The notes below the pieces were generated by a model. That model did no database searches. It was not told the DNA's origin and worked only from the letters and a program-made list of their open reading frames with translations. Both the position numbers and the translations under genes were made by a program. Shown in pieces: positions 1 to 64,000 of a stretch of 64,000 bases of DNA (positions are counted from its first letter, which is position 1; each line of letters opens with the position of its first letter). Origin of the DNA: Polytrichum commune (Eukaryota; Streptophyta; Polytrichopsida; Polytrichales; Polytrichaceae); NCBI GenBank assembly GCA_950295325.1, contig OX485805.1, forward strand, positions 36,195,501-36,259,500. Reading direction: 5' to 3'.

Positions 1-64
1 TTATCTAAGGGCATCAATGAATCCACAAATTTAGGCAAAGTCAACAAGCCATGGTACAAGGCTA

Positions 65-147
65 GGGCGAACCAACTCATACATTGGTTCTTTGGAGGCA
101 AGGGTTTAGGCATCCAACAAGGAATATGTGTATGGGTTGGTTCGCCC
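65..147 (+). mobile_element. R1: 83-bp miniature inverted-repeat element, copy 1
   Basis: The element begins GGGCGAACCAAC and ends GTTGGTTCGCCC, so its own termini are inverted repeats. A second copy of exactly the same length lies at 631-713 in the opposite orientation, and the two are nearly identical along their whole length. No coding capacity. I call it a MITE-like unit from structure and copy number within the window; no family name is assigned. Confidence 0.7.
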
Positions 148-462
148 AAATCATGGCACATGAGGTGCTTGTGGCCTCTAGCCTTGACAACAAACACGGA
201 GAACCGACCGCTAAGTCACAGATGAACCAGCGAGCAAGTCCAGTAATTCATGCATATGCATTTGCATCCGCGAACAGAGAATGGCCTCCATCCGGGATGC
301 TGGTAATTATTATTCTATATTTGAACATAGTACAAATTTAGTCCGAATTTATCTTGAAAATATTGATATTTTCTATATAATCCATTGAATCTACAAATTT
401 GTAAGTATAAGTCTAAATTTCGTAATGAAAGCATCATTTTACCCATCATTACCCATCCTTTT

Positions 463-578
463 AGAGGAATCTATGAAATATACGTCAAACTAACAAAACA
501 AAACAAAATCGGAAGGTGTCATCATGTGGACTTGGAAACACTAGGATCTTGACTAGTTATGCCCAAAATCCTCCCCGG
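463..578 (+). repeat. R8 dispersed repeat, copy 1
   Basis: Marked by GGACTTGGAAACACTAGG followed by a TTATGCCC-like segment. The same order of motifs recurs at 1838-1965 and 33490-33740 and, inverted, at 46030-46235. Similarity may extend upstream to about 200 (GACCGCTAAGTCACAGATGAAC). Non-coding; class unknown. Confidence 0.6.
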
Positions 579-630
579 AGATTGAGCCAAACTACCGCCT
601 TCATGGTGCACCCTACCACAATGGAGATTT

Positions 631-713
631 GGGCGAACCAATCCATACACTCGCTCCTTGTTGGATGCCTAAATCCTTGCCTCCAAGGAACCAATGTATG
701 GGTTGGTTCGCCC
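631..713 (-). mobile_element. R1: 83-bp miniature inverted-repeat element, copy 2
   Basis: This is the reverse complement of the unit at 65-147 with only a handful of substitutions. Together the two copies form a long inverted repeat around 148-630. That interval holds AT-rich sequence plus an R8 repeat, which could be an insertion between the arms. Confidence 0.7.
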
Positions 714-836
714 TAGCCCCACAATGGACTTAGTAAATATCTCTCTATTGACTCCATACTGCAAGCTGCAAGGTAAACTATGTCAAGAAATAGTTGTACC
801 ATTTGAAGCCATCTCCAATCCATAGAGAGGGGGAAT

Positions 837-1347
837 GAGGGCCACTTCACACAAGAGCCAAAAGCCGTGACCATGAAATTGTGAGAGCCCAAAAGAAAGT
901 GTCCAAAGGCCGTCCCGACAAACCTCCAAAATCATGTAGTGTGGTCACGGGCCGTCAAGTGTAGTGTGAAGTCATAGGTGACTGGGCCCTCAACCAAATG
1001 CTATTTCAATGAAATTCTATCTATGCGGGTCCTTGCACATGATAAAATAGAATATATCAATGGTTGTGAGCATTTGGAGTCCCTAGCTTGGAATATATCA
1101 ATGGTTTGTGTTAGGCCTACCTTCAAGAGGTGGTTTTTGAAAATAATCCAAGTGATCATGAAACATGATCCATTTGATGCCATGTAGGAGTTCATGTAGA
1201 CTTTACATCCATCTTGCATTCACTTACTCCGTTGGTTCCTCAAGCGTAGTGTGAAGTGAACTTGGACCAGCTCCGCCCTTTCCACCGATGAGAATGCTTG
1301 AAGTGTAATGGTCACAGGCTCTCAATCTCATGTGTGAAGTGACCCTT
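837..1347 (+). mobile_element. R2: about 510-bp terminal-inverted-repeat element, copy 1
   Basis: The left end GGCCACTTCACACAAGAG and the right end CTCATGTGTGAAGTGACC are inverted repeats. The whole body is repeated in the opposite orientation at 54728-55231, including an internal stretch with CAAGATGGATGTAAAG. Short overlapping ORFs inside are not conserved in frame between the copies. It looks like a non-autonomous DNA transposon; the superfamily is not determined. Confidence 0.75.
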
Positions 1348-1481
1348 ATTGTAAACGAGTGTACCTCTCATCCATCCAACATTAAAACGCTTGAAGTGTA
1401 GTGGTCATAGGCTCTCAGTCTCGTGTGTGAAGTGACCCTTATTATATACGAATGTACCTCTCATCCATCCAACATTAAAAC
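1296..1481 (+). repeat. Tandem duplication, 2 x 93 bp
   Basis: Units 1296-1388 and 1389-1481 are near identical. Each contains the right terminus of R2 (CATGTGTGAAGTGACC, or CGTGTGTGAAGTGACC in unit 2) fused to the left terminus of R3 (GTACCTCTCATCCATCC). The duplication therefore copied a junction between two transposon ends. Confidence 0.75.
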
Positions 1482-1730
1482 CTTGTAACGCCTATGCATA
1501 ACTTATATATAAGTTATGCATAATATATTAACTTATATATATCTTAACTTATATATAAGTTTGTTGCCGATACATCTCAAATGACCTCGAGAACACTAAT
1601 TTGGAGTCTTTAAAGTTAATGCCGATGTCAAATTCACTAAAGTAATAAGCAACCTCCGGGCTGCATATTATTTCAGGGTTTTTTTTATGTTGGATGAATG
1701 AGAGGTACGCTCGTACACACGATAATTCTC
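1437..1730 (+). mobile_element. R3: terminal-inverted-repeat element, copy 1, enlarged
   Basis: The left end reads GTACCTCTCATCCATCCAAC and the right end reads GTTGGATGAATGAGAGGTAC, an imperfect inverted pair. Shorter copies lie at 43770-43993 and 51721-51947. This copy is about 70 bp longer because of an AT-rich palindromic segment at 1493-1560, which includes a perfect 30-bp palindrome at 1493-1522. Confidence 0.75.
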
Positions 1731-1837
1731 TCGCTCCCCAATCTACGAACAAAGAGAGCTCGCCGCTCGTTAATCACAGATGAAGCAGTTGGGATTGAGA
1801 AATATCCAGTTCAAGTTTGACAGACAAATCAAATGAT

Positions 1838-1965
1838 CATTTTAGAGGAAATCACATATATATGAAGTAAATCTCAAATTATCAAAGAAAAACCGGGAGA
1901 AATCAGCATGTAGACCGGTTGGATTTGGAAACACTTGGATCCTCGACCGATTTTGCCCAGACTCT
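1838..1965 (+). repeat. R8 dispersed repeat, copy 2
   Basis: Shares the GGAAACACTTGGATC and TTTTGCCC motifs with the copies at 463 and 33490. Similarity probably starts near 1765 (TTAATCACAGATGAAGCAGT). Between here and the methionine synthase-like gene (about 1966-2319) I see only presumed 3'-flanking sequence of that gene. Confidence 0.55.
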
Positions 1966-2319
1966 CTTCGTTTACAATCTCCAGTTGAAGCCAGAGGCAT
2001 TACCCGGTCACGTCGCTGCAAGCAGCGAGAATTTTAAGCAACACTCTGAGCTCTCGGTCGCCAGGGAAACACAAACCTTCCATTAATCCTACCTCTACAT
2101 TACAACATACCGGTGGAGTCCAAGCACAACTAGGGACGCAGAAAACGCGTCGAATGGTTGTGGTTTATTATCCCCGGCGGATAGATTTCACAAAGCTTAC
2201 CACTTGCGAGTAATCAAAGCCAGCATCTCAAGGTCTGAGTTACCTTAACCAGGGCGGAGAATCGGTTGCAGGACAGATTGATACCGATGCAATGTCTCAA
2301 TCATGGCCAACAAATGTCA

Positions 2320-3462
2320 TTAGACTCCAAGCACTTGCGAAGCGAGCCGGACGCCTTCCAGACGGGCTGCAATCTTCTGCATTGCCACGTCGCGTGCGAA
2401 GTCCGGCGACCCGTGCTTCGGCTTCACGTCGCGGCTGAAAGGAGAGAATCCGCAGTCATCTGTCGCTCCAAGGCGCTCCAAGGGGATATACTTCGCAGCA
2501 AGCAAAAGCTCGTCACGGACGTGCTCAGCAGTCTCCACTTCCGGAGTGAGAGGGTTGATGACTCCAATGAAGCACACTTGCGGCACTCCGTTAGCGTCGG
2601 CCCGGCTGTGCTGGCCGCACAGCTTGTACACGCTCTCGCGATCCTCCTCGCTGGCGCACTGGATGAGGAAGTAGCCAGCGTTCATCTTGAACATGTGTTC
2701 CAGCAGCAGCGAGTACGGGACGTCCTTGCTGTGCACAGAGTCGCAGTCACCGCCGGGGCACGTGTGGATGCCAATGTTGCGCCTCTCGTCAACTGAGAAT
2801 CGATCTAGAACGCGGTTGTTTAAGTCGATAAACTCTTGCAGCATGTTCTTGCCTGTCCATGGGTTGCGCGAGTCGTTCTTGTTCGCCAGCCGGCCTTCAG
2901 TGAAGTCAATAGACACACGCACAGCGCCGGAGGCGAAGCACTGACGAATGTCTTTCTCGACCTCGTTGCACACGTCGTCCAAGAACTGCTCCCGCGGGTA
3001 GCCGGGGACCTCCTTGTCGAGCGGGTACAACAACATCATCATCGACGGTGAGATGACAGCCATTTTTAAAGGATGTGTTGCAACTTTCTTGTTCTTTTCG
3101 AGAAACTCGGATGCATAAGTCTTATACCTGAACGGGCCGCCTGTGAGGCGTGGCAATTGCCGGTGATGGCCATCATCGAATATGGCAAAGAACTGCCCAT
3201 CGCCAGCTAGATTTTCCACCAATCCGGTCCCCGCTAGAGTATCCGTGATGGAGTAGGTTGCGAAGCTCGATTTTTGTTGCTCGCCGTCGGTGACAATTGG
3301 CTCGCCTGTTGCCTCCAACCGCTTGATGGAGTCCACAGCCGCTTCCTCCTGCAAGGATTGAAGCTGCGACCAGGTTATCTCCCCTTTGTCGTAGTTGGCA
3401 TACGCCTCTTGCAGCTTCATCGGCCTCGGTAGAGAGCCGACGAGCTCGGTGGGGATCGGCAT
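2320..3462 (-). CDS. MetE/UROD-type cobalamin-independent methionine synthase-like protein (380 aa, intronless)
   Basis: The 380-residue protein resembles the C-terminal, zinc-binding half of cobalamin-independent methionine synthase (MetE; the short COG0620-type form), which transfers a methyl group to a thiol such as homocysteine. Visible features are an N-terminal TELVGSLPRP segment, a zinc-site-like HTC motif (H233, C235) in GIHTCPGGDC, and DDCGFSPF with C337, matching the third metal cysteine of the family. Plant MetE is normally about 765 aa, so this is a single-domain paralogue rather than canonical methionine synthase. I chose the ATG at 3462; the frame is open upstream to about 3483 but has no earlier ATG. 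No targeting peptide is obvious. The gene has no intron and is clearly richer in GC than the flanks, unlike the other genes here, which hints at acquisition by transfer or retroposition. The exact substrate is not known. Confidence 0.85.
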   Translation of the reverse strand: MPIPTELVGSLPRPMKLQEAYANYDKGEITWSQLQSLQEEAAVDSIKRLEATGEPIVTDGEQQKSSFATYSITDTLAGTGLVENLAGDGQFFAIFDDGHHRQLPRLTGGPFRYKTYASEFLEKNKKVATHPLKMAVISPSMMMLLYPLDKEVPGYPREQFLDDVCNEVEKDIRQCFASGAVRVSIDFTEGRLANKNDSRNPWTGKNMLQEFIDLNNRVLDRFSVDERRNIGIHTCPGGDCDSVHSKDVPYSLLLEHMFKMNAGYFLIQCASEEDRESVYKLCGQHSRADANGVPQVCFIGVINPLTPEVETAEHVRDELLLAAKYIPLERLGATDDCGFSPFSRDVKPKHGSPDFARDVAMQKIAARLEGVRLASQVLGV

Positions 3463-3476
3463 TTCTCTTGCACTAC

Positions 3477-3711
3477 CGATCAAACACGGTGCTCTAATTC
3501 AACTTATACGGTCAAATCAAACACAGAGTGCTCTTCAGCTTATACGATCTAATCAAACACAGAGTGCTCTTCAACTTGAACGATCAACCAAAGATAGACT
3601 TGCTCTCCAACTGAATAGATTGCCCTTCGACTTCTACAATCGATTCATTGACAGTGCTCATCTTCAACTGAACAGAATGCTAGACTTCAACTTATACGAT
3701 CAAATTATCAG
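3477..3711. repeat. Degenerate minisatellite, unit about 36 bp
   Basis: Units of about 36 bp built around ACGATCAAATCAAACACA and GAGTGCTCTTCAACTT are repeated head to tail. The first three are well conserved and later ones are truncated to about 24-36 bp. The array starts only 15 bp upstream of the MetE-like start codon, so it occupies the leader or promoter of that minus-strand gene. Read on the plus strand it gives a 12-residue repeating peptide, which I regard as incidental. Confidence 0.75.
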
Positions 3712-5812
3712 GTTGGCCACCCTCTCTTGATCGCCAATGTCAAAGGGACCCTGAGGCCAGAGTAGGACTCTCTAATTTTTATGTAACCAGCCACGGCCGA
3801 TTTTGTTTCAAACAATTTTTTCCTGCAACAATGACGCACAATAATCGCCACCGTGAGTCACGATTCCGGGCACTCGATATCATTTCTTTCTGCCATCCAT
3901 CATTCGACAGGCTAGCATTATCCTCTGGCTGTCACTAACTATCCACTTGTGTGTTTTTTTTCTTTTTTTTTCCCTTTGGTTTTTGGAATCCAATGGTGTT
4001 GACTGGCCTTGAGATGCTCCACCAGTCTCTCCAAGTTTTCTCATTACTATTGGCTTTTGAGGGTTTTTATTTCTTAGGGCTTAAGATGTCATTGCATGGT
4101 CTCCATGACAATTTATAATCCCTCTAGAATATGAAAAGCTAGTTTTCACTTGGTCTATGAGATTGAAGTCATATTCACAAAACTATATGTATATTTTGGC
4201 GACCTATGGTGAGAATGGGTAGTGACACCGATGTAGACAAAATCAATCGACCGTCAATGACAACATGTTGAGTTGACAGTTTGGAGATGGCCCAGGACAT
4301 TGGTTCATATGGACCATACCAAAATGGATCCAAACTAGTTCATTACAATAATAAAAATATGATGATTACAAATGGCTTAGATGATTAATTATATACACAC
4401 ACATCATGTATTTAAGTCTAGATCATTTATACAAGCCAAAATCTCCCTAAATTTCTTTCTCATACATGTATTGGTCCATCGTTAAGATAACTCCCGACAC
4501 ACACCATTGTACATGTCATTCTTCATTCAAAGTGATTGTGTCACTGCTGCTACGAGTGTATATAATATCACACACATGATGCCCATAATTTATCAAAGTG
4601 CTCCCCACGTACCACTCCAAAAGCAGTAGGCATCAACTTGCACTCATATAGAGTCTTTTTTCCAAGCAATTATCTCTTCAAAAAGGGGTGAAAAAGGGCC
4701 CATACATACATCGATCTTTACTTATCACTTGTGGTGTACTCCATCTTCTGGGCGTGATCAAGTGGATTGGATTCCTCGAGTTCGTTTTTATTTCACATAC
4801 TTCCGACCTTTCTTTGACAAACCGAAACAAATCAAAATTCCATTTAAACTAAGGTAAAATATGGATTTCTGGAGTTTGTTGAAAAAAGGTTGGTGGGTAT
4901 GGCAAGCCACTATTACAGTAATTTGATTTGCACAGAATGCCAAGAAAAGACTACAAAAAGGTAGAAGGAAATCAATTCTCATTAGCTAATTTAACTTCTT
5001 TGGCAAGGTGTTTGCTTTGAGTGAATGACCTACAATGGGATGAACGAGCATATTCTATCTTCTACCATCAGAGTCTAGATATATGAATAATATAATTCTT
5101 GTAGTAGGTCTGCATTTGGTATGGTGGTTAGTATCTTGTCTTGTATATATTTTCTATTTGAATGGAAAATGTTGGTGTAGTGTTGATGTGTGATGAAAGT
5201 GGGGAACTTCATAGCTTCAAAGCTGACAACTTTAAAACTCACAAATGGGTTGTTAGATTCCTGCAAGTGGAATGATCTCTGAGTTCAAACCCGAGTTCCC
5301 TTTTCAAAGCTCGTAGTTTCCACTATCTCACAACTTCAGTACTCGCCCTTTCAAAACTTCACAGCTTCGAAACTCACAAATTAATGGGGTGTTAGATCCA
5401 AATCTTCCGGATTTGCTCTTCTGGCCAAGAATTCAAGACCCACTCAAAGCGATGCAAAGGAGTACATGATGAACCACACTCTCAACGTGTGGGTTGCAAT
5501 GAAGAGAGACAAAGCAAGATCTACAAGCAAGCGACAAGAACAAAAGATGGAAAGATCCGTGACACCAAAGCACGCATGTTACTCATATTGTTCATAAATA
5601 CAGCGATGTTCTCAACACTACCCTCCAATGTCATAAAAAATGTCCATCAATACTCCCCACATCAAAGCCTACCGTACTACAATCAATGCTCATCAATATG
5701 TTCATCTCACACTCTTTCAAAAGCTCTCCACAAAAACCCTCATCATCGCTACATATGTCCCTCACTTCTGGATATCTAACCCACCAGTCCATCTAAAGAT
5801 CCTCGCAATCAT
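3712..5812. other. Intergenic DNA without a recognised gene
   Basis: AT-rich sequence with poly-T runs (3953-3975) and short chance ORFs only. No protein family, RNA gene or well-bounded repeat recognised. From about 5600 the plus strand becomes rich in C and A and poor in G, leading into the repeats and LINE fragment that follow. Confidence 0.5.
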
Positions 5813-6420
5813 CTCATCCAAACCCTCACTTGAGCTTTGCCAACGCCACCACTGCGATGGGCAACCCCCAGAAGTGACCTACAATCCTCCACCCAAACTT
5901 TTGACCCGAAGACACCATCAATACTCTCACCTTAGATCTAACCCAGGTTACACAAAGGTTCACCAGTATGGCAACCTCAAACCTCTTCAAGAGATTCTCA
6001 CAATTATAACATCATAACCCTCACTTAAGCTTGGGCACCACACTAGTGTGGTGCCCACCTCCCAAAAGTGATTCGAAATCCTCCACCAAAACTCCGGTTT
6101 TGAAGATGTCATCAACACTTTCAACTCAAATCTGACCACGATCCTAGAAATGCTCATCAATATGCCAATCCCAAACCCCTTCAAGATATCCCCACAAAAG
6201 CTCTCTAACCTCTCTACCTCTCATACTTAAACATCTACCTCTCATACCAATCGACCTAATCCACCAATCCACACAACCCTCTCATCAAAACCTTCACTCA
6301 AGTTGCACCAACACCAACACTCATATGTGCTCCAAATACAACCCAAAATCCTTCGCCAAAACTCCTTATCCAAGGATATCATCAGTCAATCCCAACAACC
6401 AACAAGGTGAGCCACCTTAT
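5813..6420 (+). repeat. Diverged tandem repeats, about 3 units, next to a LINE fragment
   Basis: Three units starting near 5813, 6010 and 6285 share the order AACCCTCACTTGAGCTTTG-like, then TCCTCCACCAAAACT-like, then a CATCAATACTCTCA-like segment. Unit lengths are about 197, 275 and 135 bp. They share the G-poor composition of the endonuclease fragment at 6639, so they may be the repeated 5' part of the same LINE. That link is inference. Confidence 0.5.
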
Positions 6421-6638
6421 AGCCACAACCACCTATGAATACATTATTAATCAACAAATCACTTATGAAAGAAAGATCACATCACAACAACTCCAACAAA
6501 ACCTCCCCAATTATCCCAAGTCAATTGACCTATGAATTCATTAAATGCAACTACCCTATAACCGGATTCACACCAAAACCAAACATTATCATGCCCACAC
6601 ATCCACTACCACAAACACAACCCACAAAAACCTCCACC

Positions 6639-7235
6639 ATGCATACTCACATTATTACATGGAACACATGGCATATCAACTCTAGTCTTCAAGACATTAT
6701 GGAACTAATAGAAAACATACAAATTGAACGCACAATTATTCTACTACAAGAAACCAAACTCTTAAAACACAAATCTACCACCTATATAGACAATAGATTC
6801 ACGGAATACAAAATCCTTCGTAATCACACAAATAACACAAATCTACGAGGAAACCCACAATTCACAACATTTGAACCCCCAAGAGGCGGCATCCTTGCCA
6901 TAATCCACATAAACATATACTCTACTAGAAATATTACCAAAATCCCCACACCAAAGAACATATCACCGTATTCACTAGCCTTTGAAATATCTAACAAACC
7001 ACTTACACCACTACTCATGATGAACCTATACATGCCCTGACATTCCACTAGCCTCCCACTCATCCCAATAGTCAAAGAGCAAATCAAAATCCTTACCAAA
7101 AACCACCCTACACACAAAGTGATATTAGCAAGGGACTTCGATAAAGACATCCTCCTAGTTGGCCGCATACACAATGACATTCCCCAAATCCCTAACCAGA
7201 GAACAAAGACTAGGCACAATTCATGCAAGGCCTAG
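6639..7235 (+). pseudogene. LINE apurinic-type endonuclease fragment (decayed)
   Basis: The conceptual translation from 6639 has, in order, the motifs of a non-LTR retrotransposon endonuclease: ITWNTWHIN (TWN-type start), ILLQETKL (catalytic QET), a RGGILAI segment, LYMP (the usual YAP), and ARDFDKDI in place of the usual GDFN. A TGA at 7038-7040 interrupts the frame and the same frame then continues to a TAG at 7233. No reverse transcriptase follows. The open frame extends upstream to about 6435. The sequence is strongly G-poor on this strand. A plain EEP-family hydrolase gene is less likely because of the stop and the missing metal-site residues. Confidence 0.65.
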
Positions 7236-8149
7236 ACCTTCATCCCCACTATTTTTTTAAGGGATGTTGTCTAATTGTGGGCACTTTCAACACCACATGC
7301 AACTTAACCTTGGATGGAATTGCGAATTCCCTTGTCCGGTCAACAAATGCCGATCACAAAAAGTGTTATTTCAAGCTTCAGAGTCGCAATATGGATTCAA
7401 AACTCAAAAGGGTCCCAAGTGATGATTATCGAGAAGAAGTCTATGGGCGATGAAAGCAGCTTCTAGCTTCTGGTGAGGCCACATCGCCTGTGCTTTCTCG
7501 ACCATCGGATCTGACCGATATAACCCTCTCCCCTAATCTCCTCCGTCCACTGCTTTCCCTCTTAATACAAACACATATGTGTTCCTAAATACTATGTTTA
7601 CTATGAACCTAGAATTGTAAAACTAGATTATGGACACATACCAATTGTTGAATGGTGTCTAGTCTTTACTACGAGCCTTGCCATAAGCTACATGCCCTAT
7701 TCAAACAATGCTTCTAAGTGGTTCTAACGCATATGGACATATTCAAGTATGGAAAGCACATATCCAAAAGAAAATGGTTCAAGAAAATGCTATGAATAAC
7801 AACCTCAAGTAGAAGTTCAAATTTTTTTCATATGTTCAACAATTATGTTCCACATTTGAATTCATCCATGTGTTGAAGTAATCTTTATATTGTTCTAGGA
7901 TCCCTATATGTGCCATAATGTTAGAACTTAATGGTAACCGTCATTGTAGGCTCGTCTACCTAATACCACTCAAATTTAGGTGTCCAATGAAGAAAAATGA
8001 CCATATACAGTCCTACATCTTCATAAGAACATATTGAACAAATATGTTGAAACATATTAACCTTTCCAAAGTATGCATGCATAAGTCGATTACTTTTTCA
8101 AACATTGGGAAACTTATATTTGAATGTTGTGCCGTAAAGCGTGTCTAAG
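7236..8149. other. Intergenic DNA without a recognised gene
   Basis: AT-rich, with no credible coding region. A short segment near 7940-7985 (ATACCACTCAAATTTAGGTG) resembles an inverted R6 terminus, so an eroded copy may lie here. Confidence 0.4.
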
Positions 8150-8460
8150 GAAAGACACCATAAAGATACATGTTTAAAGTAGATTGGACTACGCCTTCAA
8201 TTTTTTATTTACTACTTTACATTCAATACTCAACACAATACAGGGGAACCTATGTAATCATTAAAGAAAGCAACAAAACATGCACTTCCGATTACCATAA
8301 CCAAATTAAAGGATGTCCAATTTGCTTCAACTTTATCTTTTTACCATAGAATTGCTAAAGCAACACAAAATTTGAAAAGTTATAAATCCGATCAGAATAT
8401 AGAAGATGGAGAACTAGAAAAGCTTAATCAAACAACACCCACTTACATTGCTTACATATT
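8150..8460 (+). mobile_element. R5 dispersed element, diverged copy
   Basis: Contains the R5 landmarks in order: AAGACAC..., GATTGGACTACG, a CAACACAATACAGGGG segment, AACATGCACTTCCGATTACC, GCTAAAGCAACAC and the terminal AACACCCACTTACA. More diverged than the copies at 9312, 42330 and 45158. Confidence 0.55.
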
Positions 8461-8568
8461 GAATGATGTGTTTGGTTCACATCTTTGCTTTCCTTGCTTT
8501 GGCTGCATCAATGGGTATGAGGTATGTGAGTGTTATTTGGCTACTTTTCATAATCAGACACTTATATT

Positions 8569-9269
8569 TGATTGGTATGTGGTTAGGTGAGGTTCAAAGA
8601 ACAAACACCATAAAAAGACACAAATTTAAAGAATCTAAGTATTGAGTTAAGGAATCAACAAACATGCACTTCCAATAATCATTGTGTATAAAAAGGACAA
8701 TGTGAAGGTGGTGAGGCCGTTGCTCCGCCATTCCACACTATTCTTGCTTATATATATGTATATATAAACAAAAAAGGGCCACATGTCAAAGAACCCGTCT
8801 CAAAACAAACATGTGACAACAATGGATGAAACAAATATGGGAATAGGTGGGGGGGGGGTAACCTGGGGGAGGTGGCAAACATGGACAAAATATGACAAGC
8901 ATGACATAAGCAATAGGATAAAATATGACAATTTGGTTTAAAAAAAACAATTTTCTTCTTCTTAAAGTGCTCCATGGGGCATGATGATGGGTCATGGGGG
9001 CTTATGAACATGGGCATGTGCACTTGAATGCATGGGCATTTGAGGTTGGGTTCATCTAGAATATCAATTTATATGCACGGGTGTACTGGGCCATGATGGC
9101 ACAAGGTCCAAGCTATCAACAAAATAAGGGAAGATGTGAATTTAAATTTGACTTTTTGTTAACGCTTCATTGTAGACTTTCTAACGCAACACAAGTTTTG
9201 TTGTGTAATTTTGATTGATAGAAGCCAAGAACATGAAAAACAATCCAAATAACACCCACATACCTTAAC
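8569..9269 (+). mobile_element. R5 element split by an internal insertion
   Basis: The 5' portion (8569-8690) runs from TTGATTGGTATGTGG to CACTTCCAATAATCATTGTG. The 3' portion resumes at about 9118 (AAAATAAGGGAAGATG) and ends AACACCCACATACC. In intact copies these two halves are contiguous. The intervening roughly 430 bp (8690-9118) includes a TA-rich start, a run of about 10 G near 8849 and no ORF of note. It is presumably a separate insertion. Confidence 0.6.
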
Positions 9270-9311
9270 ATATGGTAGATGGCTTTAAGTGGCTATCTTC
9301 CTTAATCAAAT

Positions 9312-10005
9312 CCTATCGGTATGTGGTTGGGTGAGTATAAAGACACATGCTTAAAAGAGATTGGACTACATCTTCAAATATTGATACACTCAATAATGAA
9401 CACAATTGGGAGGACCTATGTATCCAATCAAGAAGTCAACATACATGCACTTCCAATAACCATGACTAAATTGGGGGAGGTCCAATTTTCAACATGTTTT
9501 TTTACAGATGATTCATCATAAATTTGCTAATGCAACAAGTTTGTTGTGTAAATATAATCAGTAGAAGTTGGAGAACATAACATTATTTGGTTGCATGGTT
9601 GTGTTCCATTCTATATTTAGCCTATGACATGGGCCTCCACTATCTTACCTTCATGAGAAGAAACTCATATAATAAGAAGAAAAGGACGTTGATATGAATT
9701 GTGAAAATATTGTGAATTGTGTCAGTTGTGTTAGTGATTATTGCTATGAATAATGCCCGGTTGAACAATACTTCATATGAATAGTGCCAGTATGGACAAT
9801 GATTCTTGTGAGTAGACTAGGAGTATAACTCCACCCAAATTTCCAATTTTTAGCCTGAATGTATGAATGATAAATGAATATTATCACTCTGCTTGAGGTC
9901 CCCACATAGTATAATTAACGTATTCTTAGGTCAATTGAGCTATTCCACATGGCTGAATAATGTTATGAACATGAAAAATGGACCAAATAACACCCACATA
10001 CTTTA
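9312..10005 (+). mobile_element. R5 element carrying a nested R7 element
   Basis: R5 begins near CGGTATGTGGTTGGGTG and ends AACACCCACATAC, with the body at 9312-9576 and the last part at 9967-10005. R7 (9577-9966) is inserted between them. The R5 ends GGTATGTGG..GGGTG and CACCCACATACC are inverted repeats. Confidence 0.7.
9577..9966 (+). mobile_element. R7: 390-bp element with 11-bp inverted termini and 4-bp target duplication
   Basis: The element starts ATAACATTATT and ends AATAATGTTAT, perfect 11-bp inverted repeats. It is flanked on both sides by GAAC (9573-9576 and 9967-9970), while uninterrupted R5 copies have this tetranucleotide once. That is direct evidence of insertion with a 4-bp target duplication. 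The interior has iterated GAATAGTG-like motifs and no ORF. A related copy lies at about 55738-56080. Confidence 0.75.
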
Positions 10006-10059
10006 CCACTGATGCAGCCGAGGACCCAAGTGAAGAAACACAGAAGTTAGCATAAGGGT

Positions 10060-10565
10060 AAGGGAACATCCAAAAGGGAAATACGTGGAGGCAGAGCGCA
10101 GCCACGTGGCACCACGGCAGTGGCTACACCCGCGCACGCTGACGTGTTCTCGTCCTGTGTTCTCGCTTCTGTGGCGGCAGCCCTCTCGTTGCAAACCCCG
10201 CGGTAAACAGCGCGCGCGATGGCGACCGTGGATGGAACCCCCAATCCCGCGCGAACAACCACGCGGTAAATGGCGTGGCCGATATGGTCCGGCTCGGCCC
10301 TTGTTGATTCCCTTCCCTGCGGATGTGGCTATGGCGATGACGATGATGATGATGGCGTCGGAGTAGTCTGTCTCGCGAATGGCCCATTTCGTCGGGGAAG
10401 GAATTGCAATCCTGTCAATCTTCGCACCAAACCCTGCCGCCCGAAATTCAAAGCAGCCTGGTGCGGGGGCGGTGAGATTGCGGTGGTTGCATAGGAAGCA
10501 AGGGTTTGGAGTTTGAAGTTTGAAGCTCGAAGCTTGGGGTTCGAAGTTCGCGGGAGGGGGGGCAG
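10060..10565 (+). promoter_or_regulatory. GC-rich 5' region of the CRSH-HAT gene
   Basis: A sharp GC- and CpG-rich island in otherwise AT-rich DNA, ending at the first ATG of the CRSH-HAT gene. It contains a GATGATGATGATGG run (10340-10355) and dense CGCG sites. It presumably holds the core promoter and 5' UTR. No TATA box is evident. Long ORFs on both strands here are side effects of base composition. Confidence 0.55.
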
Positions 10566-13500
10566 ATGATGGCAGTGTGTGCTTGCGGGACGGGACTTTT
10601 CCAGCTCCTGCCCAAGGCCACGGCCTTGTCCACCTCGCTTGCCTCGCAGGTAACAACTTATGGTGACAAGTACCAAACCCCTGCCATAACCCCTCCCAGC
10701 CATTGCAATTCCGGGAATTGATTAGTGGCGAATAGGTTTTAGTGGTTGGGGTTTCTGCATTACCCCCATTTTCTTTCTACAAGTTGTATGAGTTTCTGGT
10801 AGAGACTGTATATATGGGCAATGGGTGAAGAACGGGAGCTGAGTTTTGCAGATTTGGGGTTTCTGTGCCTCGTACTCTGGACTGAGCATTCACATCTTTT
10901 GGAATTACATATATGTGAGGTTTTTTGAAAAAATACAGAGTTGCGTTTGCTTATGTTTAGTCCCTGAATTGGGATCGAGAAGTTGAATTTGTATGGAAAA
11001 ATGGTTGTGATTTGCAAATTGGTGAAAATTTGTTTGTGAAAATTTGGAGTTTGTGATGGAGAGTGAATGTATGGGCAGGGGTGAAGAACCGGGAAGTGAG
11101 TCGCAGAGTTTGAGTTTCTGTGCCTCGTACTGGAGTTTGAGCATTCACATTTCTGTAGCTACATGTATGCGAGGTGTTTCGAAGAAAGAGGTTATGTGTG
11201 ATGACGTTCAAACCCTGGATTGGGTTCTAGAAGTTGAATTTTCATGGCAGAATTGTGGTGGTTGGGAAATTTGCGAAGCTGAGGGGGTCTGCTTGTGCTG
11301 AGAATGTTTGGAAGTTTGATTTCGTTTATTTACCTTTTGTGATATTGCAGTTGAGACCAGAGAGGGCATCGCAGTGTACAGTCAGCTTGCCACCTTTTAA
11401 ATGTGATTGCAACTCAGGCCATGGCGGGAGCAAGGGGGTGTTGGTGCGGTCCTCATCATTAGAGAAGTTTGGAAAGAGGAGTAGTTGTAGACGTGGGAGA
11501 GACAGATTAGACAAGAATTTTGGCAGCTTAGACAGGAAGCCGATTGTTGAAGTGCAGGCGCGGGTGCAAGACACTGTAGAGCATGAGACGTATGATAGGG
11601 AAAGTGGGTTCGAACATAAGTTTCATAGGAAGGATCCAACTCGACGACAAAAAAATAGTGGAGGAAAGTGCGAGCGGCGGAGGCGAGTGCAAGTGGTAAC
11701 CAACAATGGGTTTGTGGATCTAGAAGAGCAGTTAGGCATTGCCAAAAAGGATACCAAGGAGGGGAGTCTGCGGTTGAAGCTCAGCAGTCGCAGGAACGGA
11801 AACAAAGTGCAGAAAGATGAAGAAGGAAGGCTGTATTTTGAGTACGAGTTCAATGGAGCAGATGTTGATGATGCTCCCAATCTTGACAGCAGCTCTTTCT
11901 ACTCTGCCGAGGAATTGCAAAGCCGACAAGAAGGCGATGCTGTTGCGCAAGCCGCCTCCCTTTTGGACATTGGAGGCCTTCTGGCTTCAGATAGAGGTGC
12001 GTGTATGATTTTGATGAAGGTAAAACAGGATGGGAATCTCCAAGTTCATATATCATCAACACTGATTTGCACATTGATACAATCACATCAACCTGCAACA
12101 TTGAATCAATGCTACCAAAAAAACATACATAGAGTTGCGATTCTAATCTTTGATTTCCATATTTTAGAGTTGCAAGACTTAAAAAGGGGTTGAATTACAA
12201 GTCGAAGTGATGTTGATTGAATCATTAGGTTAGTGTTGATGGGTTTGCACTGAAAAATAATAAACCCTGAAGGTTATGTATGCATCCTAAACCAATATTA
12301 AACACCGGTCACTTAACTTTAGAGATGCTGCAGGCATGCATGTTTGCACCATGTAATTACTGAGGGGATTGATTACGTTGAGGAACACTTGTGTCATGCA
12401 GATGGACTATCTTTGTTTTTCACTAAAAGTAGATGATCCTGGTAGCATGAAATTATCACTTGTTGGCAACCCTATTGCGAGTGGGGTGTGTCTGAACTGG
12501 ATATGTCAATACCACTGGGTCTTATTCAAGCAATGGCATATAAGTAGGCTTGCAGGGCACAGTGGTTCCATTTTTATTTTGTACATCAAAATTTTAACTC
12601 GAATATTTTCACTTGGTTATAACCTAGATTTATTGGTACCAAGTTTATCCAAATTGACAAGGTTAGAAAGTGTCGGTCTTTGATCTAGGTGGCTCGTGGT
12701 CACAAAAGGAGGTTCTGCCCTCATGTGTCAACGTGCTTAATGACCAATATTTAGAAACCATTGCCATTCATTTTTGTGTTGGCTTATAAGGTTGAGGACT
12801 CTGTGCGTGTGTATAGCGTCTTGCAGTTATTATAAATTTTTAGTCTTGTAATAAGTCCTCATACAGTAGCTGAGTGACTCTTCAGGATGATTTGCCTCAA
12901 GACCAATAGGTTTTGCAGAACATTTTAGGGAGATGTTTTATTCAACTAAGGTACTGTACCTATTGTAGACAATATGGCGAGTTTGGGTACTTAAGAGTGA
13001 TTTAATTTCTATGCTGATTATCTTGTTGGATTAGCAATTCAAAGTGGATTTTCAAAGCCATGCAACTAAATTTTTCTAATCATGACCCATTGTGGTCACA
13101 AACGGGCATCCATTTGTGCCACCCATCTTGGTCATGCCCCACCTTTTGCATGGCATAAAGTGCTTCTTGAATAATCTATCATGATCTTGTGTAACACCTC
13201 ATGATTGTGAGAATGTGGGGCCATAAGTTACATGCCACACATTCTTCCAATGCCTTGTACATAGTTCATTGAAGTGTAAAATTGGCAAACTCATGGCCTT
13301 ACCTATGTTGGAGCCTCCACTCACTTATTTATGTCACGGTGTGCCACACAGTGGGCTTGCCATGTGTGCACATAGGTCATGGTATACCTCCACTTGGTTT
13401 ATATTATTTTAACACATGCTTTGTGTTCTACTATACCCTTGAATTCAGGTGTATACAATAGGTCATCAACTGAGATAGGTGCATTGACCCTTTCCAACTT

Positions 13501-16500
13501 ACTTACAAAGAAATGTGGTTTATCACTGAGATGTTGTTATTGTTGGCGACAGAGATTGGAGAGAGCCCAAGGGAAGTACTATCTCATCCGGTGGAATATG
13601 AATCGGAAGAAGGATTGGGTGATGAGGAGGGTTTGAGTGATGAAGAAGCAGATACTTGGATTGACGTGGGATTGCAGCCAACGAAAGGTCTCTTAGACTC
13701 TCCAGGGGGTCAAAGGGTTGCTGAGCTAGTGGGTGCATGGGATGGATTAGCAGGAAGACTCCCACCCGATTTTGGGTCCAGTGGCAGCTCCTCTCTCTTG
13801 TTAGCTGCTTTGAAGCTTACTGTCAGTACACTCCAGCATGCCCCCCCTGTTGAAGATGGGCGCAACCCCCTGTCTCTCGCACTCTCTGTTGCATATATTC
13901 TTGCTGATCTTCGGGTGAGATATTCTTTGTATGTTGAAATTCAACTGTATAATGTCTAGACCTTCAAAGGTTTGTAGTTGGCACGTTTCAGTTTCTAGGA
14001 TCTTCTTTATGCATCAGAGGGATCTTTCTGAGGAGATTTATGAGAGATGCTCAACTACAAGTACCTGACTAAGGTGAGCAGGCCTAATTTTGTTACTTAT
14101 CTTAATCGGACACCCATATCTAAGTGATGGGTGGTTGGGGGCAGAGCTAAGAACAAACACCAGAAAGACATGTGTTCAAAAGAAATTGGACTATGTGCTA
14201 AAAATATGTTAATCATTCTAGGCTCAATAGCCAAACATAATTGGGGGGACCTATACATGGCCTTCTTATGATTCACTGTCAATGGACTTTGATAATGCCT
14301 AACAACTTGTGCATACAAAAATCTCAACTTGCGCATCTGAGCAGTATAACGTAGCAAACAGCAAAAAGTAACCAAATAAGGCCCATCTACATTATAGTTA
14401 CTATTTGAAAATTTGTTCCAAAGATATGCATGCATATATATATATATCCAGTTTGCATGTACATGGTGGGTCCTTTTGAACATTGGCTGGGGGGTTCTTA
14501 ATTTGGACAGAACCTGTCAGGAGGGTGAGATAGCAGAGAAGTTGTAAGACAAGAAATGTAGGACTTGTGCCAAGTGGCAGCTGGCCTCTTTGTGTTACTC
14601 ATTGTTGTAGTAGCTGTGCTTGGCATAAATCCTTAACAGATGGATGGGGAGGTTATTGCTACCGGTCTCCTTCGCGAGGTTGTTGAACATGGCAACCTGA
14701 AAATTGGTGCAGTGGAAGATGTTATGGGAAAGGGAGTGGGGCGTCTTTTGCACGACTGTTCTCGTGTCAAACACTTGCCGTCTCACTTAGACACTCTCGA
14801 TGATGCATCTGCAAAGGCTGTTCGACAATTTTGTCTTGCATTTCATGATGTACGGGCGGTTGTGGTGGAGGTGGCTGCTCGGTTAGATATAATGCGCCAC
14901 ATTCAAATGCTTCCACGCTACAGGCAACAGATACTGGCACTAGAAACTATGCAAATTTATGCACCCCTTGCTCACGCGATGGGAACTGGCACCATGAGTC
15001 TGGAACTGGAAGACCTTGCATTCTGGGTACTTTTCCCTGACTCGTATGCGTATATTGGAAGCTGGCTAAAACGACATTGGTCTGATGGCGATAATGTCGT
15101 GACAGAGTGTCGAGATCGCCTTCAGGTTATCTTAGAAGATGATTTAGAGCTCCAATCACTGGTTGAAGCAGTGAAGATCACTGGGAGGTGTAAGAGCCGG
15201 TATAGCACAATGAAGAAATTGCTCAGGGATGGAAGACAACCAGAAGAGGTTTTTGATGTCCTGGGACTTCGGGTGGTTCTGACCCCTATAAAAGGGGTTG
15301 ACAATTTAGAAAAGGAAAGAGGTGCAGAGGCATGTTACAGGGCTATGCATCTAGCAACCAGTTTGTGGAAAGAGGTTCCAGGTAGGCTCAAGGATTATAT
15401 TGCAAGGCCCAAGAAGAATGGATATGAAAGTCTGCATTTAGCAGTGAACCTGGGAAATCGTGGAAATTGGTCACCTCCTATGGAGCTTCAGATTCGCACT
15501 GCGGCTATGGATGCGATGGCAGAGGGTGGTCTTGCTTCACATTCTTTGTATAAAGGCGGACTTACTGATCCTGAACAGGTAGACCTTCCCTTGGTGTTTA
15601 AGTTTCTTGGGTGGATCAACATGAACTCCCAAGAAACTTAAACACCAAGTTTAAATTAGAACACTTTAATGTACTACATGAAGTTTCAAACCCCGGAAAA
15701 AACTTGGAATGATTTGAACACTTGTGTGTTAAGTGTGTTGCTGGCTGATTTTGCCAGCTCTCTGTTTGCTTATCTTGTAGTTAAAACCCCTCACTTGTAC
15801 TGTTTTTAAAATGTCAGGCTGGATATCTTAAAGCAATAATGCAAGCAGCAGCGGATGTGGCAACAACACGGTATTCCGACTTGTCTAGCAGTACAGTGGA
15901 GGTCATTGAAGAGAGCGAAAGGAAGATCAATAATGATTATATGTTTACTTTATTTGATAAAAATCAGGATGGTGTGATAAGTGTGGATGAATTCAAGGAA
16001 GTTATAGGGGAGCTTGGGGCTGATGGTGAAGATGCTCATGAGCTGATGAAGCTTGTAGACTCCAACTTTGATGGGTCTGTTAGTGTGGAGGAGTTCCAAG
16101 ATTTCCGTCGACAGGTTTGTCACCTCTTTGTTTGTTGCATCACTCTTGTGAACTGCATGCATCTGTGCTATTTTGGTCATTTTTTAATCTTTTCGAAATT
16201 ATTAAGGGATTAGTACACATAAAGTAGGTCAATACATTAGAGTTAAATGTAAAGTAAAGGGGTAAATCAAGGAGGATTTGGGGAGCATATAGGTAGATTC
16301 CCCCATTTTGAGTATAACTGGAAAGTCTTTGAGGGCTTCTTTTAGTTTTAGGTGCCGTCATGTTGCATCTTTATATAACTAAGAATCTTCTCATTTTCTT
16401 TGCCACCTATATGCACATGCCTTATCTAGGCACTCTTTGCTCCTCTCACCACTTGTGTACTCCCCAAATAACATGAAACCCAAAAAAGGATTTCTAAAAG

Positions 16501-19500
16501 TTCTCTAAAAATTTGTAACCCTTGGATTAGAGCAAAAGGAATTCACATCCCTAATTTTTTTTCCAGGTCACTGACACGACTGTTGGAAGTGGCAAATATG
16601 GGAGATTCCTTCAATATTGTGGTTTTGATCCCCACTTTTGTTGACTTCACAGTTAACTCTACTGAGTTGAATCTGAGCAACAAAGTTTGTCTGCAGGTTA
16701 AAATTTTTGAGAACCTCGCTGGGGTGGATAGGCAGTTCACTACCCAACTTGATCAAAAGCTCCTATCAGCAGCAACGGATAATGATGTAGGGGTTAGTAC
16801 AAATACACTGGAAGATGCTAGCACAACTGCTCTGGATAGTCCAAATTTGCCAACAAATGACCAAAATCCAACATTGAAAAGGAACACGTTAGAAAAACTT
16901 GTGGGGGCAAGTCTCCTTGGAGAGTCTAAGGATCAAAATGCGATGACTGTCGAAGAGGTTGAATATCCTTCTGAAAACTTTGAGGAACAGATGTTGATTG
17001 AAAGGGTTAGAAATTCAGAGAGGGGCTTAACAAGTAGTAGCCGTAGTGTTCAAAGTGTGGCTAAGTTAGCAAAGCCATCAAAACCTACGCATGCATCTGC
17101 AGATAGAAGTAGAGTGTTAGATCTAGTGGACAAAGTTGATACACTAGATCTACAAAGAGATGCCTTGCAATCTTCTTCAGCTCTTAAGGAGGTTGAGGAG
17201 AAAAAGGATACTCAGCAGTTAATTTATGAAGAGAAAGACAGTATTGATTTGGTTGTACACGAAGAGCTAGTTAATGTCAGGAGGCAGATTGCTGTGGGTG
17301 ATTTAGCAACTGCACGAAGAAGCTTGAGAAAGGTAAAGCTCACAGCCACTTTTCGCTTTCCCTTCAATTGCTTCTGTTGCTTTCATCCTGTCTTGAGCGG
17401 TTGAGAGGTTGTGAATTTTAGTTCCTGTTGAAGCTGTTGAAGCTGGTATATCCAAGATGATCAATTATATGGCATGGAATCTCCCACTTTGGAAATCAAT
17501 TATATGAACTAGTGGCCAATTTCTGGTGTGACAGCTTACGAAGATACATCCAAACAGCCCCAAGGTTATGATTCACTTCGCACAATTAGAAAGAAAAGAA
17601 GGTACTTTATTTGGAATCTTGAGGCGAGTTTTGTTCTATGCTTTATCCAAGTGGTCAACATGTATTGCTCAATGCATAGCGTTTTAAATAGTTGGTACCA
17701 TTTCTTGTACATAGTTCCAATGCTGCCCATGAGGTTCAACAAGTTTGGGCTAAAACAAATAAGGGTTTAATGTGTTTAGTAATTACAGTCTTGAAGTGAT
17801 AAAATATCTTGAAATTAATTCTTTTTATCATGCATAAGTTATAAGTTACTAAGTTGCTACTGAGAAGTAAGTTGCAACTACATCAATACACTTCATTGTT
17901 TTCACTGTCAACATCTGTCAAAACTTGAACCTGTTTGCACCAAAACATAATTTACCTGGTAAATCTAGCAATTTTGTAGGCACCTATTGTTTGTGGTTTG
18001 AGGATTGAGGTACCAATGTCCCAATCTTCATGTTCCTTAATAATCCATAGTTACACTCTAGTTTGGTTTGTCAAAGACTGATATGAAGTTCCGGTTGTGA
18101 TGGCTTGCAGGTGATGCAGTTGCTGCTGGAGCACTTTATGAAAGAGCAATTAAAGCTTTCAAAGATGATGGGGATTATGGGTTAGATTATGTGAGAGCAT
18201 TGCAAGGGTGGGGCTCTTTAGAAGCTCAAACCCGCAATTCCACCAAAGCACGCTATCTTTATGTGGAGTCTGTGCGAACTGCACAAATGGTAATAGTTTT
18301 GGTATTTACTTTTTTATGAGAAATTAAGGATTTGTTTAGTGTAAGATGTGCGTTTTTAAGTGTGTTTCATTGTCAAAATCATTATGTTCACTTGAGATTC
18401 TCAGCTAATCTGAAACTCTTAGATCTCACTTATGGATCATGCACTCTACACCTTTTATATCAAGTAGTGGACCCAAAATTTGTACTAATCTCTACTCCAT
18501 GGTATCTTTTACTCCTAGAAATATTATGCCATTTGGGAGTTAATGTGGACCTCACTATCTTATGTACTTGGTGTAGTAAGGGAAAATATCTCAAATAATA
18601 ATAATTTTTTCTTACCACAACTTTGCAGGGAGAGAAGAATGGAGTGAAAGAGCTTATAGGAGCAGGTGTTTATGGACTCCATGGGTGGGCTTTGCTTGAA
18701 CAAAAATTAGGAAACTGGAGCAAAGCTAGGGATCTCTTAGAAAGAGCTGCAAATATTCAACCTGGAAATGCAGTTATCCACCAGACTCGAGCTCTTCTTG
18801 AATCACGTGCACACAATTATGCAGCTGCTCGGTATCACTTCAAACTAGCTGTGGATTTCGCACCGAAAGATGTCAAGTGCTGGCAGGTGAGCATAGCACA
18901 CATTGTTCTTGTTGTTGGGGCCTTGTTTACTGGCCATAGCATTCTTATGTGGTGTAGTGGGTGGTCACCCTAACTAAGCATCTTTGAGAGTATACACTTG
19001 ATGAGATTCTTTTTGGCAAGGGCTTTAAGTTGAATCTTGGTAGATGGAAGAAGGTTTTGTCTGAAGATAAGTAACAATGAGGTGTCAATTAGTGAGAGCT
19101 TGTCACTTGACTATGCTTAACATTCATGCATGTAACCAAGGACCTTGATCCTCTTGAAGATATAATTGAAAGAGGTCGTCCTTACACATGCTTAACCCCC
19201 AAGCATACAAGAGGCTCGATCCAGGCCTCTCCTTGCACAAGACCAAACATGTATTTGAGCTACATACTTTCACTATTGGCTATTTGTTGTTGAAAGTGGC
19301 CCTATCTAAAATTAAGTCATTCTTCAAGTGCATTATTCAAATCGGTTGAATAGCTTAATGTTGTTGAATATTTGGTTTTAAATACACAACTTGGTTGCCC
19401 CTTGGATTCAAATTGATCATCAGTGTCACATATATAGAAAATAGATAAATTCTAGACTTGGTGAGTCTCTTAGAAATTGTGTATATAGGTCGTACATTGA

Positions 19501-21603
19501 GCCCCCGGGTCCTTTAAGGGTAAGAATGCTATGGCAGTTGCAATATTAACCAGAACAGTCAGGTGATAAACCAGCATAAGTGGCATGCTTTCTGGTGACT
19601 TCACTCTAATGCTGATTTTTTTTCTGGACTCCTGAAGATAAGAGTCAAGGATGTGAATATTTTGGGTTCGCTTAGATTACGCACTTGCATAACCCCTTTT
19701 TTGCTTCATGACCTCCATCTTGAACGCCACTGGTGATGTAGTGTCCTACTGACGAGATGTGTTTGGACACCCAGGCATGGGCTTTGTTTGAGGCCAGTCA
19801 GGGCAAGCCAGTGAAAATGAGGCAGCTTTTTGGGAAAGCACTTGAAGTTGAGCCAAACAACATACACTCCTTGCAGGTACACCTCATACCACTTTTGGGG
19901 ATTCTGAAAAAAATAGGATGTACTTCATATTAAATTTCTGGCAATGGTCAATTATAAAATTGTATTTTTTTGGCTGTGTTGTTGATCAAGTTATACTGTA
20001 TTGTGCCAGGCTTGGGCACATCAAGAGTCCTTGTTAGCATCAAAGTCATCCATAGATCGAGCTCGCAAGCTATATCAGCTATGTGTAGAAGTTAATCCTG
20101 AAAGTGTGCATTCTTGGCAGGTATTTGTCTTCACACCTCATATCTGTAAATTTTTCAAGTGTTAATTCCAGTATCACAAGATGTGAGACTTTCGAATGTA
20201 CACAGAAAGAAACACTTGAGTTTGTGCATTAAGAATGTTACTATAGTAGCCTGTGGACTGCTGTTATTGAGGTATTTGGACTAATTTATTATACTAATTA
20301 GATACGTGGCACCAACTCATTTGCAGGCCTGGGCCATAATGGAACAAGATGCCGGAAATCTGCCAGGTGCACGTGTGCTTTTCGAAAGAGGTCTTGGCAC
20401 AAATCCAAGAAATGTACCATGCCTTCAGGTGGTTATTCTTCTTTTCACATGGATTTTTTTGTATTCTTTATGTGTCTTTCAACTTGGTTTGCTACTAGGT
20501 TGCTTAATAGGGAGGCTAGTATTTCCCAACACACTTGCACATGTAGCTTACATATTAAGAATCTCAATAGCAAGTCTGATATTTTAGATGTGTTGGTCGT
20601 CTTGTTTACAGGCTTATGCACATATGGAACGGCTTGATGGTAATTTGGAAGTTGCAAAAAAGTTGTTGGTCATTGGACTTTCCTATGAAGCAGAGAATCC
20701 TGCAATTCTGATGGTTAGGCTCATACTCCATTTATACTTGTTATGTTATCATGAATAGAGTTTGCAAATTCAGTTCTCGAGTAATAATGCTTGTGACTTA
20801 TTCCAGGATCCAAAATTTGTCAGTTTCTACTGGTCAGGGTTTTATGCTGAGAATGGAGTAATCCTCTAATTCAACAAGACTTTTGGTCGGGAGTTGGTTG
20901 TTATGCATACAACACCTTGCATGTTGGGTAAGTATTTGGTGCATGTTCGAGTGTAGTGTGTAGGTTGGAATGGAGAACATTCTATATTGTTTCAATGAGG
21001 CTCAAAATCCTCTTGGCATGCCAAGCAGTGCTAAAATGAGTTTGGCCCTCAATGAATCAGAATAGGTTGCTCTTCATTTAAATTCAAACACTGCCTCCGA
21101 GCATGCACAACAAGTGGAAGAAATTATTGATATTGTATGCAAAACAACCATTAGAAAATCTAGGGAATCTACTCCCGACCAAAAGTCCTGTTGGGTTAAA
21201 GGATAAGTTTAATACCTTATGTAGATCAAGCAGTACTGATTAAAGGCATTCTTCTTGTTGGTTGTTACTATCATTATCATTATTACAGTTACTACTATTC
21301 TTTTCTTTTCATTGTTGCATCTGAAAGTAGTAACGGTGTTTTGTGCAGGAAATGGGGCTTGTGGAAGAGATGCTGGGTAACAAGGAAGTAGCTGGAGAGT
21401 TTTTTAAAATGGCTGGCATTGCAGACAAACAAAAAAGCCGTGTAAAGCGAAAGATATTTGAGTCTCGCAAAGCTGCTCCAAAATTCAGGCTTCCAAAGTC
21501 TGCGGATGGTAATGGAACTAAATCTTTTGTAAAAGCTGAGAACACAAAAAGGTGTGCAGCTCATAAACCTAATGATATCTGGAGCTCGAAGGAGGCATCT
21601 TAG
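10566..21603 (+). CDS. CRSH: CRSH (Ca2+-activated RelA/SpoT homologue) fused to a C-terminal HAT/TPR repeat domain, 1379 aa
   Basis: Exons: 10566-10649, 11351-11996, 13553-13914, 14640-15578, 15818-16114, 16697-17332, 17535-17601, 18111-18289, 18629-18886, 19775-19876, 20010-20120, 20327-20428, 20612-20713, 21349-21603; all introns are GT..AG and the phases agree. CRSH proteins make (p)ppGpp from GTP and ATP in plastids when Ca2+ binds. Residues 1-28 look like the start of a transit peptide. The HD hydrolase site is lost (GLLREVVE, R376-E377). Synthetase motifs are GRCKSRYS (546-553), DVLGLRVVL (570-578), DYIARPKKNGYESLH (616-630) and MELQIRT (645-651). Canonical EF-hand loops lie at 724-735 and 758-769. 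Known plant CRSH proteins end soon afterwards; here about seven HAT/TPR units follow (about 965-1330), mostly one per phase-0 exon (AWALFE, AWAHQE, AWAIME, AYAHME), of the kind seen in HCF107/Mbb1. Two separate transcripts remain possible. Confidence 0.85.
10813..11270 (+). repeat. Diverged direct duplication inside CRSH intron 1
   Basis: ATGGGCAATGGGTGAAGAAC at 10814 is matched by ATGGGCAGGGGTGAAGAACC at 11071. Similarity continues through TTTCTGTGCCTCGTACT, GAGCATTCACAT and AGAAGTTGAATTT. Unit spacing is about 257 bp, so most of the 701-bp intron is a two-unit tandem duplication. Confidence 0.7.
14095..14320 (+). mobile_element. R6 dispersed element in CRSH intron 3
   Basis: Begins near GGACACCCATATCTAAGTG and contains GAACAAACACC, AAAGACATGTGTTCAAAAG and TTGGGGGGACCT. 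This order is shared with copies at 45598 and 23030 and, inverted, at 55590 and 61530. R6 is related to R5 in its first 60-100 bp but differs downstream. Confidence 0.55.
15590..15649 (+). repeat. Perfect 22-bp stem inverted repeat in CRSH intron 4
   Basis: Arms 15590-15611 (CTTGGTGTTTAAG...) and 15628-15649 are exact reverse complements with a 16-nt loop, 11 bp inside the intron from the donor at 15579. It could hide or expose the splice donor in the RNA, but there is no functional evidence. Confidence 0.7.
20861..21204 (+). mobile_element. R4: 343-bp inverted-repeat element in the last CRSH intron
   Basis: The ends are inverted repeats: ATCC..., AACAAGACTTTTGGTCGGGAG on the left and CTCCCGACCAAAAGTCCTGTT...GGAT on the right. 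A second copy of the same length sits in ATP11 intron 3 (39323-39665). Internal landmarks TGCCTCCGAGCATGC and TCTTGGCATGCCAA are shared. Non-coding, MITE-like. Confidence 0.75.
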
Positions 21604-21636
21604 ATTGGTGATGGGAATTGAATCACACATCTGCTC

Positions 21637-21663
21637 CTAGTGTAGCATCTGATGCTACACTAG
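21637..21663 (+). terminator. Perfect 12-bp hairpin just after the CRSH-HAT stop codon
   Basis: CTAGTGTAGCAT, a CTG loop, then ATGCTACACTAG, beginning 34 bp after the TAG. It probably lies in the 3' UTR. It is listed here as an RNA structure near the gene end; plant polymerase II does not use intrinsic terminators, so a role in termination is not claimed. Confidence 0.4.
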
Positions 21664-24600
21664 AATGCTCACCTGAATCCAATAGCATTTATTTATTACT
21701 TGGATTCATTTTGTCTCCAAGTTGTGCCACTATGCTCTTTGCGAGGATTAACCATGCAATGTAAATTCAAACCATTGTGTACTGTACTTGATTGAATTTG
21801 CCCAGTCAGGGCACTTCGGAAACTTAGGGTCCATTGGCTCTAAAGTAGACACTGACTATTTGTATTATTCACCAATGATCTACTCTGATGTAATGGAGAT
21901 CACAATCATTGGGGTTATCATCTACCACAATTTTTAATCACTGCATATTTTATGCATGAGACTTGGTTTTGCCATTAAGACTTGTCTCCACAAAGTTCGA
22001 TGAGTATTACTTAGGTTACCCTCTGAAAGGAGCATAAGATATGCCAATAAGTGTAGTGTGCTTGATGTAATATTTTCTGTGGATTCTACAGGCTTGCACT
22101 AAATATCCCTTCAGTTCTTGAGGGTCTCATCTCAGATCAAATAATGTACATCATAGAGTGTAATGTGATGCCCTGTTGAGCCCATGCTTATTTTCTATTT
22201 GGTATGGCTCAGAAACCGAGGAAATTTACTGAAAGCCAATCACATCCTTGCTGGGTATTTTCAACCATGAAGGAAGAGCAAGCATCTTCAACCACTTAAT
22301 TCAAAAATTATATTAGATCCAGAATCAAGGCCCAATTCATGGAAGTATATCTCTTAATATGAATGACTACAATCCTTCAAATTACTTTTCACCTATGAAG
22401 CTATGAAACTCTGACTATGATTGTTATTTGGTACGCATTAGCAACAATGGACCCAATGTAGATGATCACTGTCTGCATGTGGCTTGCTTTCTTTGTCAAC
22501 GTCATCAACATTGAAGCGAATTTGATGTTTCTTCTTCATTCAGCACCTAATGCAAGGTGTATTATGAATTTCCCCAGTCAATCCAGATGACTTGACATTT
22601 GATGTCACAGATGTTTATTGGAGTGGACAATATGTAGATCAAGTATTTTCTGCGGAAGTCTATGCACACCAATGTATGCAATTAGGTTGCCTTCATGAAC
22701 AGGTTGCCTCTTTACCCATGCAGATTATCTTGGGTCAAAATCAGATTACAAAACTTATAACTTTCTTAATTACTATTTTAATAAATATTTAAAATAGTGT
22801 GGCATGTCGATAAATTAGTGTGGGGCAACTTAATTGCACATATTAGTGTAGAGGGAAGTGGTTGACAAATTTTGGAGCACAAGAATAAACAACAATGAAG
22901 ACTATTAACAATAGTTTTCCCAACATTTGGGAACTCACCAACAAACAATGTAGTATGTTGCATGCACTTAGGCCATGAGTAAGTCCTTTCATGAGGCAAG
23001 TGGGCCTTTCATGGCTATTCTTTGAATTGGACAACTATATTCGAGTGGGTGAGGTTTGCGTGGATGTAAGAACGCACAACGCTCACCCAAATGCATGTGT
23101 TAAGAGACATTGGACTACATGCTCAAAATATGGTAATCATTTTGCTTAATGGCTGAAATCCATCACAAGGGGGCAATTTCTAAGAGTTGCAATCACAACA
23201 TTGCTTGCACCGGGTTTTGCAAAGCCACCCCAACAAACTTCTCATCACTACAATTATCACACACACCGGCAATACATCCCATAAGGTTAAGGTTACCATA
23301 CAAAAAGCCCACACCCACATAAATATTCATGGTGACAATGAAGCATATAAACTTGTGAAAATTGGTTAACTTGCCAATGTCATCCCTAACATTCCATTCC
23401 ACCTTATTGGACTTTGAATTACATATTGGCCTTCCTCAATATCTACATCCACCTAACATGACAACTTTGTCCAAAACCTCAAACGCTATATAGAGAAAGA
23501 ATATCTCAACTCAACAATCTCTAACTCTACCCTTTGTTACCCCTATGCCGCTAAATGGTTAACCAATGATGATATACATCACCAATGGTCAAACATGTTT
23601 TGGTTTTTCCCTACTACATTTGACACCCATCACCCAAACCTTCAAATTTTGTTATGGACAATACATGCAAAACTTTTGTGAATAGAAAATATTTGACCCC
23701 ACACTCTCCCCCCTTTCCCAACTAGGTCGCCTTCAACAAATTGATAACTGCCTCCACCTCCTCTCATGTTGCACCAATAAACATATTTATAATTTACACA
23801 CTAACTAACATAATAAAGCAATACATATGATTGTAACCACATTACTATCATGCCTAGCCACAAGATATTTTACACTCATTTCATGTGGGTACACTCCATA
23901 ATTGACCTCCGGATAACACATTACCCTCATGGCTACTCTCATGCACTTGCTCCTTTGTCAAATGTCGATGTCTTGCACACCTTCGCCCAAACGTTTGTTA
24001 TGCATTAAATGCACTTCACCACATAACACTCATTCATTTCAACCCATCACCACAACCTAAAATACAATTCATAAAAATTCACACATTGCAACAACTACTT
24101 CTCTTCTATTGCCATTGCTAGTAAACATGAAATGATGGTATTCTTACACCCCATCTCTGCAATCTTGGATGGAATACCCTCCCCCCTATTATTCTCATTG
24201 CGGGTATCCACGGCATCATCCATAAAACCTCTAGTGACAAAATCCAAAATCTCAACATCCCCAACAAAACTATTCCAATTGTGGGTCCATGCAATCATTT
24301 AAGGAAAAAAAGTAAAAACTCACTTTGAAATCTTACAACTTTTGCATCTCAACTCTAACTCTTAAAGTTGAAATGATATCACATGAGATTCATGATTGCC
24401 AATTGGAAGAGACGATTCCCATTTTGATATAACCACCAAAAACGTTTGTGGAGTTGGAAGTGCCCACAAGAGGGCCATATGCCTTAGATGAAAAAGTCCT
24501 TGGAGGGCAAGACCCTTTGTGTGGTGGACCCATGTCCATTAATTTGGACAATAAGGTAGAAGTGCCTAAAAGTGACATTCTGATGACCACAATCACTTAA

Positions 24601-27150
24601 TTAACCTAGAAAATATATTACATTACATGCCTGAGCACAACAATGATGAGATTGCATGAATCGTAGGATATCAAATTTATGTAGAAATGTTCAGAATCAC
24701 AAATATCATGGTATCCTACTTTTTTTGATTGAGGGTGCAAGATGGGATGAAGTTTCATAGTTGGGAGCACATGTAATTAGTTGTGATGATGCAACTTCAT
24801 GCCATTTAGAAATAGCCATGTGTCTCCAAGTTTTGCATAAAGCAAAGATTTCTCTCATCCAACTCACTTGTACCTAATGTTGAAGCTAATAGTGTTGAGT
24901 TCACATATGCATGCAATTACATTGTTGTATGGAATTATATATTGCTACTATCCATTATGCATTTAAGGGTTAATGGTAAAGAACATAATAAGTCAAGTCA
25001 AATTGGTTAACTGATCCACCCGCTTTGCACTAGCCTAGATGCCATAGTAGATTCCTAGCCCATCTAACCCATCATAAATTGGGGCTGCAACCACTTAAAT
25101 CAAATTGTAGGTAGCCACATTATAAAAACGATAAACTCCATAACGACTTGCCTATATTAGGTTGTACACTATTCCATGACTACACTATTTTGTTAAATTA
25201 GTGTGGGCCATACTGCTTCCCAATTATCCATTATATATATACAATAATTTGAAGCGGCTCATTGTAATTTCCAGTGTGAAAAATTAGTGTGGGCTTCTTC
25301 GTCAACATATTTGGATGAAAATTCAAGGCAAGGTTGTACTATAAAGTTACTAATCAAAACCAATGCAAAATACTATAAATTTAATGCCAACCCACATGAA
25401 TTTCCCACCCACAATATGTTGACAAAACTATGTAGTATGGAGTTTCTTTCCACACATCACAACCTCCAACTAAACTAAAATAAAAATAAAAATGTGTGAG
25501 AGTGTTGACAGAAAAGGGATGGCTGTCATCCGTAAACAAAAAAAATTCAAAAAATGAATGTAGGAATTGGGTCACTGACGGAATTGGGTAACTCTACTTT
25601 AGGTATAATATTGGTCTTTCCATTTGCATATAAAGCACTATGCACTTTGTAGTCTTTATTTATCTTTCTATCTCTATTGGGCTTTGTGAGTGGATTAACA
25701 CAAGTAACTTAAGTTGCATGGGTAGGAAATTGCCTAGCATGATTCATAAATAAGCACGGAACTCTAAGAATGTTATCTCTTGTCGATTTTGGTTGCTTGT
25801 TTGGTGAAGTCTTTGAAAGTGCATTTTGAAACCATGGAATGCACCAACAATTCAAAAGGCATGCAAATATCATGACAAAGTCATGGAATGCAAAACAATG
25901 AGGATTTTTTTAGGGGGTTTCTTTATGGATCAAAATCTCCGATGCCGTGTCGAGCATTCCTGACTTTGGCTTTCCGCCATTTGATTTTAAGCGACCCTTG
26001 TACTCATCAAGTCGGTGCTCACCATTTTAGGCTCATGCATACCTAGTCTTTTCCCTATGTCTTTGATGCATCATTCTTGGAAACGTGGCATGTAACTAAA
26101 ATACCCTCTACTTTCTAGATTTGTTACGCTATAAAATTAACTAACAAAATCTAACAATGATCCATGTCAAATATAGGAGTCTAGATCCTAAATGATCTTG
26201 GAGGCTTATTTAATTGGACATTGTCACTTAATTAGAGAGTGAGAACAATTGATGTGGCCCAAGCTAGATTTCTACTAGTTAGAAATTTAGCATGGGTTGA
26301 AAATTAATGTGGCTCACATTGATTCACATTATGAGAATTAGCGTGGGCTCTAGAAAATCATTGTGGCCCACAATATTAGGACTATTTGCTGTATATTCCA
26401 TACTTTGGTTTCAAATATGCAAATTATTCACATGGTATTTAAGTGATATGTTTCTTTGTTTATATATTGTAAATTGTATTTGGCATGAAAAATCATAAAA
26501 TAAGTAAGTTTACAAGTGTATGTGGCATTGGTATCCAAATATAATATGTGTTTAAGTCATTGAAATTAAATTGATTGCATTTGTATGTATTTGGTTTTAG
26601 ATGTAGATTTTACTTGTAGCAAAGACTCATGTACTGATTGAAAAACTACAACATATAGAATGACTCATTTAGGACATGGTCCTGATCAATGAGATTGGCT
26701 AGACCTACATCAAGGTCTAGCTTCAAGCTACACAAACAATATTTGAAAAAGTTAATTATGGGCTCCTTGGATGTTTAAGGATTTGGTGGTGCATTTCGTG
26801 TTTTTGTATGTAACCACATGGATCCATGGAAGGGGTAATATTTGGGCGTCTCCCGTACTTCGTACACATAGGGATGGACAAAATCTATAGTATGTACAAA
26901 GGAGGGCTATTATGTAAGGCCAAGAAAATGTAAACGTAAATAAGAGTTGTTGTTCAATCTTGCATATGAGTGCCTCAGTCATGTTTTCTGCACTCTTTTT
27001 GTTGTATCTAAGAAAACTAAACATGTGCAAATACTTGAGGCTATGTGTAATCCCTACATAATTTTGTATTGTTCATAAATTCTTTGTATATGGGGGCCGT
27101 ATTAGATTCAAGGTCATGCACGCATGTTATTTTGTATTCCAACAAAGAGC
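21664..27150. other. Gene-poor intergenic DNA
   Basis: AT-rich with only chance ORFs. It holds one R6 copy (23030-23185) and several GTGTGGGCC or GTGGCCCAC motifs (22800, 25200, 25285, 26290, 26340) that may mark eroded inverted-repeat elements. No protein family or RNA gene recognised. Confidence 0.5.
23030..23185 (+). mobile_element. R6 dispersed element, partial
   Basis: Shares GTGGGTGAGG, GCATGTGTTAAGAGA, CATTGGACTACATGCTCAAAATAT and a CAAGGGGGCAA segment with the other R6 copies. The right part is missing or diverged. Confidence 0.5.
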
Positions 27151-27151
27151 A

Positions 27152-27164
27152 CCCCCCCCCCCCC
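27152..27164. repeat. Poly-C homopolymer (13 C)
   Basis: An uninterrupted run of 13 C in AT-rich sequence. Runs of G or C of 8 or more also occur near 8849, 55708, 57093 and 61597, often next to R5/R6 elements. Confidence 0.8.
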
Positions 27165-27779
27165 AAGTTTAAGGGTTATCATAATGACATGTCGAGACCT
27201 CTTGTTAGGACAAGATTCAACTTTGATGAAAAGTAATTTCACAAATAACAGTAGTCCTTGAAAGGACATGAATAGCTCCAAGGATTGTGGCAACCATATA
27301 ACTTGAAGTGACAACATTGGGAGCCCCAAGTATAGTTCCAAAAACATATTTAAGCATACCCTTCCCCAAAATTAGCATCGAAAACCTGGGCCGAATCAAT
27401 CTAGTACTATTAAATTGGGATGAATCAACCATTAACCTATAGTATATATGTTCTTGAAAATCCAGTAAATCCTAGCATCGTTGTCACAAACCCAAAGTTT
27501 AGGAAAAGAGGCTAGGATGGGTCTAAGACTCTACTTTCCGTGGACACAAAAATCTATGCATGTGTTGTGCACGAAGTAGGTATGGACTTATTCTCCATAT
27601 GTTATTGGAAGTCTAGTAATCGTAGCTCGAATCCCTACCTCCTTTTGAAACAAAGGGAAGTCACTGTAGAGAGCTCTATATTTTATCTTTATGTGTGCCG
27701 GAATGTAGTTTCCAAGTGGGTCTTAGCAAATGTGAGCATGACATGTGGCAAAAAAATTGGGGGAAAATACTTATTTTGT

Positions 27780-28900
27780 GTCTACGGTAATAGGCACTCT
27801 TCTAGAAGAAAGCATAGGAGAAAGAGAAAAGGAATAGTTTCGTTGCGGATTCAGCACCGGCACGAAAAGGGTCCGTTTGCCAATAGCCAGGCAAGAGCCT
27901 TGCTCTTGAGTTGCAGTTTCGTGGAGGGCCTAGCTAGTACTGCCTGCCTTTCAAAAGGTGGATTCTTGAGGAGAGAAAAAATGGAACTTGGGGAAAATAC
28001 CGGGAAGAAGAACTTATTAAAATCGAGGAGGGTAGTAGGTAGACGACGAGGTCGGTGATTGATCGGCGTCTCTCAAGTTTCCGCTTATTAAGGATCCGAT
28101 AGAGGGGGACAGTGTGCCCGTGTGCTTGCTATAATTGGGTTGAGAGTTCTTCCCCAATCTTCAGTGTTCATTCAATCCATTCAAGTTTTCAAGTTCGTCT
28201 AATTACTGCGTCTGCATTCGAGGCAGGAGTTGCACAAGGATCTCCTTGTTTCTCGTGAGTTCCATGCATCTCTGAACTGCTGTATTGAGTTCCATGCTTA
28301 GGATATCATCGTCTGCAGCTCCTTGAATAGTTGTTCTCTAGGGCTTAATATGCCGCTCGTGTTGATTAGCGGTCTCATGATGATTCCAATGGAACGGCTT
28401 TGAATTTTCTCCTCTCGTGAAAGATCCAAGTTATATTTGCCGCTCGTGCTATCAGTTCCAGTGTCAATTTCGGGTCTCGTGATGATTTCAGCTGACGGCT
28501 TTGAGTTTCGGTTTTATCATGAATGCTTGACTGTAGACTAAGCTGCTTGTGTAAGTTGTTAATACAAGTTCTCGTGGATTTTTTTAAAACGGATGGCTTT
28601 CCTGACGGAATTGCTTTAATTTCTTGTGACGTTGCTGTTTGTAGAGTACCCGAAACAACATCTAAACATGGAGCTCTGTTTGCATCATGTTCTTGGGAAA
28701 GATTGCAAGAAGCACGGACCCAAAATCAAAGCCGGCAATCAAGCTCCCTCTTACGGCGCCAGATGAGGGAAGGCTCATAATGATGGCCACGGAGCATGAT
28801 ACCGGAGGTTGAGGCAGCGCGGTTAACTGGGCCGGGGCTCTTGAATTTTTATGACGTTTGCCGTGCGGATTGTTTCGAGGCCTCACAATTAGCCACTCTA
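27780..28900 (+). other. GC-richer island: possible transcript 5' region or organelle-derived insert
   Basis: Composition changes abruptly. The first part (27780-28130) contains CAAGAGCCTTGCTCTTG, a small hairpin, and a style reminiscent of plant mitochondrial spacer DNA. The second part (28130-28660) has repeated modules with GCCGCTCGTG, TCTCGTGATGATTTC and GACGGCTTTGA, TCTCGTGAGT donor-like sites and a GTTTGTAG acceptor-like site at 28644. A 41-codon ORF from the ATG at 28687 to the TGA at 28812 and a 32-codon ORF from 28668 overlap in different frames; neither is recognised. Expression data would be needed to call a gene. Confidence 0.3.
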
Positions 28901-29309
28901 AGTTCTTGTAAAGGGCAGTTGTTTGTTATAAGATTTTAGTTGTGACCATGCTCACAATAGATTGTTAGATATAAACGCCGGCGGCAAGCATAAACAAAAG
29001 AGCCTCTTCCACCGCCACCTGCTATCATCGTTCAGTGGAGGGTTTTGTGACACAAGGGAACACAGATTGATCTTCAATTGACCTGACCATGTTCACGTAC
29101 TATAGAACATTTTCATATGCACAAGTGAGTGACGACTATTTGGTATGTAACAAGTGTGGTCACATGAAGACCATGCCTTGAAGTATAATGAAAGACGGAA
29201 GTTGAAGATGTTGGGAGCGTAAAATTCCTATTAGAATAATTGTTGTGTTTCCTTTGTTCAAATGAAGATATGAAGCACACAGTTTCCTATCATCTTGTTG
29301 AATGTGTAT
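28901..29309. other. Intergenic DNA
   Basis: No coding, RNA or repeat feature recognised in this stretch, which separates the GC-richer island from the fold-back element at 29310. Confidence 0.4.
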
Positions 29310-29640
29310 GGTGAAAGCTAGATCAACACTCGTAGAGAACTATGCCGAAAAGAACCGTAGCCGATCTTCTAACCAGCTGATCTGCAGTCACTAGTCGACT
29401 GCAGATTTGTTTTTATGGTTTAGCGACCAAAATTTTAGGAATTTGGGGGTGTGTAATATACCGTTGGAAAGGTCTTTAAAATACCTTTCCAACGGTATAT
29501 TACACGCCCAGATTTTCTAAACATTTAAGTCGTAAAATGGAAAAGAAAAATATGTAATCGTTTAGCAACTGCATATCAGGCTGGTCAAAAAATCCGCGGT
29601 TGTTTTTGACTGCGGTTGACTGACGATTTCTAATTGAACG
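29310..29640. repeat. Large fold-back element with a perfect 23-bp central stem
   Basis: The central arms 29451-29473 and 29483-29505 are perfect reverse complements (GTGTAATATACCGTTGG...) around a 9-nt loop. Imperfect pairing continues outward: ACCAGCTGATCTGCAGT on the left pairs with ACTGCATATCAGGCTGGT on the right, and the AACCGTAGCC region pairs with GCGGTT further out, giving arms of roughly 130 nt. It is either a fold-back transposon or a hairpin-RNA source. Confidence 0.7.
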
Positions 29641-30938
29641 TACATGTGATTGGAACAATTTCATTTGTATTAACTTGCATGACGTGGAGGGGAGTTCGAA
29701 CCTTGTAGATTTTGATTAATCAAAGTGCAACTTGTGTGAATCTTGTCCATGTATAATCGGTGTTCCTCAATCACATCCAACCATGGTGGTGCTCAACACA
29801 GGCAAAGGGAATTGCTGCACACGAATACAATTCCTCTCATCCATCCATATTAGAAAACATGCCCCCTCCATATGGGTGGTTGGTTCATCTCTATTGGGTC
29901 TAATTATACCATTTTGGGGTCTTAACACTTACTTTAAAAAATCTTCATGATACGTGTTGTTTTTGGTGGATGAATAAGAGTTTATATAATTGTATGCAAA
30001 AAATTCTATCTTGTCATTTACATTTAAAAATCTTAGTTAACCTTCATTACCCAAGGCAACCCCATGGGCTCTCTCACAATAAGAGAAGCCACCCTGGAGC
30101 CATTTTACGCCTTCATTTAGGTCCTTACTCAACATGGAGACTCTTTAATGTTTTGAAATAGATAGGTGCAACTCTTGTTCAATTTTGTTTTTGATTTGAA
30201 GGATAACAGTGTTGTGAAGTTTTTCTTTGAAGCTTGTAGAAGGGGGAAAAAAATTCTTGCCCATGGGTGTTGTCCGTTGCAAGATTGGCCATCTTTAGTA
30301 GTGTAGGCAACACCCCGAACCAAAACCGATATACAAGCTCATTGTGAGAGACACTCATCATTTGGTCAATGCAATTATTTGACCACCTCTAGAGTAGCCG
30401 TATGAACTCCAAAATTGGAATTCAAATTCTCACATATGTATATATGTGTGTGTGTGTGTGTGTGTGTACGTGTTTCTATTTTTTCTAAACTTCCTCATCC
30501 ATCTTTTCATTTCAAAAAAATCACAAAAGAAAGCAATATAACCACTAGCTACCCCAACTTGAGGACTTCAACTTTGCGATTTGTTGGATTTCTCAAATCT
30601 TGTCTGAACAAAAGAGCTTTTGCTTCCCACATCATCTTCATAATGGTGTGGTTGAGCATTAAATGTATTGACAATAATGAGCTAAATTGCCCTCAACATC
30701 AAGGGTGGTATCAACATCTTGGGCAATAAAGACGAAATAACATAGGCCTCCATAGTTAAGTAATGCGCAATTTCATGTGAGGCTCACTTGGAATGTTTTG
30801 TATTTTGCGAGTGTTGGGAAGACTGTGACAAAGTCATTCCCTCCATAATAGAATGTTAGTATGAATTGCACAATTACCAATGCTAGAAGTCAAACGCTCT
30901 TTAGAATAGAAGTAGCCACTTAAGGTAACTTAAGGTAC
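29641..30938. other. Intergenic DNA with a (GT)n microsatellite
   Basis: A dinucleotide TG/GT run occupies about 30443-30468. Otherwise AT-rich, with no gene recognised. Confidence 0.55.
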
Positions 30939-31063
30939 GTATACCCAAAACCATCACTGATCTTAAACACCACTATGTACCACATACATACATTTGAAAC
31001 CAACAAATGTATGTATGTGGTACATAGTGGTGGTTTTAAGTTCAGTGGTGGTTTTGGGTATAC
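30939..31063. repeat. Near-perfect inverted repeat, arms about 58-60 bp, 7-nt loop
   Basis: The left arm 30939-30996 (GTATACCCAAAACCATCAC...) and right arm 31004-31063 differ at only a few positions, with a 2-nt length difference. They would form a long, almost fully paired hairpin if transcribed. Short loop and high identity point to a recent origin. No coding content. Confidence 0.8.
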
Positions 31064-31201
31064 ATATTTTAATATTCCTTGCCTTAAGGCACAAGCAACA
31101 ATTTAGTGAGACAATGCCACAAAGGCAACCATGTGTTGAACATAGTATGGAAGGTAGATAGCACAAGGATCACATCTAGCATGCTTATTCTCAAGGTGAC
31201 A

Positions 31202-31292
31202 ACTTATAGTGGACCACAAGAAACTTCTCGGGAAAAAATGTTGATCCATACAATGGATCAACGTTTGATGTGGTCCACATTATAGTTTAAGT
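31202..31292. repeat. Fold-back with GTGGACCACA / TGTGGTCCAC arms
   Basis: Nested inverted segments: CTTATAGTGGACCACA pairs with TGTGGTCCACATTATAG, and the centre is GTTGATCCAT-ACA-ATGGATCAAC. A related GTGTGGTCCACA segment follows at 31322. Confidence 0.6.
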
Positions 31293-33489
31293 TTGATAGC
31301 GTGAGGACTCTTTGAAATTAGTGTGGTCCACAATTTTTAGGAATATATAGTATTGCACTTGGGCTCATGTACCAAAGTAATTATTCTTGACTTAAAACTT
31401 GTACATTCCCTTGTAAATGCATTGTTTAACCTTAGAAATCCGTGGTTGATAAATCTAAATTCAATACAAATCTTTGGCAATTTATTCTTAAATGATATGT
31501 ATCAATCAAACATTTATTTTCTGAGAAGGTGAATTGCAATGTCATCTAAATCTAATTGAAGGTTAAATTAGATAATTACGTTAACATGACATTTAGGAAG
31601 GGGGAAACCATGTTAAAGTTTTGTTTTGCATGAGTGAAGTGACAAAGATTCGAACAATTTGCTGTCTAAAATTTAAGTATATTTGGATTTATGCGTGAAG
31701 GATGGACAATTCCAACATACAATGAATGAGATTGGCACTCCACAATTGAATCGGAAACATGTGTCATCCAATTCCCCACTAGAAACCCCCTACATAGGCA
31801 CTTGGTTCTAGATCTTGGATGAATTTGTCCCAAATGTTGTCCGTTGTATACTTAAATCTAAGTTTGTTATGTTGTCATCCGCATTCACTTTGACAAGAGC
31901 TATTGTGATATTTAAATCAAGAAGAGAGAATTTGTTCGATCTCCTTTTATTTAGTGGAATAATTTACCAATTATACTAAGTGCATTGGTGATCGAGAAAC
32001 TTGGTTGGTTTTCTTCCTTCTAGTAGAGAAGACATGACGTATAATATATACTAAACATTTGAACGACAAGTTTCTTTAGTCCTTTTTGACTTATTGGAAA
32101 CAAAATTCTTAGCATAACTTTTGGATTGTATGTGATATTTTATCAATTTGTTATACAAAATGTTAGTTGATCACTAGAAGTTACCATCTATTTTATAACT
32201 TGTGATTGTGGCAATGAGCATTGACTTTTGATAAATAGTGATGCAACATCAAAGAGCTCTTCAAGGAAAAATGATATCGGGTTGAATTAATTATATAAAA
32301 CATATTAAATAAAGTGGTAACGGTTATCAAACTTTAAATTTTAAGATACACTTGTGGTTCTTCAAAGATTTAGTCATGTTTTCACTCAATGCATATTTAT
32401 CACCAATTCATAATCTCATAATAAATCCAAAGAAACTCATACAAACAACATACAATTACTTTTGAAAAAATTATAGGTTTTTTTCATCACATCACTAGGC
32501 TATATTTGTAGCTTTAAATTAGTTAACTATTTTGATATAAGATTCCAAATGGTTGCACCATTTGATAACCCATTACTTCTTAACATTCCTAATTGTAAAT
32601 CACCCCACCACTCAAGTGAGTTTCTCAACCCTAGGTAATAGTCCCAAATCGAAAGATGGCAGTAACATGCAGGCAAAGAGACTCTTCAATCTTTTTTGTT
32701 TCCTAAGGAAGCCAATGTTTCTTCTCTTCTCTTTCTTCTTTGTAAATAAGTTGATTCAATTTATCTTCTAGCTTATGTCATTGTGATCCTTTCATGAATA
32801 TTTAGCAATTTTTTGGGACCTAGGTAGAGTAAAATGCAACCCAAATTCGTATGATAACTAGTTGTAGCACTAACTATAGTCATAAACAATATAGATTTTG
32901 GCATTGATCTTCTTAGTGCTTGTTAAATGATCAAAGATACTACATAATGAAGCTTAATACTTGAGCATAATCTTCATGTATGTGTAGAAAACCACCATTG
33001 AAGTTTTAGTAATTTACATATTCATCTACTCAATATAACAATGTATTGCCACCAAATGGATTCCAATGGACTTCGAATGTTTCACACCGCCCTTGATGTA
33101 GAAGGCAATTCAGTCCACAACCGCAACCTTATTTTATGATTAGCCACTTCTTTGTGGAAATCAATGTCATTAGAAAGATATAAAAAGAAAAATCTCTTTG
33201 TTTCAACAAAATTTGAGAGAATTTAACAGTCATAAGTTGAAGTTCCAAAGTTGCAAAAGCTAATAAGATATGGTTTTTCAAATTTAGATGACATGATGGA
33301 TGGGTATCCATGATGTATGAAATGTATTGTATCAGTACCTTCATGTGATGATTTGAATTTCCAAACTAGCAGTTCATATCCTTATTCTAGAGGTAGTCAA
33401 AGTTTATTGATCAAATGATGAGTGTCTTTCACAATGAGCTTGAATGCCAATCTTGAAAAATGTTTGGTACATAGTGTTGCCCACACTAC
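31293..33489. other. Intergenic DNA without a recognised gene
   Basis: AT-rich, many stop codons in all frames, no bounded repeat identified. Confidence 0.5.
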
Positions 33490-33740
33490 ATACTAATGAA
33501 AGATGATCTTTACAATCAATGAATGGGGAGCATTGACCGCTAGTTACAATTTAATCAGTTGAGTTTGAGGAATAACTGGTTGAAGTTCAAGTCTTCAAGA
33601 AAATAATCTATCATTAGAGGAACTTAAAGAATATACCTCAAATTAATAAGGAAAACCGGAAGTATCACAACATGTAACTAGTTGGACTTGGAAACACTAG
33701 GATCTTAATTAATTATGCCCCCAAAAAATCCACAACATTG
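33490..33740 (+). repeat. R8 dispersed repeat, copy 3 (longest)
   Basis: Runs from CAATGAATGGGGAGCATTGACCG through GAGGAATAACTGGTTGAAG to GGACTTGGAAACACTAGG and AATTATGCCC. The inverted copy at 46030-46235 matches over the same span, which defines an element of about 200-250 bp. Confidence 0.6.
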
Positions 33741-36700
33741 CTTGCAATAGGCAACAATCATAGGCAAGAAAATTTGTTTCCACCTTCAAGTTTTAGTGAT
33801 CTTCTACGACCTTCCAAAAACATCGGAGCATTGTTCTCCTTCAAATTGAAACGAAATCAAAAGAAGCTTGCACCAATCTACTCTTGACACATTGAAGTAT
33901 CTCCATGTTGAGTCATGGGCTTGGACAGACATGACGTGGCTCCACATTGGCTTCTAAGTTCTCTTTTTGAGAGAGATCCCTTGGGTTCTCAAAGGCAATA
34001 AAGGTGCATGTATGAGATGGCCTTCTTGGTACATAGTGATCCAATTCTTGACACAATGTTGATACATTTGTGGAATACTACCATAAACGTTTCAAAAACT
34101 TCTTATATTCATAGACTTGGACAATTGTGAGATAACTCTTTGGTATCATAGTTCAAAGAATTCAATTTGAATCATCAAAGAAAACACTAATAATAAATCA
34201 TTTTGATGGGTTGTACTTGGACACACAACTTTTGTCAATTATATTGCTCGGCTATCTAAATTTTTAATTACTTCATCATTAAATTTCAAGATTTTGCTTT
34301 TTTTGGATTGTTGAAGCCTTTCTTGTTTTGGACTTGATATACACTACATTATATTGATGTAATATACGGCTTGTGAGCAAGCCAACTTTTCAATATGAAA
34401 CAACAATTACATGTAATGATTAGGCTTTGCATTCCATGAAACCATATAAGTTGGCGTAATGTTCTTGAGTCTAGAGGAATTTATGTGGCACAAACCACTC
34501 AACCATGAGCTGGAAAGATGATGCTTGGGAACAACAATTGGAAGGTGAAGAATGCATAATGACATCTTGCTCCCCCATCCCTCCTCTTGTCTTCTTTAGC
34601 TTCCCCATGTCCCTCTAGTTCTCATTTTAAATTAGGGAGTTTCTCAATCCCAAGTATTGTAATTTAGACCATTCATGTAGAGCTTTGCACATTTAAGTTG
34701 AAGGTTAGAACATTAAGTATCCCGTATATAGCTTGAAGATTGGTTCATAAGAGTATTTGACCTCAGAACTAGCATCAATCCCCAATAAATCCATGAGATT
34801 AAAGTATGATGATTCAACCAGAAGGGTTTGGTTCTAACTTACCCTCTAAAATGGTTCCCATGGGCTAAGGGTTTGTGCAAACCATGTTGGTCGGAGATGA
34901 GAAAATTGGAAACTTATGTTCCTAATTTTCTTGAACTTAATAGTATCCATAAATCCAAATCACTCTAGTGAGATTAAGTTGGATCAAATCAATCATAATC
35001 CTATCGAGGTAAAATTTACCAGACCCATACTGCACCATTTATGGTATTTAGCGGCACTTACTATTATAAGTTACGAATTGCTTTACGTTTGTGTTGTAGA
35101 TTTCATCTTTGACTCAAAAATGTCAAATCTATTGTTTTGACCTTATAGAATCATAATCAACTTTACTTGGTGAAGCTTACATTTTTTGTTCAAAATTGTT
35201 TTTATAGAAGAATGAGAATTATGTGTTGTTGAGAATGGCTTGGAGGTCTTCTTGAGCTTCTTCCCATTCTTGAGTAGTGAGTGGTTGGCTCAGTGTTTTG
35301 GTGAGTTTTATTATTTTAAACCGGTTGATTTCTTGAAATAGTGTGATTGAATCTTAGAAGTTTGCTTAGGGATTGAGTAGGATATCCTTTAGTGAGTGTA
35401 ATTGGAGGTGGGGTTTTGAAGATGATGCAATACATGCCCTAGTCAAGGTTGACTAGGTAGGGTTAGAGTTTAGTTGAGGCTCATTTTAATGTTACATGTC
35501 TTTGTGGTTTGTTGGTTTGTGGAGAAGCCATCGATTAAGCTAGTTATTGTGTAGTTGTGTCCTCCTTGTCTAGAGAAGTGCTATTGTTGATGGGGTGTAA
35601 GCCAATGTTGGATGTGAATGTATGCCATTCTAGGTATGTTGTTGTTGGGGTTGGTTGGTGCCTTGTTGGTAAGGTCCTAAGTGAAAAAATAATATCAAAA
35701 ATATTCTTTAACAAGTAGGTAACAAAACATTCTGATGAACATGCTTAGCCTAAAAACCTAACATGATGTCAATATAGCTTGAAATGATCTACAACAACAA
35801 CACATCAACTTGACCCATAATATAATGTCCCATGATATAATAAACATGTTTGGTTTAAACTCCTATCCAAGGTGGAGGTTGTGGAAGGTTGAAACTTGTA
35901 ACAAATGAAATGCTTATTGTTCTTAATAAATACACCCAACAATAGAGGTTAGCTTGCCATTGTTGGGAGCCAATGTGAGATGGATAGTTTTTGGAAATGG
36001 GGTAACTAGAAGCAGAGAGAAAAAAACAATCTCCTTTGGTCGTTAGTTTAATTGACCAAGTGAACCACGGCAAGGAAGCACCACTTCTTGGTGAAATTGA
36101 ATTGACATATTTGGATGGTTGTTTGTAATAAGTAAGGAGAATGACTCTCAACCAAGTTAGTCACCACAACTTGAGAAATGAAGGAATGTTGTGTGAATAC
36201 ATATAAGAAGTTTCTCTAAGGTATTGGTGCAATCACAAATTTGCACTTGAGCCATGTGGCCGGAGAATACTTTGCTTTTGTCATGGATCCCTTGTTTTTG
36301 TCATTTTGTTTTGGGACATCTTTTTGGACAAGAGAGAAAAAAAAGATGCTAATGTTTAATGCCAAGAATCCATATTGTCAGATAGAATATTTCCTTAAAA
36401 GTACATTTCAAAAGAATGAAGTAGTTTTCACCACAATGATTTACAAAAAATAAAATAAAATAAAAAATAAATCCTAATCATCCGTAAACTTCAAAATTGA
36501 GGGTTGACAATGTCTTAGCAACTTAGCACCCTTTATAGGGTACTTACTTATATTATATGAAAATTGATGGCGTTTTATGTCATTGAACCACAAGATGGGA
36601 CCACCACAATTTGTTCCGAATTCCATTTCCCAACACCTACCAGGGGAGTGGAGGGAGGAATGAAGGTCAAATCATGCCCCCTACATGTTGGTTTCTTATT

Positions 36701-36920
36701 CATTTCAATTAAACCTCACTACACTCGTTCAGGATTTGTGACCTTCATTTAGAAATTAAGTCAGTGAAAAATAAAAATGTTACATAATAAAATGTTTTCA
36801 CCCTCCCCTTGATAGGTGTTACAAAACATCACCCACTTGTTTTGTGTAGTTTTCGATTCCTACAAGGGTTGAGTCATGAAGAAAATATGTGACCTCTTAT
36901 AACCCCAATGATCATGCCAA
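33741..36920. other. Intergenic DNA without a recognised gene
   Basis: AT-rich with short chance ORFs. No family-level similarity noticed; a weakly G/T-rich stretch spans 35200-35690. Confidence 0.5.
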
Positions 36921-36934
36921 AGTGCACCAAAGCA

Positions 36935-36964
36935 TATAAACCTTAAACCCTAAACCCTAAACCC
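36935..36964 (+). promoter_or_regulatory. TATA box plus telo-box repeats upstream of ATP11
   Basis: TATAAA at 36935-36940 is followed at once by three AAACCC-type units (TTAAACCCTAAACCCTAAAC...). AAACCCTA telo-boxes are known promoter elements of plant housekeeping and translation genes. The position, about 350-380 bp before the ATP11 ATG, and a TTTTTGCAG acceptor-like site at 37280 suggest a 5' UTR intron. The same motif could be a small interstitial telomeric relic. Confidence 0.55.
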
Positions 36965-37318
36965 AATAGCAACAAAACACAAAAGGCATCGTCTTCCTTC
37001 CACCTTGAAGCTCTTTTCTGAGGACCCAACACCATTCCTCATCAGAATCCCAATGCTGCAAATTACATCGCAATCAACTCGCAGAAGCTGACAATCTTTC
37101 AGTGGATACCTAGAAAATTTTGTCCAAGATTCCTAGTTGTGGTGGGTGAAGCTCACAGGGTTAAGTTAGCTTCCGAGATCGTTCAGGGTGTGCAAGAGTG
37201 AAACTTCTTCTTCCCTTTCTTAGTCCGATTTCAACCCCACCCATTTTGTTTTATGGAGATTTGGTCTCCAATTTTTGCAGAGACTGAGAGTGCTTGATTG
37301 AAATCCAGACACTTTCCG

Positions 37319-40300
37319 ATGAGCAGCAGGCTAATGCGGTCGCGCAGGGCGCTGTTGTCGTGTGCGCATCGCCTTGCATTTGGAAAATTTCATTTGGAAA
37401 ATGTTGACGTCGTCGCTCGTGGAAGTGTGCCTTCTTATCGACACATGTGGACCGCATGTGTTCCTCGGGAGCCGGAGATGCGTTTATGGAGTCGAGCGAG
37501 TTTTTCCAGGTCGAAATTCGCGAGTGGGTACTCTGCCCTGACGCCCAAGACTTTGGAGCAGATCATGAAGATCGAGACTGTCATCTTCGCAACACCGCAA
37601 GAGATCACCACTATCTGGAACGATGTATGTCCCCTCCCCCTATTTGAAATGAAATGTGCCCTACTCCAACTTCGACTGTCCCCCTTTGATGATAACACCT
37701 GATTTTTGTAACTGAGTTTCTGAAAATATATCTTGAGAGTTGTTTACAGAATCACATTCAGTCGTGAGTTCACAAATGATGTGATATACAATGTCAAGAA
37801 TATGGTTTCTTGTGTTTATATCCCCTTTTGTCAAACATTCCTTTTCAAAGCTGAAGAACTGCTTCCCCAACAAGTGAGAAGAATTTGGTTGGCTTTTATT
37901 ACGAAAACCTTCTATAGCCAGTTCAAAAAGGGTTTGGCGCATCAATTTCTGGAATTTTCACATTACCATCATAGGTGATAAGTCCCCTCAGGTTATCATT
38001 AACTTCAACGTGACCTGATTCTCCATTAAATACATGTCGTACATAGTGGGATGATCGTAGGAAATGATCAATCTCCCACACATTCTTGAAAGAAGGTTTG
38101 AAATTGTACTCGAGGTCTTGTTGAATGTAACCATGGTCATTGCAGATATGTAACCAAGAACAGAACATCGTAAGTCAAGAGACACCTTAGTATATTCTCA
38201 TCACCAAAAGGACGTAAAACACCTCCTATACCATACATGGCTTGTACGTTTATAGGATCAGGAACTGCCAAGCCATATTGTTTCTCCAGCTTCAATGTCT
38301 GTTGGAAAACTCAGACTTGCCATTGATATCATAAAAGGAAGAATTCTGCCATCAACAACAATGAGACAATTCTGGACCCAAGGAGACACGTCTTCTTAGA
38401 TTCTAGGTTCATGTATGTCTTGAAGAGCCCACTGCTTTATATATGGATTAGGAACAATGCGCATGAGTGATCAATTGAAATCTCCAATTAAAAAAAATTT
38501 ATGGAGAGAGCGATCAATCTATGGCGTGATAATCACATGGTTATGACATTTTCATCTATTATACCTTCGTTTATATTACTAAAAGGATACCTTTATGTAA
38601 AATAAAAGGATATGTTGTAACATAATTACGATATACACCACTGGATGTGTAATTGTAATCTAGTACTTAGACTATATACGACCAATTGGAAGTCTTGTCA
38701 CATGTAATCCATTCAATGAAAAAACAAAAGTTTCCTGATTGAAAGTCTACCATGGGGTTGTTTGGGCTGGGTTTTAGTACCATATTGGAAGAGGACATAT
38801 CAGTGCTGTTATGGGGAGTGACCTATATAAACTCTTCCAACAACGTGCCAGTGACTGGTAAGTTTTCAATCTTCAGATGCCTAGTTTTCTTTGTCTTGGT
38901 CTGAAATACTTAGCAGCTTCTTGCAGTTTGGGTACCGTTTATTTTCTGAATGAGTTTTGTTTGTTTCATAGCTGAGTTATGTTACAAATATGGAAATGTA
39001 CTGAGCTTTTAAGGCACTAAACTTTCATGTCATTTGTGTGCAGCCCACTCTTTGTGTTGCCTTTGAGGAAAGGAAACGGGTTCATCTCAATTCTTGTACA
39101 AGGTACTTATCCTGCAAATAAGTGATTTTCATGATTTTAGTGCTCAAAATGTTTCTTGCACTGTCTGTACACTTATAGCGGGTTACAATCCAGAAACAGT
39201 TAGTCTTTGCCCATGGGGACATCTATGACAATGACATGCCTCCATCCTTTTTTTCTTATTTTTGGTCACGTTGGCCTCTTTGTGAACATCTGAAAGTCTT
39301 TCATCATAGATATTTTTGAGTTATCCTTCAACTCAATGGGACTTTTCTTCGGGAGTTGGTCCCTCGTGATGCTCCATTGGTTGTTTTGCATACTTTTATC
39401 AATATTTTCTTTCCACTTGTGCATGCTCGGAGGTAGTGTTTGAATTTGAATGAAGAGCAACCTATTTCAGTTCCTTGAGAGCCAAACTCGTTATAGCATC
39501 TCTTGGCATGCCAAAATGAGTATGACCCTCGATCAACTAATATAGAACGTTCTTTGTTCAAACCTTTGCACTGCCTCCAAGCATGCATGCAAACTTACCA
39601 AACATGGAAGGTTTTGTATGCAAAACAACTAACTCTTGACCAAAACTTATGTTGAGTTAGAGGATAACTCTATTGTCATAAACATCATGGGGTTGGTTGC
39701 CACATTACCATTTGAGAGTTCTGATGGGAAGCTGGACTTTGTCAATGCAGTGCAGTTACCCCATATGCTTTTCACATCTTTGGATGATTATCGAGCACGG
39801 GGAACTGAAGCTGCCCCATATTTTACTGTCACCCATTACACTGACTTAGCTCCCAGCAAGCAACTGGTGTTGGTGAGGGGTGACATTGTTTTCACCAGCA
39901 GGCTCAAGGATGAGGAGGTATTTCTTCTTGCTTACATAATTACCTGCCTTGGTAGGCTTTCTCAATACTTTTTTCACTCAATTGGTATAGGTTTGATTGA
40001 GCATGTCTCTGCCTAAATTCAATTCCCAAATCATCTTTTAAGACATTCCAACCACTATGATGACATGTGGATTGTTTGGCCAAGAAACGTAATCTGTGCA
40101 TAAGATAGTGTTTTTGGAAAATTCTCAATGGGGATTCTGAGTAATTTTTGATAGATTTGACATCTGTCTGGCCATGGCATGCCATGCCACATTGATGTGC
40201 TTACAATGAACCATGAGTGCATCAAACACTGGTTGGTTATATTGGGCTAACAATTGGTGGGCTGAGTGCAGGCAGAGACATTGTTGAAGACGGCACACTC

Positions 40301-40406
40301 TTTCTATCTCAACGATGATAGATATAGGAAAGTGAGGCGTTTTAATAAAGAAAGTGGAGACTTTGACTTCAAAGAGGTTCTTCAAGAGCTCAACATATCC
40401 TCTTAG
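37319..40406 (+). CDS. ATP11: ATP11/ATPAF1-type mitochondrial F1-ATPase assembly factor (248 aa)
   Basis: ATP11 family proteins are mitochondrial matrix chaperones that bind free F1 beta subunits during ATP synthase assembly. Exons 37319-37624, 38778-38857, 39044-39102, 39751-39917 and 40272-40406 join in frame to 248 codons plus TAG with GT..AG introns. Residues 1-70 are rich in R and S and acid-poor, as in a mitochondrial presequence. The family core follows: LTPKTLEQIMKIE, TIWNDYHIGRGHISAVM (domain start at the exon 1/2 join), CPLFVLPLRKG, QLPHMLFTSLDDYRARG, APYFTVTHYTDLA, LVRGDIVFT and FYLNDDRYRKVRRFN. The protein is somewhat shorter than I expect for a plant homologue, mainly in the presequence. 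Intron 3 carries an R4 element. I am confident in the family; the first ATG is the least certain part. Confidence 0.9.
39323..39665 (+). mobile_element. R4: 343-bp inverted-repeat element in ATP11 intron 3
   Basis: Ends ATCCTTCAACTC... and ...GAGTTAGAGGAT are inverted repeats, and inner GGGAGTTGGT and AACTAACTCTTGACC also pair. It shares TCTTGGCATGCCA and TGCCTCCAAGCATGC with the copy in the last CRSH intron. Its right end lies 85 bp before the exon 4 acceptor. Confidence 0.75.
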
Positions 40407-42329
40407 GAATTGGTAGTAAGACCTGAAGATGAGACTCTTGATAATGTCGATTGTAAGCGGTCCATGGTATCACTGGAGGTAAGCTGAATGACCAACATGG
40501 ATTTATTTCTGAGTCATTGTTGCATTGCAACATTCTTATTATTACAGGTGCAGCTTCTGATGACCAATGTATTTATAACTCACCTACCACAAGAATGGTT
40601 TCCGGTGTACATGAATTGGAAAATGGAGGGTTTGCAACATAGAAGAGTTTCAACACTTCAATTATGTTAGTGAATGTCTTCTGGGTGACCAAGTAAACTC
40701 AGGAGCTCACACACATATGATTGATTGAAACATAGACTGCAAAACATGTCTATGAATAATCCCGTAGTAATCAGGAAAGAACAGAAATTCTTAAAATGTA
40801 AATGTGGCTTCAGGAGTAATATTCTCCAGATGAATAATGACTCCATCTGACGTGGACTCTTGAGCTGAATGTGTCAAAGAATTTTAGCTACAATCACTTA
40901 ATTTATCTTCCAAAAAGCTTAGAACTATATTTGTCATTACTGGTGCCTCAATTGTGTGAAACTTGTGACCTCATTCCATTCGAGGTAGTTACAGTGGTGT
41001 AAACTTGAATTCATGAGATGACTGATATAATTAACATCATAAACCATGATTATCAAGGGTGTGCAAATTGTGGTCCCATTCCATTGAGATCACCACAATG
41101 GTATATCTTTAAACTGAAGTATCCACTGATGATAGTGACTGAGATTACTGACAGCACAATCCATGGCCTTGAGCAGAACAGCATGGAACTCATACAACAA
41201 AGATGTCTTTTGGATTGGGAATGATCTTTGATGGACTGCAATGTTCACGACATCTTTTTGGTGATTATTGGAGAAACCAAGTTCTGATTTCTTTCCATTC
41301 AAATAGCAGTGGCATGTGCCTCATTGTCCGACCCCTTCTTGGTTGTACCACATAAAAAATTAGGTGTCGGAGTTGGGTCACTGACAGAATTGGAAATAAT
41401 GGTGTGACATTGACCTCTTACCAGCAACTCATTTTTAGCCCTCTCCATTTCAAAGGCTACCTTTCAGAAAGCATTTCCAGCAATTATTTTGAGAGCCACC
41501 GAAGATGTCGCGGTCATTGGCATTTCAACACCATCAGCATGTTGGAAGAGGGACTGCCATTCTATTCCTCTTCCACAGAATCTGGGGTGGAAGATCTCTC
41601 CTGTAAAACAATTCTCATTTCTAGCTCATTTCCTCTAATGATTCTAATGAATTGCTGATTTACTCAAGGAAGAGCAACTTGCTTGAAAAAAAGGCATTCA
41701 CAGGAATCCATCAAACTCATTTGTGATTGAATCAAAATAGGTTTACACTTTCAAACAGAGTTTCTAGAACTAATCAGAACCCAATCTTACCAACAGGGGT
41801 CAACATCCAAACTCCCTGTGTATTTCTTATTAGCTCTAAGAAAACAATCAAAAAATTCTTAGAAATGGTTCTCCTAAATAGGCTTATAATACCAATGCAG
41901 ATCCCAATTAATGTTGCTCTAAAATGTTTTAGCAACACCAAATCATGGTCTAAAGACACTGGACTCCATGTGGGTGCTTAGATGGTTGCCACTCCAAGGC
42001 TGCATACAAAGAGAATATCAACAATAATAAGATAATTATAACTCTCGGAACACGAGCATTAGTTTGCTGTTCAGTTTTTTCCACAAACCCTTGAAATATC
42101 CTTTGCAGCCCAACATAATGTTGTGGTGACTGATCATTGGCACTTGAAGCATGTATTGACACACTTTACCAAATATGATTTACAAAAGCTGCAGTTTGAC
42201 TATGGACATACAAGTTCACATAACCAAGGAATGCAATGCATCTCCAAAAAAAATTCAACATATTTGCCAACAAATGAATGATACTATAATGTAGATGGGT
42301 CTTAGGTGGCTCGTTTTCTAAATCAGACC
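40407..42329. other. 3' flank of ATP11 and intergenic DNA
   Basis: No further exon fits the ATP11 family after the TAG. Only chance ORFs up to the R5 element at 42330. Confidence 0.5.
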
Positions 42330-42658
42330 CCTATATTTGATTGGTATGTGGTTCAATGAAGATCAAAGAGCAAACATCATAAAGACACATGTTCAGAAGA
42401 CTTTGGACTATGTCTCAATTATTAATCACTACTCTATGCTCAATAGTGAACACAACTAGGAGGACCCAAGTTAAGAAATCAACAAACATGCACTTTTGAT
42501 ACCCATAACTAAATAAGGGGAGATCCGACTTTCAATCTGGTTTTTGTATTAGTTTCATTGTAGATTTGCTAAGTGCAACACAAGTTTTGTTGTGTAAATT
42601 TAATTGGTAGAAGTTGGAGAACATGAAAATTGAACCAAATAATACCCACATACCTTAC
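42330..42658 (+). mobile_element. R5 dispersed element, near full length
   Basis: Starts at TTGATTGGTATGTGGTT and ends AATACCCACATACC. It contains AAAGACACATGTTCAGAAG, TTGGACTATGTC, CAATAGTGAACACAA, AACATGCACTTTTGATACCC and CACAAGTTTTGTTGTG in order. The short terminal repeats GGTATGTGG and CCACATACC are inverted. Confidence 0.7.
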
Positions 42659-43769
42659 AGTGAAGTAAGCTCTCAAGTTGACATTACCATAGCAACTAAA
42701 ATTGTGGTACAAACACCACTCTCTTGTTCCTTCGGTCTCATTCCACCAACATAAAACCAACTAACTCTGGAAAGACTTAGGATTTATGGTCCATTGTTTC
42801 CAAGTTCTACTTTAAATACCACACTTGTCTGAACATCTTCTATGCTTGACCTTTATGACCTAGGTGTCTCAGAATGGGGCTCCCAATGCCAAATGAGTGG
42901 ATCTTCCTTAGAAGTCAGCATTTTTATTTCCTTCCAAAACATAGTTCTTGAAAGCATTTATCCCCTCCAGAAAATTGACTATAAATTTGCATAAATAATT
43001 ATCATGTATACCTCATGAAGTGCTCACAACTCAAAGAAACAATTTTGACGATTTAATCACTTCAAGATCACATCATGCTTGCACAACTTTCCACCAATCC
43101 ATGTATTTGTAAGCTTTTGCCTTAGTATTTAGAAAATGCTACACCCTCAAGACTTTGGATTGTTATCATGAAACCAAATTTGTTTTTTTTTACGGTTTTG
43201 TCATTTCTCACTTATCAAGTACCACCCACATACAACATAAGTGAGGTACAAATGGTTAGTGGTCTTTGAAAGGTACCCACCGTACGCTTGTGAAATGATT
43301 AGGCAACCGTAGACATGAAAAACGGCAATCACAATCTAAGATATTGATCTCTATATAAAAGAAAACAAAAATGGCACCGTATTGGCTTGCATTGAGTCAC
43401 GAGAGGTAGATCATCATTGTGTGTACCTTGCATATTGTACGTTGAGAGTAATTCGTAAAATTCATGTGAATGATTTTGACGCCAATGGGGCCATAAAAAG
43501 CAAGCAAGAAATGACGGGATGTTTACTTATTGCACAAGTTAAGTTATGCTCATCAACTTCTGTAACGACAAATTTACGTAAGTCTTAGAAAAGCAAAGGG
43601 GTCAGTCACATGAAAGCAAAACGACTCAAAGATGACAATGACAAAAGTGAAAGACTTGCTTTCTAATGACATTGGGATGCATGGATGGATGGATGAATGA
43701 ATGAATGGATGGATGGATGGATGGATAGAATGGGCATTTTCTCTCTCATTAAGGTTGACCCGGGGAGAT
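42659..43769. other. Intergenic DNA with a tetranucleotide microsatellite
   Basis: An (ATGG/AATG)n array occupies about 43676-43728, directly before the R3 copy at 43770. No gene recognised. Confidence 0.6.
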
Positions 43770-43993
43770 GGAATTATTGATATACGAGCGTACCTCTCAT
43801 CCATCCATCACAAGAACTTGACCTTCTATAGGTTTGTTGTCGATTCAGTTCAAATGATTTCGAGTAGATTAAGACAGGGTTTTTGAAATTTAGTCTAGTG
43901 TCAAATCAACTTAGAAAGTAATCTTCGGGTTGCATATAATTTCAGGGTTTTTATGTTGGATGAATGAGAGGTATGTTCGTATATGATAACTCC
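43770..43993 (+). mobile_element. R3 terminal-inverted-repeat element, copy 2
   Basis: Left end GGAATTATTGATATACGAGCG and right end GTTCGTATATGATAACTCC form an imperfect inverted repeat that includes TACCTCTCATCCATCC and GGATGAATGAGAGGTA. Length 224 bp, close to that of the copy at 51721. Confidence 0.75.
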
Positions 43994-45157
43994 CTCTCTC
44001 TAGGTAACCATGTGTTGGTAAAGTTGTTACCTTGCCACCTCCAAGTGAAATGGTTGGGAGATGGACTAACTTATGGTGTGTGGCTTCTTGTAGACACTTC
44101 CAACTTCAGTTACGATATTGACCTATTGCATTGAAACAAGAAATGCTTTATCTAGCCAAGAATTGCAAAAGTTAGGGCACACTTCCATGTGTCAGCAAAG
44201 TCAGCGAAAACCACTAGATGGCAAAAATTTGGACCCAATCCCCTCTCCTTATGGAAGTCTGCAATAGTTTTCCTTGGGAAAACAAGAGTCAATGGCGGGC
44301 ACAATTGTAAGAGACAACTAAAGTTTGAGAAGGGGGATTTGAACTCCTATCATTTCCGAAACCCGGACATTGATAAAAAAAATTAAAAAAAAATTTAAAA
44401 AAATTTTTAAAAAAAACAAACAAACTTGATCTATATACACATATTGGTGTGGGTCTGGGAATGTTGTATGCCACAATACTTTATTTCACAATGCCATATT
44501 CTTACTATTCAAACCTTGCCTGAAATTTTCATAAATTTTTATGTTATTTTCATTTTTGTAGCATAAAGTTCCATCAATCTAGTTGTGCAACATTCAAATT
44601 GGGTAAGTGAATTGAGGGTCAAGTTTGAACTTGTATATTGAACAACAAGGCAAATGTACTCTCTCATATGTTGCCTCCCACTCCACATGGAAGTGCTTGG
44701 CCATGAAGATGCTTGAATATACTTGCGAAAGTTTCGCCAGTGTTGACGAACTCTATTTTGCTTTGCTAGAACAACGAGCACATGGAAGTGTGACCTTATA
44801 GGAGATCACAAAGAAGATTTTTCTTTCTCTTCAAATGGTCACATAGACTCTCCCAAGTGTGTTAACTGTTGAACCCAAAATGGTGTTTATGTTCTGAGCA
44901 CATATAATGTCATTGTAAGTGACACATGATTTTTTATGTTCATTCTTAACTACAAGCCTCTCTATATACCATCCAAATATAGGTGCATGGTTTACAAAGA
45001 GTGACCACATAAGGTCCACATACTTTAGATGAAGACTTGTTTTTGAAAATTGTCTTATTTCATGTGAGACTTTCACATTTCAGTTGTAATGTACGCACCC
45101 ATGAGGTGGATGGGTCTTAAGTAGCTCATTTTTTTAATCAAACCCCTAAATTTTATT
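43994..45157. other. Intergenic DNA without a recognised gene
   Basis: AT-rich, with an A-rich block at 44375-44420. A GGATTTGAACTCC motif near 44336 resembles a tRNA T-arm in reverse, but no tRNA fold surrounds it. Confidence 0.5.
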
Positions 45158-45476
45158 AGTAGGTGGTTGGCTGAGGATCAAAGAGAAACATCATGAAGAC
45201 ACATGCTTAAAATATTGGACTATGTCTTCAAATATTAATAAAGTACTCCTCACTCAATAGTGAACACAATTGGGAGGGCCTATGTATCCAGTTCAGAAAT
45301 CAACAAACATGCACTTCCGATACCCATAATTAAATAAGGGAAGGCCCAATTTCCAATCCGGTTTTTGCAGATGTTTCATCATATATTTGCTAATGCGATA
45401 CAAGTTTTGTTGCGTAATTCTAATTGGTAGAACTTGGAGAACATGAAAAATGAACCATATGACACTCACATACCTT
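45158..45476 (+). mobile_element. R5 dispersed element, near full length
   Basis: About 320 bp, collinear with the copy at 42330: AAGACACATGCTTAAAA, AACACAATTGGGAGG, AACATGCACTTCCGATACCC, ACAAGTTTTGTTG, and the end CACTCACATACC. Confidence 0.7.
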
Positions 45477-45597
45477 ATTTCAATACCATAGGCATGAGTT
45501 TGAGCCATGTCAGTGCCCAATCTTGGCATTGGAGAAACACCTCTTCCACAAAGTAAGAGAGTCAAAGAAATGTTGCATAAAAATTTCATGTTGTTAC

Positions 45598-45860
45598 TTA
45601 TCTTAATTGGACACCCATGTTTGAGTGGTATCAAGATGTGGCTGGTGTGGCTCCAAGAACGGACACCAAAGAGATTTGTGTTTAAAAGAAATTCCACTGT
45701 ATACTCAAAATATAATAACCATTCCAAGCTCAATAATAATTGGGGCACCAACATGACCATTTCACGAGACAAGAATCTTCACTTCCATGATGGAATAAGA
45801 TATTCATATGAGCTCCAAAAAATGATGAGGAAAGTAGCTACAGCCTTGATTCAGATTCGC
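45598..45860 (+). mobile_element. R6 dispersed element, best-preserved copy
   Basis: Starts ATTGGACACCCATGTTTGAG and includes GGCTCCAAGAACGGACACC, ACTCAAAATATAATAACC, TTGGGGCACC and a right part AAGATATTCATATGAGCTCC. The right part is shared, inverted, with 55590-55700 and 61530-61600. Confidence 0.6.
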
Positions 45861-46029
45861 TAACCATCTCGTACTAATCATGTGTTTCATATCCTAGAAG
45901 TGGGCTAGTCAGAATAAATTACCATTTAAGAGCAATCTTCCTTCATACAATTCTAGTGGCCATCAGGAAGTGCATGATTGTAAACTAGAAATCTCCTGGT
46001 GAAGATCAGTGTCCGGGGAAATTTTTGAC

Positions 46030-46235
46030 CATAATCAGTCAAGATCCTAGTGTTTTCAAGTCCAACAGGTTACATGTTGTGATCTTTCAGTTTTTCTTCA
46101 GTATATTCCATAGATTCCCTTTTAATGATTGGTAATTTTCATAATAATTGAAGTTCAACCAATTATTTCTCAAACTTAAGCAGTTCATCTGTAAGTAGCG
46201 GTTGGTTCTTCCCATTCATTGGTGAAGATGAAGAA
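46030..46235 (-). repeat. R8 dispersed repeat, inverted copy
   Basis: Reverse complement of the 33490-33740 element, ending at ATCCTAGTGTTTTCAAGTCC (46047-46066). It lies in the 3' flank of the 5-phosphatase gene. Confidence 0.6.
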
Positions 46236-46616
46236 TGAAAGCAATACATGCACAGCTGAATCTCTCGGTGCTATTCTAAAAAAATGGCATACACTCCAGT
46301 TGTGAGATGGAATAGAATTATGGGTAAAGATTCATAGGAGAAAAGTGTACACCGTTGTAAGCTACGGTCAGCTTAACCTCATCTCTACCTGGGCCAACAG
46401 GAAGCCCTTTCTTTTGTACTCTATCAAAACTTTACTCTTATCTAAAAGTGGGAAAGTAATAGTACACTGCATTTAGAAGCTATTGACTCAATTGAGTGTT
46501 GTTTGTATGTAACTTAATACAATGGCATGGTGGCTCTGATATATATATGCCAGGACCACTTGCTGTCAGTGACTTTTCAGGGGCGATGAAGAAGCAATGT
46601 GCTTCTAGCAATCGCG

Positions 46617-49113
46617 CTAAACGTTTTTGAAAGCAAGATGCGCTTTGACAGGCCGATGGTCAGAAGTCTTCAAAGAGCTGATAGCATCATAACCCTGCAA
46701 CTCAACCTTGACGGTCTTCACCTTGTAGAGGATTCTGTCTGTCCAAGATGGTACTCTCTCCTGCACAATGGATAGAGTTCAGGAACCAGGAACACATGAT
46801 CACCTTCATCTGTGGACCTCTGAGTATTTCAAAATTTCTACAATATTCACTCTCAAGCACGTTATTTGGCATTTGAAGAGGGTGGGGAACATACCTTAGA
46901 GCTGGTGTCGTAGTCGTCTGTTCCAACATCATACTTGTATGTTGGTGGGAATAACAGTGGGCCTTCTTGAAAGCCTTTGAACACATGACCCTTTCGAAGT
47001 GCTCTAGACAACTGATCATTGGCCCACAACTGCCAAACAGAACACAAAGCATCTTTTATGAATCAGCACATATATGTACATGATTCGTTCAATAGACATA
47101 CGATATTATCCAATTCGAGGCTGACTTGGGTGAATTAACTAGATCGAATTTATGTACACAAACAACATAAATGACGTCAGGGGACAAATGTTTACCTCTT
47201 GCATTTTGCTCTTGATCATGCTTATTACTGAGCATCGTGGCAATTCAAGACGATAGTTGAGGTCTCCAAGCCAGACTACCATGTCAGAATCTTCAACAAG
47301 GTTGGATGCCACCCCCAGAACTTTCCTGTCTATCTCATCTGCTACTGCTGTCGGTTGCACACAAGACCATGTTGAAGTTGACCTTGCAAATACATTGCGA
47401 CATATGCGTGAATACTGCGCATTACGCGTCTCCAAGTTGCATTCATGAGCTGCATACAGAAGTATAGATGTTAACACATCATGCAATATTCCCACATTCG
47501 TACAATAAGATTCATGCATCCTCCTGCAAAATCTGCACAACTCAAATATGGTGGAATATCATACAACAGATGAAGGATATCATGTGGAACAGCTCCAGTT
47601 AGGAGAAAACTCACGAGCTAAGTGACAAGTGATGAAGAGCAACGACTTCTCTTTGAAACGCAACCTGACTGCTGCAGCGCCCTTCTGAGCACCCATATAA
47701 CCACTGAAGGGTTTTTCCCAGATTCTATCCACCTTGGCACCTAAATCCAACAAGCACTCACCATCAGATTTAGGGCTCAATTTTAACCAATGAGAAAACC
47801 AGAAAACATGTCAAGGATCGAATCATTTTGATTCAAATATAGGATGCTATTGATGTACATAACTGAAGATGAAACCCTTTCATATGAGGGAGCAAACATA
47901 CACGTCAAGTGGGTAAATTATCTTGCTGTGACAACATACCTGAAATGAAGGGTTTGAGAGACCTTTTAGCAAATATGAAGAGTTGGAGCGACATCAACAC
48001 AGCCGACTCAATCAAACTGCATCATCAGGACCGCAACTAACTGTCAGCAAGCTGCTTTCATGCTTTTACAAAACGTTCCATTGAGGGATACAAAAGACGT
48101 AAATTTACAATCTGGTCTCGCATTTCTAACATTTCAGTAAATTGTCTATGAGGCATACTTGACGAGAACACCAAATTCACATGCAGTGCACTGCACAAAC
48201 CATATTGAAAATACCAGAGTTGTAGGCAAGAATTGCAAAAGGTTGGGTTTATGAAGGAAAGAGAGGTCGCACCAATATTTAACCCCCAAAATCTCAGAGA
48301 GAGAACTCTTGAAATCAACGTTAGGTGCTTCTTGAAGACCAACAATGAAGAAATCATGGTCCCCAGATACATCAAGGAGATCGGCGAAGTTGCTGCCAGG
48401 TACCTGCAAGAAAGAACAAAAACAGAAGATCACGTATGAGCGGATGGTAATGAAATACCACAGGAATTCTCCCGCATTCATTTCGTTCGCGTGTGTTTCC
48501 TTCACATTTGAATGCTCTTCAATATAGCAGCGGCTGACTGCCATTACAATTAAATATAGATATGGTAGTGCAGGGTCTGGACATTTCAAAGTTGACCTGT
48601 TTCTAGAGTAAATTCATCCTCACACAAGTATTCTAGGTACTCTCTAGGTTTCCTCACCTTGCCATTCATGTTCCACGTGACAACGTATATGTTGAGATCA
48701 GTAAAAGAACTTCGAATGCCCTCTCGAGATTTGTCCTTCACAGAACTAACACCCTTAACTCGAGGGGTTTTAGTTTCCTTCGACTCTCCAGCAACAAATT
48801 CTGGTTGTTGTTCAGGAGCAACTGCAGCAGCCTTCGTTACTTTCTTTTCACCTCCAATCTTTTCTACAAGCTTCTGTTCGATCACTTTCAAGTCCGCTGG
48901 TAACGGGAAACCAGGATCAAAAATAGTGTTGTAGAGGGTCTTGTGGCAGTAAAAAGCGGCGTTTGTTGCTGAAGCATTTTTGCTAAAGGCCAAGAGGTTG
49001 CTGTTCTCGCAATCTAACAAACTCAGAACTACCTTCTGGCCATACTTCGCAATCCATGTGTTTCGATCGTGGGGATAAACGCAACCTTCTATTCCTCCGA
49101 CGTCGTTTCCCAT
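46617..49113 (-). CDS. Inositol polyphosphate 5-phosphatase (type II, IP5P11-like), 440 aa
   Basis: The enzyme removes the 5-phosphate from phosphoinositides or inositol phosphates and acts in membrane signalling. Exons on the minus strand: 49113-48658, 48403-48273, 48016-47940, 47740-47615, 47449-47196, 47029-46895 and 46760-46617. All junctions are GT..AG and they give 440 codons plus TAG. Catalytic motifs are TWNMNG (146-151), GLQE (174-177), CHLAPHE (260-266), WLGDLNYR (323-330), PPTYK (376-380), PSWTDRIL (397-404, T where C is usual) and SDHRPV (426-431). Residues 1-138 are an unrecognised N-terminal region, low in complexity from about 85 onward. No C2 or LRR region is seen. The ATG at 49113 is the first in frame after an in-frame stop. 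The leader holds short upstream ATGs near 49270 and 49197. Placement with the short plant IP5P11 group is inference. Confidence 0.9.
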
Positions 49114-50480
49114 TTTTATCTGATACTTTACAAGAGGCCGGTGTACGCAAACTTCATGTGCCACTCTTGGTATCTCACCACGATTTTATCTACCATGGTA
49201 GCTTGTTTGATTGTGATCTTCCGGTACTCTTAGAAATGTCTCTCGTCCTCCTGAGGACAACCTGCGACATCCCTGAAACAACGAGATAATATCTTCAGTA
49301 ACAAATTCAGACTAATTCAACAACGCCCGTGTAATGTGAGTCCTAGAGAGCGCAATTCTGGACCAACGCAAAGTCCACGGGAGACAAGGAGTGGACATTG
49401 GAGGTCACTGATCAGAAATCCAAGAATTTTGGACTGAAGACCGAGAGAATCGGCGACCTATCATGTGATCCTGATCAGTAACCTATCATTGCAGGCAATT
49501 TGGTAAGGATGTGTAGGCCAAGAGTATTATGTGTGACAATGCAGTTGACTGCTGGTTCTTTTGCGTAAACAACTTAAAAATCCATGTAGATATTGCATGA
49601 AATTTTCTGCAAAGTGTAACTGATGCACAGAGAAACTACTTCAGGTGCTTCTGAAGTATTTATAGTTCATCGAGATTAGACCTCCATTTTCATTACATAG
49701 AGAGCACTCGAGGTGCATGACTTGTACAATCAAGCTGTTGAGAATTTTCAATGGTACCTCTCCAGGAGGAAAGCAACACCGCGACGAAACTGTAAGCAAA
49801 CTACTACACGACCTTGATTGCCTCTCGGAGACTCTACACTTCAGCTCTTCAAGTACAGACCATGTCCAACCCGCGTTAAAGAAAACAACTACCAGCCTAA
49901 AAAGGCAGAAAATCACACCCGACAAAAAAAATACAGACACTCCACTTGCAAAAGATTTCAAAGCAAGAACGGACCGAGGCCAGTCCAGGTACAAGAATCG
50001 AACTCTCTCACTTAGGCGTCGCAAGAAAGCACAGAGACGCGAGAACCGAACAGTTCGCCACAACAAACAACGACAAGAAAATTCAAAAATCGGAAGTCGG
50101 CAAGAAACGCGCGCAATTGACACCTACTAAAGCCACGGCAAAGAAGCTACTCTTGTAAACGACAGATAATAGGAGGATGCATTATAGAGACTCACAACTC
50201 CCGGGATCCACAGCAGGCTGGCCATTGTTTGTCGCAGGGAGGCAGAGGAGGCGCGAGAATGCAACAACCATCGGTTAGCGAAGAAGCAGCCCCCGCCTGC
50301 GAAGAGTTTGAAGTGCAAACCGAAGACCGAGAGATTCGGCGACGTAAAGTGCATCCGAAAGAGATGGAGGTTGAGGTGAACGGAATTAAAGAGCGAGGGG
50401 AGCGGGAGGAGATTGCAGTAGAATGCGGCGACAGACAAAGGATGAACGCGAGAAGAGAAGAGCCCGGGGGTTTTTAAGTT
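49114..50480 (-). promoter_or_regulatory. 5' leader, probable leader intron and promoter of the 5-phosphatase gene
   Basis: On the minus strand an acceptor-like TTGTTTCAG ends near 49275. GC-rich purine/pyrimidine-biased sequence extends to about 50480, and candidate GTGAGT donors lie near 50195. An upstream ATG near 50228 opens a short peptide that cannot be joined in frame to the enzyme with the splice sites I see. I therefore treat this span as an untranslated leader with an intron. The 137- and 160-codon ORFs inside are on opposite strands of biased sequence and look non-coding. Confidence 0.45.
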
Positions 50481-50498
50481 AGTGCCTCAGCAGCTGGT

Positions 50499-50708
50499 GC
50501 ACCCGTGGGGCCACCTCCATCGCCATTGCTGCCATAGCTCCTTTCTTCCCTCCAACACCTTCTCGTTTTTCCCTCCTGTCGAGACAACGATCATCAACCC
50601 CTTTTCGTAGCCTCTACCACTCTAAATCTTCCCTCCCGCGTACATTTGAGATCGAAAGTGGTAGATCTGGGAAGGACCCCGATGGTGCACCCGTGGGGGC
50701 CACCTCGC
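50499..50708. repeat. Direct repeat of GGTGCACCCGTGGGG flanking the first R9 unit
   Basis: GGTGCACCCGTGGGG-CCACCTC occurs at about 50497 and again, with one extra G, at about 50681. Both are followed by a CATCGCC/TCGCTGCCAT segment and CTCCAACACCTTCT. This is a segmental duplication of about 184 bp at the upstream side of the 5-phosphatase promoter. Confidence 0.65.
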
Positions 50709-52100
50709 TGCCATAATAGGCTCCCCTCCAACACCTTCTTTCCCCTCCGCAGTCGGTTTTTGGAGCCGTCTTGCTGACGTGTCGCCTTCTTAGTGGTTCG
50801 TCTGGACAAACATCTTACGTCATATTTAATCACCCCTTTGCTAACCCTTTGTACTAGTGTAGACTGTTTATGGTATTTAGTATCACATGCACTATTTGCA
50901 AAGGGCCTAATCTAGATTGCCTAGAGGTCTCTCAATGCCACATTCACTAATTTATCAATATTTGTCAACATAGGTCTTTTTTTAAGTGAAAATATATTTG
51001 CATTATGACATTCAGCACAACACATTGGGGTATTGGAGATGATAGTTTTGTTGTTTAGTATGCAAGGGGAAGATGTTATTGAGCACATTAGTGGCAAGTG
51101 TCATATGTTTACATTTTATTATACAAGAGGAAGATACTTTTGAGCATACGAATGTCAAGTGTCATTTGCATGCATTTTTAGTCAACTTGTAGACTTGTCA
51201 TGTAACATAGGCGTACATCTTGAATAACACTAATGATCATACTCACGCCAAGATAGTTGTAAACGCACTTGAAGGCCAAGTGTCATGAGGCGACACTAAT
51301 GATGAAGTTGTTGGTCATGAGTGTAACCTAGCATACGCCTCGAAATAGGGCAGGTGACACCTATTATGCACGTGACATTTAATACCATAAACGGTGCAAA
51401 CATCGTGTGAGCAAAAGGTTTTGAGAACCGACTACGTCCAGTAATCAATGTTTGGAGACCAATTACCGGTTGTAATGAGGGATTCGTTTCCTGCCTCGTT
51501 GCGACATGGCTTGTTAAGGAACCAATCCCCCATTATAGCCGGTCATTACAAATCGCCCCCCAAACATTGATTACCTCATACATGAAGACGATGATCATCA
51601 CCCCCTTTTCATAGATTCTACCACACTCGATAAACACATCGCAAACATATGAGATATCAAGTGGTAGATATGGATAGGACCCGAGGTTCCACCTATGAGC
51701 AGCCACCTCCAACATATAGAGGGAATTTATCGTACACAAACATATCTCTCATTCATCCAACATAAAGACTTGACCCCTTACATGTTTGTTGTCGATTCAT
51801 CTCAAATGACCTCGAGTAAAGTAATTCAAGATGTTTAGAGCTAATTCTAATGTCAAATCAACTGGAAAAAGATAACCTCCGAGTTGCATACTATTTCAAT
51901 GCTTTTGTGTTGAATGAATGAGAAGTATGCTCGTATACGAGAATTCCTTCTCTTCACCTCCACCACCTTCATTTTCCTCCCGTTAAGGCAGCAATCATCC
52001 GAGCCCCCTTTTCCTAGGCTCTATTACACTCAATCGAAAAACTACATTTGAGATCAAAAGTGGTAGATATGGGTAGGACCTGAGGTTGAACCATAAAGGG
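50587..52100. repeat. R9: three diverged copies of a roughly 110-bp repeat
   Basis: Copies near 50587-50690, 51590-51715 and 51985-52100 share CGATCATCA-CCCCTTTTC, a TCTACCAC or TCTATTACAC segment, ACATTTGAGATC or ACATATGAGATATC, then AAGTGGTAGATATGG-AGGACC. The second and third copies flank the R3 element at 51721. Intervening sequence (50710-51590) contains no recognised gene. Confidence 0.65.
51721..51947 (+). mobile_element. R3 terminal-inverted-repeat element, copy 3
   Basis: Left end GGGAATTTATCGTACAC and right end CGTATACGAGAATTCC are imperfect inverted repeats. It contains the shared TTTGTTGTCGATTCATCTC and ATGACCTCGAG internal segment. Length about 227 bp. Confidence 0.75.
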
Positions 52101-53289
52101 AGACGCCAGCAGAGCCTTGTTGTTTGTTCATCCATCCGAATACGATCTGTTCTAACTGTCATTGAGATATTGAAAAACATCCGTCCGTTGATTGGTATAC
52201 ATCCAAACATTATTCATCCATCATCCTCCGACAACTTCCCTTCTCCTTGCTCTTTCTTGTCACGTGACACAGCCGGCAATCATCATCTTTCGCTAGATAC
52301 AGTACACTGGGATTTCGTTTCCCACCACCTACCATGAGGAGGGGGCTTTGGCTTTAAATATCAATATTAAACTATATAATTGAATTATTGTTTTAAAATA
52401 ATATATATTTTTATTCACAATAATTGTAGGAAAAATTTACTACATTGGGTATTCAAACATACTTTAGCATTTCTAGTTTTAAATATATAACATATTGGGT
52501 TTTTTTAATGAGAAAGTGAAAAATAATAATAATCTTGGTAAACTTTATCATGTAAAGTCATAATAGGATGTGCCACAGTAATAGGTGTGAAAGGTGTACC
52601 CATATGTGATTCGTTTGTAAAGAATGAAATCTCTAGCAAGAAGTTTAACACCGTATGATTACAAATATTATGTGACACTAAATACCACATATGTATAATG
52701 AGAAAATATATCCTAAACACCGAATTGAAAAATATCAACTTATATCTAACAAAATGACTCGATAGTTTGCTTGAGCCTGTCTACAAGGGAAACAAATAGT
52801 GGAGGCACACCAAGTACGCTTGCAAGTGTAACGCACACAAAAAGCCTACAAGTTTCAAGCCTTGGGCGCCACGACCCACCCCCGGAAATGCAAGCAAAGG
52901 GCACATGCCTATGTGCAAAGGAGTGGCACCTCACGTCACTTGTGAGGTCACGTAGTCTTATACCCTCCACCAATATTGAATGAAGTTGGCCCAACCTCCA
53001 TTCCGTGCTCGTAAAGAAAACAATCCCCCTTTCTTGGCAATTACTTCCTAGTTTGTGACACATGGCGATACGATCCTCAATCACTAGTTCGAGAATGAAC
53101 AATTTGTGAGTTGACGAGGGCACGATGTGTACAAGAGGAGGTTGGGTTCTATGCTTTAATCTCCTTCGTATAAGGCGTGTGTGGGTGTGATTTGATGGTT
53201 TTTCTTCTTCTCGTTCTCCATCTTTTAGTGGTTGTATATATGTCAAATTCGTGTTGCGTTAGCACATCTATGATGAAACATGAACAAAA
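52101..53289. other. Intergenic DNA without a recognised gene
   Basis: A 166-codon minus-strand ORF at 52746-53246 shows no recognised domain and has no credible promoter. I do not call it a gene. Confidence 0.45.
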
Positions 53290-53500
53290 ATCTGATTGAA
53301 AATCGGACTTCCTCTTATTTTGTTATGGTTATTGAAGGTGCACAATTGTTGATTCTTTGACTAAAGCATGGGTCCTCTCAATTGAAGTTGTATAGATTTT
53401 GAAAACGTAGTCCAATCTCTTTTGAACATGTGTCTTTATGGTGTTTTCTTCTTTGATCCTCACCTAACCACACACACCAATCAAATATAGGTGTTTGATC
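53290..53500 (-). mobile_element. R5 dispersed element, inverted partial copy
   Basis: Reverse complement carries TTTGATTGGTGTGTGTGG, AAGACACATGTTCAAAAG, GATTGGACTACG and AGGTCC-type segments in the R5 order. Confidence 0.55.
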
Positions 53501-54540
53501 AAGAAACATAATCATATAACATTTACATGACTTAGGAGGAAGCCCAGTTGTTGTGTATCAACACTCATAAACATTTATGTAATTGAAATTGTTTCTCCTA
53601 AATGTGGGTTCACATTTACCGTTGGTGACACTACACTGCACTTTACGATTAGAATTGAGCAAGACAATTAGACTCGGCGACACTAAATAGCATATATTTA
53701 GTGTAGTTGGCACCAAGTGTGGAAAAAACCCAACTTTTTCTCCAGCCGATGCATTGGGTTTTTGGTTTCAATGCAAAAAAAACATGATTGGTTTTATTCC
53801 AACACTTGGCAATTGACAATCGACACCACCATTGGTGGACATTGGGCCCTTTGCCCTATAATCTCAACTTATCTGCAATAAAACTTAATAAAACCATATT
53901 TTGTTGGACCTCAGATGATTGGGTTTTTTTAAAAAAACTATGAAAACCCCAACTGTAAAAAAACCGCATGGTGCCCACCTTGGTTGACACATACAAACCC
54001 TACCCCACCAGATTCCCTCCACGGTTGGGCATGTTTGTCCTCATTCACACTAGAATCTGGTGGGCAAGCCGGCCTATGTGGCAACCCAAGCTGAAAGCCC
54101 CAGATAAAAGGCGAGGGAAACTTGTTGAAAATTTGAAAAGTTTACAAAGCATCCCGGTTTAGATAAAAACTCCCAAACCCATGCTCATACGGCAGTGGGA
54201 ATATTTGGGACGAGGCAAAATTTCAAAATGCCTCTAACTAATCGAGGTCTTAATTTGAAAAACTACCTAATTTTATTCACAATTAGCTCATCATTTTATG
54301 AATGGGAAGTGCTTTTCGGTCCATGTGGCAGTCTCGTTTTGGGCAGGCAGACTCGGTCAGCACCTCTCGTTATACGAAAGTTTGAAATTTAAAACCCGAT
54401 GATGACGTGGCACTGGTGGGCAGCTATTTGGGGCCGGGCAGCATCTTAATCATCAAGGCAAACATTCAAAAACTAACAACACAACATAGCAGCATAGCAG
54501 CATAAGTTACGGGTAGTATTATTAGTGGTCGTTGACTGGA
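53501..54540. other. Intergenic DNA without a recognised gene
   Basis: Includes short inverted pieces (GGTGCCCACC near 53970 and GGTGGGCA near 54415, about 440 bp apart) that could bound another eroded element. No coding region recognised. Confidence 0.4.
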
Positions 54541-54727
54541 CACGTGTCGTAATCTGGGTGGGTGGATGCCACTTGGTCACATTTTAAGGTAGATTGGTCC
54601 CTGGGACCCCGAGCTTATAAATCTAGGTCAATCATTTATGCCATAGAGTACCCTAGTCTCATAGAAATAGAAATAGCGTAGGGTTTTTTTTATTTTCAAA
54701 GGATAATGGAGTTGCCTAGGCTATGTT
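54541..54727 (+). promoter_or_regulatory. Promoter-like segment (G-box, TATA box, ATG) ending at an R2 element
   Basis: CACGTG is at 54541-54546, TATAAAT at 54616-54622 and an ATG at 54706. The short frame from that ATG runs straight into the terminus of the R2 copy at 54728 and hits a stop there. It may be the 5' end of a gene cut by the insertion, but nothing recognisable resumes after the element. Confidence 0.3.
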
Positions 54728-55231
54728 AGGGCCCACCTCACAGACAAGACTGAGAGCCCGTGACCATTGCGCTTCAAGCACTCTCATTGGTGGGTAAAGG
54801 CGGAGCCGGTCCAAGTTCACTTCACACTATGCTTGAGGGACCAATGGAGTATGTGAATGCAAGATGGATGTAAAGTCTACGTGGATTCCTACATGGCATC
54901 AGATGGATCATGTTTCATGGTCACTCTGACTAATTTCAAAAACCACCTCTTGGAGGTAGGTCTAACACAAAGCTGGGAGACCGTGGTAGTCCGAATGCTC
55001 ACAACCGTTGATTTATTCTATTTTATCATGTGTGAGGATCCGCATGAATAGAAACTCATTGAAATAGCAACTGGTTGAGGGTTTGGTCACACATGACTTC
55101 ACACTACACTTCAGGGTCTATAACCACACTACATGATTTTGGAGATGTCTTGGGAGGGCCTTTGGACACTTCCTTTTGGGCTCTCATAACTTCATGGTCA
55201 CGGCTCTTGACTCATGTGTGAAGTGGCCCTT
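54728..55231 (-). mobile_element. R2 element, inverted copy 2
   Basis: Reverse complement of the element at 837-1347, bounded by GGGCCCACCTCACAGAC and GTGTGAAGTGGCCCTTA. It matches internally through CAAGATGGATGTAAAG and GGATCATGTTTCATGG. The two R2 copies are the most widely separated matching pair in the window. Confidence 0.75.
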
Positions 55232-55589
55232 ATATGTATATATTGTAGTAGCATCATAGTGGTAGTGGACATTATTGTGAAATGGTTGTTCTTGTTGGTT
55301 TGGATGAGAACATCTACACTCAACAAGTGTCTTAAATGGTTACTTTGTTCCAACTACACGGATTATCGTAATTAGTGTATGTTACTATTCGGAGTTACAC
55401 AATGCTATAACTATGTAACAAGAATGTAACACTTTACCAAGAAAAGACATTTATGTTTTATGATGTCCGAACACCATATTGAACTTTCGTTAATAATAAT
55501 TGAACTCATGAATAGGACGTTACTGCACTGCATAACTGTGCATAGTAACACACACTAATTGGGATACTTAATTTAGTACAAGATGGTCA

Positions 55590-56278
55590 ACAAAGTCAAA
55601 GAGTCAAGGCCGTAGCCACTTTCCTCATAATTGTTTGGAGCTCATATGGATATCCTACTCATTACCAAGGTGAAGATTCTCATGCTCGTTAAATAGTTTC
55701 ATACTCCCCCCCCCTTGATTATGCATAGTAGTACTCAACCGTATCATGGCTAAGTTCAATTTCTACATGCAGACTTTGGCATGGGCCTCCACCGTCTTTA
55801 AGTTACCTTTATGGGAAGAAACTTAGATAAAATGAAGAAACTCATGGCGGTATGTATAGTGAATAGTGTTGATTTGAAATGTATGAATATCATACTATTG
55901 TGAATGGTGCCACTATTTCCAAGTGAATATTGATGCTATGAATAGGTTTCTAGTGAATATTGTGGGGTGAACAATGCATCAGATGAATAGTACCATGAAT
56001 ATAACTCCACCAAAATTTTCTAGTGTTTGCATGTGTGTATGAACATTAACCAAATATTGCTACTTAGTTGGGGGAGGGAATCTAATTATTTTATTCAAAG
56101 GTCTAGTGAACTTAACCCAAATGGATGAGTAATGTACAATGTTGACTATTGAGCTTAGAATGGTTATCACATTTTGAGCACGCAATTCAATCTCTTGTAA
56201 ACATTTGTCTTTGTAGTGTTTGTTCTTGGAGCCACACCGAAGCACATGTCACTCAAATACGAGTGTCCAATTAGGTTG
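55590..56278 (-). mobile_element. R6 element (inverted) interrupted by an R7 relative
   Basis: The two R6 parts are 55590-55735 (AATTGTTTGGAGCTCATATGG side) and about 56125-56278 (GGAGCCACACCGAAGC to GAGTGTCCAATTAGG side). Between them lies a copy related to R7 at about 55738-56080, recognised by GCATGGGCCTCCAC, GAAGAAACT, repeated GAATAGTG/GAATATTG and ATAACTCCACC. The exact insertion points are not clear here. Confidence 0.5.
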
Positions 56279-58579
56279 ACCCATGTTGGTTTATGGACAT
56301 TCCACACTATTTTGAATATTTATAAACATAGTAACAAAATGTATGACTTTTTAAAACCATGGTGGCTAATACATGGATGAATAATAAAATAAATAAAATA
56401 TTTTGTGAAATCATTTTTGTGATATGGTTTTGACCCTAAATAAATTGCATGAGTAAAGAGTCAGCATTTTCATGATGTCAATCTAATTGCACATATCAAT
56501 GAGAATGATAAAATGAATTATTTTTCTTTACTTTTTAAAAACAAGTCCAATGTGGCTTGGCTTGGTTCATCCACTTGGGATATGACACACTTCCAATTGC
56601 TTCACATGATGACATCTCCTTCAAATTTTGCTCTATTTTCACGAACAATCAATCCATTATGTAGAGCTTCTTGTGCTCTCTCCATATACACCAAAACCGC
56701 TCCTACTCTTAGACATTTGGATGCACTAAAGACCTAACAAATATCAACTTGCTCTTGGTGGCAAATTTTGAGGGTTTTTTTTTTCTCCTTGATTTTTAGG
56801 TTTAGGTATTGAAATTGGGCTCTTTAGATTCACATTCTCAAGAGTTGTCAGTCTAATTTTCCCACAGTTAGAATGAAAAAAATGTAAGTCGTTGAAGACC
56901 CATGTGTAACTGGGGTTGCACATCATCATCTTGCATGATGGTATGTATTGTGGACCTATAAAGTTGCCCATGATAAATCACACTATGAACATGACCATAT
57001 TATTTATTATGATTAGATTAATTATATTTACAATCCAGCTACGGAGTTGGTGATTATCATTTTATAAGAACATGATGAGAAACATACTATAGGGGGGGGG
57101 GATATCTATTATGAGGAAGAATCCTCCCTTTCCCCACCCTCCAAAATTTTCCACGTGGCATTTGTAATTTGGATGGTATTGGATTATATCTCAGGTTTGG
57201 GATTTGTGGCATCTCGTAAACTCATCCATTGTAGATGAAGGGGCCCTAGTTTAAATTGTTTTTTAAAAGTATAAATAAATAAAAATAAAAACTCCCCTAC
57301 AAGTTTGAGGGCCGGTTATTTCAATTCGACAACACTACACTAATTCAGGGTCTCTAACTCCATTTCCGGAGTCAAATTGCCTTAAAAAAGTCACTTAGAA
57401 GGTGCAATATAAATCACCACGTTTCCACCTTCACAATGGATGAGGTCACGTTAGAACCACAAACCCCTAGCATGTATCTCATGTGGAAACTACATGCCAA
57501 CACTTGTAAAAAGCGGAGTATTGATAAAGATCGTGTTTTTTTTAATTCCAATTTGAATGTCGATATGAAAATTAATAACATTAAAAGAGAACCAACGATC
57601 TAAAATGACCTAATTTTTGTGGTTGGCATGAAGCAGCCATCGGCTGTTGAAGTTTCGAACGTTGGTCCTAACGTCCCAATAAGTTAACGGGTCGGGTCTC
57701 GAGCCATCATGATGGTAAGACCAAGACCAAGACCAATAGATTATCATTGGAACCTTTGTCCCCACCCATGGACCCATTCTCCTCTTCGGCCCCTTTCCCC
57801 TTGTGTCCATCATTGAACTTGGAAGCTCAATGGCCAACTTTGGTGCCAAAGTTGTAGGAGCGGCTCAATGTTATTTTTGTATGTAATGTAGGATACGCTT
57901 TTACACCGCTATGTCTAAGTCCACTTTAGAACATGCTCGTTGGTTCTCCATACAACGCTCCGCTCTGTTTCGCAATGGAACCTGTGTTGGACCCATGTGT
58001 AAGGTCTAACAACTATTGTACTGATGGTGGGGTCCGGAGGGTTCTCCGAGGCCGGAATAGCTTGGGCATATTGCAGTCTAACTTTCAACTTCTCCATAAG
58101 AGATTCAACTATCAAAGCCTCACAATCTTTGACCAACTAAAATCTTGGCTTCAATTATTTCTATGTAAGGTCCTATGTATTGTGATATATTAGTTTCGAT
58201 CATGAGACCCACAGTTTATGAAGCTCATATAGAGTGAATGTGTGGGATATATAATGAGACTACTCCCCTCTAAATAATGTTGCCCGATTCAACACCCCTT
58301 TGTGTTAGCGTTTCGTGTACAATGTGTGATCATGCTCTTAGAGGCGAAAGTCTCAACCTCATGGGTCCTTATAGACGTGCTTATAGAAGAAGCAAGCATA
58401 GAAGGGGAAGGAAAAAAAAATACTAAATGATATATGGCGAGCTATAATGGCGAAGTCCCAAGTGCAAATCCTAAGAGCGTACCCAACATGGTTGGGCAAC
58501 GCCAATTGTACCATGGATATTAAAGGGGCCAAGTGGGGCCATTAGGTCGAGAAGGAGTCTAGCGGGGTTGTTAGATTGA
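56279..58579. other. Intergenic DNA without a recognised gene
   Basis: AT-rich with a run of about 10 G near 57093 and short chance ORFs. No family-level similarity or bounded repeat noticed. Confidence 0.5.
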
Positions 58580-58587
58580 AGGAGTGC

Positions 58588-58895
58588 CACTCAAACCTTT
58601 TGGCCCCGGGCTAAATCACATATGTGTTTGGCCGGGTCCGGGCCCCGCCCCTCCCACATCTCCTTCACTGTCCAGTCTTCATGCCTGCAACCAATGTGAC
58701 ATACCCTTGTCAAATTGGTTCCCAAAGAATATCTTTGTCAAATTGGTTCCCAAACAATTTGTCACATTGGTTCCCAATGGGGGAAGAGTTCCCACGTATG
58801 TGCGGGCAGGAAGACCGAGCAATGAAGGAGGCGTGGGAGGGGCGGGGCCCAACCAAACACATATGCGATTTAGCCCAGGGCAACTGTTTGAGGCC
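58588..58895. mobile_element. R10: about 305-bp element with long GC-rich inverted termini
   Basis: The left arm (CCCGGGCTAAATCACATATG, then GGGCCCCGCCCCTCCCAC) and right arm (GTGGGAGGGGCGGGGCCCAA, then CATATGCGATTTAGCCCAGG) pair over about 90-100 bp. The interior (58705-58780) holds three tandem TTGTCA-ATTGGTTCCCAA units. Strikingly GC-rich against its surroundings; non-coding. Confidence 0.75.
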
Positions 58896-61529
58896 CAAGA
58901 GTGCTACGTCTGAGCCGAGCGAGCATGTCTAATTCCCAATCCCCGACCAGGTAGAGCATGACCCCCAACCGGATTGTAGCTAATATCCAAATAGCATAAC
59001 ATTATACAACTCCTTGGTTGCTTTCCATAAGACCATGTCTCACATGAGCATAATTGATCCTAATACCGGGATTCCCTATTTATGGGGAGCATTTAGGTTG
59101 TAAACTGTGAGCTTTTCAATAAGAATATGTAAATTATTAGAGTTTTATTTTATTTTTTATTTTAAAAATATTTTTTGTAGCCTCTTTCTTTGGGAAGAGA
59201 CCATCATGTACTTGCTTAGCAATGTTATGAATTTGTCATAAGATCCTACCTTATTTCTCACTTGTCACGACCATAGAGTGGAAAACAAGTGGGTGGCATT
59301 GCTAGAGGCCACACATGATTAAAGGGAAATGTGATGGGGTCGAACTTGTAGGCTGCATCGGAGCTACTTACAACAAATGTGGGGGTTGGTGGACCTCAAG
59401 CCTCGGCCATCTTGCCACCCAAAAAAACATTGGTTAATTTGCTTGCCATTGTGCCCAAACTGCTAGGCATGCTCTAGGTCCCATACATTTTGCAAAGTCC
59501 TAAGCCTTTACCTTATACACTTTTAACCACTTGGAATTTCAACAAATACCTTTTTTAAGCTTTTTGCGCATACTTCTTGGCCTCTCTATGGTTATGAAAT
59601 TTACCATGGAACGTTGGCATATTGTCATTGCAACAAGTGATCGTTCATTAACAAAATGTCAAATTGATGATGATTGTTGTTGTTTTGACCGTTCGAGGAT
59701 GCATCATAAGCAAAGCCAAAACAACACGGTGATTTCCAAGAATAAGTGGATTAGTGGACAAGTCAATTTTGGGTTTAGAGGATATGTTCTAATTTGCGTG
59801 AGCATGAGTCCACCAACATGTAACCCTTGAAGGATGAGCGTGTATTGCACATTCTAACATGTAAGGTAGAAGCATTATTGTATGCTCTTATAGGAATAGT
59901 CACAAAAGAGGAGTAATTGAGGCGCCAATATTAAAGATCACATCCATATGGTTAGATTTTTTTATAGTAAGTTTCATCCTTGTGTATTGAATTTAATAGT
60001 AATTACACTAAAATCAATCTCATTGTTTCAATGAAAATCTTGAAATGACTTGCTAAAATCATAAATCTTTGGCATGTTCTACAATATGTGACAATGTTTG
60101 ATCCATAGTTGGTGTTGAAGTCCCGTATGACCATCATGTGAAATCTACTTGTGAGCAACGTTTGCTCAACTTCATCATGTACACGAAACATGATAATGTT
60201 GTTGCTTATAAGTCTTTTTGATGAATCGTGTCACATCCTCATCACATGACAAAGCTAACTTCATTACATGTTGCATGGATGACAATCTTGCGTATAATAT
60301 TTCATTGCCAAATGAGAATGAATGTTGTCGTTTGTCATCTCTTACTCCTCATTTCTTCAGTTGCATTTATATCCAAAGTATTTTGTAAGTGATATTTTTG
60401 TCAACAATTGTCTAAGACCTTGTAATAATCCTCTGTGTTTTAAGGGCTTCAATAGTAGAAAGAAAATGTATTGTATGAAGAACATAGTTGTTACTCCTTC
60501 ACCTTGAAACACACGCTAATGTTTATCATGCACTATGATATTCATAAAAGATGGCATCCATACTTAAGTATACTAAAGGACGTTTTGAATGCCTCCTCAC
60601 ATAACTTTATCTAAGTATGTTTATGTATGTGTACTAGGTTAAACCTCTGTTGTCATGGCCCATTGCACCCATGGCCACGATCTTAAGATGCCTTATAAAC
60701 CACACAATCGTAGGTGTTTGCCTCCTTATTTCACGAGCTAAATAGCCTTCGTATATTATGTATATACATATACATATACATATACATGTGTGCGTGCGTG
60801 CGTGCGTGTGTGCGTGTGTGCTCTTTCTTTTATTTTATTTGGTTGCAAATGTCTATGGTTTGCTTTGCTCGCTTCTCTATTGCAAACCCTATGTTTGGAG
60901 GATTCATGGTTGCTTCCTTGCAACACTAGCATTTTTTGATGGTTTAGTCGACTTGATCGAAAGTAAACCTCGCCTACCTATGTGTTGATGACATATGCTA
61001 ACTATCATACATATTGTGGAGTAGAGACAATTACACTCTAAACTCCATAATATCAACCTCCTTCTTGTCACTCTTCCTCTTACATCTCAAAATCCTAGGG
61101 AACAATTTACATCTCACTCATTATTATCATGTTTCCCTCCCATATATCATGGAGTTTGACAATAAAGTGATCCATCAAAGAATTCAAACCACACGCTCCC
61201 ATGCATCATGTTATCATCATTATAACTATTTTCATTATTGTAATGTTGAATTATATTGTTCCATGATATCACATGCTACATTAATTCTCTTTTATCACAC
61301 ATCCATGTTAACAATATTGGTGATGACTTGTGCCAAACACCGACTCAATGACTATATCACTCAAAAAATTAATCGAAATTAAAACCAAAACTATGGATTT
61401 TTTCATTTTACATTATTGATTGTGAATGATACTTTGAATCCCTTGTTGAGGATAAAGCTCATGTAAAGAAAATTCTCAAAGCACTTCAATCCTGCTATTC
61501 TTGATGTTTAGCAAATCCAAATCGAGACC
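58896..61529. other. Intergenic DNA with a complex microsatellite
   Basis: (TACATA)n followed by (GTGC/GTGT)n occupies about 60760-60822. No gene recognised in the rest. Confidence 0.55.
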
Positions 61530-61735
61530 GTAACCATTTTCCTCAAAATTTGTTGAGTTCATTTGACTATCGTATTTGTTAAATGGTTATATAAGTCCCC
61601 CCCTCCCCCAAATCATGATGTTGATTATTGAACCTAAAACGGTTATCATATTTTGAACACATTTCTTTTTGGTATTTGTACTTAGAGCCACACCAAACCC
61701 TCATATTACTTGAATATAGGTGTGTTGTTAAGTAA
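61530..61735 (-). mobile_element. R6 dispersed element, inverted copy
   Basis: Shares ATTTTCCTCAAAATTTGTTGAG, a C-rich stretch, TATTGAACCTAAAACGG, TTTTGAACACATTTC and AGAGCCACACC with the copies at 45598 and 55590. Confidence 0.55.
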
Positions 61736-62536
61736 AGTAATTGAATAAGGGTTGTCTACCTTATGCTTGCAGTTATGTAACCAAGTCCCTGTGCATGAGT
61801 CACAAACGATGAGTAACTTAAGTGAAGTTATTAAGTCATTCACCACATCCCAAGTTAATGTGTAACAAATCTTCAAACGTGTGTAACTTACATCAAATAT
61901 GGTTGACTTTTGAAAAACAAAGGGTTCTTAAAATACTTATTCACAACATACACATATAGTTCACTTCTTGTTCACTTAGGATGGGGGACTTTTTCTACGT
62001 CCAGAACAGTCTCCCATCTTAGACAAATAAACACCACTCCTCCATGTGTAGGAGATAGAACTTCTTACTATCATGTGCACTTTGATTGTCACAAGAGTGA
62101 AATTATGGAGTTTAGAATGTAATATTCATGACATTGCCAATTACATTATTAGAGTGTTCCACGAGACTATGAATGACATGCACTTTGATGGAACACATGA
62201 AAACTATGTAAGAAAATACTATGCATTTTTAGCATTAAACTGAAAAATGTGAGAAGACTTCCTATCTAAGATAGGTTCATAATGGGGCAAGGATCAATAA
62301 AAGCTTGCCAATTGACTATGGATGCTATTCATTCCTAGAAATGAGGATCCCCATTCTTGGAGATTTATCATTTGTTCCTTGAGTCTACTTAGAATAATGA
62401 AGTCAAAGATGAAGCACCACACTAATTAACACCCATGGCAACATAGTACATTAACAAACTTGTTAGGTTTTAAAATCTTATGTCAATATGTGCATGTCAT
62501 CCAAAATTGATTATTTAACCTCTAAGAGGTACAATG
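61736..62536. other. Intergenic DNA without a recognised gene
   Basis: AT-rich, no coding or repeat feature recognised before the pogo-like element. Confidence 0.5.
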
Positions 62537-63049
62537 CAATAATCTCCCGCTTAGGTACGCACCCGTTTAAGTACACATCCCGGTTAAGTGCGCAATTTTT
62601 TTGAAAAAAATGAGGGTTCATACTTTATTGTTTGAACATGCCATACAAAGTCATTTGCCGTGAATGCATGAAATTTTTACACTTGACATTCAATGTCACT
62701 TTGTTGAAACTTCTCAAACGATCGTCGCAGTTCATCATACATCTGTCCAACTTCCGTTTGAACACCGGAGCAAAGCAATTGATCGTCGATGTTAAGGACA
62801 ATGTTGTGTAGAGCTTCAAAGCCTTTGAAGTCGGTGGCATTTTCAGATTCAACAAATGTTTCGATAGGCTGGATTTTGGTCAAGCAGGTTGCCTCAGGTT
62901 TCATCCGTTTCCCACTGCAATTCATCGAATCAAAAGGTCTAAACAACGATATGAGTAAAGTACGCACCTACCAAGTAAGTGCGCACCAACCAAGTAAGTG
63001 CGCACCAACAGCTCTGGTTCAAAGTGCGTACTTAAGCGGGAGATTATTG
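62537..63049 (-). mobile_element. Pogo/Tigger-like DNA transposon derivative with terminal and subterminal repeats
   Basis: Ends CAATAATCTCCCGCTTAGG and CTTAAGCGGGAGATTATTG are inverted repeats; on the right a TA follows directly, as expected for a TA-targeting Tc1/mariner-pogo relative. Subterminal GTAAGTGCGCACC motifs repeat at 62965-63008. On the minus strand, 62967 down to 62625 in two frames with one frameshift near 62690 encodes a peptide ending RQMTLYGMF, similar to the C-terminal PCNA-binding box (QxxLxx-F) known from pogo-type transposases. The catalytic domain is absent, so this is an internal deletion derivative. Confidence 0.55.
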
Positions 63050-63564
63050 TACAAAGCACCTATTTGACATCCTTTATCATTGAATTATGAAATTATATAG
63101 CTCGGGCCTTGAAAAAGTATAAGGTATGAGCACCTCAAACCAAGGCAATCTTCAAAATCGGGATCTAGGGTATCCCAATAATTGAAGTGGGTGCGACCTA
63201 TTGCCGCAATTGTTTCTTTTCCTCTTCAATGGGATCGTATTCATGTCACTAATTATCACTAATCATTGCATGAAGCTACAACTTTGAGCGGCGCATGTTG
63301 TTGGCATGAGGCCACGGGTGCTTTTCAAGTTGGTCATGCTTTATTAAGGATTTCGTAATCAACGATTTCGGGGCCAAAATATTCTAGCATAAGGTCCATT
63401 TGTTATCGGTTTCACATACCTTGGAACTCCATCTTCCAAGTTCACAAAAACTTGCAATTGGATACATTCGTTATCAATAAGCAGTGCTCTAATTATTTGT
63501 AATAGGGCATACTATATCACAAGCAGGGGTGACAACACACTTTTTGGTTCAAAAGTTTGTATTT

Positions 63565-64000
63565 TTTGGGGGGACTTACAATGCACCTATTTTTTTTTCT
63601 TTCTTTATACATGAAAATAATTTCTTTTGGTTCATATGACTACCACATGTATGCCAAATACCTTAACTTCTTAGGTTAAGGTGTCGCAACCTTAGATATC
63701 CCATGATGAACATACTAAACACAAACACCCATAACATAAGATATATCAAAAAAGTAAAAGTAAGAGAGTGAACTCGGCTCTAAAAGAGGGGGGAAAACCT
63801 ACAATGCACATGTTTTCTTTTCCTTTCCTTTCCTTTCCTTTCTTTCTTTCTTTATACATATAAACAATTTATTATGGTTCATGCGATAACCGCAAGTATG
63901 CCAAATACCTTAACTTCTTGGATTAAGGTGCTGCAACCTTCGGTATCCCATAACAAACATACTAGACACAAACACCCGTAACATAAGATACGACCAAAAA
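63565..64000 (+). repeat. Tandem duplication, unit about 225-245 bp, running off the window
   Basis: ACTTACAATGCACC...ACACCCATAACATAAG (63573-63740) is repeated as CCTACAATGCACA...ACACCCGTAACATAAG (63799-63990). Both copies contain TATGCCAAATACCTTAACTT. A (TTTCC)n microsatellite at 63823-63845 expands the second unit. The right end is cut by the window edge. Confidence 0.8.

Follow-up and report, generated by a model that had tools for sequence, protein, structure and literature searches.

A predicted Polytrichum commune gene that places a CRSH ppGpp synthetase with EF-hands in one reading frame with a HAT/TPR repeat protein

The fused gene model and its domains

The window analyzed here is a 64,000-nucleotide stretch of Polytrichum commune DNA (contig OX485805.1), whose positions 10566-21603 most likely hold a single fused gene (we put the probability at about 0.8), in which CRSH, EF-hand, and HAT/TPR parts would be read in one frame. 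The gene model comprises 14 exons (Table 1); 13 of the 13 introns are GT-AG, and all the exons join in frame into a coding sequence of 4140 nt, that is, 1379 aa plus a stop codon. An initial annotation of this DNA had proposed an exon set joining without phase error into 1379 codons, with a CRSH carrying EF-hands fused in frame to a HAT/TPR array; the gene model supports both proposals, and the exon boundaries given there were correct where checked. The annotated frame scores best in 12 of the 14 exons, the exceptions being exon 1 and exon 7 (58-nt version). Two acceptors were considered for exon 7, 17535 and 17544, with leave-one-out scores of 4.8 and -3.4 bits, respectively, and we prefer the former because of its better score and its alignment with the sister gene described below. 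The Pfam search was run on a 1376-aa version of the protein that uses acceptor 17544, to which its residue coordinates refer.

Table 1. Exons of the predicted fusion gene, in window positions.
Feature	Position	Strand	Content
Exon 1	10566..10649	+	aa 1-28; resembles sister-gene exon 1; GT donor; own frame not best-scoring
Exon 2	11351..11996	+	to aa 244, phase 1 end; motif VQVVTNNGFVDLEEQLGI; common to the CRSH-less sister gene
Exon 3	13553..13914	+	acidic stretch, then presumed start of the CRSH/HD region; no counterpart in sister gene
Exon 4	14640..15578	+	bulk of the degenerate HD and the entire RelA/SpoT synthetase domain; absent from sister gene
Exon 5	15818..16114	+	two EF-hands, DKNQDGVISVDE and DSNFDGSVSVEE; no counterpart in sister gene
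Exon 6a	16697..16790	+	CRSH tail of 31 codons (VKIFENLAGVDRQFTTQLDQKL...); absent from sister gene
Exon 6b	16791..17332	+	linker and first half of repeat 1; aligns with sister-gene exon 3
Exon 7	17535..17601	+	acceptor 17535 rather than 17544
Exon 8	18111..18289	+	TPR/HAT repeats
Exon 9	18629..18886	+	TPR/HAT repeats
Exon 10	19775..19876	+	single 34-aa repeat, 102 nt, phase 0
Exon 11	20010..20120	+	single 37-aa repeat, 111 nt, phase 0
Exon 12	20327..20428	+	single 34-aa repeat, 102 nt, phase 0
Exon 13	20612..20713	+	single 34-aa repeat, 102 nt, phase 0
Exon 14	21349..21603	+	last repeat, conserved KRKIFESRKAAPK motif, tail, stop codon

The predicted protein contains, in this order, a degenerate HD domain, a RelA/SpoT synthetase domain, two EF-hands, a linker, and about 10 TPR/HAT repeats. 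Pfam places HD_4 at residues 344-480 (94.5 bits), RelA_SpoT at 546-670 (100.1 bits), and EF-hand_7 at 718-772 (36.2 bits, cut-off 30), where two EF-hands follow the synthetase, while repeat families are found from residue 974 on, with TPR_14 (56.9 bits) and HAT_PRP39_N (37.2 bits) both above cut-off. The 19 Pfam families reported at E 0.001 include neither TGS nor ACT. In alignments with solved Rel structures, the synthetase blocks GRxK, KDYIAxPKxNGYxSLH, and ExQIRT are retained. The hydrolase domain is degraded, with its HD motif reading RE and its ADR motif reading AAR, and we infer a hydrolase-dead enzyme whose ppGpp synthetase is predicted to be calcium-regulated. The N-terminal 60 residues include 17 S, T, or A and 2 acidic residues, and the protein is, by prediction, probably plastid-targeted. 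Four RelA_SpoT loci were found in this genome; the domain lies in a single exon at the fusion locus only, and the other three loci gave no matches to the repeat array.

The sister gene on C5 and the nested CRSH part

A sister gene is located on a different chromosome (C5:11403336-11410419), with 11 exons that encode 792 aa plus a stop codon and contain no internal stop. These exons match exons 1, 2, 6b, and 7-14 of the fusion gene in identical phases; exons 3-5 and 6a are absent, and hence the HD, synthetase, and EF-hand domains as well. The 18 Pfam families of the sister gene are all TPR or HAT types (including Suf, a HAT family), with no HD, RelA_SpoT, or EF-hand among them; a match to Pfam HAT itself (PF02184) was obtained with the sister gene (25.0 bits against a cut-off of 21), while the list for the fusion lacks it. 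Because the sister gene consists of the flanking parts without the CRSH exons, the CRSH part is, judging from the two gene models, nested inside a HAT-repeat gene, and it is this layout, revealed by a predicted gene with the same flanks but no CRSH part, that is new here. The initial annotation had described a C-terminal fusion. The repeats do follow the CRSH part, but more than a simple C-terminal addition is involved, as exons 1 and 2 are likewise part of the repeat-protein family.

Between the two copies, 108 of the 214 aligned residues are identical over exons 1 and 2, where dN is 0.38-0.41 and dS 1.1-1.6; from exon 8 to the conserved motif of exon 14 dN is 0.18 and dS 1.0-1.4. On these sequence comparisons, both copies look constrained. 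The N-terminus of the sister protein gave one chance-level match in the PDB (E 0.78). A tblastn search of the 114 kb around the C5 copy with the open frames of the window of at least 40 aa (E 1e-6) returned the gene itself and apparent dispersed repeats; the methionine-synthase-like and phosphatase frames of the window were unmatched there.

As for the history of the locus, we lean toward an insertion of the CRSH exons at the phase-1 intron of a HAT-only gene, which we rank above an old fusion with later loss of the CRSH part from the sister gene. In the latter case, a possible but less favored course of events, the fusion would be ancestral, the C5 copy would have lost exons 3-6a, and flowering-plant CRSH would have lost the HAT parts. 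The paralogue dS above 1 allows time for such losses, and the reports of green-algal RSH4 with C-terminal TPRs (relayed in a passage of PMC6881373) may point to an old fusion and would then favor CRSH loss in the sister gene. Against an ancestral fusion, flowering-plant CRSH would need to have been trimmed at both ends, and the 306-nt C5 intron holds no CRSH remnant detectable by tblastn at E 5; both are weak arguments.

Exon 6 and alternative gene models

In the single-gene model, exon 6 spans the stretch from the CRSH tail to the first repeat. The initial annotation had read this exon as one open stretch, with repeat 1 completed by the next exon, and this reading is borne out: no stop interrupts the 212 codons of the exon (probability about 3e-6 by chance in intron-like sequence), there is no stop between 6a and 6b, and exon 7 supplies the remainder of the repeat begun in exon 6. 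The CRSH/HAT junction lies within 16763-16820, with 16790/16791 as the simplest placement. Both the left edge of this range (16763) and, as a lead only, the start of CRSH within exon 3 were placed with what we take to be the AtCRSH sequence; clear similarity of exon 6 to the sister gene begins at STTALDSP, at about 16820. The in-frame coding score is 0.31 bits per codon for 16697-16942 and -0.11 for the open stretch directly 5′ of it (16472-16696). The coding signal starts no more than about 60 nt from the exon-6 acceptor. An equal or higher score was obtained in 0 of 3967 overlapping intron windows, in 26 of 9222 windows of 21700-45000 (both strands), and in 14 of 2000 mononucleotide shuffles of the same stretch; the signal is good, not extreme. 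The leave-one-out score of this acceptor is 9.3 bits, compared with a median of 7.2 for 23 acceptors, and no in-frame ATG exists within exon 6 5′ of 16943. When exon 6 alone was modeled with AlphaFold2, residues 2-28 formed a low-confidence helix, residues 30-82 had nearly all pLDDT values below 50, and the C-terminal helices were confident.

Exon 2 could also be joined to an acceptor inside exon 6 (16791), giving an 815-aa HAT-only protein from a nested, alternatively spliced locus, either in addition to the fusion or together with a separately produced CRSH. The 11996/16791 join would be in frame and would mirror the layout of the sister gene, but we consider this quite unlikely: site 16791 scores 1.1 bits, below 21 of the 23 acceptors of both genes (two real acceptors score still lower), its phase is uninformative since 22 AG sites in exon 6 have the matching phase, and a separate CRSH would meet no stop in exon 6. 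Two tandem genes, a CRSH ending after the EF-hands and a HAT gene with its own start, are very unlikely given the nested position of CRSH, and were rejected because HAT-family exons flank the CRSH exons and the coding signal starts near the exon-6 acceptor: although read-through of exon 5 reaches a stop at 16211-16213 and the exon-6 frame stays open as far 5′ as 16472 and includes an ATG at 16598, the sequence 5′ of the acceptor scores as non-coding intron, a start near 16598 would drop the conserved N-terminus of the HAT-family exons 1-2 that sit 5′ of the CRSH exons, and the CRSH tail and HAT linker share exon 6 with no stop between them.

Proposed function and comparison with known systems

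We propose that the single fused gene encodes a probably plastid-targeted, hydrolase-dead, calcium-regulated RSH4/CRSH ppGpp synthetase flanked by the N-terminal region of a HAT/TPR protein on one side and its repeat array on the other. By analogy with Arabidopsis and rice CRSH, calcium on the two EF-hands would activate the synthetase, which would be connected to the solenoid of about 10 repeats through a linker, partly disordered, of about 160 residues. The N-terminal region and the solenoid may position the enzyme on a partner, be it plastid RNA or a ribosome- or transcription-associated protein, and ppGpp would be produced at, or coupled to, that partner. It is plausible that calcium and ppGpp signaling would be linked to a scaffold that binds RNA or protein. 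A bolder version seems unlikely: here a plastid HAT protein that binds RNA would have received a calcium-switched ppGpp synthetase, which would then make the alarmone at a particular chloroplast transcript or ribosome, with the HAT-only sister, and perhaps also an alternatively spliced product of the fusion gene, competing for the same target. The fusion bears on whether plant ppGpp acts locally and on what directs CRSH within the plastid. If our reading is true, a natural protein that wires calcium sensing and ppGpp synthesis to a solenoid would make the question of local ppGpp directly testable, and the sister protein, a related solenoid without the enzyme, would be a natural control in the same genome.

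The repeats had been likened to those of HCF107/Mbb1. A HAT/TPR solenoid of about 10 repeats is indeed predicted, as in the chloroplast HAT factors HCF107/MBB1, MAC1, and NAC2, but orthology to HCF107 is unsupported, since a C1 gene is closer to what we take to be an HCF107 segment (68% identity over 103 aa, against about 32% over 309 aa for the fusion array; a lead only). It is improbable that the array represents the HCF107/Mbb1 orthologue of this genome; as a lead, the C1 gene is the better candidate. An excerpt of PMC8635915 describes MBB1, MAC1, and NAC2 as RNA-stabilizing factors with 9-12 repeats. A scan of bacterial and archaeal genomes with a 232-aa array query, which detects close relatives only, found three TPR proteins from bacteria, whose best-matching segments reach 36-41% identity; this is a repeat resemblance, and they were not accepted as orthologues. 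No relatives were confirmed in viral contigs, and an Rfam scan of the window at the gathering threshold gave no match.

With land-plant CRSH/RSH4 the predicted protein shares the degraded HD, the conserved synthetase, the two EF-hands after it, and the lack of a TGS or ACT match; identity to what we take to be Arabidopsis CRSH is 50% over 518 aa (a lead only). CRSH of flowering plants is described as a stand-alone protein. Among titles and abstract openings, we found no bryophyte or fern literature with the architecture of the fusion. According to an excerpt of PMC10107265, the RSH4/CRSH known so far have no N-terminal extension except a transit peptide; unlike them, the fusion has about 280-290 residues before the CRSH part, and HAT-protein sequence on both sides of it. 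Helical repeats C-terminal to the RSH4 core, as in the fusion, are also reported from some green algae, whose RSH4 carries TPR domains at that end (Ito et al., 2017, cited in a passage of Avilan et al., 2019, PMC6881373); therefore, this class of architecture has a precedent.

Gene model and domains of the predicted fused gene

The window lies at G000:C3:36195501-36259500 in the P. commune genome assembly (407.8 Mb, 64 contigs), and the predicted fused gene comprises 14 exons with GT-AG borders throughout, joined in frame from 10566 to 21603 on the forward strand. We set the start of exon 7 at 17535 because comparison with a sister gene on contig C5 showed it (leave-one-out acceptor scores were 4.8 bits for 17535 vs −3.4 bits for 17544). 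With this border the final model has 4140 nt, encoding 1379 residues and a stop, and thereby reproduces the 1379 codons counted in the initial annotation. The HD motif reads RE and the ADR motif AAR, the synthetase blocks are intact, and positions 1, 5, and 12 are acidic in both EF-hand loops. In a phmmer search, the C-terminal 600 residues of the 1376-residue version matched 42 PDB sequences, with crooked-neck HAT proteins and engineered TPR proteins at the top. By our own parsing the array holds about 10 repeats, with the first, third, and last irregular; exons 10, 12, and 13 (102 nt each) and exon 11 (111 nt) carry one repeat per phase-0 exon.

Features of the window and the genome; residue numbers refer to the 1376-residue version of the fused product (exon 7 from 17544)
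Feature	Position	Strand	Basis or remark
HD_4	residues 344-480		Pfam
RelA_SpoT	residues 546-670		Pfam
EF-hands	residues 717-772		Pfam
TPR/HAT families	residue 974 onward		Pfam
392-codon uninterrupted open frame	2320-3498	−	Similar to methionine synthase-like proteins (cobalamin-independent type) of bacteria; NCBIfam PRK06520 at 61.4 bits, well under cut-off; Pfam Meth_synt_2 22.6 bits (cut-off 21)
Open frame	6423-7040	+	Weak endonuclease match; Exo_endo_phos 15.6 bits, under cut-off
Probable inositol polyphosphate 5-phosphatase exons	47139-49185	−	Exo_endo_phos2 34.3 bits in 47139-47558; other exons read by eye, without Pfam matches
HAT-repeat gene	G000:C1:45024728-45027234		Looks like the HCF107/MBB1 orthologue

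Elsewhere in the window, the methionine synthase-like frame was, at a guess, acquired from a microbe, and the endonuclease-like frame is perhaps a piece of a LINE-type element. Positions 836-1354 and 54725-55233 carry the same dispersed repeat (~500 bp) in opposite orientations, and at least four further copies (78-86% identity) lie in a 114-kb segment of C5. A radial-spoke protein of flagella is also encoded in the genome (exon matches to PF04712, the best at 139 bits), which speaks against a flowering plant and would suit a bryophyte or another free-sporing plant.

The sister gene and the position of the CRSH exons

A search of the genome with the array gave 17 exon-level matches. Apart from the window gene itself, they fell in a close copy on C5 and in more distantly similar sequence on C1 and at other places of C5. 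The close copy (C5:11403336-11410419) has 11 exons and 792 codons plus a stop, with no internal stops. Its exons match exons 1, 2, 6b (16791-17332), and 7-14 of the window gene in identical phases. It has nothing that corresponds to exons 3-5 or to the opening 31 codons of exon 6, and tblastn at E 5 found no CRSH remnant in its 306-nt second intron. All 18 Pfam families of the sister protein are of TPR or HAT type, counting Suf, and none is HD, RelA_SpoT, or EF-hand. In these predicted models, the CRSH exons are flanked on either side by parts of one HAT-type gene.

Between exon 8 and the KRKIFESRKAAPK motif of exon 14, the two proteins share 239 of 330 aligned residues; the figures are 108 of 214 in exons 1-2 and 67 of 175 in exons 6b-7. 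Three methods put dN/dS at ~0.12-0.17 in the array and at 0.25-0.36 in exons 1-2, and both copies are thus probably functional. In exons 6b-7, two of the three methods gave a dS of 1.4-2.5. With dS between the copies above 1, the duplication is old.

Aligned with a presumed Arabidopsis CRSH sequence, used as a lead only, the fused protein is 50% identical over 518 residues, a stretch that begins in exon 3 and ends at codon 22 of exon 6 (16762). Similarity to the sister exon starts at 16791, weak at first, and is clear from STTALDSP (~16820). Since the one alignment ends at 16762 and the other is clear from ~16820, the predicted CRSH/HAT junction falls within 16763-16820, its left edge coming from the presumed Arabidopsis CRSH, inside a single exon and with no stop. 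The AG at 16791, in phase with exon 2, would allow an 815-aa HAT-only isoform of the fused gene; this acceptor is weak (1.1 bits, below 21 of 23 acceptors), and exon 6 contains 22 AGs of its phase. As for the origin of the layout, we favor insertion of the CRSH exons, at a probability of roughly 0.55, over their loss from the sister gene, which we hold to be a possible but weaker explanation; the preference is based on parsimony only, and reports of RSH4 with C-terminal TPRs in green algae (Ito 2017, as cited in Avilan et al. 2019, PMC6881373) could overturn it.

Coding continuity of exon 6

The initial annotation had described 16697-17332 as one open exon leading from CRSH into the first repeat. 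As its frame stays open upstream to 16472, we had to consider an independent start, with exon 6 unjoined to the upstream CRSH exons, but 16472-16696, upstream of the acceptor, scored −0.11 bits per codon and exon 6 has no in-frame ATG before 16943. The training set of this codon-versus-intron score was made up of the remaining exons and all introns but 16115-16696. By the same measure 16697-16942 reached 0.31 bits per codon. None of 3967 overlapping intron windows attained this value; 26 of 9222 windows of 21700-45000 (both strands) and 14 of 2000 mononucleotide shuffles did, so the coding signal is good, not extreme. In 60-nt bins the score is positive from 16712-16771 through the end of exon 6, except at 16832-16891 (−0.02), and, of the three frames, the annotated one scores highest in 12 of the 14 exons, the exceptions being the two shortest, 1 and 7. 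AlphaFold2, run on exon 6 alone without an alignment, returned a mean pLDDT of 65.4; the model opens with a helix of low confidence, stays mostly below 50 in its middle part, and ends in confident C-terminal helices.

Relatives of the array and of the CRSH part

The HAT gene on C1 is 68% identical over 103 aa to a presumed segment of HCF107, used as a lead only. Chloroplast HAT factors (PMC8635915), to which the initial annotation likened the array, are its best analogues in function; as an HCF107 candidate, however, the C1 gene is better. A cyanobacterial TPR protein of Halomicronema sp. (L001 5001-5990) shows 36% identity to the array in its best segment, which is repeat resemblance or, perhaps, a hint at where the array came from.

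RelA_SpoT was found at no fewer than four loci of the genome, with six exon matches, both counts being lower bounds. The other three loci, read by eye, are two RSH2/3-like and one RSH1-like, and the array search had no matches at these three. This leaves the fused gene as apparently the sole CRSH, although the locus counts are minimal. In the portions of the RSH4/CRSH literature consulted, there is no mention of the nested layout or of the HAT-only sister. The altered HD and ADR motifs and conserved synthetase blocks follow the RSH4/CRSH pattern as outlined in parts of PMC6881373 and PMC10107265. Passages of PMC5633626 and PMC10107265 describe how CRSH of Arabidopsis and of rice undergoes calcium-related activation, and by analogy the fused protein may be activated likewise. 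Transit peptide aside, the RSH4/CRSH enzymes known so far have no N-terminal extension according to the relevant section of PMC10107265, whereas the fused protein carries ~280-290 residues ahead of its CRSH part.
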